Shown: piece after piece, positions 1 to 44,275 of the stretch
How the letters are laid out: each line of letters begins with the position of its first letter
How positions within the stretch are numbered: position 1 is the first letter of the stretch
IMG/VR virus record: IMGVR_UViG_3300010313_000123
Location: 1-44,275 of that record
Source: a virus
DNA length: 44,275 nt
Direction: 5' to 3' (one strand)
Translations under genes and position numbers: made by a program
The notes under the pieces: generated by a model
Databases searched by the model: none
What the model was told of the DNA's origin: nothing
What the model saw: the letters and a program-made list of their open reading frames with translations, nothing else

Positions 1-369
1 ATGTCGAAAATGTTATTATCAATCAATCCTGAACATGTTGAAAACATATTAAATGGAAGTAAGAAATATGAATATCGAAAAGTAAGATGCAAATCGGAAA
101 TTAGTAAAATTGTAATTTACTCTACATTCCCAATAATGAGAATTGTTGGAGAAGTTGAAGTACTAGATATTATTGTAGATAATCCAGAAACTGTTTGGAA
201 GATAACTTCAAACGCTTCGGGAATTTCAAAACACTTCTTTGATGATTATTTTAGAAATAAGTCTAATGCTGTAGCATATAAACTTGGAAAAGTTATTATT
301 TATAACAATCCTATACAACTTGAGGATTTAGGTATTAGTAATGCACCTCAATCCTTCATGTATATCTAA
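1..369 (+). CDS. ASCH/PUA-like domain protein
   Basis: A 122-aa protein that begins at the first base of the window, so its ribosome binding site cannot be seen. The opening residues (MLLSINPEHVENILNGSKKYEYRK) have the pattern of ASCH domains: an N-terminal strand, a short helix over the INPEHVENI stretch, then a conserved K.YEYRK-like basic patch expected to face nucleic acid. ASCH/PUA-like proteins are proposed RNA-binding regulators. A good terminator follows directly at 383-418, so it ends its own transcription unit. The exact role is unknown; the family call rests on the N-terminal pattern only. Confidence 0.6.
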   Translation: MSKMLLSINPEHVENILNGSKKYEYRKVRCKSEISKIVIYSTFPIMRIVGEVEVLDIIVDNPETVWKITSNASGISKHFFDDYFRNKSNAVAYKLGKVIIYNNPIQLEDLGISNAPQSFMYI

Positions 370-382
370 AATCATTTGAACT

Positions 383-418
383 AAAGTACATGTTATTGAG
401 CTAATATGTACTTTTTTA
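383..418 (+). terminator. Rho-independent terminator after the ASCH gene
   Basis: A 9-bp stem (AAAGTACAT at 383-391 with ATGTACTTT at 406-414) encloses a 14-nt loop and runs into TTTTATA. It lies 14 nt after the ASCH stop codon and before the interrupted hsdM. Confidence 0.75.
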
Positions 419-498
419 TACTCTTCTCAGATTTAGAGAAAGATTCTAATGTTATAATGATAACAGTTGTTTTTTATAATATAAAAAGGGTGAGGAAT

Positions 499-1251
499 AT
501 GACAAATAATAAAAGTAGCCAAGAACGTACAGAACTACATCGTACTATTTGGAGTATTGCGAATGATTTAAGAGGAAGTGTAGATGGTTGGGATTTTAAA
601 CAATATGTCTTAGGCATGTTGTTTTATCGATATATATCCGAGAACTTATCAAATTATATTAATCTAGGAGAAAGAGAAGCGGGTAATTCTGATTTTGATT
701 ATGTAAAACTATCAGATGATGAAGCTGAATTAGCGAGACAAGATTTAGTGTCTGTTAAAGGTTTCTTTATACTTCCAAGTGAATTATTTGAGAATGTTAA
801 AAAGAAAGCTTCAAGTGATGAGAATTTAAATGAAACACTTGAGAGAATATTTAAGAATATAGAATCTTCAGCTCAAGGAACCCCTAGTGAAGTTAACTTT
901 AAAGGTTTATTTGATGATATAGATCCAAATAGTAATAAACTAGGTGGAACTGTCGCAAAACGAAATGAACGATTAGTTAAACTCATGAATGGTGTGAGCG
1001 ATATGAAGCTTGGTGATTATCGTGATAACTCTATTGATGCGTTTGGTGATGCCTATGAGTATCTCATGGGAATGTACGCATCTAATGCTGGTAAAAGTGG
1101 AGGAGAGTATTATACACCTCAAGAGGTATCTGAGTTACTCACGCATTTAACACTTGTTGGTAAAACTGAAGTTAATAAAGTTTATGAAATAATCATGCAG
1201 AGATTGATACAATTTAATGATTGCAGTAGGTCGCTTCCGCTTGCAGGGTAA
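499..1251 (+). pseudogene. hsdM: Type I restriction-modification methylase HsdM, 3'-truncated
   Basis: The start is set at ATG 499, preceded by AAGGGTGAGG; the reading frame is open further upstream but has no such site. Residues 1 to about 229 match the N-terminal helical domain of HsdM (TELHRTIWSIANDLRGSVDGWDFKQYVLGMLFYRYI, written here in two parts: TELHRTIWSIANDLRG and SVDGWDFKQYVLGMLFYRYI) and the start of the N6-methyltransferase domain (GGEYYTPQEVSELL). Family members then continue V-Y-D-P-A-C-G-S-G; here the frame reads VYEIIMQRL and stops 21 codons later. Motif I and the NPPF/Y motif are both missing, so the product cannot bind SAM or methylate. The break is at about base 1186. It belongs to a different HsdM subfamily from the intact hsdM at 41682-43505, so the two are not halves of one gene. 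Confidence 0.85.
1180..1192. other. Candidate left junction of an inserted element inside hsdM
   Basis: HsdM homology ends between the VY codons (1180-1185) and the following codon, where the family has Asp-Pro-Ala-Cys. Everything to the right (terminator, cargo operon, serine recombinases, prophage) is unrelated to HsdM. A large serine recombinase uses short core sites, so a clean break without a long direct repeat is what would be expected. The matching right junction, with the 3' part of this hsdM, is not in the window. Assigning the junction to the prophage rather than to a separate cargo element is inference. Confidence 0.4.
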
Positions 1252-1276
1252 GTTGGGTTTTGTGGGGTAAGTTGAG

Positions 1277-1300
1277 AGCCGGGTATGCCCGGTTGTTTTT
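1277..1300 (+). terminator. Rho-independent terminator between the hsdM remnant and the cargo operon
   Basis: A 7-bp stem (AGCCGGG at 1277-1283 with CCCGGTT at 1288-1294, including one G-T pair) has a TATG loop and is followed by GTTTTTAT. It insulates the downstream operon from hsdM transcription. Confidence 0.7.
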
Positions 1301-1335
1301 ATATTAAGGACAAGCACGATAATGGGAGGTCGCAA

Positions 1336-2544
1336 ATGGCAGTCGATTTAAAAACAGTTGAAAAAACATTAGCTGAATATAAAGTTTACGATGCATGGCA
1401 GTATGTGGAAAGCTTGCGTGAAACGCTTGGCTATATGAGTGTTTCTTATGAAATGTTAACCAAGGTGCATGGCCACAGGGTTTTAACATTAAAAGATGTT
1501 CAGCAGGAAAAATTTGAGGAGGCTTTCAAAGATGGAGGCACTCAATACACAATTAATGATTTGAAACGAACAAACTTGGATATTGGCGGTTATGAACTCG
1601 ATGACATTATTTTTTTGAGAAAAACTGCAATGGAATTTTTCCATTATGGACGTATGGGTATGGATGTTCTATTCCAGATCGTTAATGCAGCACTTCTCGG
1701 AGATGACGCATTCAAAGTAGACGATAAGGGTCTTTTAGGGAAACTTCTCAAAAAATTAGGAACCAAACCGGAGTTTTCAAATCTTCTACAACTGATGGAT
1801 GCCAATAAAAATGACGTGCGTTATCAGTATCTGATGGCATTCGATAATTACATGAAACACATCAAAACAATCCTGATTACAGTAAAAAATAGCATTTTTA
1901 TTGGGAACGAAGATATATTCGAGTTGAATGCATTCTCTTACAATGGCGTTGATTATTCGAGTGAAAATGCACTAGGCAAAATCCATGAGATTCATGATTA
2001 TGTACTGTATACAATTGATGCAATGCTGCAGGAAATCATGACCCAAGTCCCCAATTGCTTTTCGAATAGCCAGCGCGTGCAAGAAATTCACTTTAAGCAT
2101 GTATTTACTGAACGTGACAAAAAGTCGTACATCGAATACATATCCTATTTTATAGATGTGCCAAATGATATTTCTGATTTGCCAGCAGAAATCAAAGTTT
2201 ATCCTCTAATCGTTAAGCCAAACGATGAAATATACAGTTTTGATTTCCGCTTCGATAAGATCTTCATTCGAAAAAGTGGAAGTGATGAACAGGATATTGT
2301 TGGTATGGCTACACTAAAAAATGGCGTAGCATCAAATGAGTTTTACAGAATTTATGAAGTAAAGCCTTGCCAACAATTCGATTATATCTTGTATACCACT
2401 AATTTTAAGACAGCTTACGCTGGCCAAAAATTTCATATGAATTTATATGCCATGAACGGAGTTATGTTTTTTATCAATGGAGATCCTCAGAAACCTGAAC
2501 AAGAATCACAAGTTGAAGACTCAAGTAATGCGATAGAAAATTAA
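1336..2544 (+). CDS. Hypothetical protein (402 aa), first gene of cargo operon
   Basis: Start chosen at ATG 1336, 6 nt after GGGAGGT. I do not recognise a family. The sequence is soluble, with no signal peptide or membrane segment. The N-terminal half is predicted mostly helical, with EFFHYGRMGMDVLFQIVNAALL at residues about 98-119 and RYQYLMAFDNYMKHIKTI near residue 175; an R-(x)n-N/H-rich helical arrangement of this kind is vaguely reminiscent of HEPN-like folds, but no R-x4-6-H motif can be defended. The C-terminal third looks like beta strands (KVYPLIVKPNDEIYSFDFRF). It ends 82 nt before the MerR-type gene, which has its own promoter. Base composition is intermediate between the AT-rich left flank and the prophage. 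Confidence 0.6.
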   Translation: MAVDLKTVEKTLAEYKVYDAWQYVESLRETLGYMSVSYEMLTKVHGHRVLTLKDVQQEKFEEAFKDGGTQYTINDLKRTNLDIGGYELDDIIFLRKTAMEFFHYGRMGMDVLFQIVNAALLGDDAFKVDDKGLLGKLLKKLGTKPEFSNLLQLMDANKNDVRYQYLMAFDNYMKHIKTILITVKNSIFIGNEDIFELNAFSYNGVDYSSENALGKIHEIHDYVLYTIDAMLQEIMTQVPNCFSNSQRVQEIHFKHVFTERDKKSYIEYISYFIDVPNDISDLPAEIKVYPLIVKPNDEIYSFDFRFDKIFIRKSGSDEQDIVGMATLKNGVASNEFYRIYEVKPCQQFDYILYTTNFKTAYAGQKFHMNLYAMNGVMFFINGDPQKPEQESQVEDSSNAIEN

Positions 2545-2567
2545 CCAGAAATTTTTTCGAAAACCTC

Positions 2568-2599
2568 TTGACGGGGACATTGTCCCCAAGTTGTACAAT
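2568..2599 (+). promoter_or_regulatory. MerR-type promoter with 20-bp spacer and embedded dyad
   Basis: A -35 box TTGACG (2568-2573) and a -10 box TACAAT (2594-2599) are 20 bp apart, the over-long spacing used by MerR-activated promoters. The spacer holds a perfect inverted repeat, GGGGACA-T-TGTCCCC (2573-2587), lying between the boxes where MerR dimers bind. The first gene downstream encodes a MerR-family protein, so autoregulation is the natural reading. Confidence 0.8.
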
Positions 2600-2625
2600 G
2601 TTTTTAAGAGGAGGTGTTGCAAATA

Positions 2626-3303
2626 ATGCAGACTAAAGAAGTTACAAAAATGCTCGGTATCAACAGGGAGCGAATAAAATACTTCAAGAGACAGGGGGTA
2701 TTTGTTCCGGAAAGCTCATCATTTGATAACAAAAACGCAGAATACACCGAGAACGATGTTGATATGCTCAGGAAACTGGTTGTGCTTACTAAGTCCGGTT
2801 TGACCTGTGGTGACATCAAGAAGGTGCAAGAAGGTGAGTTGACATTGAAAGAAGCAATTGTCGAGCGCAGGAATTCGATAGAGGAAGAAATGAAAAGAAT
2901 GCGGGGGTCGCTGCTTCTTTCGGAAGAATTGTTAGAAAAAGATGTGCATTATGACTCTATGTCGACAGAGTATTTCTGGAATGAAATTCACCAGAAAGAG
3001 CAGGAAGGCGAAGAGTTCATGGATGTGTATGGCTATCGAGCAGTCCCACTCATGCGCAAAGTTAGATGCCCCTATTGCAGTGCAGAACAGGAAATTGACT
3101 TCGAGGATTACCTTTGGGATGAAACTTCAAACGATAGCAGGTTCGATGATGATATGGGACCGGATATTGTATATAGCTTCAATACCGAGGACAACTATGA
3201 ATGTGAAAGATGTGGAAAATTATTTCGTGTTGAAGGATGGATAAGAGAATATCCGGTAGGTGCTTACGATTCTGAACACATTGATGTTCAGCCGGAGGAT
3301 TGA
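2626..3303 (+). CDS. MerR-family regulator with C-terminal split zinc ribbon
   Basis: Start chosen at ATG 2626 because AAGAGGAGGTG (2605-2616) is ideally placed; the in-frame GTG at 2614 overlaps that site. The 225-aa product has a MerR winged-helix domain at residues 1-70 (MQTKEVTKMLGINRERIKYF then KRQGVFVPES), a coiled-coil stretch at about 75-105, then two CxxC pairs, C148-P-Y-C151 and C193-E-R-C196, about 42 residues apart, forming a split zinc ribbon. MerR proteins act as dimers that untwist a long-spacer promoter, and exactly such a promoter lies upstream. The zinc ribbon may be the sensor domain or a protein-contact module; the inducer is unknown. The next gene starts one base after the stop. 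Confidence 0.8.
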   Translation: MQTKEVTKMLGINRERIKYFKRQGVFVPESSSFDNKNAEYTENDVDMLRKLVVLTKSGLTCGDIKKVQEGELTLKEAIVERRNSIEEEMKRMRGSLLLSEELLEKDVHYDSMSTEYFWNEIHQKEQEGEEFMDVYGYRAVPLMRKVRCPYCSAEQEIDFEDYLWDETSNDSRFDDDMGPDIVYSFNTEDNYECERCGKLFRVEGWIREYPVGAYDSEHIDVQPED

Positions 3304-3304
3304 T

Positions 3305-3631
3305 ATGAGAAAAAGAGATGATGAAAAAGGATTGCTCGACAAATTAGCAAGTGGTGCATTGGATGGTATGGTTGGCGATGAAAAAGTCTACCAAGGATAT
3401 AGGGACGTTTATTGCGGCAAGTATATTAAAGATGGAGTACCCGTATCTTATAGAGAAGGCGAATCAAGTCGCTTCTTTAACGGGAAAGAAAACGAAAGAA
3501 TAGCTGGTAAAAGGACAGAAGAACGCTATGATACAGATGAGCGTAAGCTGGAGTTCCTTCAGAAATACGGCTGGCTGACTGACGATGAAGATGCCAAAGC
3601 GTATAGTGCCAAGTTTAAGCCCAAGAAGTAA
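3305..3631 (+). CDS. Hypothetical small charged protein (108 aa)
   Basis: ATG 3305 begins one base after the MerR stop codon, with GGAGGAT at 3295-3301 as ribosome binding site, so the two genes are translationally coupled. The protein is highly charged (MRKRDDEKGLLDKLASGALD at the start, KFKPKK at the end) with no membrane segment or known motif. It is the last gene of the unit and is followed by a strong terminator. Co-transcription suggests a role as target or partner of the MerR-type regulator; nothing more can be said. Confidence 0.6.
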   Translation: MRKRDDEKGLLDKLASGALDGMVGDEKVYQGYRDVYCGKYIKDGVPVSYREGESSRFFNGKENERIAGKRTEERYDTDERKLEFLQKYGWLTDDEDAKAYSAKFKPKK

Positions 3632-3658
3632 AAAGACAGGCAATTTTTAATAAAAATA

Positions 3659-3706
3659 ATGGCTCCTCATGACCGGAAAATATCCAGTGGTAAGGAGCCA
3701 TTTTTA
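3659..3706. terminator. Bidirectional Rho-independent terminator between cargo operon and recombinases
   Basis: A 9-bp stem (ATGGCTCCT at 3659-3667 with AGGAGCCAT at 3693-3701) is followed by TTTTTAT on the + strand; on the - strand the same stem is followed by TATTTTTATT. It serves the + strand cargo operon and the - strand recombinase operon, which converge here. Confidence 0.85.
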
Positions 3707-3709
3707 TAA

Positions 3710-5284
3710 TTATGCCTTTATCTCGGTCCCGTCTTTGAAAGTTACCCAGACATTATCCTTGCTGTAGACTGTCATGAAATCCGCGAGGCTGTACCAGAGT
3801 GCGTGTTGAAATTCGGTCACGACGTCAAGTCGCTTAAGCTCGTCGAGAAAGGCTTCGATTGTCGCCTGCCGAGCCTGTTTGCCGCTTATTTCTCCTGTGA
3901 CCGCTTCCAGCCGTGTTTTAGCTTTATCGAAGCGATCGGTCAGACCGTTGTAACGCTTCTGGTAGTCAGCTTGGTCGAGGGCGACGTGGGCATTCTCGTT
4001 AATGCACAGATGCATGAGCTCGGAGACCACCAGAAGCTCGTTTTGAAGCTCATCACGCTCGGTTGTCAGCGCACTCAAGTCAAAAGCGACGTCCTTGGCA
4101 ATCTCAAAAGCTGCGATGATTTCGTCTTTATCGGCAAGCAACCTGCGCAGAGCCGATAGGTAAAAGTCCTGTATTTCCTCATCAGTCAGATGCGGCGTTG
4201 TGCAAATCTCGTCATTCTTGAATTTGTGATTGCAGCGCCAGATGGTGCGGCGATATTTGTCGGTGGAATGCCAGACCTTTGAGCCGTACCAGTTTCCGCA
4301 TTGACCGCATTTTATTCGGCCAGAAAACAAATGAACCCCGCTGTGTCGGCCTCGACTTTGATCACGCCGAGCCAGTTCGCGCTGCACCAAATCGAATACA
4401 TCCGGGGTAATAATTGCCGGGTGGTTATTTTTTACGTAGTATTGTGGAATTTCACCCTCGTTGACCTTTTTCTTCTTGGTGAGGAAATCAACTGTGTAGC
4501 TTTTCTGTAGGAGCGCATCACCACGGTACTTCTCATTTGTAAGAATGCTGCGAACCGATCCGGCGTTCCAGCGTTCTTTACCGCCTGGTGAAAGCACACC
4601 ATCAGCGGTCATTGTGGAAGCGATACCAAAGGGTGTCATGCCCTGTAAAAATAAGCTATAGATGCGCTTGACCGTAGCGGCTTGCTCTGGATTAATGATC
4701 AGATTGCCGTCCTCGCCACGGTCATAGCCGAGAAATCTGTTGAATGGAACCGTGACCTTGCCGTCTGCGAAGCGCTTTCTCTGGCCCCAGGTGACGTTTT
4801 CTGAAATGCTACGACTTTCTTCTTGCGCTAGTGAGGACATGATGGTTATCAGCAGTTCGCCCTTACTATCCAGGGTCCAAATGTTCTCTTTCTCGAAATA
4901 AATCTCGATCCCTTTTTCTTTTAGCTGACGGACTGTTGTAAGGCTGTCTACCGTGTTTCTTGCAAAGCGGCTGACGGACTTTGTGACGATCAGGTCAATC
5001 CGTCCGGCAAGAGCATCAGCTAGCATGCGCTTGAAACCCTCGCGGTGTTTGGTGTTGGTACCTGTGATGCCTTCGTCGGTATAGACCTCTACAAACTCCC
5101 AATCGTCACGACTCTTGATGTAGTTGGTGTAATAATCGACTTGCGCCTCGTAGCTGGTAAACTGCTCTTCACTGTCTGTAGAGACGCGAGCGTAACCAGC
5201 CGTGCGGCGCTTTTTATTTTCGTTAATTGGCGAAGACGTGAACCGGCTGATTGTCGCCGGTATAGTCGTTACGGTTTTGGCCAT
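3710..5284 (-). CDS. Large serine recombinase (524 aa)
   Basis: Member of the large serine recombinase family, which cuts both DNA partners through a 5'-phosphoserine link and integrates or excises phages and transposons. The catalytic resolvase domain covers residues 27-170 (GYARVS with nucleophile Ser35; TKSVSRFARN at 101-110). It is followed by the recombinase domain (about 185-310) and a zinc ribbon with C326, C329, C351 and C361, then a coiled-coil region. The last residues, VWVTFKDGTEIKA, match a short F-x-DG-x-E motif that is also present twice in the neighbouring recombinase. ATG 5284 has AAGGAGTG upstream and overlaps the end of the upstream recombinase gene by 16 nt. The two recombinases may act together, as some clostridial pairs do, or one may be the integrase and the other accessory. 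Confidence 0.9.
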   Translation of the reverse strand: MAKTVTTIPATISRFTSSPINENKKRRTAGYARVSTDSEEQFTSYEAQVDYYTNYIKSRDDWEFVEVYTDEGITGTNTKHREGFKRMLADALAGRIDLIVTKSVSRFARNTVDSLTTVRQLKEKGIEIYFEKENIWTLDSKGELLITIMSSLAQEESRSISENVTWGQRKRFADGKVTVPFNRFLGYDRGEDGNLIINPEQAATVKRIYSLFLQGMTPFGIASTMTADGVLSPGGKERWNAGSVRSILTNEKYRGDALLQKSYTVDFLTKKKKVNEGEIPQYYVKNNHPAIITPDVFDLVQRELARRDQSRGRHSGVHLFSGRIKCGQCGNWYGSKVWHSTDKYRRTIWRCNHKFKNDEICTTPHLTDEEIQDFYLSALRRLLADKDEIIAAFEIAKDVAFDLSALTTERDELQNELLVVSELMHLCINENAHVALDQADYQKRYNGLTDRFDKAKTRLEAVTGEISGKQARQATIEAFLDELKRLDVVTEFQHALWYSLADFMTVYSKDNVWVTFKDGTEIKA

Positions 5285-7041
5285 TTCTTTTCACTCCTTA
5301 TTTCTCTCATCCTTTCACTTGCTGCCGCCCGGCGTTCATCGGTCCAGCTGGCTCTAATTGCTTGGGTTTGCTTTTCACGGCGTTCTTCAGTCCATTTTGT
5401 GCCTTGCCGTTTTTTCTTGAAGCTCTTTGTCACCTCATGCCCGTCGCGAAAGTGGAAGGTCACGTTGTTACCAAGCACTGCTGCGTATTCGAGCTGGTTG
5501 TCCATGACTGCCTCGTCAAAGGAGTCGAGTACAAGTACATCGGTGACAAGAGCTTTCATGGTTTCATCCCTAATGGAGACCTTATCGCAAACGCCTGCTG
5601 GTCCTGTACAATGCCACGTTCGCGCTCGGGTACCATCCTTCATCACTTTTGACTGGCAGCGATAATTCGATCCACATTGTCCGCAACGTATGAATCCAGT
5701 GAACTCGTTATAAATGTACTTGTTGGGGTTGGTTTCTTTGCGTTTGTGGAGCTCTCCCCAGAGCCGCCTTCGTTCCGGTGTCCAGCAATCGGTTCTCGCC
5801 GTGGATTCCCATGTTGTGGTGACCTCGCGGCCATCGTAAAAGCGAAACTGTAGCGTGTCGGCGCTAACCATATAGATTTCCTCGACCTGTTCGCCGAATG
5901 CAACATCATCAAACTCAGTAAGCCCCATAGCCTCAGCGGCAACATTCTGGAGCATCTTTTCCGGGATGTTTTTAGATCCGCATGTGCTAGCACCTTTCTG
6001 GCTTTTTGTCAGGCAGGTCCAGATGTAGTAAACCTCTCCGGCGGTATTTCGTTTTCCGCTCCGACGGTAATGCTTGCCGCATATGCCGCAGGTGATTTTT
6101 GTAGAAAAGGCTGTCAGGTTCAATGACTTGTTGCCAAGAGGACCCAAGTCGCGTCTGCGCTTGAACTCGGTCTGTACCTTCTGAAACTCATCCATCGGAA
6201 TGATGGCTTCATGAGTATCTTCAACGTAAAACTGTGGCAGTTCGCCTCGATTCTTTTTGCGGCGCTTGGTGATTGGGTCCTCAACATATTCCTTCTGAAA
6301 GAGCATGTTCCCGGTGTAGGTGATGTTCGTGAGCACTACCTTAACATTTGAATCCACCCATTCTTTGCCTTGGCGAGTGTAAAGGCCTTTCTCGTTAAGT
6401 ATCCGACCAATCTCAATCCTCGATGCGCCTTTCATGTATTCCCGGTACATGAAGCGGACAACTTCGGCCTCTTCAGGAATAATCGTGAGCTGATCATCAA
6501 TCCACTCGTAACCGAACACCCGCATCTGGCCATTTGGGATACCTTTCTGAAATCGTTTGATCGTACCCCATTTGACGTTATCCGAAATACTGCGGCTTTC
6601 TTCCTGCGCGAATGAAGCGAGTAGTGTTAGCATTAACTCGCCGTCATCTGAAAGGGAATCTATCTGCTCCTTTTCGAAGCGGACCGAGATTCCAAGGTCC
6701 TTAAGATGGCGGACGGTATTCAGAAGGTCAACTGTATTTCTGGCAAAGCGAGAAATCGACTTCGTAATGATGATGTCAATTTTCCCGGCTTCGCAATCCT
6801 CAACCATGCGCCTAAATTCATCGCGCTTGCTGGTGCCGGTACCACTGATGCCGTCATCCGCATAAACGCCTACGTATTGCCAGTCCGAGTGCTTCTGTAT
6901 CAGCTCGCTATAGTGGCTTATCTGAGCTGATAAAGAATGGTTCAATCGCTCGGTTTCCATTGAAACTCTGGCGTAGGCAGCTACTTTCTTACGAACCGGC
7001 ATTTGCGGTATTGCTGGCTCAATTTTGACTATTGTTTTCAA
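5269..7041 (-). CDS. Large serine recombinase with duplicated zinc-ribbon module (590 aa)
   Basis: Catalytic domain at residues 17-160, with AYARVS (Ser27) and TKSISRFARN (93-102); recombinase domain at about 170-305. The C-terminal part contains an internal duplication. One unit is C318-GI-C321, C343, C354, then FYDGREVT (401-408) and W420-TPERR. The second is C453-GQ-C456, C478, C485, then FRDGHEVT (531-538) and W550-TEERR. The offset is 130-135 residues. Start is TTG 7041, 9 nt after AAAGGAG; no ATG fits better. It is preceded by a family-2 promoter-like element that overlaps the end of the SHOCT gene. Confidence 0.9.
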   Translation of the reverse strand: MKTIVKIEPAIPQMPVRKKVAAYARVSMETERLNHSLSAQISHYSELIQKHSDWQYVGVYADDGISGTGTSKRDEFRRMVEDCEAGKIDIIITKSISRFARNTVDLLNTVRHLKDLGISVRFEKEQIDSLSDDGELMLTLLASFAQEESRSISDNVKWGTIKRFQKGIPNGQMRVFGYEWIDDQLTIIPEEAEVVRFMYREYMKGASRIEIGRILNEKGLYTRQGKEWVDSNVKVVLTNITYTGNMLFQKEYVEDPITKRRKKNRGELPQFYVEDTHEAIIPMDEFQKVQTEFKRRRDLGPLGNKSLNLTAFSTKITCGICGKHYRRSGKRNTAGEVYYIWTCLTKSQKGASTCGSKNIPEKMLQNVAAEAMGLTEFDDVAFGEQVEEIYMVSADTLQFRFYDGREVTTTWESTARTDCWTPERRRLWGELHKRKETNPNKYIYNEFTGFIRCGQCGSNYRCQSKVMKDGTRARTWHCTGPAGVCDKVSIRDETMKALVTDVLVLDSFDEAVMDNQLEYAAVLGNNVTFHFRDGHEVTKSFKKKRQGTKWTEERREKQTQAIRASWTDERRAAASERMREIRSEKKWPKP

Positions 7042-7064
7042 GTGAAATCACTCCTTTCCAACCA

Positions 7065-7095
7065 TATACATCACTCAGAAAGGCAGTTAAGTCAA
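7065..7095 (-). promoter_or_regulatory. Promoter-like family-2 element upstream of the 590-aa recombinase
   Basis: On the - strand TTGACT (7095-7090) and TGTATA (7070-7065) are 19 bp apart. The spacer ends in CTTTCTGAGTGA, closely matching the spacers of two other elements at 24617-24648 and 25866-25896. The -35 box overlaps the stop codon of the SHOCT gene, so the recombinases can be transcribed apart from the two small genes before them. Confidence 0.45.
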
Positions 7096-7262
7096 CGCAT
7101 TTCGGACAGTAATGTACCCAAAGCTGGCTGGAATTTTTCGAGTAGATTTGTATCAATTACAACGTATTCTTCCTGCGTCAGAAGCCCTTTTTCAAGAAGT
7201 GCTTTGGCCATCGAAATGGCTACCTGATAGCGCTTTTCAGCTTGAAACTGTATCTCAGTCAT
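7092..7262 (-). CDS. Small SHOCT-domain protein (56 aa)
   Basis: A short gene read by hand: ATG at 7262-7260, stop at 7094-7092. The product runs MTEIQFQAEKRYQVAISMAK, then a SHOCT-type motif (ALLEKGLLTQEEYVVID) ending EMR. SHOCT motifs are short helical hairpins found as tails or as free-standing small proteins in phages and are thought to mediate oligomer contacts. Its start overlaps the stop of the upstream zinc-finger gene by 8 nt, so they are coupled. A SHOCT protein beside tandem serine recombinases is a recurring clostridial arrangement, which suggests (inference) a recombination directionality or accessory role. Confidence 0.7.
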   Translation of the reverse strand: MTEIQFQAEKRYQVAISMAKALLEKGLLTQEEYVVIDTNLLEKFQPALGTLLSEMR

Positions 7263-7677
7263 GTGACTCACCGCCTCTAAAGCGAGCAGCGATATAGCAG
7301 TTGTGGCAGCAATATTTGCGGCTGGAATTACCGTAGGCCGTGAACAGGTTCCCGCAGTAGGCGCAGGAAAAGGAGTATACCGCTTTTCGTTTGACCTGTT
7401 CCGGGTGGGTGTTCCACCATTGTTGGCGGCAGTCTGTGGAGCAGAACTTCAGCTTTTTTCTGCCTGGAATCTGATGTAACGGATTGCCACAACATTGGCA
7501 GAAGCTCTGGTCCGACGTGATTCGAGCATTGCTTTGTGCTTTGACTCCAGCAAGATCGTGAGCGCGGCAGTATGCCTTTACATTATCCTTTGTGAGACCG
7601 ACCGCCTTGGCAATTGTCGTATATCCATAACCGTCATGACGCATGGCGGTAATTCTCTCTTTTTGTTCATTAGTCAT
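7255..7677 (-). CDS. HTH plus zinc-finger protein heading the recombinase operon (140 aa)
   Basis: N-terminal sigma-region-4-like helix-turn-helix (ERITAMRHDGYGYTTIAKAV then GLTKDNVKAYCRAH, residues 6-40), followed by two zinc-binding clusters: C60-Q-C62-C63 with C78/C82, and C100-x2-C103 with C118/C122. It resembles small regulators found before clostridial phage serine recombinases. ATG 7677 is preceded by TTGGAGGACAAGCG, and that ribosome binding site can pair with the upstream leader at 7720-7734. Likely role: control of the recombinase operon or of excision (inference). Confidence 0.7.
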   Translation of the reverse strand: MTNEQKERITAMRHDGYGYTTIAKAVGLTKDNVKAYCRAHDLAGVKAQSNARITSDQSFCQCCGNPLHQIPGRKKLKFCSTDCRQQWWNTHPEQVKRKAVYSFSCAYCGNLFTAYGNSSRKYCCHNCYIAARFRGGESHD

Positions 7678-7678
7678 C

Positions 7679-7748
7679 GCTTGTCCTCCAATCTGAGAAC
7701 TTCAGTCCTCACTACCCAATGGAGGTGAACAAGCCTTTTGAACGAAAA
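7679..7748 (-). promoter_or_regulatory. Three-copy leader element, copy A (recombinase operon)
   Basis: On the - strand TTTTCGTTCAAA (7748-7737), ten variable bases, then ACCTCCATTGGGT (7726-7714). CCTCCA (7725-7720) and GCTTGT (7734-7729) can pair with TGGAGG (7690-7685) and ACAAGC (7684-7679), which form the Shine-Dalgarno region of the gene at 7677; a TCA bulge separates the two half-helices. Between the arms lies a 7-bp hairpin TGAGGAC-TGAA-GTTCTCA (7711-7694). This predicts a closed ribosome binding site. See copies B and C. Confidence 0.65.
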
Positions 7749-7751
7749 AGC

Positions 7752-7795
7752 AAAAAAATAATGCCTACCGAAAGAAGGATCTCTCAGTAGGCATT
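7752..7795 (-). terminator. Rho-independent terminator of the late/lysis operon
   Basis: On the - strand AATGCCTAC (7795-7787) pairs with GTAGGCATT (7768-7760), then ATTTTTTTG. It lies just after the amidase stop and ends only 3 nt before leader copy A begins, so transcription of the recombinase operon needs read-through or a new start inside the element. Confidence 0.85.
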
Positions 7796-7805
7796 AAGTG
7801 GAGTG

Positions 7806-8501
7806 TTATTCGCTGTATTTGATAAATGCATCAGTAAAACCAGCCGCCTTGACCTTGCGGAGCATGGCGTCGGCATGTGCCTTGACAGTAAACGCGCCAA
7901 GCTGGACGCGGTAATACTTCTTCGATGCGATCGGAGTGACGGGAGCAAGACCTGATTTTACTTCAGTACGGAACGTATCCATCGACTTGCCATGCTTTGG
8001 AAACCAGTGCATGACATCCCCGTGGTTGCTGGCAACGCCAAGTTTATGGCCTTCTGAGTGGCAGATGATATCTTTTTCGGTGAGCCCATATTGCTTGCAG
8101 AGATAGACGCAAAGCTCCACGGCTTCCTTGTAAACGGTATTAAAATACGAGGTATCGGTCAGACCGTCCTCGCAAATTTCAAAGCCTATATGTGTATCAT
8201 TCGCTGCGCCTCCAGCATGCCAGCCTCTATGATTCCAAGGTAGGGTCTGATAGGTGGCGATGCTTCCATCAGCCAGCTTGCCGATGAAGCCGTGGACGCA
8301 GACCTGTCTGCCATCGGGCTTGTCCTGATTCCAGTGATTGTTGTACTGGTTCTTCCCCAGGAGTCCGTCGTCTGGTCCGACATAGCGTTTCAGAAAGGGA
8401 TTGTTTGCCCCAGTAGAATGCACCATGATGCCCTTTGGCGTGATGGTTCTACCTGCTTTATAACAGGCATTGTTTATAAGAATTAACTTTCGAAGATTCA
8501 T
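7806..8501 (-). CDS. N-acetylmuramoyl-L-alanine amidase (endolysin) with SPOR-like tail
   Basis: 231-aa endolysin. The Amidase_2 domain spans residues about 20-170, with zinc-ligand histidines visible in GIMVHSTG (His28) and in the NHGDVMHWFP segment; the WNHRGWHAGG and GFEICEDG motifs are also present. It cleaves the amide bond between MurNAc and the stem peptide. The last 40 residues (KKYYRVQLGAFTVKAHADAM onward) are a SPOR-like repeat that would bind peptidoglycan. There is no signal peptide, so release depends on the holin encoded just upstream (3-nt gap). Last gene of the late operon. Confidence 0.93.
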   Translation of the reverse strand: MNLRKLILINNACYKAGRTITPKGIMVHSTGANNPFLKRYVGPDDGLLGKNQYNNHWNQDKPDGRQVCVHGFIGKLADGSIATYQTLPWNHRGWHAGGAANDTHIGFEICEDGLTDTSYFNTVYKEAVELCVYLCKQYGLTEKDIICHSEGHKLGVASNHGDVMHWFPKHGKSMDTFRTEVKSGLAPVTPIASKKYYRVQLGAFTVKAHADAMLRKVKAAGFTDAFIKYSE

Positions 8502-8504
8502 TCA

Positions 8505-8915
8505 TCAGCCCTCCTTGCCATCTCGGTTATGAAGCTGTTCCAGGATATCCTTTAGCTTTTGTGGCACTGGCAAGCCGATATGCGCCGCATTCTCAAGAAT
8601 GGAAACACCCTCGTTTGATAGGTAGAAAAAGATAACCGCCGTTCTGATGACCGAGCCTTCTCCGATAACACTCTGGTCGACGATATGCCCAATGGCCACA
8701 AGCGAGAAGATAAGCACCTTCTTGAAAATGCCCCGAAAGCCAACCTCACTTGACAGCTTCTTGTCCAGGACCGCGCACATCAGGCCGGTGACATAGTCGA
8801 TGATGACGAAGGCTAAAAGCGCATACAAAAAGCCGTCCCAACCTCCGAGAAAGTATCCAAGACCTCCTCCTGCTGCAGCAATTGCCGCCTGTGTCCAATT
8901 CCATAATTCTTTCAT
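8505..8915 (-). CDS. Holin of the toxin-secretion/phage-lysis family
   Basis: 136 aa with three to four hydrophobic segments (about 12-22, 29-49 with the family signature YALLAFVIIDYVTGL, 66-80, and 88-105 around RTAVIFFYLSNEGVSILENA) and a hydrophilic C-terminal tail, as in the phage_holin_4 family. It would form membrane holes that release the amidase encoded next. Confidence 0.9.
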   Translation of the reverse strand: MKELWNWTQAAIAAAGGGLGYFLGGWDGFLYALLAFVIIDYVTGLMCAVLDKKLSSEVGFRGIFKKVLIFSLVAIGHIVDQSVIGEGSVIRTAVIFFYLSNEGVSILENAAHIGLPVPQKLKDILEQLHNRDGKEG

Positions 8916-8930
8916 GTAAAAAATCCTCCT

Positions 8931-10259
8931 TTAATAGATAGTCACGCCATTTTGATTTGGCTTTTCAGATGCTATTCCAATCAAATCCGAAAGACGCGCT
9001 TTGCCTTTTCGTCCACCGCTATCCACTGTGAACGCTGTATAAAAACCGCCTCTGCCAAAATTATGAGTGACATCCGTGACGGTACCGATGGTTTCAGTCT
9101 TTGGACCGTTGATTATGCGAACCTCATCACCTAGGGTGAGTTGAGGTGTAAAGACTCCGACGAAACTTTCCTGCCTGCCGGATATGGCGATAGCTTGCGC
9201 TAACTCCTCTGCAAGAGCTGTTATTTCGACAAGCGTTGCCCCGTCTGCAGCTGTAACATAAGTTGTTCGATGAGACGGCTGAGACCACCACTTGCTCCGA
9301 GGAACTGTGGCATAAACTGTGTTTTCCGGCTCAGAACATGTAACGCAAACTTTGCTAACCGCTTCAGAGTCGTCGTATTCTACGTTATAGCTCCAGCAAG
9401 ACTTGTCACGCTCAAAACTAAACACAGCAGGTTGGTCGAATCGAGCATCTGTAGCAGCTGCTACACCGATAACACCATTAGCCGTTTCATCGATCTTCCA
9501 ACCGTCAATCAGAGATATGACGCGTTTAATACCATCCAGAATGGTGACATCTGGTTCAAAGCGCAGTTTCCATGGCTTTGTGTTATTGCCAACAAAAAAA
9601 TCCTCCACCTCGGCGAGGCGAAGAATCTCCTGCAGGTTCAGTTGAAGCGTTGTTTCTTCAAAGGCATTGTCCTCATTAAAGGTTTGTTCCTTCAGCAGTT
9701 TTCCAATGGCATTTCTAGCGGATACCGATACCTTTTCATCCGGGTACGAGACCGAAGCGCGGTCGATATAGAAGATGCCAAGCGTGATTTCGCCGCTGCT
9801 ACCGAGAGAAAAGTACAGTTCCATCTTGGTGCCGGGCGTCACAAAAGCCCGGTAGCGGTTGAGCAGTGCGCCCTTGATGTTGAGCAAGGTGCAAGACATC
9901 TGCGAGACCTCGCTGCCGATGCTGAATTTTACCGAACCGTCGATAAACGAATTTGTAATGTCGGTCGGCAGCATATACATCACAAATCGATGGTCGCCCT
10001 CAGCGCTCCAGAACCCGTACGCACCGTAGTGCGCCACTTTTTTAATGCTCGGATACGATACCATTTCATCAGGTGATATTCTGCCGATTTCCGTATAAGT
10101 CAGGCTGTCATACAAACCGAGAATCGGGTCCGCTGTACTTCCCGCCACGGTACCGTCGGCGGTGAGGTATATGAAACGGAGCAGGTTGTCCGAGGTGTGT
10201 ATCACCTGCGGATGCAAGCCTGCTCCAGTATCAAGGGTATATTCAAATGTCAGCGTCAT
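8931..10259 (-). CDS. Tail/baseplate protein (442 aa)
   Basis: Start chosen at ATG 10259, 6 nt after AAAGGGGGTGA; the frame runs upstream into the preceding gene but that extension is not coding. The middle (GSEVSQMSCTLLNIKGALLN, ELYFSLGSSGEITLGIFYID) and the C-terminal part (LTLGDEVRIINGPKTETIGT, VTDVTHNFGRGGFYTAFTVD) resemble tail-hub/baseplate proteins that cap the tail tip. The N-terminal ATG-proximal phrase DNLLRFIYLTADG is echoed by NNLLRFTYSVQ at the C-terminus of the upstream fibre protein. Function in host attachment or tail-tip assembly is inferred from position between fibre and holin. Confidence 0.65.
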   Translation of the reverse strand: MTLTFEYTLDTGAGLHPQVIHTSDNLLRFIYLTADGTVAGSTADPILGLYDSLTYTEIGRISPDEMVSYPSIKKVAHYGAYGFWSAEGDHRFVMYMLPTDITNSFIDGSVKFSIGSEVSQMSCTLLNIKGALLNRYRAFVTPGTKMELYFSLGSSGEITLGIFYIDRASVSYPDEKVSVSARNAIGKLLKEQTFNEDNAFEETTLQLNLQEILRLAEVEDFFVGNNTKPWKLRFEPDVTILDGIKRVISLIDGWKIDETANGVIGVAAATDARFDQPAVFSFERDKSCWSYNVEYDDSEAVSKVCVTCSEPENTVYATVPRSKWWSQPSHRTTYVTAADGATLVEITALAEELAQAIAISGRQESFVGVFTPQLTLGDEVRIINGPKTETIGTVTDVTHNFGRGGFYTAFTVDSGGRKGKARLSDLIGIASEKPNQNGVTIY

Positions 10260-10263
10260 GGCG

Positions 10264-12552
10264 TCACCCCCTTTGCAGTTGAACCGAGTAGGTGAAGCGC
10301 AGCAGGTTGTTCGCGGTCTTGAAAGGGTACTCAAGCGCAAAGCTGGCAGTGATCGACGCACCTGCCGCAGGTGGTATAGTAAACTTTAGACCAGGCACGG
10401 TTTTGCCTAAAAAGAAAGTCGTGCCAAAGCTTTGACCATCCCTTGTTGGGAAGCTCTGGTAATATAAGTTGTATGTCCAGTTATAGCTGACACTGCCCGA
10501 TACGGTTAAGGTCTCTACCTGTTTTGTTCCCGCATTGCCTGCGGTGTCAACGGTGGAAGTCGGTATGGCGGTTAACCCAGTGCAAGTATCATTTGCAATG
10601 CTGATATTTAGAGTGGGATCATTGTCAGCAGCTGTTTTTGCAGTCAGACGTACATATCTTCCGTTATCCGGACTGATTGTAAAGAAGTCCGTGATATCGG
10701 AGTTTTGAGCGAGAGCAGCATTTACCTTTGTCGCAACTACTGTCGAAGAGTCTCCGCTTGTAACCGGCACCGAAAGGGTTATCGGAGAGTTTGTCATTCC
10801 AGCCGCCGTTACGACAACCGTCGCGTTTCCTGCCGTTCCTATGGTTCCAGTCACATAGATATTTTCCTGTTGCTTTACGGCGGCGACTCCGGCTGTCGTA
10901 TTGGTCGAGGTTGAAACGGTGGTCAGCCCCGCGCAAGTTCCGTTTGAAAGTGCGATATTCAAGCCTGAAACATTTGCTACCGGTGTTTTTGCTGTTAAGA
11001 TAACATCTGGACCAGAAACCGACGCATCATATAAAGCTGAAATAATCACATTGTCTTCAATGACTGTTTTTATCTTGCCCGCCACTATGCTCGCCGTATC
11101 CGATGAGACCACAGGTACGGAGAGGGTGATCGGCGAACCTGTCATGCCGCTTGATGTCACAACAACAGTGGCATTGCCTTCGCCGCTTAGGAATACTTTC
11201 CAATACCTTGCTGATGTTTCTGTAAACTTCCAGACCTGACCCATCCTTGAAAGCCCTGATATATCTGTCCAATCGCTGTCGTTGTCTGAGCATTGTATTT
11301 TAAGCGTATCGAGCCTTGCAGACGGTACGGTCAGAATGTCAATCTTAAGCGTATTACAGGCCCTTGAGGAACCGAAGTCTATTTTAATTGGGTTTACGTC
11401 GCTTACCACACAGGAGGAAGGATACATCGTGTCATCATAACAATCCCACCAAGCTATGGGGTCACGATAGTTACGACCTGTATATGGCGTTTTTGAAGCG
11501 AGGTCTCCAAAGGATACTCCGATACTTTTACAGGTCATCGCCGCTGTATGGTAGTTTTCATACCAGTCGCCACAGTTATTCTCCAAATCCACTGTGTAAT
11601 CCGTACCTCCGGTCATTTCCGTGTCGTTTACAAAAATACGGACGGTCCCGGATTGTATCAACGGACATTTCATACTGAACTCGGTAGTAGCTCCGTCACC
11701 TTCACCGATGACGAGATGGTCGACAGCATAGGGTGGGAAAACGTCATGGTTTGGGAAGGTAAAAGCACCAACTCCAGCAACACCGAGGTGCTTGACGATA
11801 CGGTTGTTCGCCTCGCTGTCGAGAAACGTTGTGACCGGCAGGTCGTACTGATAAGTTGTGGTGTTGCCGATACCGCTGCTGAAGGTATAGCTTTTGCTGC
11901 CATGATAATTAAAGTTCATATCTGAGGAGTATTCCACAGGGAAGCGGGAGAAACGTACAGTTCCATCTGTGCTGCCGGTAAGTAACCATCGGAATAGATA
12001 ATTATTCTCAGCCGTGGGATATACACCGTTTGCGCCGAAGCCAGATGGAGTGCATGTAGCGTAGAAGGTTGCGGTTATATATACCACATCTGTATCTGTC
12101 TTGGAAATAGCGATCTGATTTCCTTCGGAATCCTGCAACATAGCATGGGACATGATATAGTAGGTTGTTGAAAATGTCCCGCTGTAATATCCTTCAAGTG
12201 CCACTTCGGTAATCGTGGAGCCGTTGCACTCTGTCGCTTCCAGCTTGATCTGCTTAGTTGTATATGAAGTCGGATATTCATAAACCGTTTCCAGTGTCGT
12301 CACGGCCTTGCGAGTTAGATGTGAAAATAGGGCGGTGTCCGTAACTGCTGGGGTTCCAGTCCCTGTGCCAACCGCGATATATCTAAACAGGTCGGTCGTT
12401 TTGCTAAGTGGAGAAGCCGTCAACCTACTATTAAAATAATAATTTGTAATGACGTTAAAGCCGACTGCTGTTTGCTTGACATTGCCACTTGCAGCATCGA
12501 CTACTCTGACGTCAAACCGGTTATGCAGAACGGCTCGTTCTTGTATCTTCAT
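10264..12552 (-). CDS. Probable tail fibre / receptor-binding protein with discoidin-like domain and tandem repeats (762 aa)
   Basis: The N-terminal 200 residues resemble tail fibre attachment regions (MKIQERAVLHNRFDVRVVDA; TDLFRYIAVGTGTGTPAVTD). Residues about 345-455 look like an F5/8 type C (discoidin) carbohydrate-binding fold (NPIKIDFGSSRACNTLKIDI, VWKFTETSARYWKVFLSGEG). Two tandem repeats of about 116 residues follow, each starting NATVVVT and continuing GMT-x-SPITLSVPV (about 460-575 and 576-690). The last part, PGLKFTIPPAAGASITASFA, is beta-rich. Sugar-binding plus repeats at this position points to host recognition. The DNA encoding the repeats is itself similar, indicating fairly recent duplication. 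Confidence 0.7.
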   Translation of the reverse strand: MKIQERAVLHNRFDVRVVDAASGNVKQTAVGFNVITNYYFNSRLTASPLSKTTDLFRYIAVGTGTGTPAVTDTALFSHLTRKAVTTLETVYEYPTSYTTKQIKLEATECNGSTITEVALEGYYSGTFSTTYYIMSHAMLQDSEGNQIAISKTDTDVVYITATFYATCTPSGFGANGVYPTAENNYLFRWLLTGSTDGTVRFSRFPVEYSSDMNFNYHGSKSYTFSSGIGNTTTYQYDLPVTTFLDSEANNRIVKHLGVAGVGAFTFPNHDVFPPYAVDHLVIGEGDGATTEFSMKCPLIQSGTVRIFVNDTEMTGGTDYTVDLENNCGDWYENYHTAAMTCKSIGVSFGDLASKTPYTGRNYRDPIAWWDCYDDTMYPSSCVVSDVNPIKIDFGSSRACNTLKIDILTVPSARLDTLKIQCSDNDSDWTDISGLSRMGQVWKFTETSARYWKVFLSGEGNATVVVTSSGMTGSPITLSVPVVSSDTASIVAGKIKTVIEDNVIISALYDASVSGPDVILTAKTPVANVSGLNIALSNGTCAGLTTVSTSTNTTAGVAAVKQQENIYVTGTIGTAGNATVVVTAAGMTNSPITLSVPVTSGDSSTVVATKVNAALAQNSDITDFFTISPDNGRYVRLTAKTAADNDPTLNISIANDTCTGLTAIPTSTVDTAGNAGTKQVETLTVSGSVSYNWTYNLYYQSFPTRDGQSFGTTFFLGKTVPGLKFTIPPAAGASITASFALEYPFKTANNLLRFTYSVQLQRG

Positions 12553-12564
12553 ATTGAAAACCTC

Positions 12565-13968
12565 CTAAATCGGTAATGTTGAAACAGGCTGCAGGCTTAC
12601 AGACGAAGCCACAACTGCAATGACAGCCGTATGCGTAGGTTGGTAACACTCGGTGAAAACAGCCTTGTCAATCCAAACTCCCGCCGAAATCGTGGATATG
12701 GCTGCAGTCTCGTTTTCATAAGTGAAGTAGTCCATAGTTTCTGCGGCAGCGACAGCACTCAGCGCGGGCAGGAACCATCTTTGTGAGCCGAGCTTGTAAT
12801 ACCAGAGCGAGCGGTATTCTGGCATTGTAATGGTTACCGCTACCGTCCTGCGGATATCGGAACTCGTATATAGAACAATCGCCTGTTCTTCACTGTCATA
12901 GGAAGTGGAGGTGATAGTTACACCGGAAACGGAGAGGGTGCATTTCACCGGGAATCCCGCATCGATACTTCCATTCAAAGGCTTTGTAAGATTGATTTTA
13001 AAGCCATAGCACAAAAATCCTGTATCGCGGTTCAGTTTTTCCACTGAAGCCACTGAGATTTCTTCCGTGTCCGGCTCATCCAACAGAACATAGGGATAAT
13101 CGGTATTCCCGGACGCGTACTCCTTATTAAGAGTGCCCAGTTCGGTTATATCGGAAATCCACATCCTTACATTAGAGGCGTTGATGTGGACCGTTTCCGG
13201 CCGGACGCTCATTCCGGCATAGTTTCGGTGAGTAAGTGCCAGCAGCATCCGACCGCTGTTCTGAGTCAAAAACCCGACGCGGAAATCGTTTGTTCGGATG
13301 ACTGACAGCGTCGTGTTTCCCGTACCAAGGGTGGATACTTCATGCTCGGCTTCCCAGACATAAGAGCCGTTTTCCTGACAGCAGAGAGCACGGTAAAATA
13401 CCGAGCCGCTTTTGAGATAGCCGATGATTAAGCCTTGGTCAAGGTCCGGTTCAACGCTGGACTGCCAACCCTTACAGGCAGATATCTGGGAAACGCCTGT
13501 GGAAAGCAGAGAGGCATTATCGCTGTCCGTCCAGCTTTGAACATACAGATTGCCGTTCCGCACATAAAAAACATAAGGGTATTTCTCGGTTTGAAGGTAA
13601 TACCATTCCTTTTCGGCGTTCATTTTCCACACGCCGTTAAATTCAATCGCCACATCGGTTGCTGTACCAAGCGTCCACTGGTATTCCCACGGATACTCCA
13701 AGCCAGCCGGGAACTTCCTCATATACACCTTAGCGACTCCGTCATCCAAACAGATGGAATAAGCCAGAGATAAATCAGATTCACCGGCGGACTGGCGCAC
13801 AGCCACATCGCCGAACGCGGGAGTGATGTCCTCGTGAATCGGCTCAGAGAGCAGCGAGTTGACGGAGGTCTGCGTGGCTACCACACGGAGATTTGCCATG
13901 CTGTCCGTGTTTTCTACCTTGAAGCGGTTTGCGAGTTTTTCTTTTAGCGCAGTTGGTATGCTTCTCAT
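12565..13968 (-). CDS. Tail-tip structural protein (467 aa), unknown family
   Basis: Conserved-type phage structural protein in the tail-tip gene cluster. Residues 60-250 look like a beta-propeller-like region (SLAYSICLDDGVAKVYMRKF; KEWYYLQTEKYPYVFYVRNG; SGSVFYRALC) and residues 320-390 like an Ig-like strand domain (INLTKPLNGSIDAGFPVKCT). There is no catalytic motif. It overlaps the upstream 115-aa gene by 4 nt, so it is translated together with the tail genes. Probably part of the baseplate or adsorption apparatus. Confidence 0.6.
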   Translation of the reverse strand: MRSIPTALKEKLANRFKVENTDSMANLRVVATQTSVNSLLSEPIHEDITPAFGDVAVRQSAGESDLSLAYSICLDDGVAKVYMRKFPAGLEYPWEYQWTLGTATDVAIEFNGVWKMNAEKEWYYLQTEKYPYVFYVRNGNLYVQSWTDSDNASLLSTGVSQISACKGWQSSVEPDLDQGLIIGYLKSGSVFYRALCCQENGSYVWEAEHEVSTLGTGNTTLSVIRTNDFRVGFLTQNSGRMLLALTHRNYAGMSVRPETVHINASNVRMWISDITELGTLNKEYASGNTDYPYVLLDEPDTEEISVASVEKLNRDTGFLCYGFKINLTKPLNGSIDAGFPVKCTLSVSGVTITSTSYDSEEQAIVLYTSSDIRRTVAVTITMPEYRSLWYYKLGSQRWFLPALSAVAAAETMDYFTYENETAAISTISAGVWIDKAVFTECYQPTHTAVIAVVASSVSLQPVSTLPI

Positions 13969-14312
13969 GGGTCGCTCACCTCGCTTGCTGACGCAAGAGT
14001 AGCTGTGACCTTGTACCAGCCTGCCGCCTGATAATCAAAGTTACCAAGTTCAATAACTCTTCCTGTGAAAACGCCCTGTTTTACAGAACACTCAAGGAGC
14101 GGAACGCTATCCTCTGCTGTCATCAATGCGACTTTCCCGGCTTCATTAACATAGAGAGTCAGCTTATAATGTACGGTCGGCGAGCCGAAACGGGTCAGAT
14201 ACTCTGTACCGTTAAGGGCGGTCTGCACAGTGCGTATGACCTCCTGCGTTTTTCTAAAAGATACAAAGCGCGTGATGATTTCACTTGTCTCTGTATTTTT
14301 CAAATAACTCAT
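13965..14312 (-). CDS. Small tail-associated protein (115 aa)
   Basis: Unrecognised small protein between the tape measure and the tail-tip genes, overlapping both neighbours by 4 nt (ATGA-type coupling). Predicted mostly beta strand in the C-terminal half (HYKLTLYVNEAGKVALMTAE; GWYKVTATL). Position suggests a distal tail or tail-tip component. Confidence 0.6.
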   Translation of the reverse strand: MSYLKNTETSEIITRFVSFRKTQEVIRTVQTALNGTEYLTRFGSPTVHYKLTLYVNEAGKVALMTAEDSVPLLECSVKQGVFTGRVIELGNFDYQAAGWYKVTATLASASEVSDP

Positions 14313-16588
14313 ACACGCACCTCCTGTCTGAGCCGGTCGATAATGATGTCCACGACTGAAATCATTTCACCGTCTGAACTTACTCCTTCCACACGAATGA
14401 CGCCCGTATGCTCTACGGTTTTCTTTAAGTCAAGCGAGGTATCGTTCATCACTCTACCTATGCCAGTATTCATATCAAGATCAAAGTCAGTTGGGATCGA
14501 GTCAGTAATGTCTTTTTCAATGCCCTTCATGGAATCGGTGAATCCGACGCCGATGCCGAGGCCCATATTTTCGCCGATACCTGCAAACACCTTTGACGGT
14601 GAGTTGATGCCCAGTAAGCTTTTTGCCCCATCAACAATGCCGGAAAAGAAGCCGCTGACTTTATCACTGATCCAGCTGCCCATGGATTTGATGCCGTCCC
14701 ATAGGCCGGAAACGATGTTCTTGCCGATTTCAAATACAGCGCCGACAGCTTTGCTCAGCCCAAGAACTAGAGCTGAGATAATTTGGGGTAAGGACGCTAC
14801 AAGCTGAGGTATGGCCTTGATTAAACCAGCCGCAAGCTGAATGGTTAGCTGTATACCCATGGAAATGATAGCAGGCAGGTTGTTGGTGATGAAATTGATG
14901 ATGCTTGTAATAATTTGAGGCAGTGCGTTGATCAGTTCTGGTAGCGCGTTCAGCAGGCCCTCTGCTAAGCCCTTGATAATTGTGAAGGCTGCCTCGAGAA
15001 TTTTATCCATGTTGTCAAGTAGCACCTGAACTATCAAGAGAATTGCCTCGACGATAGAAGGAATTAGTTCCGGCAGAGCCTCCGCAATACCCAAAGCCAG
15101 TGTGACGATCATCTGAATTGCAGCTTCAATAATGGCAGGCAGATTGTCGATGATGCCTTGCACCAGCGTAAGGACAAGCTGCAGAGCGCCTTCTGTGATG
15201 GCGGGCAGCGCCTCAATTAAACCTTGAAGCAGCGTCATGACGATAGAGGAAGCACAATCAACGATCGTCGGTAAGTTCTCAACTATAGAACTTACGATGG
15301 CCATGACGATGTCCATACCAACCTGAATGATCCTCGGGAGGTTCTCCATAATCATGTCCACCAAACCGCCAACCGTGCTGCCAATTACCTCGCTGATTTT
15401 GTCGAAGTCATCGCCAGCTTCAACCAGTCCGGAGGTGAAGTCTCCGAGCAAAGAAACTCCGTCGTCGGCCAGGGTTTGAAGCTGTGGTAGAAGTACAGTT
15501 CCCATCACTCGCTGTGCGGCTTCCGAACCCTGCTTCAGTCTCTGGACAGAATCATCAAAGGCACCGAGCTTTTCGATGCTTTCTTCGCTTAAGACGGCAC
15601 CCATACGCTTTGCTTCCTCGGTCAGTGCGGCGATGCCAGCGCTACCTTGAGCAATCAGAGGATTTAGCTCCTGCGCACTCTTGCCAAAAATCTGCATAGC
15701 AAGAGCGTCGCGTTCAGTCTCGTTTGAAATTTTACCGAGGGCATCGATGGTTTCCCAATATACTGTCTCGCTGTCCCTTAGCTGGCCATTGCTGTCCGCT
15801 ACGGAGATACCAAGCTTCACATACGCATCAGCGAACTTAGATGAGCCATCTCTGGCATTCGACATTGATTTTACCTGCTTGGCCATAGAGCCCGTTAAGG
15901 TTTCCATCGAAACATCGACAAGGTCAGCCGCATAGCTGTAGGCTTGCAGACTTTCTACGGACATACCGGTGACGGTGGATTGTGTTAGCATTTCATCTGC
16001 ATAAGCGGCAGCTTCTACAGTCATGTCGACGAGCGCTTTGCCCGCCCCAATTGCAGCAGTGCCGATAGCGGCAAAGGCCACACCCATAGCTGCACCGACA
16101 CCCTTGACCACTGAGCCCAGCTTTTCAAATTTTCCTCCAGCGGAATCTGCATCTTTTCCTGTTTTATCAAGTTCATCGCCAAATTGGTCCGCTTGTTTTT
16201 CAGCTGCGTTAAACTCGTCGGCGACGCTATCCAGGGCTTTTTCATTGCCCTTTAGCTCACGCTCCATACCATTGAGTTCAGCTTGGGCATTATTGAGTTG
16301 AACTGCCCAGGCTTGAGTTCGGCGATCGTTTTCACCAAACGATGAGGATGCATTCTCAAGTGCTTTACGCAGGGTTTCGATTTTATCTTTTTGAGCATCG
16401 ATCTGCTTGGTGAGCACCTCATTCTTGGAGGTGAGGGACTGGACGCTATTTTCATTTTTGCTAAATTCGGACTCCACAAGCTTCATTTCAGAGCCGAGCA
16501 CCTTGAACGACTGATTGATGTCAAAGAGGGCTCGTTTGAATTCTTTCTCGCCTTCAACGCCTATTTTTAGGCCAAAGTTATCCGCCAT
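14309..16588 (-). CDS. Tail tape measure protein (759 aa)
   Basis: The N-terminal 150 residues form a long coiled coil (VLTKQIDAQKDKIETLRKAL; ELNGMERELKGNEKALDSVA). A Gly/Ala-rich hydrophobic segment follows (VVKGVGAAMGVAFAAIGTAA), then the conserved tape-measure core (TVTGMSVESLQAYSYAADLV). A long stretch (about 410-640) is made of hydrophobic helical repeats with recurring LPAI/LPEL phrases. The C-terminus carries GINSPSKVFAGIGENMGLGI. It sets tail length and is ejected during infection. ATG 16588 follows AAGGAGGTGATGGGAAC. For this length a tail of roughly 110 nm is expected (general tape-measure rule, inference). Confidence 0.93.
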   Translation of the reverse strand: MADNFGLKIGVEGEKEFKRALFDINQSFKVLGSEMKLVESEFSKNENSVQSLTSKNEVLTKQIDAQKDKIETLRKALENASSSFGENDRRTQAWAVQLNNAQAELNGMERELKGNEKALDSVADEFNAAEKQADQFGDELDKTGKDADSAGGKFEKLGSVVKGVGAAMGVAFAAIGTAAIGAGKALVDMTVEAAAYADEMLTQSTVTGMSVESLQAYSYAADLVDVSMETLTGSMAKQVKSMSNARDGSSKFADAYVKLGISVADSNGQLRDSETVYWETIDALGKISNETERDALAMQIFGKSAQELNPLIAQGSAGIAALTEEAKRMGAVLSEESIEKLGAFDDSVQRLKQGSEAAQRVMGTVLLPQLQTLADDGVSLLGDFTSGLVEAGDDFDKISEVIGSTVGGLVDMIMENLPRIIQVGMDIVMAIVSSIVENLPTIVDCASSIVMTLLQGLIEALPAITEGALQLVLTLVQGIIDNLPAIIEAAIQMIVTLALGIAEALPELIPSIVEAILLIVQVLLDNMDKILEAAFTIIKGLAEGLLNALPELINALPQIITSIINFITNNLPAIISMGIQLTIQLAAGLIKAIPQLVASLPQIISALVLGLSKAVGAVFEIGKNIVSGLWDGIKSMGSWISDKVSGFFSGIVDGAKSLLGINSPSKVFAGIGENMGLGIGVGFTDSMKGIEKDITDSIPTDFDLDMNTGIGRVMNDTSLDLKKTVEHTGVIRVEGVSSDGEMISVVDIIIDRLRQEVRV

Positions 16589-16603
16589 GTTCCCATCACC
16601 TCC

Positions 16604-17178
16604 TTAGATCCCATTTGGTATGATTTCATCGATGTAATACTCACGGGCTGCCTTTGCGAGTCCGTTGAACTGCTTGTATACCTCCCACTGGTCAAGTAGA
16701 TGTCCGATTGGCATCAGCAAAACTTCCTGCTCAGAGCGATGAAGGAGGGATACGCCGTAAAAAATCAGTCGGGCAAACAACTCATCGTCGCTTACCCGAC
16801 CTGTGCGTTTTTTGAGGGTTCATCCTCGCTTTCAACATGGCGCTTCGTTCCTTTGTACATGGCGTCCATGATGGCGTTTTTATACTCCGCGAGCTCAAAG
16901 GGAGAGGTCAGAAGCTCAACGGTATCCTCAGTAAGCAGCTCCCGCTTTTTTGAAGGATTCTGCAAGTTGTGAACCAGCACCGATTGATTGGCCAGCAGAG
17001 TGATAAGCCAAACAACCTCATCCAGTGCCATCTCGAAATTCTCCGTTTTCATGAGCTTTTCGCCCAAATTAGAAAGACCGCCATATCTCTTGGCGATCTC
17101 CTTCGTTGCCTTAGTGGTTAGGAGCATTTCATACTCTTGGCCACCGATTGATATTCCTGAACTTCTTTCATTATCCAT
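16604..17178 (-). CDS. Tail assembly chaperone GT fusion, made by -1 ribosomal frameshift
   Basis: Join of 17178-16807 with 16807-16604. The upstream frame encodes 124 residues to the slippery heptamer A-AAA-AAC (16813-16807). After a -1 slip the frame stays open for 67 more residues (RTGRVSDDELFARLIFYGVS at the start, IDEIIPNGI at the end), giving 191 aa. This second frame has no start codon of its own near the junction and ends 16 nt before the tape measure ATG. The layout matches gpG/gpGT of lambda: a short and a frameshifted long chaperone coating the tape measure. Confidence 0.88.
16768..16813 (-). promoter_or_regulatory. Programmed -1 frameshift signal
   Basis: On the - strand the heptamer A-AAA-AAC (16813-16807) is in the zero frame Ser-Lys-Asn. 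A 6-nt spacer follows, then a 6-bp GC-rich stem GTCGGG (16800-16795) with CCCGAC (16773-16768), 21-nt loop. Slippery site, spacer length and stem position all fit canonical -1 frameshift signals. Confidence 0.88.
16792..17178 (-). CDS. Tail assembly chaperone G (unshifted product, 128 aa)
   Basis: Zero-frame product ending KNAQVG. The sequence (GGQEYEMLLTTKATKEIAKR, FEMALDEVVWLITLLANQSV, ELAEYKNAIMDAMYKGTKRH) is a mostly helical protein of the type found between the major tail protein and the tape measure in Bacillota siphophages. It would be made in excess over the frameshifted form; the two together shape tail-tube polymerisation around the tape measure. Confidence 0.88.
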   Translation of the reverse strand: MDNERSSGISIGGQEYEMLLTTKATKEIAKRYGGLSNLGEKLMKTENFEMALDEVVWLITLLANQSVLVHNLQNPSKKRELLTEDTVELLTSPFELAEYKNAIMDAMYKGTKRHVESEDEPSKNAQVG

Positions 17179-17192
17179 TTGCTATCCCTCCG

Positions 17193-17783
17193 TTATGGTG
17201 TGACGGTGAATACAGGTTCATAGACCTGCGTGTACCAGCCGGTGATAACAGATGATGGAACGCTTGCGTCGTCCTCATTGACTTCGGCTTTCCACGGATG
17301 CTTGCCGATGCCATCAAGCTTATTTCTTCGCACCACAGTTCCTTCGATAGTCGGGGTGGAAAAGGTGATGCTGTCGCCCTTGGTGGCGAGGTTGGTTGCT
17401 GGGATGCCGAATACCACACGGTAAAGCCAGAAGTATCGATATTTACCGTTTGACTTCTTGGCCCTGAAGCCGACAGCCACAGGTGAACCACCATCCTCAC
17501 TGCCAGACACGACGACGTTGTTATCATCAAGCGTTGCTCCGATCAGGTCCTCAGCTGCTGTCACGCCGATATCATCAATGCCGAGAGAAAGGGTCCCGCT
17601 CTTGAATTCTTTCACGATTTCAGCAGGTCCATCATCGGCATACAGAGTCGCTTCAGCAAGCTCTACGGACAAATCCGCCTTCATCGCTTTTGCAAGCGGG
17701 ATGGGCGTGCCGTAGGTTTCATTGCCGCTCAAGTCCTCTGTGATTTTGGCGTAATAAAGTTTATCTAATCCAATAGTCGCCAT
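17193..17783 (-). CDS. Major tail tube protein, phi13 family
   Basis: 196 aa matching the phi13-type major tail protein: opening MATIGLDKLYYAKITEDLSG, a central DDGPAEIVKEFKSGTLSLGI, the signature FRAKKSNGKYRYFWLYRVVF and the closing GWYTQVYEPVFTV. It polymerises into the tail tube. It starts 4 nt after the stop of the upstream tail completion gene. Confidence 0.92.
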   Translation of the reverse strand: MATIGLDKLYYAKITEDLSGNETYGTPIPLAKAMKADLSVELAEATLYADDGPAEIVKEFKSGTLSLGIDDIGVTAAEDLIGATLDDNNVVVSGSEDGGSPVAVGFRAKKSNGKYRYFWLYRVVFGIPATNLATKGDSITFSTPTIEGTVVRRNKLDGIGKHPWKAEVNEDDASVPSSVITGWYTQVYEPVFTVTP

Positions 17784-17786
17784 TTG

Positions 17787-18125
17787 TTAATCCTCCAATT
17801 CGTAGTTTTTCGCCACATCAATGGCGTAATGGTGATAGCCGGTATCGTCCTCATGGCCGACATACCGGCGGTCCGTTATGATGAAATCCGCTTCCAGAAG
17901 GAGGCGGACAATTTGGTTTTTGAGAGACGTATAGCTTCCCTTGTCAAACAGGGATATCCGCGCCTCCTGGACTTCATGCCGGGGTTTATCGTCGGTGTAT
18001 AGCTCGAACGTATCAACCATCGGCGTGATCACAGCATATTTATCTGGCGCAGGCTCAGAAAACACGCCCGTCTCCAAAGGAACGAGGGGTGAGATGAGGG
18101 TGTTGAGTTCACTAAGAAGGCTCAT
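17787..18125 (-). CDS. Tail completion / tail terminator protein (112 aa)
   Basis: Located between HK97 gp10-like protein and the tail tube protein, the standard place for the tail terminator. It shows the typical pattern of that family: an N-terminal helix (LLSELNTLISPLVPLETGVF), P-x-Y-A-V-I-T strand and a C-terminal EDDTGYHHYAIDVAKNYE. It overlaps the upstream gene by 4 nt. It would cap the tube for joining to the head. Confidence 0.75.
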   Translation of the reverse strand: MSLLSELNTLISPLVPLETGVFSEPAPDKYAVITPMVDTFELYTDDKPRHEVQEARISLFDKGSYTSLKNQIVRLLLEADFIITDRRYVGHEDDTGYHHYAIDVAKNYELED

Positions 18126-18553
18126 ATTTTCTCAACCTCCTCCTCAAACGCCCTGATCATCGCATCTACACAGGCATTTTTACTTGCCGTTTTCGTGGGC
18201 TTCAGAAAAGGTTTAGGCGTCTGTCCATGTTTGCCATACTCCAAAACCCCTGCAACCATGGCATTGCTCTTGCCATCCCTGCGTGGTTCGGAAAAGCCGA
18301 CCTTGACGTTAAAATTACCGTCCCGGTCTTGTCTGGCAGAGGAGACGCCAAGGGCTGAAACGAGCTCGCCAGTGGATCTGCTATCTTCCTTAGTACCATT
18401 TCCAATAATACTCTGTAGATTGCTTTTTACCTTAGCTTCGACAACCTCGCCGCCTGCTTTCAGCACGCGGGGAATGATTTCATCTGTTTTCTCGCCAAGC
18501 CTTGAGAGCTTTATCAGAAAGTCCTCCGGCATTTTAAATGTTGCTTTAGCCAC
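18122..18553 (-). CDS. HK97 gp10-like head-tail joining protein (143 aa)
   Basis: Matches the HK97-gp10 family: basic N-terminus, LGEKTDEIIPRVLKAGGEVV helix, a GELVSALGVSSAR segment and the C-terminal YGKHGQTPKPFLKPT signature followed by an acidic helix. It acts in head-tail joining. It overlaps both neighbours (8 nt with the head closure gene, 4 nt with the tail completion gene). Confidence 0.88.
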   Translation of the reverse strand: MAKATFKMPEDFLIKLSRLGEKTDEIIPRVLKAGGEVVEAKVKSNLQSIIGNGTKEDSRSTGELVSALGVSSARQDRDGNFNVKVGFSEPRRDGKSNAMVAGVLEYGKHGQTPKPFLKPTKTASKNACVDAMIRAFEEEVEKI

Positions 18554-18878
18554 TTGGTTTCACCTCCTTGGCAAGAACCTCAAGATACATTCCGCGTCCT
18601 TTGACATCTTCCACCGAGGTGATTTCAAAGCGACCATCTTTGGTCACTAGAACCATCGATGTTGTAATGGTCACACCAGGTATGCGGCGAAAACGGAAAA
18701 GGTCGGTGGCCTCAGAGAAGCTGGCTCTGTTTGCCCATTTCTCGTTGCCGTGCCGACCTTCCCGATACGCTTTGACAGAGGCGACGATGTTGTCAACTTC
18801 GGTTTTAAAGCCCTCATGATCCTTCATGGTCACTTTTTCAATGATGTCAATGAAGGTGTTCATCTTTCCATAGCTCAT
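18546..18878 (-). CDS. Head closure / head-tail adaptor protein (110 aa)
   Basis: Start chosen at ATG 18878 (MSYGKMNTFIDIIEKVTMKD), two nt from the stop of the previous gene; the longer frame runs into that gene. The pattern (IDIIEKVTMKDHEGFKTEVD, a W-A-N-R central motif, then FRFRRIPGVTI and RFEITSVEDVKGRGMYLEVL) is that of the phage head-tail joining family, which closes the portal connector. Confidence 0.85.
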   Translation of the reverse strand: MSYGKMNTFIDIIEKVTMKDHEGFKTEVDNIVASVKAYREGRHGNEKWANRASFSEATDLFRFRRIPGVTITTSMVLVTKDGRFEITSVEDVKGRGMYLEVLAKEVKPSG

Positions 18879-18880
18879 AA

Positions 18881-19189
18881 TCACACCTTCCAATCCCGGT
18901 CCAGCCGAAGTAAGAGGTTGACCGTACTCCACACTTGCTGTCCAGCCTGGACATTGTCCGCAAAAAAGCCGCCCGTGCTGCCGTCCCTTGATTCATAGAA
19001 ATGGGACGACAGCATGATAACGGCTTGCTCTGTAGTGGGTGGCATTGCGTTTTCGGTATAGTTGTTTTCGGGCAGATGCTGATAGCTTTCGGCATACCTG
19101 ACGGCAGCGGTGATGAACATCTGCAAAAGCTCATCATCTGCCGAGTGCTCAAGAATGAGGTTTGCCTTAACTTTTTCAAGCAGTGTCAT
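18881..19189 (-). CDS. Head-tail connector protein, gp6-like (102 aa)
   Basis: An all-helical adaptor (MTLLEKVKANLILEHSADDE, LLQMFITAAVRYAESYQHLP, ...PTTEQAVIMLSSHFYESRDG) matching the phage gp6-like head-tail connector family. It binds under the portal ring. Its place after capsid genes and before head closure fits. Confidence 0.88.
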   Translation of the reverse strand: MTLLEKVKANLILEHSADDELLQMFITAAVRYAESYQHLPENNYTENAMPPTTEQAVIMLSSHFYESRDGSTGGFFADNVQAGQQVWSTVNLLLRLDRDWKV

Positions 19190-19213
19190 ACCGTCACCAT
19201 CCTTTCATTGTTC

Positions 19214-19441
19214 TTAACTATCAGCCGCCATAAGCCCAGCAGCTTTTAGTTTTGCAAGCAGCGCGTTGAAATCAACAACAAGTCCAGCAATGGTTGTAGC
19301 GGTTGAATCTGACTGATTTTCAGCCGGTGTAAACTGAGAAGGAAGCCCCGTTACCGAGGCTCCCTCCTTGATTTCAAGCGTGCCGCCTATGACGGTTTTT
19401 TCACCGCCTTGCTCGGTGTAGTTCTTTGCGTTATAGCTCAT
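19214..19441 (-). CDS. Head fibre-like protein (75 aa)
   Basis: MSYNAKNYTEQGGEKTVIGG with LEIKEGASVTGLP and ending VDFNALLAKLKAAGLMA is the pattern of short head-fibre proteins found right after the major capsid gene in Bacillota phages; they decorate the capsid. It is 12 nt downstream of the capsid stop. Confidence 0.78.
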   Translation of the reverse strand: MSYNAKNYTEQGGEKTVIGGTLEIKEGASVTGLPSQFTPAENQSDSTATTIAGLVVDFNALLAKLKAAGLMAADS

Positions 19442-19453
19442 CGTGCACCTCCG

Positions 19454-20662
19454 TTATGCTTTCTGCTGGAGAACTTTAATAGCCTCCGGCAGAATTAGTT
19501 TTCCATCAACACGCTGAGTTGCAACAAAGCCTACCTGACCGGTAGCTGCATAGAGCTCATTGAGTCTCTTGAAAACACGGCCCTGACGATCGGCGACCCA
19601 GTAGTAACCGAAATCGCCGAACGCGATCGTCTTTGCAGAAGCCGCAATTGCAGGAACATAGGCTGAGGTGTACAGTGGTCTGTTCAGAATGGTATCCGGC
19701 GTACCGGCCTGCAGTGAAGGCTGCCAGAGGTATTGACCCTGACCGTCCTTCAGCTTGCGGATCGCCTTAACCGTGGCATCATTCATGACGAACACCGCTT
19801 TGTTTCGGTACGGTGCCTTAAGGGAGTAGAACAGGTCAAGAATCTCATCGATGGTAATTGCAGTAGCGCTCGCTGTGGTCACGCCAAGCTGTGCGCCACC
19901 GGTAGCTGCAAGAATGCCTGTAGGTTTCCCGGAGCCATCGCCGGTGAAGAATGCATCTTCTTCCTTGTTTCCGATTCGTCTGGCGAACTCTTTAGCAATG
20001 TAGGTTTCGAGGTTGAATACGCTGTCGTTAAGCAGCTCCTCGGAAACCTTGATCATGGTCCCAAGCTTATAAGCCCCAATGGAGACCTGACCGAAGCTGT
20101 CATCGCTTTCAGGAATTGCACCTTCCTCGTCGATCCAGGAGGCTGTACCCTTGGATGCTACGACTGGGATTTTGCGGTCACCGGAAGAAGTGGTGATGAC
20201 ATTGGACAGCCTTCTGAAAATGTTCTCGTCCTCGAGGGTATCTACAAGGGTACGCTCAAATTCATCCGGCACTAGGTAGCCGCCTTCAGTGTCGGTGCCA
20301 ATCTGAAGTGCATTTCTGATAACAGGATCAAGTCCTTCGCCAGCGCGGGTACGCATCGCGTTCCAGAACGCTTTTCTGTACTCGTCAGATGCTCTGCCGC
20401 TTCTTGTCTCCATGCCCGGAAGAGTAGGTCTGCCCGTAAGAGGCATATTTAGTGGCTTTGAAAGCTCGCGGTCGAGGGCTTCCTGCTTTTCAAGACGATC
20501 GATTTCGTTACCAAGGGCGACCACATCCGCCTCCATCTTGTCGTAAACGGCGGTATCCTCAGCTGAAACGATGCCATCTGCACCACGTTTTGTATCGAGA
20601 AAAGCCTTAGCTGTTTCCCATGCTTTTGCGCGTTTCTCACGCAGTTCAAGAATTTTGTTCAT
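19454..20662 (-). CDS. Major capsid protein, HK97 fold (402 aa)
   Basis: Residues 1-100 form the coiled-coil delta (scaffolding) domain (MNKILELREKRAKAWETAKA; MEADVVALGNEIDRLEKQEA), which the upstream protease would remove. The HK97-fold body has the usual motifs GTDTEGGYLVPDEFERTLVD, TMIKVSEELLNDSVFNLETY, GDGSGKPTGIL and FGDFGYYWVADRQG. Forms the icosahedral head. Confidence 0.95.
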   Translation of the reverse strand: MNKILELREKRAKAWETAKAFLDTKRGADGIVSAEDTAVYDKMEADVVALGNEIDRLEKQEALDRELSKPLNMPLTGRPTLPGMETRSGRASDEYRKAFWNAMRTRAGEGLDPVIRNALQIGTDTEGGYLVPDEFERTLVDTLEDENIFRRLSNVITTSSGDRKIPVVASKGTASWIDEEGAIPESDDSFGQVSIGAYKLGTMIKVSEELLNDSVFNLETYIAKEFARRIGNKEEDAFFTGDGSGKPTGILAATGGAQLGVTTASATAITIDEILDLFYSLKAPYRNKAVFVMNDATVKAIRKLKDGQGQYLWQPSLQAGTPDTILNRPLYTSAYVPAIAASAKTIAFGDFGYYWVADRQGRVFKRLNELYAATGQVGFVATQRVDGKLILPEAIKVLQQKA

Positions 20663-20681
20663 AGTATTTTCCTCCTCAAAA

Positions 20682-21380
20682 TTAGTGTTGAATTAAAGAG
20701 AGCCGCTTCTCCAGCGACTCAATTGGTGTACCAGTTTGTTGTTTGGGCAGCTTTGGCTTTACCTTGTCCAGTAGAGAGTTGGTAACAGCCCTGCGGCTGA
20801 AGGCATAGGTAAAGTCCTCAGTCTGTAGTCGTTTCTTTTCGTCGTCTAGAATGCCGTCTGCAAAACCAAGCTCAATGGCTTTCTTGGCATTAAGCCAGGT
20901 TTCCGCGTCCATTAGGTGGGATAGCTTTGCCCGTGACTGTCCTGTTTTGATCTCGTAGGCGTTGATGATACTTTCCTTAACCTCCGAAAGCATGGCGATG
21001 GCCTTTTGCATTTCCTCGCTGTCGCCGATTGCTACTGTCAGCGGGTTATGCACCATCATGAGGGCAGTCGGTGCCATCAGCACGGTTGTTCCGGCCATTG
21101 CGATTACGGATGCAGCAGAGGCTGCAATACCATCGATCTTCACGGTAACCTTGCCTTTGTAATCCATGAGCATGGTGTAGATCTGACTTGCTGCAATGCA
21201 GTCGCCGCCGGGAGAGTTCAGCCAAATAACAAGGTCACCCTCACCGGCAGTAAGCTCTGCTTTAAATGCCTTAGGGGTGACATCATCGTCGAACCATGAT
21301 TCTTCAGCGATCACACCATCAAGATAGAGTGTTCTGACACCGGAATTATCATCTCGTGCCCAGTTCCAGAATTTCTTCAT
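20682..21380 (-). CDS. ClpP-like prohead maturation protease (232 aa)
   Basis: ClpP-fold serine peptidase: LNSPGGD (55-60), catalytic serine in DGIAASAASVIAMAG (Ser88 by position), histidine in MMVHNP (His111). It frees the capsid delta domain during prohead maturation. It overlaps the portal gene by 4 nt, as in HK97-type head clusters. Confidence 0.93.
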   Translation of the reverse strand: MKKFWNWARDDNSGVRTLYLDGVIAEESWFDDDVTPKAFKAELTAGEGDLVIWLNSPGGDCIAASQIYTMLMDYKGKVTVKIDGIAASAASVIAMAGTTVLMAPTALMMVHNPLTVAIGDSEEMQKAIAMLSEVKESIINAYEIKTGQSRAKLSHLMDAETWLNAKKAIELGFADGILDDEKKRLQTEDFTYAFSRRAVTNSLLDKVKPKLPKQQTGTPIESLEKRLSLIQH

Positions 21381-22633
21381 TCGGTTTCCTCCGTTTCTTT
21401 TATATTTGCGAACGCGCCAGCGTCCTGCAGTTTGGTCATCGCACCATTTATGAGGTAGAGGTCGCCACCAAACTCTGCCGGGATGCGGTCCAGGTTTTCA
21501 AGCTCCCGGATGTCATTGGCACTCATCCAGCCGTTCTGACGTGCGGTGGCGTAACCGCTCATTCGGCTCACATAATCGCCGCGTAGCAGGCCATCCACAT
21601 TGAACTTAATGAACAGCTTCGACTTTTCGCTCTCCATGAGCAGGGCGCGGCACATGGACTGTTCCCATCGCACTACCCAAGGGTCGAGGGTGTATTTCAC
21701 GAACTCAAGTGATTGCTGCTCGATGTTGGAGAAGGACGATTTCTCAAGGTCGGCCAGCATGTGAGGCGGCACCCTGAAAATACGGGCAATCTCATTGATC
21801 TGGAACTTTCTCGTCTCCAGAAACTGTGCTTGCTCTGGTGAGATCCCGATGGGCTGATACTTCATGCCTTCCTCAAGAACGGCCACTCGGTGCGAATTTC
21901 CGCTGCCCTGATAGGCAGCGTTCCAGGATTCCTTAATCTTCTGTGGGTCCTTGATGGTGCCAGGGTGTTCCAACACTCCACCCGGAGCCGCTCCGTTAGC
22001 GAAGAACTTCGCACCGTATTCCTCAGTGGCAATGGCCAGTCCCACGGCATTCTTCGCCATCGCAATGGGAGAGTAACCGACTAGACCGTCAAAGCCGAGG
22101 CCCGGAATATGAAGAACGTCCGAGGGAGACAGGTAGACCTGGCTGTCTTTGCCGAGGGAGGGAGTGTCCTCGTTACTGTGCTGGTATAAATAGAAAAGCC
22201 GACCGTTTGAGTCTCGGTCGACTGTCATTTTGTTTGGCATCAGCGGATAAAGCGCTACGACCTCGCCACGGGCGTTTCTAATAATCTGCGCGTAGGCATT
22301 TCCCCATAATAAAAGATGACTCATCAGTGTTTCTCTAAACGCAAAGGAGGTCATCTCGGGATTCGGCTCGTCATGAAGCAGTTTGTACAGTGGGTGTTTG
22401 AGGTGTTTTTCCTTGCCACCTGAAGCATTATATTGATAAATATGGAGCGGAAGCCCCGCAAGTGTTTCAGATAATATCCTCACGCAGCTGTACACTGCTG
22501 TCATTTGCATGGCCGTCTGTTCATTGACCGGTTTGCCCGCGCTGGTACTCCCGAAAAAGAAGCTGTAGCGGCTGCCGCCGAGGGCATCTTTAGGCTTGTC
22601 ACGCGCCTTGAATATTCCTTGAAGTATTCCCAT
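21377..22633 (-). CDS. Portal protein, HK97 family (418 aa)
   Basis: Start placed at ATG 22633 (MGILQGIFKARDKPKDALGG), 10 nt after AAGGAG; ATG 22639 and GTG 22642 in the same frame are alternatives. Typical HK97-type portal features: VYSCVRILSETLAGLPLHIY, AYAQIIRNARGEVVALYPLM, PGLGFDGLVGYSPIAMAKNA, FRVPPHMLADLEKSSFSNIE. Twelve copies form the DNA entry ring. Confidence 0.94.
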   Translation of the reverse strand: MGILQGIFKARDKPKDALGGSRYSFFFGSTSAGKPVNEQTAMQMTAVYSCVRILSETLAGLPLHIYQYNASGGKEKHLKHPLYKLLHDEPNPEMTSFAFRETLMSHLLLWGNAYAQIIRNARGEVVALYPLMPNKMTVDRDSNGRLFYLYQHSNEDTPSLGKDSQVYLSPSDVLHIPGLGFDGLVGYSPIAMAKNAVGLAIATEEYGAKFFANGAAPGGVLEHPGTIKDPQKIKESWNAAYQGSGNSHRVAVLEEGMKYQPIGISPEQAQFLETRKFQINEIARIFRVPPHMLADLEKSSFSNIEQQSLEFVKYTLDPWVVRWEQSMCRALLMESEKSKLFIKFNVDGLLRGDYVSRMSGYATARQNGWMSANDIRELENLDRIPAEFGGDLYLINGAMTKLQDAGAFANIKETEETE

Positions 22634-22651
22634 AGACATCACTCTCCTTAA

Positions 22652-24244
22652 CTAAAAAACAAGCAGGCCACGATCGTCATAGACCGAAGCGCCACTTTCG
22701 TTGCCACACCGAATCGCCCGATCAAGCGCCATAATGGTGGCGACTGCGCCGTCGATTTTCTCGGTGGATTTCTCTTTGTCCGCTTTGATGTTGCCTGCCG
22801 GATCGGTACGGATGTAGATGTTATCCATCATCCAGCGAAGGACCGGATGACCGCCGTGGGCAAGCCTTTGTTCTAAGGTTAGCTTCATGAGTTCCTTGGT
22901 CGGCGGACTCATATCCTTGAAGCCCTGACCGAACGGAACGACTGTAAAACCCATACCCTCAAGGTTCTGGACCATTTGTACAGCGCCCCAGCGGTCAAAG
23001 GCGATTTCGCGGATATTGTATTTCGTACCCAGCTCCTCAATAAAGCTCTCGATGAAGCCATAGTGAACCACATTGCCTTCAGTGGTTAAAAGGAAACCTT
23101 GCTTTTTCCAGACATCGTAATTCACATGGTCACGCCGTACACGCAAATCGATGTTGTCCTCCGGTATCCAGAAGAACGGGAGTACGACATATTTGTCATC
23201 CTCGTCCAGTGGCGGGAAAACCAGAACAAAAGCAGTAATGTCGGTCGAGGAGGAAAGGTCAAGACCACCGTAGCAAACCCGGCCTCGTAAGGCGTCAGGG
23301 TCTACAGCAAAAGCGCAGGCGTCCCATTTATCCATTGGCATCCAGCGTACAGCCTGTTTTACCCATTGGTTCAAACGAAGTTGCCTGAAGCTGTTCTCCT
23401 CAGCAGGATTTTGTCGGGCAGACTCAAAGGCTGCCTTGACCTTATCTAGGCCGACTGTAATCCCGAGGGAGGGATTGGCTTTTTTCCACACCTTTGGATC
23501 TGTCCAGTCATCCTCTTGTGCTGCACCATATATGATCGGATAGAAGGTCGAGTCGTTTTTTCTGCCGTCGATGATATCCAGGGCCTTCTGATGGACTTCC
23601 CAGCAGATGCTGTTCTGATTGTCTCCGGCGGTGGTGATCAAAAAATAGAGTGGCTGCATTCGCGCATCCCCGCTACCTTTGGTCATAACATCGTAGAGCT
23701 TTCGGTTTGGTTGGGTATGCAGCTCGTCAAATACAACGCCATGGGTATTGAAACCGTGCTTGTTGCCGACATCGGCAGACAGCACTTGATAAGTGCTCCC
23801 AGTCGGTAAATAAACAAGCCGTTTCATGGAATCAAGAATCTTGACTCGTTTTGCGAGTGCTGGACACATCCGCACCATATCCGCTGCAACGTTAAAGACG
23901 ATAGACGCCTGATTACGATCAGCGGCGCAGCCGTAGACCTCAGCGCGTTCTTCATTGTCGCCACAGGTCAACAGTAGAGCAACCGCAGCGGCGAGCTCTG
24001 ATTTACCCATCTTCTTTGGAATTTCAACATACGCTGTGTTGAACTGCCGATAGCCGTTGGGTTTTATGGTGCCGAAGATGTCTCGAATAATCTGCTCCTG
24101 CCAGTCAATCAGCTCAAAAGGCTTACCGGCCCAAGTGCCCTTGGTGTGGGAGAGCGCCTCAATAAAGGACACGGCGTAATCGGCCAGAGCCTTGTCATAG
24201 ATTGAATCCGATGCTTTAAATCGGGTGGGTTTATATTTCTTCAA
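22652..24244 (-). CDS. terL: Terminase large subunit (530 aa)
   Basis: ATPase domain with Walker A-like VEIPKKMGKSELAAA (about 93-107) and Walker B VVFDELH, followed by an RNase H-like nuclease domain (GGLDLSSSTDITAFVLVFPP carries an Asp pair; a second acidic site lies in AFDRWGAVQMVQN). It is the packaging motor. The start appears to be TTG 24244; a strong AAGGAGG lies 18 nt upstream, unusually far. The small subunit lies 4.1 kb upstream rather than adjacent. Confidence 0.94.
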   Translation of the reverse strand: MKKYKPTRFKASDSIYDKALADYAVSFIEALSHTKGTWAGKPFELIDWQEQIIRDIFGTIKPNGYRQFNTAYVEIPKKMGKSELAAAVALLLTCGDNEERAEVYGCAADRNQASIVFNVAADMVRMCPALAKRVKILDSMKRLVYLPTGSTYQVLSADVGNKHGFNTHGVVFDELHTQPNRKLYDVMTKGSGDARMQPLYFLITTAGDNQNSICWEVHQKALDIIDGRKNDSTFYPIIYGAAQEDDWTDPKVWKKANPSLGITVGLDKVKAAFESARQNPAEENSFRQLRLNQWVKQAVRWMPMDKWDACAFAVDPDALRGRVCYGGLDLSSSTDITAFVLVFPPLDEDDKYVVLPFFWIPEDNIDLRVRRDHVNYDVWKKQGFLLTTEGNVVHYGFIESFIEELGTKYNIREIAFDRWGAVQMVQNLEGMGFTVVPFGQGFKDMSPPTKELMKLTLEQRLAHGGHPVLRWMMDNIYIRTDPAGNIKADKEKSTEKIDGAVATIMALDRAIRCGNESGASVYDDRGLLVF

Positions 24245-24280
24245 TTTTCTGATACGCCGTTACCTCCTTTGGCAGGGCAT

Positions 24281-24304
24281 AAAAAATACAGCCCATCATG
24301 GCTG
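24281..24304 (-). terminator. Weak Rho-independent terminator before terL
   Basis: On the - strand CAGCC (24304-24300) and GGCTG (24293-24289) form a 5-bp stem followed by TATTTTTTA. It lies between the small-gene module and terL. The stem is short, so it may only attenuate. Confidence 0.45.
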
Positions 24305-24361
24305 CATAACGAGGAACAGAGCCGGTTGGCTCATGTCCCAAGAAGCTGAAGTTTGTTTGTG

Positions 24362-24589
24362 TTAGCTGTTTTCCTTATGCAGCAGGAGCTCAAGGGCAAG
24401 CTGCGTGTCTGGGTCGGCGGGCTCTATGTCCCAGCCCCTGTCGTAGTTGCATACGACCTTGCCATCACGCTTGAGCATCAGCTTGCTGATCCTGCCGCCG
24501 TCGATCCCGAACTGGGAACCTTCCTCATAAACCTTCATCCAATAATGAAAAATGCTGTCGTGAATCTTAAGGCTTCCTTCTTTCCACAT
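24362..24589 (-). CDS. Small phage protein, DUF7678-like (75 aa)
   Basis: Start at ATG 24589, 8 nt after AAGGAGG. The product (MWKEGSLKIHDSIFHYWMKV, EEGSQFGIDGGRISKLMLKR, then YDRGWDIEP) looks like the small uncharacterised family often found just before terL in clostridial prophages. No function known. It has its own promoter-like family-2 element. Confidence 0.65.
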   Translation of the reverse strand: MWKEGSLKIHDSIFHYWMKVYEEGSQFGIDGGRISKLMLKRDGKVVCNYDRGWDIEPADPDTQLALELLLHKENS

Positions 24590-24616
24590 GGCGTGTACCT
24601 CCTTCGTTTTTGTATG

Positions 24617-24675
24617 TGTATATTCGCTCTGAAAGCACACAATAGCAAGTCAATTCAGAGATATAAATGCACCAA
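24617..24675 (-). promoter_or_regulatory. Promoter-like family-2 element before the DUF7678-like gene
   Basis: On the - strand TTGCTA (24648-24643) and TATACA (24622-24617) are 20 bp apart, with GTGCTTTCAGAGCGA in the spacer. About 75 bp here align well with the region 25853-25925 upstream of another gene, including the GGTGCA/GGCACA start, the ACTTGCTAT core and the ACATAC end. Confidence 0.55.
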
Positions 24676-24699
24676 ATATCGTGATGAAAGGGATGTGTA

Positions 24700-24876
24700 T
24701 TACGCCTCGCCGGTCAGGATGAAGTGGGCATATTCCTTGCGGTTTTCTTCGAGGTACACGACCAGCTCATAAAAACCCATGTCGTTTGCGATACGCTGCA
24801 CCGCTACTACATCAAACATATTCGTCAAGCCTGTGTCGCGAATGGCCAGGATCTGCTTTCGCACCTTATCGGTCAT
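24700..24876 (-). CDS. Small phage protein, DUF5049 (58 aa)
   Basis: MTDKVRKQILAIRDTGLTNM, then FDVVAVQRIANDMGFYELVV, is the DUF5049 pattern. Start placed at ATG 24876, 7 nt after GGAGG (ATG 24879 is also possible). It overlaps the end of the DUF4314 gene by 11 nt. Unknown function; the helical sequence and its constant pairing with DUF4314 suggest they act together. Confidence 0.78.
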   Translation of the reverse strand: MTDKVRKQILAIRDTGLTNMFDVVAVQRIANDMGFYELVVYLEENRKEYAHFILTGEA

Positions 24877-25099
24877 CATCGCACCTCCGGCAAAGGTCCT
24901 CGCCATAGACCACGTTCAGTCCGCTGCCGTTGTCCCAGCTAACCATGATGCTTGCTGTGTCATCCACGCCGGTTACAGTGCCTTTGGTGCCGATGGGCGG
25001 AGCCTGCACATCATCCATGCGAAGAAGCTCTACGCGGCAACCTACCGGAAATTGACGGCGGATGCGCTCAACTACTTCTTTATTCGGAAATCTCATCAT
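24866..25099 (-). CDS. Small phage protein, DUF4314 (77 aa)
   Basis: FPNKEVVERIRRQFPVGCRV, then ELLRMDDVQAPPIGTKGTVT and VSWDNGSGLNVVYGED, is the DUF4314 family, a small beta-barrel fold. Start at ATG 25099 or 25096 after GGAGG. It overlaps the upstream 251-aa gene by 20 nt. Confidence 0.82.
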   Translation of the reverse strand: MMRFPNKEVVERIRRQFPVGCRVELLRMDDVQAPPIGTKGTVTGVDDTASIMVSWDNGSGLNVVYGEDLCRRCDDDR

Positions 25100-25835
25100 C
25101 AGTTGCCTCCTTTCCATTCAGTAGGGCATTTACCGCTTCTACTACAGCGGGGTCGTCGGTAGCTGCGTTCAGGTCCTCTGCGCTGAAGCCTTTCTTGGCT
25201 CCCGTTCGAAATGCTGCGCTGCCGGTCAGATTCCGAAGAAGCGTCCGGCGTGTTTCCTTGAACTCATCACCAATAAAGCCGAGTCGAAGGAGGAAGCAGC
25301 GGAAGGCGTACTTCTCATTGTCGGTTTCTTTTTCCTTGGCAGTCACACGCTTATGGCTCTTAGCTGCATCAAGCATATGCCCAAGGAAATGAGCAGTTGC
25401 ACTGATGACCTCAGGCTCCGGAATGCGATCGAACCAAGGGAAGCGGATACGCTCCTCGGTGACCTCAATTTCCAAGCTATCAGCACCGAGTGCTTTTTTA
25501 ATGAGCGTCGCTTTGCTATCCACCATCCTGCGCAGGTTGTCAATCGCTGCTTCGGTGGTGTCTTTCAGCGGAAGCTCCATGCAAAGGGCATCTGTGACTT
25601 CCTCGGTCTCAGCTTCAAAGCCCACTTCGCAAAGGCGCTCGATAAGCTGCTCAGCCTCGTCGCTGTTGGTGTGGTCATCGAAGGAAAGGATGCCATCCTT
25701 GCTGACGGTGAAGTTGTCCACCTGATAAGCACAGGATGGAACACCGAGGTACTTGGCATCGCTTTCGAGAATTTGGGCGATGGCCTGTACCAATCGCTTG
25801 CGGTCGGGTCCGGTTACGTTGTATTTGATTTCCAT
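25080..25835 (-). CDS. Phage protein of the virulence-related family (251 aa), function unknown
   Basis: Start at ATG 25835, 8 nt after AGGAGG (an in-frame TTG lies at 25841). The N-terminus (MEIKYNVTGPDRKRLVQAIA, QILESDAKYLGVPSCAYQVD, NFTVSKDGILSFDD) is typical of clostridial phage proteins that databases label virulence-related. The C-terminal half has KRVTAKEKETDNEKYAFRCF and TRRTLLRNLTGSAAFRTGAK, likely helical and basic. The label says nothing about true virulence. It heads the small-gene module under its own family-2 element. Confidence 0.6.
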   Translation of the reverse strand: MEIKYNVTGPDRKRLVQAIAQILESDAKYLGVPSCAYQVDNFTVSKDGILSFDDHTNSDEAEQLIERLCEVGFEAETEEVTDALCMELPLKDTTEAAIDNLRRMVDSKATLIKKALGADSLEIEVTEERIRFPWFDRIPEPEVISATAHFLGHMLDAAKSHKRVTAKEKETDNEKYAFRCFLLRLGFIGDEFKETRRTLLRNLTGSAAFRTGAKKGFSAEDLNAATDDPAVVEAVNALLNGKEATDDEISE

Positions 25836-25852
25836 TTTCAAAACCTCCTATC

Positions 25853-25925
25853 GTTTTGGTATGTACATACATCACTCTAAAGGCACCATATAGCAAGTGA
25901 TTTTCGAGAAATATATGTGCCAAAT
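25853..25925 (-). promoter_or_regulatory. Promoter-like family-2 element before the 251-aa gene
   Basis: On the - strand TTGCTA (25896-25891), then a 19-bp spacer with GTGCCTTTAGAGTGA, then TGTATG (25871-25866). The -10 end merges into a perfect 12-bp palindrome GTATGTACATAC (25870-25859), a possible operator. Homologous to the element at 24617-24675. Confidence 0.55.
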
Positions 25926-25967
25926 CGAGTCGGAGGAAGAGCTGGTTTATCATCAGCGGTGCTATCG

Positions 25968-27212
25968 TCAGGCATGGCTGTCCTCGCTGGCCGCTACCTC
26001 TTTATAGGAGTAGAGCAGACCATCGCGCTGGACAGAAACCTTGTCGCTAGAGCCGACCTGTTCGATGTACCGCTTGACGATAACGTCACAGAACTTCTCA
26101 TCAAGCTCAATAGTATAACAGGAGCGGTCAGACTGTTCGCAGGCGATGAGTGTTGAACCACTACCACCAAAGGGATCTAGCACCAGCGTGTTGCTCATGC
26201 TGCTGTTCATAATCGGATACGCCAAGAGCGGGACCGGCTTCATGGTCGGGTGATCACCATTTTTCTTAGGTTTATCAAACTCCCAGATGGTGGTTTCCTT
26301 CCGGCCTGTGTACCACTGATGCTTTCCAGTTTTCTTCCAACCGTAGAGCACAGGCTCATGCTGCCATTGGTACGGAGAGCGCCCCAGAACTAACGACTGC
26401 TTTTTCCAGATGCAGCAGCCGGACAAATAAAAACCGGCATCCACAAAGGTTCTCCTGAAATTCAGCCCTTCGGTGTCGGCGTGGAAAACATAGATGCTGG
26501 CGTCATCTGCCATGACTGCTTCGGTGTTTGTAAAGGCATCGAGCAGAAAGTGGTAGAAGGCGTCGTTACCCATGTTGTCGTTCTTGATTTTTCCGGCGCT
26601 GCCTTCATAGTTGACGTTGTACGGCGGGTCGGTTATCACGAGATTGGCTTTGGCACCGGCCATCAGCAAATCAAAAGTGTCCTTCTTGGTGCTGTCGCCA
26701 CAGACCAGTCGGTGCCGACCAAGGGTCCAGAGGTCACCGAGCTTGGTGATCGGAGGTTCCTTTAGCTCTGCTTCTACATCAAAATCATCATCGTGGATGC
26801 CGTCTTTGATACTATCCTTAAACAAATCATCCAGTTCGGAAGGGTCAAAGCCTGTGAGTGACACATCGAAGTCTGCACCCTGCAAATCTGCAATGAGTAG
26901 AGCTAACTTTTCTTTGTCCCATTCGCCGGAAATCTTGTTCAGCGCGATGTTGAGTGCCTTTTCTTTTTCGACATCCATCTCGACCACTACGCACTCGACT
27001 TCGGTTAGCCCTAAGTCGATGAGTACCTTCAAACGCTGATGTCCACCTACAACACAGCCGGTCACCTTATTCCAGATGACCGGCTCGACGTATCCGAACT
27101 GTTCAATTGAGCGCTTCAGCTTATCATATTCAGGATCACCGGGCTTTAAGTCCTTGCGGGGATTGTAATCCGCAGGCAGGAGCTCGGCGGTATTCTTTTT
27201 CTCAATCAGCAT
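25968..27212 (-). CDS. ParB-domain / DNA methyltransferase fusion (414 aa)
   Basis: Residues 1-100 are a ParB/Srx-like domain (LLPADYNPRKDLKPGDPEYD; CVVGGHQRLKVLIDLG with GGHQR at 56-60). Residues 160-400 are a beta-class amino-methyltransferase: DPPY at 195-198 (motif IV) comes before DPFGGSGST at 346-354 (motif I), so it would make N6-methyladenine or N4-methylcytosine. HPTMKP (321-326) is the conserved motif before the SAM site. No cognate restriction enzyme is adjacent. It overlaps metK by 11 nt, coupling SAM supply and methylation. Likely protects phage DNA from host restriction (inference). Confidence 0.92.
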   Translation of the reverse strand: MLIEKKNTAELLPADYNPRKDLKPGDPEYDKLKRSIEQFGYVEPVIWNKVTGCVVGGHQRLKVLIDLGLTEVECVVVEMDVEKEKALNIALNKISGEWDKEKLALLIADLQGADFDVSLTGFDPSELDDLFKDSIKDGIHDDDFDVEAELKEPPITKLGDLWTLGRHRLVCGDSTKKDTFDLLMAGAKANLVITDPPYNVNYEGSAGKIKNDNMGNDAFYHFLLDAFTNTEAVMADDASIYVFHADTEGLNFRRTFVDAGFYLSGCCIWKKQSLVLGRSPYQWQHEPVLYGWKKTGKHQWYTGRKETTIWEFDKPKKNGDHPTMKPVPLLAYPIMNSSMSNTLVLDPFGGSGSTLIACEQSDRSCYTIELDEKFCDVIVKRYIEQVGSSDKVSVQRDGLLYSYKEVAASEDSHA

Positions 27213-28365
27213 ATTTTTTTACCGCCTCTCGTAGTTCGTTATAACGGTCTAGCCATTCCCAGCGAGAAAGCGTTCCGCTGAAATGGCCATAGGTTGCTGT
27301 ATCTGCATAGCTGGGATCTCGCAAGCTCAGTGCTTCGATGATTGCCGCTGGACGCAGGTTAAAAACCTCAAGGACCGCTTTGCGAAGAATCTCATCAGAG
27401 ACAGTACCCGTATCGAAGGTATCAATCTCAACCGCAACAGGATCAGCCTTGCCGATAGCATAGGAGATGGCCACCTGACAGCGTTTGGCATAGCCGCAAC
27501 GGACGATGTTCTTTGCAATAGCTCTAGCCATGTAGGCACCGGAGCGGTCAACCTTCGTCGGGTCTTTTCCGGAGAAGGCACCACCGCCATGAGCAGCAAG
27601 GCCGCCGTAGCTATCGACCATTATCTTTCGACCGGTCAAACCGGTGTCCGCTGCAGGTCCGCCCTCGACAAAGCGGCCGGAGGGATTGATGAGTATTTTT
27701 GTCGCATCGTCAAATGGGAACTTCTCGAACACCGGCCACAGCACTTGGGAGATGATCTCACTGCGGAGAATCTCTAAATCCTTATCAGCGCGATGCTGCA
27801 CGGAAACAATAATCGTTTTGATGCGCTTTGGCTTGTCATCTTCATACTCGACAGTGACCTGGGCTTTGCCATCAGGACCAATGCCTTTGATGACGCCATT
27901 TTTCATGGTGCTATCGAGCTTTTGACAAATGCCATGAGCAAATACGAGAGGGAGCGGAAGTTTTTCTACCGTCTCATCTGTGGCATAGCCATAAACAGTA
28001 CCCTGGTCGCCAGCGCCAAGCATGGAATACCAAGAGGTATCTCCCGCGCGGGATTCCAGTGCTTCATCCACACCACCAGCGATATCCTTGCTTTGCTGGT
28101 GGACGAATACAAACACGATGAATTTCCATGGGTTGTAGCCGACCTCCTCAAGAACTCTGCGGACCACCCAGCGGATGTCTACTTTTTTCGAGCAGGTGAT
28201 TTCGCCCGCTACGATGATTTTGCCTTTTGTCGCCATGACCTCGCAGGCCACGCGGGAAGCTTTATCTTTGCGAAGACACGCATCAAGAATGCTGTCTGCA
28301 ATCAGGTCGCAGAGTTTATCTGGGTGACCCTTGCAGACACTTTCGGAAGTTTTGTATTTTACCAT
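27202..28365 (-). CDS. metK: S-adenosylmethionine synthetase, phage-borne
   Basis: Full-length 387-aa MetK: GHPDK at 13-17, GAGDQG at 117-122 and GGGAFSGKDPTKVDRSGAY at 260-278 (ATP/methionine and metal sites). It makes SAM from methionine and ATP in the cytoplasm. It is embedded between the small terminase and the methyltransferase in the phage operon, 2 nt after the terminase stop and overlapping the methyltransferase by 11 nt, so it is a phage gene, not the housekeeping copy. No SAM riboswitch precedes it, consistent with constitutive supply during infection. Confidence 0.95.
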   Translation of the reverse strand: MVKYKTSESVCKGHPDKLCDLIADSILDACLRKDKASRVACEVMATKGKIIVAGEITCSKKVDIRWVVRRVLEEVGYNPWKFIVFVFVHQQSKDIAGGVDEALESRAGDTSWYSMLGAGDQGTVYGYATDETVEKLPLPLVFAHGICQKLDSTMKNGVIKGIGPDGKAQVTVEYEDDKPKRIKTIIVSVQHRADKDLEILRSEIISQVLWPVFEKFPFDDATKILINPSGRFVEGGPAADTGLTGRKIMVDSYGGLAAHGGGAFSGKDPTKVDRSGAYMARAIAKNIVRCGYAKRCQVAISYAIGKADPVAVEIDTFDTGTVSDEILRKAVLEVFNLRPAAIIEALSLRDPSYADTATYGHFSGTLSRWEWLDRYNELREAVKKYAD

Positions 28366-28366
28366 A

Positions 28367-28918
28367 TCATTTTCCTTTCCGTGCGGTTAAGAGCCGCTCC
28401 ATAACATCATCTTGCGGATTCACACCGCTGTACTCGCCGGTACAGTTTTCCTTTACGATCTGAAAAATCTCCATCCACAGGCGGTTTGTTTGGTTCATAT
28501 AGTTCTGACCCATCGCCACATAGGGACTCTGAATTGCATTGCCTGTAGTGGGGTGCTTTGCAAGAAAACCGTATTCAGTAACTGCTTCCTCGCACTGAAT
28601 CCACCTTGCCACGCTCATGGCGTAGCGCTCCAGAAGCTGCGGAGCTACAAGAACCGTACAGCCACGTTCGTTCAGCCAAGTCCAGGCGGATTTGTAGATT
28701 TCGCTCGCGACGAGCGTCTTGCCGTCTTTTTGTATGGCCTCGAGCATCTTGTTTGGTTCGGGCATTTCAAGACCTTTGAGATCTGCTGCATCTTGAAAAT
28801 CCATCACAGTCAGTTTTCTGCCACCGGGATTGCCCTCGGCTATTTTGTCGGCTAATGGCTTCTTTTTTGCGCCCGCGCCGATACGAGCGCCGCCACGGTT
28901 GGTACCGTCTTTTGCCAA
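28367..28918 (-). CDS. terS: Terminase small subunit, P27 family (183 aa)
   Basis: Start TTG 28918, 6 nt after GAGGTG, giving LAKDGTNRGGARIGAGAKKK with the first residue as Met; this RGGARPGAG-like basic start is typical of P27 small terminases. It continues AWTWLNERGCTVLVAPQLLE, RYAMSVARWIQCEEAV and NPQDDVMERLL. It binds the packaging site and loads DNA onto the large subunit, whose gene lies 4.1 kb away. Confidence 0.9.
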   Translation of the reverse strand: MAKDGTNRGGARIGAGAKKKPLADKIAEGNPGGRKLTVMDFQDAADLKGLEMPEPNKMLEAIQKDGKTLVASEIYKSAWTWLNERGCTVLVAPQLLERYAMSVARWIQCEEAVTEYGFLAKHPTTGNAIQSPYVAMGQNYMNQTNRLWMEIFQIVKENCTGEYSGVNPQDDVMERLLTARKGK

Positions 28919-29026
28919 AAATATCACCTCACTTTGCAGGGATGGCGCTATTCCCTCGTTTGAAAGCGCGTTTTTCAACACGAAGCCCCACGCCGCTGTC
29001 CAGTTTGAAAAGTTTTAGAGATTTGA

Positions 29027-29383
29027 TTACCCCCACCGGTCACCGCTTTCAGCAGTAATTCGGGAGTGACAGGATTTACAAAGAGCCATCAGATTACTCT
29101 TTTCATTGCCGCCGCCTTTAGAGAGCGGAAGGATGTGGTGGACCTCTTCGGCAGGCGTTAGCTTGCCTTGCTTCTCGCACTCCTCACAAAGGGGATGCAA
29201 TTTAATGTAGCGATCGCGGATACGCTTCCAGCTTCTGCCGTAGCGTTTGTTGGACTTGGGGTCTCGCTCGTACTGGTTGTACTGTTTGTTCACGACCTTT
29301 TGATGCTCGGCGCAGTATTGCTCACGCTCAGCGAGCCGACCGCAGCCGGGGTAGGCGCAGGGACGCTTTGGTTTATATGGCAT
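29027..29383 (-). CDS. HNH endonuclease (118 aa)
   Basis: Zinc and HNH residues visible: C9/C14 and C28-AEH near the N-terminus, C67-EE-C70, the catalytic VHHILPLSKGG and NLMALCKSCH. Phage HNH proteins next to P27 terminases are needed for cos-type genome packaging by working with the terminase. Position directly upstream of terS fits that role. Its leader contains a GGGGC...GCCCC hairpin (29401-29419) just before the ribosome binding site GAGGTG. Confidence 0.92.
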   Translation of the reverse strand: MPYKPKRPCAYPGCGRLAEREQYCAEHQKVVNKQYNQYERDPKSNKRYGRSWKRIRDRYIKLHPLCEECEKQGKLTPAEEVHHILPLSKGGGNEKSNLMALCKSCHSRITAESGDRWG

Positions 29384-29400
29384 GGGTTCACCTCACTTTC

Positions 29401-29419
29401 GGGGCATAAGAAAAGCCCC
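29401..29419 (-). promoter_or_regulatory. Hairpin in the leader of the HNH gene
   Basis: On the - strand GGGGC (29419-29415) pairs with GCCCC (29405-29401) around a 9-nt loop; there is no U-run after it, so it is not a terminator. It lies 4 nt before the AGTGAGGTG ribosome binding site. Upstream in the same 107-nt gap is a tighter AGGC-GAA-GCCT hairpin. Role unknown. Confidence 0.4.
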
Positions 29420-29490
29420 ACAGGATTTCTCCCGCGAGGCTTCGCCTTGATGCTTTTCGCTACCTTAACATTAACATGATTGCACTTGGA

Positions 29491-29919
29491 CTAATAGTGA
29501 CATACAGTGACATCTTCAGGGATTCTTACTTTGTTTAGCGCTGCATCATGTAAGCGGTAAAGATGGCGAAGGTTATACCCAAGCTCAACAGCAATTTCTG
29601 GCCAAGACTTATTGCTGATGTAACGCTTCTCCAGGATTGTTCGATATTCGTTGTATTCTACTTCACGGATAACAAGGCTGATTTCACGCTTAAGATCTAC
29701 CAAGCTTTCAAGATCTTTGTTGATCTCGTCCTGAAGGTCAATGATTTTTAGAACGGTGTCCGCCATCGATGAGGTGCTTTTACTGGGGTTGCGAGGCATA
29801 CCTGTTATGGTGGTGGTACATCTCATTGCCAGCTCATTTAAGGATTCCACCATTTCGAGTTTGCTGGCAATCCTCTGATCAAGGCGGTAAGCCTGTGATA
29901 AATACTCTTTAGCGGTCAT
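29491..29919 (-). CDS. Late transcription regulator, DUF1492/ArpU-like (142 aa)
   Basis: Start ATG 29919, 8 nt after GGAGGTG. N-terminal coiled coil (YLSQAYRLDQRIASKLEMVE; LQDEINKDLESLVDLKREIS) and C-terminal sigma-region-4-like helix-turn-helix (RYISNKSWPEIAVELGYNLR, HLYRLHDAALNKV). Proteins of this type sit just before the packaging genes in Bacillota phages and switch on late transcription. Confidence 0.8.
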   Translation of the reverse strand: MTAKEYLSQAYRLDQRIASKLEMVESLNELAMRCTTTITGMPRNPSKSTSSMADTVLKIIDLQDEINKDLESLVDLKREISLVIREVEYNEYRTILEKRYISNKSWPEIAVELGYNLRHLYRLHDAALNKVRIPEDVTVCHY

Positions 29920-30136
29920 TCCTTTGCACCTCCTCGTTAACTCTTCGAATGAGGTACTCAGCATTTATACTGGTCAGCTCACCAAACCAACCGGAACGGA
30001 AGAACCGCTCTAAAGATGCCACTTCAATTTGGTAGCCATTGTTATCAGGACGCTTCATCGAATGAAGAAGAGCGATTCGATAATCCTTGACTGCTTGCAT
30101 AACAATGGCGTTTGCTAATTCTTGATAAGGGTCCAT
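29909..30136 (-). CDS. Small conserved phage protein (75 aa)
   Basis: MDPYQELANAIVMQAVKDYR, then LERFFRSGWFGELTSINAEY, then LIRRVNEE. A recurrent small protein preceding the ArpU-like gene in Bacillota phages, predicted helical, function unknown. Overlaps the regulator gene by 11 nt. Confidence 0.7.
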   Translation of the reverse strand: MDPYQELANAIVMQAVKDYRIALLHSMKRPDNNGYQIEVASLERFFRSGWFGELTSINAEYLIRRVNEEVQRNDR

Positions 30137-30184
30137 AATCTGTACCTCCGGATTTTTATTTCTCTCGGATTGGCACGGATTGTC

Positions 30185-31549
30185 TCAGGCTTGCAGATCG
30201 GCCTTTACAGCATCAATTAGGGCGGCTTGGGTGCTGTCCTTCTTGGATAACACCTTTAGAATCCGCTCGTCGATGCTGTCTTTGGCCACAATGTGCTGCA
30301 CCACAACCGTTTCAGAATTTTGTCCTTGTCGCCATAGGCGGGCGTTGGTCTGCTGATATAATTCCAGTGACCAGGTCAGCCCAAACCAGACGATGCAGGA
30401 ACCGCCACTCTGCAGGTTTAGTCCATGACCGGCAGAGGCGGGGTGGATCAGTGCTACGGGTAGTTCTCCAGCATTCCACTTTCGGATACTATCGGCGCTG
30501 TTCAACTTGGAAAATGGGACATGAAGCTTCTGTAGGCGCTCTGTGATGCGGGCTAGGTCATGTTTGAACCAGTAGGCCACAAGAATCGGCTTGCCACCAG
30601 CCGCTTCAATGATATCCTCCAGTGCATCCAGCTTTCGGTCATGAATTGAGATGGTTTCGCCGTCATCGGTGTATATCGCACCATTTGCTAACTGGCACAG
30701 CTTGCCGGTGAGCGCGGCGGCATTAGCAGCAGTGATGTCTCCGTCAGGAAGTTGCAATACGAGGTCCTGCTTCAACTCGTCGTAACGCTTACGCTCCTCA
30801 TCTGAGAGGCGGACGGTATATTCGCTACTGATCAGTTCCGGCATTTTCAAATGGTCGGTAGACTTCATGGAAATGGTGATGTCGGAGATCTTGTCATAGA
30901 TGCGCTGTTCCGCTCCGGGCAGAGGCTTGTAGCTGAAGATGACCTGACCGTTTCGTTTATCTGGCTGGAAGTAGTCCAGTCGGTAGTGGCTGATGAACCG
31001 TCCAAGTCGAGCACCCATATCCAGAAGCCTGAACTCAGCCCACAAGTCCATGAGACCATTTGCGGAAGGGGTACCCGTGAGGCCAATGATGCGCTTGACC
31101 TTAGGTCGTACCTTCATCAGAGCCCGGAAGCGCTTAGCCTGATAATTCTTGAAGGAGGATAACTCGTCTACCACAACCGTGTCGAAGTTGAATGGCAGCT
31201 TGCTTTCATCAATGAGCCACTGGACATTTTCTCTATTTATGATGTAGATGTCAGCAGGTTTGATAAGGGCCGCACGACGCTCTGCTTCAGTACCGACTGC
31301 AACGGAGCAGATGAGGTTCTGGAGATGATCCCACTTATCTGCTTCTGCAGGCCATGTATCCCGTGCCACTCGTAGTGGAGCGATCACCAGAATACGATGT
31401 GCCTCGAAGCTGTCAAATAACAGATCGTTCAGTGCCGTCAGTGTAATGCTCGTCTTGCCAAGGCCCATGTCGAGTAGAACAGCGGAGATGGGGTGCTCCT
31501 CGATGTAGCGGGTGGCATAATTCTGGTAGTTATGTGGTTCGTATTTCAT
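30185..31549 (-). CDS. SNF2-family DNA helicase (454 aa)
   Basis: Start ATG 31549 after GGAGGG. Superfamily 2 motifs: Q-like MKYEPHNYQNYATRYIEEHP, motif I LLDMGLGKTSIT (about 25-36), motif II VVDELSS, motif III GLTGTPSANGLMDLWAE, motifs V-VI ASAGHGLNLQSGGSCIVWFG and QTNARLWRQGQ. An ATP-driven dsDNA translocase usually paired with a VRR-NUC nuclease in phage replication modules, as here (20-nt overlap). Confidence 0.92.
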   Translation of the reverse strand: MKYEPHNYQNYATRYIEEHPISAVLLDMGLGKTSITLTALNDLLFDSFEAHRILVIAPLRVARDTWPAEADKWDHLQNLICSVAVGTEAERRAALIKPADIYIINRENVQWLIDESKLPFNFDTVVVDELSSFKNYQAKRFRALMKVRPKVKRIIGLTGTPSANGLMDLWAEFRLLDMGARLGRFISHYRLDYFQPDKRNGQVIFSYKPLPGAEQRIYDKISDITISMKSTDHLKMPELISSEYTVRLSDEERKRYDELKQDLVLQLPDGDITAANAAALTGKLCQLANGAIYTDDGETISIHDRKLDALEDIIEAAGGKPILVAYWFKHDLARITERLQKLHVPFSKLNSADSIRKWNAGELPVALIHPASAGHGLNLQSGGSCIVWFGLTWSLELYQQTNARLWRQGQNSETVVVQHIVAKDSIDERILKVLSKKDSTQAALIDAVKADLQA

Positions 31550-31811
31550 CAAGAAGCCCTCCAATCTGCTGCTCGTCATCAAGGACATAAACCTTGAAGC
31601 CAAGCCTGCGTAGTAATTTGTGCCTTGCCAGCTGGAGTGGTCTGGGCTTTTCGCCGGGAGCCTTTACTTCAACGAAAGCCATATGACCACCCGGTAGAAG
31701 CACGATACGGTCAGGCACCCCGTCAAATCCAGGACTCGTGAACTTGGGTGCGATGCCTCCGGCAACTTTGACTGCCATAACCAGTTTTCTTTCGATTACT
31801 TTTTCTCTCAT
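31530..31811 (-). CDS. VRR-NUC domain nuclease (93 aa)
   Basis: Start ATG 31811, 7 nt after GGAGAG. Minimal VRR-NUC of the PD-(D/E)XK fold: MREKVIERKLVMAVKVAGGI, FDGVPDRIVLLPGGHMAFVE with catalytic D and E-x-K (VEVKAPGEKPRPLQ). Stand-alone VRR-NUCs of phages act on branched DNA such as Holliday junctions. Overlaps the SNF2 gene. Confidence 0.92.
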   Translation of the reverse strand: MREKVIERKLVMAVKVAGGIAPKFTSPGFDGVPDRIVLLPGGHMAFVEVKAPGEKPRPLQLARHKLLRRLGFKVYVLDDEQQIGGLLDEIRTT

Positions 31812-31840
31812 TTTCACTCTCTCCATCAGGATTTTTAAGG

Positions 31841-31943
31841 ATGGGGTAACCTCGATGCATGTCATATATAGAACTTTTCTTAGAGCTATTTTTTTAGTCC
31901 TTAAGAGACTTTTTGTATATGACCTTAATCGAGGTTACCCCAT
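31841..31943. repeat. 28-bp inverted repeat around a 47-nt AT-rich centre
   Basis: Arms 31841-31868 and 31916-31943 match at 25 of 28 positions, with 16 outer bases perfect (ATGGGGTAACCTCGAT). The centre holds AGTCCTTAAGAGACT, nearly a palindrome itself, and long T/A runs. It fills the gap between the primase-helicase stop and the VRR-NUC start. Candidates: replication origin next to the replicative helicase, a transposon-derived mini-element, or a transcript-processing hairpin. Confidence 0.7.
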
Positions 31944-31949
31944 AGACCA

Positions 31950-34223
31950 TCAACTCAAGAAATCCTCAAAATCCCCGTCATCGATTTTAAGCCTCAGTCC
32001 TGAAAAGAACCTCTTGTTTTTAACCTTGATACGGCCATGCCCAGCAGCCTCCAGTGCAGAATAGAAGTCCGTAGTGCTGCGGATATATTCATTTGTGTCA
32101 ACGCAGTAATTGCGATACGCCCGATAAAGCGAACTGGAACTCTCTCGGTAACTCGCATCAAGTTCGCATTTCTCCTCAAGAAAATGGCCAAACCAGTCGT
32201 TTTGCGCCCGGTACTCTGCTATGGCTTGCTGTACGCACTCCGGAACAGGAATTTTGTAATCCAGCGCAATGACCTTCTTAGCACCCTCGATCACCCATGC
32301 GAGAATGCTCTCGCCAGCATTTTGATAGAGGTACTCGCCGTAATTCTTGATGTCACTGCTGCCCTCAATCTTGGCGTCGAAGGGTATAACAACCAATCTG
32401 CGCCAGATACCGTCATCCGAGGCGCTGACCTTTGGCAGGTGGTTTGTATAGAGCACCAGTGTATGGCAGGGTGTAAAGCTGAACGGGTCCTTGTACTTCT
32501 TTTCGGCGAACACATCATCGGTGGAGCAAAGCTGTTTGACTGTAGAGTCATTGAGTCGAGCGCCTTCCTGTATCTCAGCAGCGATAAGTAGACGCTTGCC
32601 CTTAACCTCGGCCATTTCCGGTTTGATGTTTCGGCGGCATCCAACAGTTAGGGTATCTGCGGAGATATTGCCACTATACAGACCGAGCACACGGGAGATG
32701 GCATTCCAAAAGGTAGATTTACCGTTACGCCCACCGCCATAAGCGATGATCAGGGCTTCCACATAGACCTTGCCGATGGCGGCGAGCCCGCAGATCATTT
32801 GCACGTAGTCGATTAGCTCCTGATTGCTACAGAAGATAAGGTCCAAACTGTTCTGCCAGATCTGTTCACCCTTGGAACTGGGCGAAACGGAGGTCATTTT
32901 CGTGATGAAATCTTCTGGTGAATGCTCTCGGGCTCCGATCATCCCTTTGCGTAGATCGTAAGTAGCAGCAGGCGTACAAAGAAGAAAGCAGTCTGCATCT
33001 AAATCACGCGGCGAGATTTCCAGCATAGGACGGGACTCTTTTAGCGTCGCGGTGATATTCTTTGAATCTCGGCGACGGATGGCGAAGGACTGGTATGCTT
33101 TGGCTGAAAGAAATGCTTTGTAAGCCTCGAGCTGTGTATCGTTCATAAGTGATTCAGCCTTTGCCTTTGATGCGTTTGCTAGGATTTCCTGAGCGCCGTT
33201 TTGTGTCAGGAGCATCATTGCAGCCTGCAGATCCTTTGTGGCTTCCTCCAATTGGCGGCGGGTCAACTCATGAGCGACTGCCTGTGCGCCGGGTTCGCTT
33301 TCTTGCCAGTAATGGCTGGTGTAACGGATAAAATGGGTAGCCGGTGAATACCGTAGTTCCCCAGAGAAGTATTTTGCCAGCACCTCTGCCTGTCCTACAT
33401 CGGAGAAATCGCCTGGCATATAGGACGTCGGGTCGTTGTAGACCTCCGGAGAAACATAGCCGTCTTGCTGCTGTACCTTTGAAAAGAAGCGCTGGGCGCT
33501 GTGCCAGATGGTCATGAGCTCAGCTTCCTCAAGCGGAGGTGAGCATTTTGCAGCTTCTTCTAAAAAACACTGAAAAGCGGCATCGCTGTCGCCATACTTC
33601 TTGATGACCCGACCAGCAAAACGGGACATGGTGGCGTTGCGACTTCCTTCTGGTATGACTTGAGTGGAACGATGGCTACCGGCCATATCAGCATCGAACT
33701 CTTCGCCTTCCAGAAACTCGCTCAAGTTCATGCTGCCGGTGTAGATTTCAACTTCCGGAGAGGTAGTCCCGAAGAAGAAACGTGCAGAATCCAGCGCCTT
33801 GGTATCGAAGTACGGAAAGATGGCGTTGACCAGCTTCTTCATATCGCTGTAGCAAGCCGCGTTTGTAACGTAGTCAATGGGAAATAGTACGTGGAATTTA
33901 GGTCGAGCGGGCTTGCCGTTTTTCTCGCGCATATTGTAGCGGCTATAATGAACGGCAAAGGTGACCCCGGGAAACGCCTCAATGACGTCTGCAGGTAGCA
34001 CCCAATCCTCTGGTTGTTCTGTGTGATCATTGTCGCAGTCCACCGGTAGGCAATTGCTACCGATGTAGTTTTCACCATTCCGATAGCTGTTCCGGTACTC
34101 GGCGCACACATAGTCATGGCCAACAGCTGCGATCAGAGAACTTGCATCAGTGACCTCAACCTTGTGAGGATAGGAGCAGTTGCCGGGGTTGCCGATGAAG
34201 TCGGCGTGATAAAGAGTGAACAT
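31950..34223 (-). CDS. Phage primase-helicase (AEP-like plus D5/P4-type helicase, 757 aa)
   Basis: N-terminal archaeo-eukaryotic primase-like domain: metal-binding VDCDND (61-66), RPKFHVLFP with His111, LDSARFFFG (144-152). Linker and D5_N-type region follow. The C-terminal superfamily 3 helicase has Walker A GGGRNGKST (496-503), Walker B LLIAAEI, and the FTPCHTLVLYTNHLPKV and IWRRLVVIPF motifs. One protein primes and unwinds during phage replication. It starts at an overlapping TGATG with the upstream gene. The large inverted repeat lies just after its stop. Confidence 0.92.
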   Translation of the reverse strand: MFTLYHADFIGNPGNCSYPHKVEVTDASSLIAAVGHDYVCAEYRNSYRNGENYIGSNCLPVDCDNDHTEQPEDWVLPADVIEAFPGVTFAVHYSRYNMREKNGKPARPKFHVLFPIDYVTNAACYSDMKKLVNAIFPYFDTKALDSARFFFGTTSPEVEIYTGSMNLSEFLEGEEFDADMAGSHRSTQVIPEGSRNATMSRFAGRVIKKYGDSDAAFQCFLEEAAKCSPPLEEAELMTIWHSAQRFFSKVQQQDGYVSPEVYNDPTSYMPGDFSDVGQAEVLAKYFSGELRYSPATHFIRYTSHYWQESEPGAQAVAHELTRRQLEEATKDLQAAMMLLTQNGAQEILANASKAKAESLMNDTQLEAYKAFLSAKAYQSFAIRRRDSKNITATLKESRPMLEISPRDLDADCFLLCTPAATYDLRKGMIGAREHSPEDFITKMTSVSPSSKGEQIWQNSLDLIFCSNQELIDYVQMICGLAAIGKVYVEALIIAYGGGRNGKSTFWNAISRVLGLYSGNISADTLTVGCRRNIKPEMAEVKGKRLLIAAEIQEGARLNDSTVKQLCSTDDVFAEKKYKDPFSFTPCHTLVLYTNHLPKVSASDDGIWRRLVVIPFDAKIEGSSDIKNYGEYLYQNAGESILAWVIEGAKKVIALDYKIPVPECVQQAIAEYRAQNDWFGHFLEEKCELDASYRESSSSLYRAYRNYCVDTNEYIRSTTDFYSALEAAGHGRIKVKNKRFFSGLRLKIDDGDFEDFLS

Positions 34224-34546
34224 CAGTCGTTCACCTCCGTTGCGCCATCCTCAAGCACCTTGGTGATGAATTTGAGTGCCGTGATGATTGTTTCAAGCTC
34301 GCAGTCGCCACCGAGAGACACCTCTATACCATCTGTGCCATACGGTCCGATCAGATGCGCTTCAATATCAGTGCCTCCAGCGTTCTCGATGCGAAAGTAG
34401 GTGCGGCTGCCGTGGCCGGAGTCTCCGCCCTTATAGCCACTGGTGCCAGCCTCAACTTCGAGAACATTTGCATTGAATATGTCGCGGCTAAAAGTTGTGA
34501 TAATGGTGCCGTCGATATTTCTTTCCTTTTCTGTGATAGCGTACAT
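34223..34546 (-). CDS. Small phage protein (107 aa), unknown
   Basis: Contains a Gly-rich beta-type centre (GTSGYKGGDSGHGSRTYFRI) and GTDGIEVSLGGDCELETIIT. No family with known role recognised. It overlaps the primase-helicase start by one base and lies 3 nt after the DUF4406-like gene, so it is in the replication operon. Confidence 0.6.
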   Translation of the reverse strand: MYAITEKERNIDGTIITTFSRDIFNANVLEVEAGTSGYKGGDSGHGSRTYFRIENAGGTDIEAHLIGPYGTDGIEVSLGGDCELETIITALKFITKVLEDGATEVND

Positions 34547-34549
34547 GAT

Positions 34550-34969
34550 TTAAACCTCCTCGCAGTTTTCATTAAAGTAGCGTAAGCGGTAGTTCTTCCA
34601 CTTGGCTCTCTTGATTTCAGCCGACATACCGGCTGAGATGGTGCTGCCGAACACCCAGACCTCTGTACATTTGCTCATTAGGGCGTTGCCGAAGAATAGC
34701 CCAAGCTGGCGTTCGGCTGGAATGTCGTCGTTCAAAAACTGTGGAAATAGCAAATGCGGCGCAATGGGAATGAAGCCTTTGTCAACGGCGAAGCGGCTGT
34801 AGCGCTGTGCAGCCTTTACGTTTCCTTCTACATCTCCAGAAAAGGGAGAGCAGATATAGACAATTGGCCTGAATGCCCGAAGCGCCTGTTCTTCTTTTTC
34901 GATAGCAGACAATGCTTCGTAGGTGGTTGGGTCGTAGTAACCCTCGCTGTTAAATTTATCAATGCTCAT
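34550..34969 (-). CDS. DUF4406-like / nucleoside 2-deoxyribosyltransferase-like protein (139 aa)
   Basis: Start ATG 34969, after TGGAGGTCAAA. Core motifs IVYICSPFSGDVEGNVKAAQ, RYSRFAVDKGFIPIAPHLLF and EVWVFGSTISAGMSAEIKRA are the Rossmann-like pattern of DUF4406 and relatives of nucleoside deoxyribosyltransferases, which cleave N-glycosidic bonds of nucleosides. The actual substrate is unknown. It heads the primase operon and its ribosome binding site is predicted to be closed by leader copy B. Confidence 0.72.
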   Translation of the reverse strand: MSIDKFNSEGYYDPTTYEALSAIEKEEQALRAFRPIVYICSPFSGDVEGNVKAAQRYSRFAVDKGFIPIAPHLLFPQFLNDDIPAERQLGLFFGNALMSKCTEVWVFGSTISAGMSAEIKRAKWKNYRLRYFNENCEEV

Positions 34970-35045
34970 TTTGACCTCCAATCCGGGCGGGCTTTTTGTC
35001 CACCTCTATTACCCAATGGAGGTCAAAAATAGGTTTGAACGAAAA
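34969..35045 (-). promoter_or_regulatory. Three-copy leader element, copy B (primase operon)
   Basis: On the - strand TTTTCGTTCAAA (35045-35034), ten variable bases, ACCTCCATTGGGT (35023-35011). TTTTGACCTCCA (35028-35017) is perfectly complementary over 12 bp to TGGAGGTCAAAA (34980-34969), which includes the Shine-Dalgarno and the A of the start codon of the DUF4406-like gene. An inner GGTGG/CCGCC hairpin (35004-34986) lies between the arms. Confidence 0.7.
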
Positions 35046-35049
35046 AGGC

Positions 35050-36990
35050 TCAATCTTTTTTATAAAAATCTGTCTCATAGCCATCGGCGCGGAGCAGCAG
35101 TCCTTTAGCCCAAGACGGTGTCAGGCCCATCTGTTCACAGACAGCTTTCAGAGACACTCGTGGATCAGCTTCGATGACGATTTCGTCGTGGATGTGCATG
35201 ACGATGGAGCAGTGCCGGAGCGTTTGCATGGCGGTGCAGAGGATGTCGCGGGCAGTTGCCTGCACAATGTTTTCCACGAACTTTGGCCCGTAGGAATCCA
35301 GTCGCTCCCATTTCTTTGTGGCACCGACACCCTCGTAGGTGATGCACTGCCCACCGAACTTGTTTTCACCGATCCGCGGTTTCACATAGGCAAGCCGCCT
35401 GCCGGAAGGAAGCGTAATGAAAAGAATCCCGCTCTGGCATGAGAAAGTGATCCCATGTGTCGAGTTGGTGCGTTTATATCGGACTACCTCCATAGCGGCC
35501 TTGTCCACATCCCGCCAGAACTTAACGATGTTCGGATTGGATTGCCGCCAAGCATCGACCAGCGGAGGGAGTTCATCCTCATCAAGTCCCATATCAAGAG
35601 CGCCCATTGCTTTGAGAGCACCTACAGATCCGCCATAACCGAGCGCCAATTCTGCAATCTTACCTTTTTGACGAAGGTGACCGTTGATTCCATGCTTCTC
35701 GACCGGCACCTTGAACATCTGCGATGCGGAAGCGCAGTAGATGTCGCCGCTCTTGGCAAAGACGTCCTGTCGCCACTGTTCACCAGCCAGCCACGCTATG
35801 ACGCGGGCTTCAATGGCGCTGAAATCCGATACGATGAACTTGGCACCGGTTCTTGGTACGAAGGCAGTGCGGATAAGCTGCGACAGCGTGTCCGGCACAT
35901 CCTCGTAGAGCATTTCAAGTGCATCAAAATCACCGGATCGCACAAGGGCGCGGGCTTCGGCCAAGTCCTCCAGATGATTCTGAGGGAGGTTTTGCATCTG
36001 AATAAGCCTGCCTGCCCAGCGACCGGTTCGATTAGCACCGAAAAATTGAAACATCCCACGGGCGCGACCATCGGTACAGACTGCATTCTCCATTGACTGA
36101 TACTTCCGAACCGATGACTTGGCAAGCTGCTGACGGAGTGAGAGGACGTCTGCAAGATCCGGAGGTGCCGTTTTTAATAACTCGGCGACAACCTTTTTCC
36201 CAAGTGTATCTGTCTCCATGCCATTATCGGCAAGCCACTGCTTCATTTGCTGTACCGAATTCGGATTTTCAAGTTCTGTCAGGTGTTTCATCGCGGTGGA
36301 AAGCTCTGACCGGGAGCGACCATCCATTGCGATAGCCTCTTGCACCAGTGTCATATCCAGCGCAACGCCTCGGTCATTGATCTCCTGGTCGAGGTGGTAT
36401 TCGTCCCAGATACGATCATGAACCGGGAACTTAGCGAGCTTTTCTTGAATAGACATTTCTGATTCAACATCTCGAGCGTTATATTTCTTAAACGCCGACC
36501 ATTTATCAGGTGCGTGATAGGGGTGATTCCGGCTGCGCAGACCGTTGGATTTCGTTGGAGCACAAGGCTGACAGAAGTATTTGATTAGATCCTTACCTTC
36601 GGTGAGTTTCTGCTTGTCCAGCTTAAGTACCGAGCCGACGCCTTCCAGCGACAGAGGCAGCCCCATCGTCGCTGCCCATACCATTGAACATTTCCATGAG
36701 GCAGGGTTGATGTATTCACCGGTAGGGAGTCCAAGAAAGCGAGACAGGCAGATCCGTTCAAAGTTTGCGTTGAACGCCCATTTGATCACCGTTTCATCCA
36801 TGAGTGCGGCGATAACATCGCTGGGCAGCTTCTCCCCGCTGACAAGGTCAACGACCTGGACATTACCGCCGTCAATGCTGTAGCTGAAAAGAAGTATCTC
36901 GAAATCCGGTGACTCCACATAGTGATACACACCTGCTTTGGCGAGATTGGTGCTGCTATAGGTTTCAATATCTATTGAGAGTGTTCTCAT
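35050..36990 (-). CDS. Family A DNA polymerase (646 aa)
   Basis: N-terminal 3'-5' exonuclease domain (SIDIETYSS with Asp7/Glu9; NANFERICLSRFLG; YNARDVESEM). Polymerase domain: motif A VSDFSAIEARVIAWL (Asp389), O-helix RQKGKIAELALGYGG (440-454), motif C HDE (601-603). Short phage-type Pol A lacking the 5' nuclease domain; replicates phage DNA with the primase-helicase. ATG 36990 follows AAGGATGG, which itself can pair with TCCTT just upstream. Confidence 0.95.
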   Translation of the reverse strand: MRTLSIDIETYSSTNLAKAGVYHYVESPDFEILLFSYSIDGGNVQVVDLVSGEKLPSDVIAALMDETVIKWAFNANFERICLSRFLGLPTGEYINPASWKCSMVWAATMGLPLSLEGVGSVLKLDKQKLTEGKDLIKYFCQPCAPTKSNGLRSRNHPYHAPDKWSAFKKYNARDVESEMSIQEKLAKFPVHDRIWDEYHLDQEINDRGVALDMTLVQEAIAMDGRSRSELSTAMKHLTELENPNSVQQMKQWLADNGMETDTLGKKVVAELLKTAPPDLADVLSLRQQLAKSSVRKYQSMENAVCTDGRARGMFQFFGANRTGRWAGRLIQMQNLPQNHLEDLAEARALVRSGDFDALEMLYEDVPDTLSQLIRTAFVPRTGAKFIVSDFSAIEARVIAWLAGEQWRQDVFAKSGDIYCASASQMFKVPVEKHGINGHLRQKGKIAELALGYGGSVGALKAMGALDMGLDEDELPPLVDAWRQSNPNIVKFWRDVDKAAMEVVRYKRTNSTHGITFSCQSGILFITLPSGRRLAYVKPRIGENKFGGQCITYEGVGATKKWERLDSYGPKFVENIVQATARDILCTAMQTLRHCSIVMHIHDEIVIEADPRVSLKAVCEQMGLTPSWAKGLLLRADGYETDFYKKD

Positions 36991-37014
36991 AGTTGACCAT
37001 CCTTTTTATAAGGA

Positions 37015-37043
37015 ACGGCGGTAAAGAAGTTCTCTACCGCCGT
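37015..37043 (-). promoter_or_regulatory. Hairpin between small membrane gene and DNA polymerase gene
   Basis: On the - strand ACGGCGGTA (37043-37035) pairs with TACCGCCGT (37023-37015) over 9 bp with an 11-nt loop. No U-run follows, so it may be an mRNA-processing or stabilising structure rather than a terminator. A small TCCTT/AAGGA hairpin over the polymerase ribosome binding site follows. Confidence 0.5.
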
Positions 37044-37053
37044 CCACAGTTTT

Positions 37054-37227
37054 TTACTTGAAGTCACGCATCCGTTTTTCGTGATACTCTTTATCACGAG
37101 CTTCGCGTTCTTCGTCGCGTTTTGCTCTCTTGCGATCGCCTCGAATGCTCTGAACCATTGAGACCAGGAACGTGACACAGAGAACTGAATACAATCCCAA
37201 AAGGATGTTTAATAAAATCGTTGTCAT
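37054..37227 (-). CDS. Small membrane protein (57 aa)
   Basis: ATG 37227, AAGGAAGGGTGG upstream. One N-terminal membrane helix (ILLNILLGLYSVLCVTFLVS) followed by a strongly charged tail (RGDRKRAKRDEEREARDKEY). The N-terminus has no cleavage signal, so it would stay anchored with a cytoplasmic basic/acidic helix. It sits inside the replication operon between the DUF2815 and polymerase genes. Possible roles are membrane attachment of replication or superinfection control; both are guesses. Confidence 0.7.
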   Translation of the reverse strand: MTTILLNILLGLYSVLCVTFLVSMVQSIRGDRKRAKRDEEREARDKEYHEKRMRDFK

Positions 37228-37244
37228 TGGTTTACCACCCTTCC

Positions 37245-37820
37245 TTAAGACAGAAAGTCATCGTCATCGTCTGTAGCGAAATCGGACTCAGCACTAACCT
37301 TGCCACCGAGAGGCTCACCATCGCGTACTTTCTGCAGGTTGTTCAGACCGCAAGCGATGCCTTTGTTGCCGTTTGAATTGAAGGCATAGAAGCTGATGCT
37401 GGCCCTACCATACACGCCGGAGTAAACCTCGGAGCGGGTCAGAACAGGATTGCGATCAACGTCCACGATGCCGGGAGCGGTAGCTGAATTGGCGTTGATG
37501 AAGTATGCATTGGCGTAGGCCGGGTCATCAGGACGCTCGCTGTCGCCGTCTCTGAGCGGTGTCTTTATTGCTGCCATTGGGGGCACGGACTTGCCGCTAC
37601 CCTTGAGCTTGGCTTCGCCTTCGTGATAAGCAGCCTCAATAGCCGCCTTGATCTTTGCGACGGTTTTGGTATCGGACTTCGGTATAATGAGCGAAACAGA
37701 GAACTTAGGAGTGCCGCCGTTGATACTCTTAGCCTCCCAGATGTTTGCATAGCTCCAACGGGTGTCGGGTCCAGTGATAACCTTCATTGGGTTGTTGGCT
37801 TTGTTTGTGTTGTTATTCAT
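37245..37820 (-). CDS. DUF2815 ssDNA-binding-like protein (191 aa)
   Basis: Start ATG 37820, 8 nt after GGAGGA. Motifs typical of DUF2815: VITGPDTRWSYANIWEAKSI, KFSVSLIIPKSDTKTVAKIK, PGIVDVDRNPVLTRSEVYSG, YGRASISFYAFNSNGNKGIA, and an acidic tail DDDDDFLS as in single-strand binding proteins. Likely the phage SSB. It overlaps the DUF2800 gene by 8 nt. Confidence 0.88.
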   Translation of the reverse strand: MNNNTNKANNPMKVITGPDTRWSYANIWEAKSINGGTPKFSVSLIIPKSDTKTVAKIKAAIEAAYHEGEAKLKGSGKSVPPMAAIKTPLRDGDSERPDDPAYANAYFINANSATAPGIVDVDRNPVLTRSEVYSGVYGRASISFYAFNSNGNKGIACGLNNLQKVRDGEPLGGKVSAESDFATDDDDDFLS

Positions 37821-38952
37821 AATTGTTTTCCTCCATAAAATCATTTTTGGCTGTGTTCATGACCGGGCGTTTGTCGCTCTCCGGTACAAGTGTGGGTTTA
37901 CCTTGCGGCTTTTCAATGTAGGCCGCTAGGAGTTCATCAAAGCGGGATTTGCCGAGCAGTTTCTGCATGGCAGTGACGCCGAGGACCTTGTGGTCATATG
38001 GGTCATAACCTGCGCCGCTTACTGTGTTGGCGACTGCTGTTTCATTGGTGTACTTACGATTGGACCGGCCTTCGACCAACTTCCAACCGTTCCATTCCTT
38101 GCCGCTGATGGCCTGCTGCAGGGCATATTCCTTGATGTCAGTAGCCCACGCCACAAGGTCATCGACTCTTGTAAGGATTTCTTCGATTTCCTCGTCAGTT
38201 AGTAGAGGCGGCAGTTTGAAGTCATAGCGTGCAAGCTCCATGTTGGCATCGGCTCTGGCGCGGCAGTCGTGCTTTGCCTTGCAGAAACCACACCATTCAC
38301 CGCAGAGAAAGTTGCCGTCACCGGCGAAAGCAAGATCGGCAGTAGGTTTGAGCACCTCGTCTGCCCAGCGGTAAAGCTCATCTTTTGAGAGCTCATAGGT
38401 GCTGACGTTATCGCGTCGAGGCTGATAAATGGTCATGCGAACGGTGTCAATGTCGTAGATTCCGTCGAACAGCTCCAGGGCACCAAGGGCGTAACACTGC
38501 ATTTGCGGATTCTTTTCCGCGCTTACAAAAATTCCCATTCCGTGTTTGTAGTCGCATATCAGCAAAGTACCGTCCGCGATAATGATGCAGTCGGCGGTTC
38601 CAAATCCAGACTCCACCCAGCGAGAGAAGTCCACACGCTGTTCGATCAAAACTACCGGGTCAGCGCAGTTTTGCTTGGCTGCTTCAACGTGTTCAAGGAT
38701 GTAGGCAACGTAGCTAGAAGCGCAGTCGGCCATTTCTTCGTTGAACCAGGTAAGGTTTTTGGTCGGATCCTTTGCCTCCATGCCCAGAGCCTGACGGAGT
38801 TTGTACTCGCAAAGTTCGTGGGCGTCCGTGCCTTCAGCAGCGTAATTGCTGCCCTTATCGTCGTAGCTCTCACAGAGTCGAGCACTTGGAGGGCAGCGAA
38901 GCCAGCGTTCGGAGCTGGATGCTGAGAGAAGTGCGTGTCCTTTAGCTGGCAT
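37813..38952 (-). CDS. DUF2800 protein, PD-(D/E)XK exonuclease-like (379 aa)
   Basis: Begins MPAKGHALLSASSSERWLRC PPSARLCE (shown in two parts), the DUF2800 signature. Nuclease-type motifs: GFGTADCIIIADGTLLICDYKHG (here as GTADCIIIADG and ICDYKHG) and an iron-sulphur-like cysteine set CGEWCGFCKAKHDC. Related to RecB/Cas4-type nucleases. With DUF2815 it forms a standard recombination/replication pair in Bacillota phages. Confidence 0.88.
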   Translation of the reverse strand: MPAKGHALLSASSSERWLRCPPSARLCESYDDKGSNYAAEGTDAHELCEYKLRQALGMEAKDPTKNLTWFNEEMADCASSYVAYILEHVEAAKQNCADPVVLIEQRVDFSRWVESGFGTADCIIIADGTLLICDYKHGMGIFVSAEKNPQMQCYALGALELFDGIYDIDTVRMTIYQPRRDNVSTYELSKDELYRWADEVLKPTADLAFAGDGNFLCGEWCGFCKAKHDCRARADANMELARYDFKLPPLLTDEEIEEILTRVDDLVAWATDIKEYALQQAISGKEWNGWKLVEGRSNRKYTNETAVANTVSGAGYDPYDHKVLGVTAMQKLLGKSRFDELLAAYIEKPQGKPTLVPESDKRPVMNTAKNDFMEENNYE

Positions 38953-39253
38953 CGTTCAGTCCCTCCACATCTGCAAGCAGTGCTTTATAGTTGGCCGGGT
39001 CAATACCGGACAGCTTATCAGCACCGTACTTCTGGAGCAGAGAGCGAATCTGAGCGGTGAATCCAGCGCGGGACTTGTTCGCAAGGATTGCTCTAACCGC
39101 TTCCAGCGTAAGTACCGGTTCGGTGGGTGTAGGTTCTGGCGCTGGTTCATTGGTGCTGAACTGCTCAGCTAGCCAATTTGCGGCTTCGTTAATAGCTGCA
39201 GCTGCGCTGCGTAGTTCTTCGATGGTCATGGCCAGGTCGCTCATATTGCTCAT
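38942..39253 (-). CDS. Small phage protein (103 aa), unknown
   Basis: MSNMSDLAMTIEELRSAAAA, INEAANWLAEQFST, a Pro/Glu linker, then LEAVRAILANKSRAGFTAQI, RSLLQKYGADKLSGID. Recurrent clostridial phage protein preceding DUF2800; helical N-terminus and a C-terminal SAP- or lid-like helical domain. Function unknown. It overlaps both neighbours. Confidence 0.68.
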   Translation of the reverse strand: MSNMSDLAMTIEELRSAAAAINEAANWLAEQFSTNEPAPEPTPTEPVLTLEAVRAILANKSRAGFTAQIRSLLQKYGADKLSGIDPANYKALLADVEGLNDAS

Positions 39254-39404
39254 GTGCTATTCCTCCTTCCTTGGATTGGCTCTGTCCGGCGAGCAAGGTC
39301 AATTTTCTTGCCAGCCGCATGGATACAACGCTGATCGCAGTAAGAACATCTACGAGTTCATCATCTGCAGCGCAGCTCTGTGGTCTTGTCTGTGCCTTTT
39401 GCAT
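39189..39404 (-). CDS. Small phage protein heading the early operon (71 aa)
   Basis: Start ATG 39404, 6 nt after AAGGAGGTG. The first 45 residues (ELVDVLTAISVVSMRLARKL, TLLAGQSQSKEGG) are conserved-looking and helical. The last 20 residues run 65 nt into the next gene in another frame and look non-conserved (HDHRRTTQRSCSY). Unknown function. Its ribosome binding site is predicted to be closed by leader copy C. Confidence 0.6.
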   Translation of the reverse strand: MQKAQTRPQSCAADDELVDVLTAISVVSMRLARKLTLLAGQSQSKEGGIAHEQYERPGHDHRRTTQRSCSY

Positions 39405-39487
39405 TTCTTTCACCTCCTTGGAAGGAGCGCTTGTCGTTTTGCTCTTTCCACTACCCAATGGAGGTGAGAATGGTGTTTGAACGAAAA
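39405..39487 (-). promoter_or_regulatory. Three-copy leader element, copy C (early operon)
   Basis: On the - strand TTTTCGTTCAAA (39487-39476), ten variable bases, ACCTCCATTGGGT (39465-39453). CACCTCC (39466-39460) pairs with GGAGGTG (39417-39411), and after a 2-nt bulge TTCT (39470-39467) pairs with AGAA (39408-39405) up to the base before ATG 39404. Between them TGGAAAGAGC (39450-39441) and GCTCCTTCCA (39428-39419) form a 9-of-10-bp inner hairpin. Confidence 0.65.
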
Positions 39488-39490
39488 TCA

Positions 39491-39534
39491 GGAAAAAAGA
39501 TTTTCTCCGGCCACCAATTTTGGCAGCCGGAGAA
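39491..39534 (-). terminator. Rho-independent terminator after the sigma-like gene
   Basis: On the - strand TTCTCCGGC (39534-39526) pairs with GCCGGAGAA (39511-39503), with an inner CCAAAATTGG, then AATCTTTTTTCC. It lies 15 nt after the sigma-like gene and 4 nt before leader copy C. Confidence 0.85.
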
Positions 39535-39548
39535 GGATGGACAAGAGA

Positions 39549-40076
39549 TTAGATGTAGTCGCGTAGGAGTTCCCGCAATGCATCAAAAGCTTTTTTCTTC
39601 TTGTAGTTGATGGTTGATTGCCGAGAGATACCCATTATGGCTGCTATTTCGCGTTCAGACTTTTCCTGAAGTAGAAGCTTGCAGATGCGGCGACCGTCGG
39701 GATCAAGCTCGTCCAATTTGCAGATAAGGGTGTTAAGTAGTTCGCGTTCCTCTAAGATGGACTGAGCGCTGGGAGTATCGTCCGCCAAGTCATCGAGCCA
39801 GCTCTTTTCGTTGCCGTCCTCGTCAGTAACGGTGTAATCAAGGGAAAGCTCATCGCCAGCCTTGTGAAAACGGCAGGTCCAACAATCCATATCACAAAGG
39901 TACCGCTTGTTTGCTGGGCAGACACAGCGGCCGTGCTCCTGTTGCCTGCGGCGATAGGCATTGATATCGCGGTAATAGTTGTCGTAGTCGGTCTTGCTGA
40001 CTGGCACCCACTGGTGAAGGTCCTTGAGGTAGATTTTGCGTTCGTTGGATTGGTTCTGATTGTCGTGCTTTGACAT
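39549..40076 (-). CDS. Sigma-70 region-4-like phage regulator (175 aa)
   Basis: N-terminal basic region with a cysteine cluster (RCVCPANKRYLCDMDCWTCR, residues about 50-69) that may bind zinc. C-terminal half resembles sigma factor region 4: LLNTLICKLDELDPDGRRIC, KLLLQEKSEREIAAIMGISR, QSTINYKKKKAFDALRELL. First gene of the phage - strand block, its own transcription unit (terminator after it), with the Shine-Dalgarno GGAGGAA locked in a 13-bp hairpin. Candidate for recognising phage-specific promoters. Confidence 0.8.
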   Translation of the reverse strand: MSKHDNQNQSNERKIYLKDLHQWVPVSKTDYDNYYRDINAYRRRQQEHGRCVCPANKRYLCDMDCWTCRFHKAGDELSLDYTVTDEDGNEKSWLDDLADDTPSAQSILEERELLNTLICKLDELDPDGRRICKLLLQEKSEREIAAIMGISRQSTINYKKKKAFDALRELLRDYI

Positions 40077-40079
40077 AAA

Positions 40080-40117
40080 AATTCCTCCGTTTGTCGTTGT
40101 CTCGAAACGGAGGAATT
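40080..40117 (-). promoter_or_regulatory. Perfect 13-bp hairpin sequestering the sigma-like gene's Shine-Dalgarno
   Basis: On the - strand AATTCCTCCGTTT (40117-40105) and AAACGGAGGAATT (40092-40080) are perfectly complementary around a 12-nt loop. GGAGGAA in the 3' arm is the ribosome binding site for ATG 40076. There is no U-run of terminator type before the gene starts. Translation should be off unless the helix is opened. Confidence 0.75.
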
Positions 40118-40424
40118 GAGCTGCTCAGCTGAAAAAGGCAATAAAAGCCCGACCGCAGTCCAACACAGATTTCTCCGTTTCGGATAGCAGCTTCCTGTTC
40201 AGTAGTCAGCTGTTTGATATTTGGTTGTTCACCTCGCTGCGCTGAACCATCCGTGATCAGTGGATGCGCATCGAGGTGATTTCAAATGACATGAGCGTTT
40301 TTTGTGACTGGAAAAGTGAGTTTATGACTTTTTATAAACAACATAGTCGGTAAGAGTAGATTTTTACCTTAAGATGATGTATAATTAAATAGTCAATACC
40401 CACGTAGAGAACACAGATGAGTAA

Positions 40425-40457
40425 CGCCCTGTCATCTATAATTAGAGTAACAGGGCG
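40425..40457 (+). terminator. Hairpin before the NBR1-Ig gene (attenuator or boundary structure)
   Basis: CGCCCTGT (40425-40432) pairs with ACAGGGCG (40450-40457) around a 17-nt loop. It is followed by CAAAGGGACT, not by a T-run, so it is not a standard terminator. It directly abuts the first AAGGGACT repeat. Confidence 0.4.
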
Positions 40458-40459
40458 CA

Positions 40460-40511
40460 AAGGGACTAAAAATTAGCCTAACAAGGGACTAAAGGGACTT
40501 AACAAGGGACT
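40460..40511 (+). repeat. Four direct repeats AAGGGACT upstream of the NBR1-Ig gene
   Basis: AAGGGACT occurs at 40460, 40483, 40492 and 40504; three are followed by TAA or TTAA/TTT. Spacings are 23, 9 and 12 bp. They end 10 bp before the gene's start region. Clustered short repeats suggest a repressor/activator site array or leader RNA feature. Confidence 0.65.
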
Positions 40512-40520
40512 TTCACGGAG

Positions 40521-41348
40521 GTGATTAAAATCAACTTCTCTCAGTATTGCAAAAGAATATATCCATATTGTCATCAGATATCTAGCCAAGGTTTGTTTGT
40601 GAGTAAGTTGTTTGTAGCTGGTGGGAGTTCGTATTTTTCTACCTCGGTTAATGCTGACAAGGAATATCAAAAGAAACTGTATAATGGCTCAAAACCACTG
40701 ACACAGAATCTTAAGGATTCATTCCCTGCAAATATTCAGCTGGACGCATTGGTAGGTCTCTTTGAAAAGCACTTAAAAGATGATCAGGTTCGCCAGGCGA
40801 TGACAGCATCTGCAATACCAGTTTCGCTCGAACCACAGAAAGGTACTTTTTCTCGAGCTCTTGCCTTTCAATTTAATTACCTTGTAAAGAATGAAGATAG
40901 TGACGCCGACGATATCGTGGCTATGGAATACCAAAGGCTCCTCACTGAGCCTGCCGATGAAAAGCCTCAGTCTTTAGTTCCGTTGTATCCTGGTGATGGC
41001 GCATATGTTCTTGATTTTCTACCGGCTCGGATTTATTTAAAAAAGTGTTATGAGCAGTTTGATCACACATGGCTAATTCAAAACACCGGAAATCAGACAT
41101 GGCGCAGTCGAAAACTTGTTTTTGTTAACCAGGCCTCTGTAAGGCCAAGAACCGCTAAAAGTTGTATTGATATACCAGATGTACCTCCTGGTAAAGAAAT
41201 AAAAATAACCACAAGTATTGACACTCGTGGTTTTGAAGGACGTTATGAATGTTTGTGGGAGATGCAGGATAACGAAGGCAACAACTGCTTTCCTAATAAC
41301 AAAAAGCTATTTAACGTTACAATAGATTCTAAGTTCGAAATAGAATAG
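40521..41348 (+). CDS. Protein with C-terminal NBR1-type Ig domain (275 aa)
   Basis: Start uncertain: GTG 40521 overlaps the GGAGGTG motif, and no ATG fits; a non-standard start slightly downstream is possible. Residues about 165-270 are an NBR1-like Ig domain (FDHTWLIQNTGNQTWRSRKL, VPPGKEIKITTSIDTRGFEG, YECLWEMQDNEGN), first described in the eukaryotic autophagy receptor NBR1 and widespread in bacteria. Residues 1-150 are helical with charged segments (NADKEYQKKLYNGSKPLTQN; LVGLFEKHLKDDQVRQAMTA) and an unknown fold. No signal peptide, so cytoplasmic. Neighbouring R-M genes make a defence-linked role possible but unproven. Confidence 0.7.
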   Translation: MIKINFSQYCKRIYPYCHQISSQGLFVSKLFVAGGSSYFSTSVNADKEYQKKLYNGSKPLTQNLKDSFPANIQLDALVGLFEKHLKDDQVRQAMTASAIPVSLEPQKGTFSRALAFQFNYLVKNEDSDADDIVAMEYQRLLTEPADEKPQSLVPLYPGDGAYVLDFLPARIYLKKCYEQFDHTWLIQNTGNQTWRSRKLVFVNQASVRPRTAKSCIDIPDVPPGKEIKITTSIDTRGFEGRYECLWEMQDNEGNNCFPNNKKLFNVTIDSKFEIE

Positions 41349-41371
41349 TCACTCATTTGGAGGTTAATAAC

Positions 41372-41584
41372 GTGAGCGATAAAAGCATTGAAAAATGGTC
41401 TACTTTAAAAGAAGTACAAGAGTATCTCGGTGTAGGCCGTGAGACCATTCTGCAGTGGATCGCCAAGAGAAATATGCCAGCATATAAAGTTGGACGGCTG
41501 TGGAAATTTAAGCTGTCCGAAGTTGATGAGTGGATACGCTCCGGTGGTGCTGCAGATAATTCCGACCCTACTGATACAGATTGA
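41372..41584 (+). CDS. Excisionase-family helix-turn-helix protein (70 aa)
   Basis: Start GTG 41372, 8 nt after GGAGG. The sequence WSTLKEVQEYLGVGRETILQ, WIAKRNMPAYKVGRLWKFKL, SEVDEWIRSG is a complete MerR-like/excisionase (HTH_17) fold. Such small HTH proteins often precede type I hsdM genes in Bacillota and probably regulate the R-M operon; they are not necessarily phage excisionases. It lies 97 nt before hsdM. Confidence 0.85.
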   Translation: MSDKSIEKWSTLKEVQEYLGVGRETILQWIAKRNMPAYKVGRLWKFKLSEVDEWIRSGGAADNSDPTDTD

Positions 41585-41681
41585 GACCGTTTTATAGGAC
41601 AAGTATTGAGATAGAATTAGGATGCGGCTATTTGTGCACTTTCAGAAATAAAGACAAAAATAGAAAAGGTAGGTAAAGAAA

Positions 41682-43505
41682 ATGGACAGTCAAACTCATA
41701 ATTCGATAGTAAGTTTTATTTGGGGCATTGCAGACGATTGTTTGCGTGATGTATATGTGCGCGGGAAATACCGTGATGTAATTCTTCCAATGACAGTTAT
41801 TCGTCGTTTGGATGCTATGTTGGAAGATACGAAGGCAGAAGTACTCGACATGAAAAAGAAAATGGATGCTGCAGGAATTGCAAACCAGTGGCCAGCCCTA
41901 TGCAACGCAGCTGGTCAGTCATTTTGTAATGCTTCGCCGTTCCTCTTACGTGATTTGACCAGCCGTGCAAAAAGACAGACACTTAAAGCAGACTTCGAAG
42001 CCTATCTGGATGGTTTCTCGCCTAATGTACAGGAAATTCTGGAGAAGTTCAAATTCCGAAATCAGATCACAACTATGATTGATGCGGATATCCTTGGTGC
42101 TGTTATTGAAAAATTTATATCGTCTGATATAAATCTGAGCCCAAAACCGATTTATAGAGACGACACAAAGACTGAGGTTCGCTTGCCAGCGATAGATAAC
42201 CACAGCATGGGAACTGTATTTGAGGAGTTAGTGCGTCGCTTTAACGAAGCCAACAACGAGGAGGCTGGCGAACACTGGACACCACGTGATGTTGTGGAAC
42301 TTATGGCAGATCTCGTGTTTGTCCCTATAGGAGATAAAGTGATGGATGCTACTTATTCCTGTTATGACGGTGCATGTGGGACTGGTGGTATGCTCACTGT
42401 TGCACAGGAAAGGCTGCAAAAACTAGCCTCAAGAAGAGGCAAACAAGTATCTATACATCTATTTGGGCAGGAAGTACAGCCGGAAACATATGCGATTTGC
42501 AAGGCCGACATGCTTCTGAAGGGTGAAGGCGAACAAGCGGATCATATTTCCTATGGCTCGACACTATCAGTAGATGGAAATGCTACCCGTCAGTTTGACT
42601 TTATGCTTTCAAACCCGCCATACGGTAAGAGCTGGAAAACTGACGCTGAAAAGATGGGCGGCAAAAAGGATATTCTCGACAGCCGATTCAATACCTATCT
42701 GGAAGGTGGAGATCAGCTTTCTATGATTCCACGAACTAGTGATGGGCAGCTTTTATTTCTCCTGAATAATGTAGCAAAAATGAAGAAGGATACAGCGTTG
42801 GGCAGCCGAATTGCTGAGGTTCATAATGGTTCTTCATTGTTTACTGGTGATGCGGGAAGCGGAGAAAGTAATGCAAGAAGATATCTTTTCGAAAATGACA
42901 TGGTTGAGGCGATAATTGCTCTGCCTAATAACATGTTTTACAACACAGGTCTTGGTACATTTATCTGGGTTTTATCAAATCGAAAAGATAAGCATCGTAA
43001 AGGGAAAGTTCAGCTTATCGATGCTACAGAGATGAAAGCACCTCTTGATAAGAATATGGGAAAAAAGAATTGTGAACTCACACCACAAATAAGAAAAAAA
43101 ATCATGGAATTATTTATGTCTATGGAGAGTAATGATATTAGCCGTGTATTTAACAATGAAGAATTCGGCGTCTGGAAAATTACTGTATTACAACCCCAAT
43201 ATGATGATTCTGGTGCAATTATAAAAGATAAAAAGGGTCGAATAGTAGTAGACAAATCAAAAACTGACACGGAAATAGTTCCGTTTATGTATCCGGGCGG
43301 TATTGACGGATACATGGAAAAAGAAATCTTACCTTATTCACCAGATGCTTGGGTTGATAGCAAAAAAACGCAAATCGGATACGAATTAACCTTTACAAGG
43401 TATTTTTTTAAGCCGAGAGAAATTCGTAATATTAATGTGATTTCGGCGGAAATCCATAACGTGGAAAATCAAATGGCTGGAGCACTTGAGGAGGTTCTTG
43501 TATGA
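41682..43505 (+). CDS. hsdM: Type I restriction-modification methylase HsdM (607 aa)
   Basis: Complete HsdM. N-terminal helical domain (VSFIWGIADDCLRDVYVRGK, YRDVILPMTVIRRLDAMLED), then the N6-adenine methyltransferase domain with TPRDVVELMADL (200-211), motif I DGACGTGGM (229-237) and motif IV NPPYG (311-315). It transfers methyl groups from SAM to adenine in the HsdS-selected site and is part of the restriction complex. It overlaps hsdS by 4 nt (ATGA). No hsdR is inside the window; it may follow. ATG 41682 has AGGTAGGTAAAGAA upstream. Confidence 0.94.
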   Translation: MDSQTHNSIVSFIWGIADDCLRDVYVRGKYRDVILPMTVIRRLDAMLEDTKAEVLDMKKKMDAAGIANQWPALCNAAGQSFCNASPFLLRDLTSRAKRQTLKADFEAYLDGFSPNVQEILEKFKFRNQITTMIDADILGAVIEKFISSDINLSPKPIYRDDTKTEVRLPAIDNHSMGTVFEELVRRFNEANNEEAGEHWTPRDVVELMADLVFVPIGDKVMDATYSCYDGACGTGGMLTVAQERLQKLASRRGKQVSIHLFGQEVQPETYAICKADMLLKGEGEQADHISYGSTLSVDGNATRQFDFMLSNPPYGKSWKTDAEKMGGKKDILDSRFNTYLEGGDQLSMIPRTSDGQLLFLLNNVAKMKKDTALGSRIAEVHNGSSLFTGDAGSGESNARRYLFENDMVEAIIALPNNMFYNTGLGTFIWVLSNRKDKHRKGKVQLIDATEMKAPLDKNMGKKNCELTPQIRKKIMELFMSMESNDISRVFNNEEFGVWKITVLQPQYDDSGAIIKDKKGRIVVDKSKTDTEIVPFMYPGGIDGYMEKEILPYSPDAWVDSKKTQIGYELTFTRYFFKPREIRNINVISAEIHNVENQMAGALEEVLV

Positions 43506-44275
43506 CAAAATATATTACGTACCCGGGATATAAAGAAACAGGGGTTTCATGGATACCTTCTATTCCATCCAATTGGGAAATGAAGAAAATTAATGAACTG
43601 TTTGTTGAAAGACGTGAAAAGTGCTCCGATGCAGAATATAAACCATTATCTGTTACCAAATTTGGGGTGTTGCCTCAGCTTGATACGGCAGTTAAAACAA
43701 AAGATGGTGATAATCGCAAGAAAGTATTAAAGGGCGATTTCGTTATAAACAGTCGTTCTGATAGACGTGGTTCAAGTGGTTTTTCTCCTTCAGATGGTTC
43801 AGTATCGCTGATTAATATTGTGTTGTGCCCTCGTAAAGATACCTCTTTATATTTCCACTATTTACTTCGGAGCCATACATTTATAGAAGAATTCTATAGA
43901 AATGGTAGAGGCATAGTTGCTGATTTATGGACGACAAGATTCAGCGAAATGAAAAACATATACGTTCCTGTTCCACCCATTACTGAGCAAGTTCAAATCC
44001 TTGAGTTTCTTCGATGGAAAACTTCTGTATTTAATGGATTAATTCCTGAAAAAGCAATAACAAAAGGGAATATTATTGCTTCAAGCAAGTCGCTTCTCGC
44101 ACGAGAGATGATGCTTATTGACGAGTATAGAACAAGCCTCATTTCTGCAGTTGTTACTGGTGAGATAGATATTCAGGGCATAGATATTCCTGAATATGAG
44201 TTTGTAGAGGACGTTGACCCTGATGATTTTTCGGATGGTGTTGAGGATGAGGATCTTGAAGCGGAGGAGATATGA
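43502..44275 (+). CDS. hsdS: Type I specificity subunit HsdS, single-TRD form (257 aa)
   Basis: One target recognition domain (about 20-160; it begins GVSWIPSIPSNWEMKKINEL and ends MKNIYVPVPPITEQVQILEF) followed by one conserved helical spacer (about 165-222; LIDEYRTSLISAVVTGEIDI) and an acidic tail. Full HsdS has two such units and about 400 residues, so this is a half subunit; it would have to dimerise and read a palindromic site, or it was reduced by recombination. The stop codon is the last three bases of the window. Confidence 0.88.
   Translation: MTKYITYPGYKETGVSWIPSIPSNWEMKKINELFVERREKCSDAEYKPLSVTKFGVLPQLDTAVKTKDGDNRKKVLKGDFVINSRSDRRGSSGFSPSDGSVSLINIVLCPRKDTSLYFHYLLRSHTFIEEFYRNGRGIVADLWTTRFSEMKNIYVPVPPITEQVQILEFLRWKTSVFNGLIPEKAITKGNIIASSKSLLAREMMLIDEYRTSLISAVVTGEIDIQGIDIPEYEFVEDVDPDDFSDGVEDEDLEAEEI

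Follow-up and report, generated by a model that had tools for sequence, protein, structure and literature searches.

A structured leader module before replication and accessory genes of gut Clostridia phages, a candidate cis-acting RNA

INTRODUCTION

Type III toxin-antitoxin systems of the ToxI-like kind carry tandem structured RNA repeats upstream of an endoribonuclease toxin gene. In phage T4, a single phage factor, RegA, acts on about 30 mRNAs at their translation initiation regions (PMC3014915). At the DNA level, the NrS-1 primase-polymerase recognises TTTGGTTA and GTGG/GTGA on single-stranded DNA (PMC8718748). Phages of the Candidatus Heliusviridae type are reported to be widespread in the human gut. 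We found no description of the timing of gene expression in these phages, and the words motif, promoter and riboswitch are absent from the main text of the Heliusviridae paper.

Here we analyse a leader element that occurs three times, always on the minus strand, in a virus record of 44,275 bases; this whole stretch is referred to as the window. The phage is placed with the Candidatus Heliusvirales gut phages on the basis of its nucleoside 2-deoxyribosyltransferase (NDT) relatives and its gene order. Comparison of relatives indicates that the element is a real and widespread leader module of gut Clostridia phages and a candidate cis-acting RNA.

MATERIALS AND METHODS

The core model used on the window (R1) describes sequence only and has no structure term. 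An initial set of about 70 distinct elements from motif scans grew to 167 distinct matches once all loci were included. Among the motif-collected copies, 98 were parsed just before a Shine-Dalgarno sequence (SD) and start codon on the sense strand, and these form 33 lineages at 75% identity; 31 motif-collected lineages were used in the SD-flank extension test. The motif search pattern fixes the core and thereby biases the anti-SD test, so leaders were fetched through their downstream proteins instead (65 NDT loci, 80 loci of the 71-aa protein and 80 of the HTH protein). Removal of near-identical leaders left 52 long and 10 minimal ones. In the pairing tests each leader's own partner strands are compared with swapped partner strands, and strand-reversed sequences serve as controls.

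RESULTS

The three leader copies

Each leader has the same order of parts: TTTTCGTTCAAA (TTTTCGTTCAAAA in copy A), a free segment, ACCTCCATTGGGTA, a hairpin, the SD and the start codon. The minus strand of the window contains exactly three occurrences of ACCTCCATTGGGTA, and the core model has three matches only (Table 1), the next best scoring 5.9 bits. Copy A precedes a 140-aa zinc-ribbon HTH-like gene (7255-7677). Copy B lies between the stop codon of the family-A DNA polymerase gene polA (35050) and a DUF7768/NDT-like gene (34550-34969), the relatives of which are annotated as NDT; a D5/PriCT primase-helicase gene is found further on. Copy C directly follows a sigma-70-region-4-like gene (39549-40076) and precedes a 71-aa gene (39189-39404). 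One phage carries the same module before replication operons (NDT/primase and the operon of the 71-aa gene) and before an HTH gene. The copies reported by a first-pass annotation of the letters alone are confirmed, each with its inner hairpin P2, and the pairings claimed for them can be written out as letters. Their fold z-scores are only modestly low (-2.1, -3.4 and -1.7 for copies A, B and C).

Table 1. Positions of leader parts and terminators in the window, and of array loci in related genomes
Feature	Position	Strand	Basis or remark
Leader copy A	7675..7743	(-)	core model 42.8 bits
Copy A block 1 GTTCAA	7738..7743	(-)	kept in relatives; T-rich TTTTTC just upstream
Copy A variable segment, 12 nt, constant length	7726..7737	(-)	
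Copy A core CCTCC + ATTGGGTA	7713..7725	(-)	
Copy A inner hairpin P2 TGAGGAC-TGAA-GTTCTCA	7694..7711	(-)	P2 compensation across relatives
Copy A Shine-Dalgarno TGGAGG	7685..7690	(-)	sequence; ATG 7677-7675
Intrinsic terminator immediately upstream of copy A	7759..7796	(-)	17 pairs + T run
Leader copy B	34967..35040	(-)	core model 35.7 bits
Copy B variable segment + core CCTCC	35018..35034	(-)	two alternative partners
Copy B ATTGGGTA	35010..35017	(-)	
Copy B inner hairpin P2 GGTGG/CCGCC	34986..35004	(-)	
Copy B SD region TGGAGGTCAAAA, complementary to 35028-35017	34969..34980	(-)	sequence + fold
Leader copy C	39402..39482	(-)	core model 40.0 bits
Copy C inner hairpin P2 TGGAAAGAGC/GCTCCTTCCA, one A-C mismatch	39419..39450	(-)	
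Copy C Shine-Dalgarno AGGAGG	39413..39418	(-)	sequence
Intrinsic terminator immediately upstream of copy C	39503..39534	(-)	14 pairs
Array locus in L178	5925-6262		
Array locus in L165	2902-3400	reverse	
Array locus in L164	5355-5815		

Two other features of the window were recorded. An Rfam DUF2800 RNA (RF02960) is found at 40122-40279 on the minus strand with 136.6 bits; it precedes the sigma-70-region-4-like gene, and no DUF2800 gene follows it directly. Just downstream of the primase-helicase gene lies an imperfect inverted repeat (31841-31943, ATGGGGTAACCTCGA...) with 42-nt arms that are 81% complementary.

Distribution of the family

The element is found in Candidatus Heliusvirales-type phages and in Clostridia prophages, where it precedes at least five gene families. 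Leaders collected through proteins also sit before an SD and start codon. Comparison of the relatives gives the order block 1 (often GTTCAAA), 12 free bases, a conserved YNTCC-AKTGGRWA core, P2, SD and start codon; a search with block 1 and TTGGGTA in which the core was left free returned only random matches. In the NDT relatives L275, L276, L278 and L282 the element is absent and the NDT start codon stands close behind the polA stop, which shows the element to be a removable module. The covariance models of Rfam 15 give no match at the three copies (for copy A, at the gathering threshold only), none in the array loci described below, and none in 20 divergent relatives up to E=1. The leader family thus appears to be new in being absent from Rfam 15 where tested; earlier computational detection, for instance in a microbiome RNA survey (PMC8040213), is possible.

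The inner hairpin P2

P2 is the sole structure conserved throughout the relatives. Its stem sequence turns over completely and the pairing is retained: own against swapped strands give z=-10.5 over 52 protein-collected lineages (reversed controls -1.5 and -2.0), and the compensation is also present in motif-collected SD-type copies (z=-7.6). The compensatory variation lies here and not where it had been proposed. Mismatches within P2 show no excess of G-U (3, against 5 A-C), so P2 alone is no proof of an RNA rather than a DNA palindrome. A constitutive mRNA leader, in which P2 stabilises or shields the message without any switching, would account for a single conserved structure at the 5' side of the SD and for the absence of the element at the same locus in L275-L278 and L282. 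It leaves the conserved block 1 and core unexplained, and the arrays likewise, and we regard it as improbable.

Variable segment and the Shine-Dalgarno flank

The first-pass annotation held that the variable bases co-vary with the SD region of their own gene. The individual pairings in the window are largely borne out. In copy B, TTTTGACCTCCA (35028-35017) is complementary to TGGAGGTCAAAA over 12 bp as part of the predicted fold, and in copy A GCTTGT and CCTCCA, with a 3-nt bulge, pair with TGGAGGACAAGC just as the predicted fold has it. In copy C, CACCTCC pairs with GGAGGTG, whereas the further TTCT/AGAA pairing forms only around a bulge, and the fold contains just part of it. The complementarity of these three copies is not to be read as covariation, because the partner of the variable bases changes with unbiased homologues. 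A match of the bases outside ACCTCC to their own gene is not general: in the 31 motif-collected lineages the contiguous extension is 0.90 bp for own and 0.57 bp for swapped segments (p=0.04), and most lineages mismatch at the first position. Swapping the variable segment leaves the predicted occupancy and accessibility of the SD unchanged (p=0.11). Protein-collected leaders give z=-2.1 for pairing with the SD flank (p=0.02 pooled, controls -0.5; p=0.38 for the B family), and no single position of the flank stands out clearly in them (0.48 vs 0.43, 0.41 vs 0.26 and 0.38 vs 0.38 are examples). Most homologues carry a variable segment that is not complementary to their start region, an outcome that the annotation itself had set against its proposal. 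On the letters compared here, the reported covariation seems at best a weak tendency.

Core letters and SD occlusion

In the predicted folds of the three window copies the SD is paired with the upstream anti-SD, and this pairing depends on the core. Replacement of the core by random 5-mers raises the predicted SD accessibility from 0.11 to 0.35 (p=1e-9). Pairing of the SD by the fixed core is thus plausible, as a prediction, for the copies of the window. The full anti-SD pairing, with z=-2.7, is no better than its reversed controls (-2.1/-2.4) and is not evidence by itself. Several minimal HTH-type relatives consist of a pure anti-SD/SD hairpin (L426, L425, L445, L458, L471, L473, L428 and L421), such as CACCTCCA:TGGAGGTG in L426 and ACCTCCAGT:ACTGGAGGT in L473.

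The core letters of unbiased lineages are CCTCC (21), TGTCC (21), TCTCC (9), TTTCC (5) and others. Many protein-collected relatives combine a TGTCC core with a normal GGAGG, so SD pairing is not general, and with TGTCC or TTTCC in about half of the unbiased relatives anti-SD gating is not a defining feature of the family. Among motif-collected copies, CCTCC is relaxed to TGTCC, TGTCA or TGACC in 18 of 42 filed without an SD and in 1 of 32 with one (p=9e-5), a contrast that is approximate, since some of the 42 are SD copies missed by the parser; leaders with both TGTCC and GGAGG, which came to light later, weaken it. Occlusion of the SD, as in the window copies, is one use to which the module is put and does not define it.

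A competing long hairpin in the NDT leaders

The variable segment and core of copy B have an alternative partner besides the 12-bp SD flank, namely the inner segment (TTTTTG:CAAAAA and ACCTC:GAGGT). In NDT leaders the pairing of the variable segment with its own inner segment gives z=-6.0 (controls -1.5 and -0.8), a second place where compensatory variation holds, and the long hairpin contains 13 G-U against 2 A-C mismatches, an RNA-like bias in which related rows are counted separately. A clean compensatory example is GGGCTTTGC:GCAAAGCCC in L274 versus GGACTTTGC:GCAAAGTCC in L319. The long hairpin consumes bases of P2 and of the core and so excludes both P2 and core-SD pairing, which makes two competing folds. 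Outside the NDT family the same hairpin, pooled, is no better than reversed controls.

Competing folds of this kind, supported in B-type leaders only, are also what a metabolite riboswitch or other ligand-binding RNA would use, with core and P2 as the aptamer and the SD pairing as the expression platform. The conserved unpaired core beside a compensated helix and a possible YCA:TGG pseudoknot fit such an RNA, but its targets would be unrelated phage genes with no metabolic pathway, the core letters drift between lineages and the pseudoknot letters do not covary; we consider it quite improbable. A third interaction between TTCAA of block 1 and TTGGG had also been suggested. The letters are conserved without covarying, and the pairing is often broken where a relative has different letters. 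A UUCAA:UUGGG pseudoknot was therefore rejected, the exceptions being disruptive and covariation lacking.

Arrays in Oscillospirales elements

Several Clostridia/Oscillospirales genomes (L178, L164, L165 and L179) contain degenerate intergenic copies of the motif at a spacing of about 60 nt. These arrays have no SD, and P2 of the array copies is compensated (z=-4.4). In L178 the array lies upstream of a primase-like gene, with a divergent HTH gene on its other side; the other arrays occupy comparable intergenic stretches. Tandem copies upstream of primase-like genes would suit a DNA-level replication or priming signal in which the hairpin and GTGG/TTGGGTA are read by the element's primase and the RNA features are incidental. 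The site recognition by the NrS-1 enzyme is a precedent, and the mismatches of P2 without G-U bias agree with it. We nevertheless hold this to be very unlikely, for single copies lie in the sense orientation right at start codons, the long hairpins of B leaders do carry a G-U bias and the stem sequences of P2 vary freely.

Terminators and transcription

Strong terminator stems precede 29 of the 39 HTH-type leaders, 20 of the 35 C-type leaders and only 1 of the 29 NDT leaders, and they nearly always end 9-29 nt before block 1. In the window, terminators precede copies A and C; copy B, 10 nt behind polA, has none. No sigma-70-like promoter was found between terminator and leader in the regions scanned for copies A and C. 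The main rival to an RNA acting in translation is that the conserved blocks are a phage promoter or operator, read for instance by the sigma-70-region-4-like protein, and that P2 is a protective hairpin at the 5' end of the mRNA. Terminators so close to block 1 mean that the element may have to start transcription itself; the 12-nt spacing is constant, no sigma-70-like promoter was found near A and C, and the sigma-region-4-like gene is immediately upstream of copy C. Against this, P2 starts 1-2 nt after TGGGTA, and in minimal relatives the SD follows after 0-8 nt, so TGGGTA cannot be the usual -10 element; that assignment was rejected, since the minimal copies leave no usual start distance. 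A sigma-factor promoter would need its -10 element suitably spaced ahead of the structure that is transcribed, and TGGRWA failed this test; block 1 alone may be a promoter element. The B copies moreover lie within an operon, right behind polA and almost without terminators, and their variable:inner pairing shows the G-U bias. Taken together, we judge a promoter or operator unlikely.

DISCUSSION

We favour a function of the leader module at translation initiation as the most likely reading, with confidence a little short of even. The idea of a translation-gating RNA survives in part: the comparison supports a structured leader at the ribosome binding site, but through P2 and the B-type long hairpin and not through the SD flank, where the support had been claimed.

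For a leader acting in translation, the conserved core held beside P2 may form the recognition site of a putative trans-acting factor, most likely an RNA-binding protein encoded by the phage or element. Such a factor would coordinate translation initiation across replication and accessory genes. Because CCTCC of the window copies can pair with the SD, these leaders probably keep translation off or low by default. In leaders of the copy-B family, formation of the variable:inner hairpin would exclude P2 and release the SD from the core, a possible two-state switch. More tentatively, the whole could amount to a phage-wide post-transcriptional regulon in which one factor reads a single module before replication and accessory operons, the polA-NDT version is bistable and the arrays in the primase leaders of related integrated elements serve as an amplifier or titration sponge; we regard this wider scheme as doubtful. 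A compensated leader module repeated before replication and accessory genes offers a testable handle on expression timing in Heliusviridae-type phages.

Among known systems, T4 RegA is similar in that here too a single phage has one shared site at the start codons of several of its replication and accessory genes. RegA sites, however, are rich in A+U, lack structure and overlap the AUG or lie next to it, while the present leaders are structured, lie upstream of the SD and have a conserved G-rich core. Simple SD-sequestering hairpins resemble the window copies, where CCTCC pairs with GGAGG, and the minimal relatives are exactly such hairpins; the present family differs in that its inner hairpin is independent and its core conserved, and the anti-SD core is missing from about half of its members. 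The Rfam DUF2800 RNA is likewise a leader RNA within the same phage, but its sequence and structure are unrelated to the three copies. The Oscillospirales arrays recall ToxI-like loci in that structured, RNA-like units are repeated in tandem ahead of a gene; their units are degenerate, of about 60 nt, and stand before primase-like genes rather than an endoribonuclease toxin.
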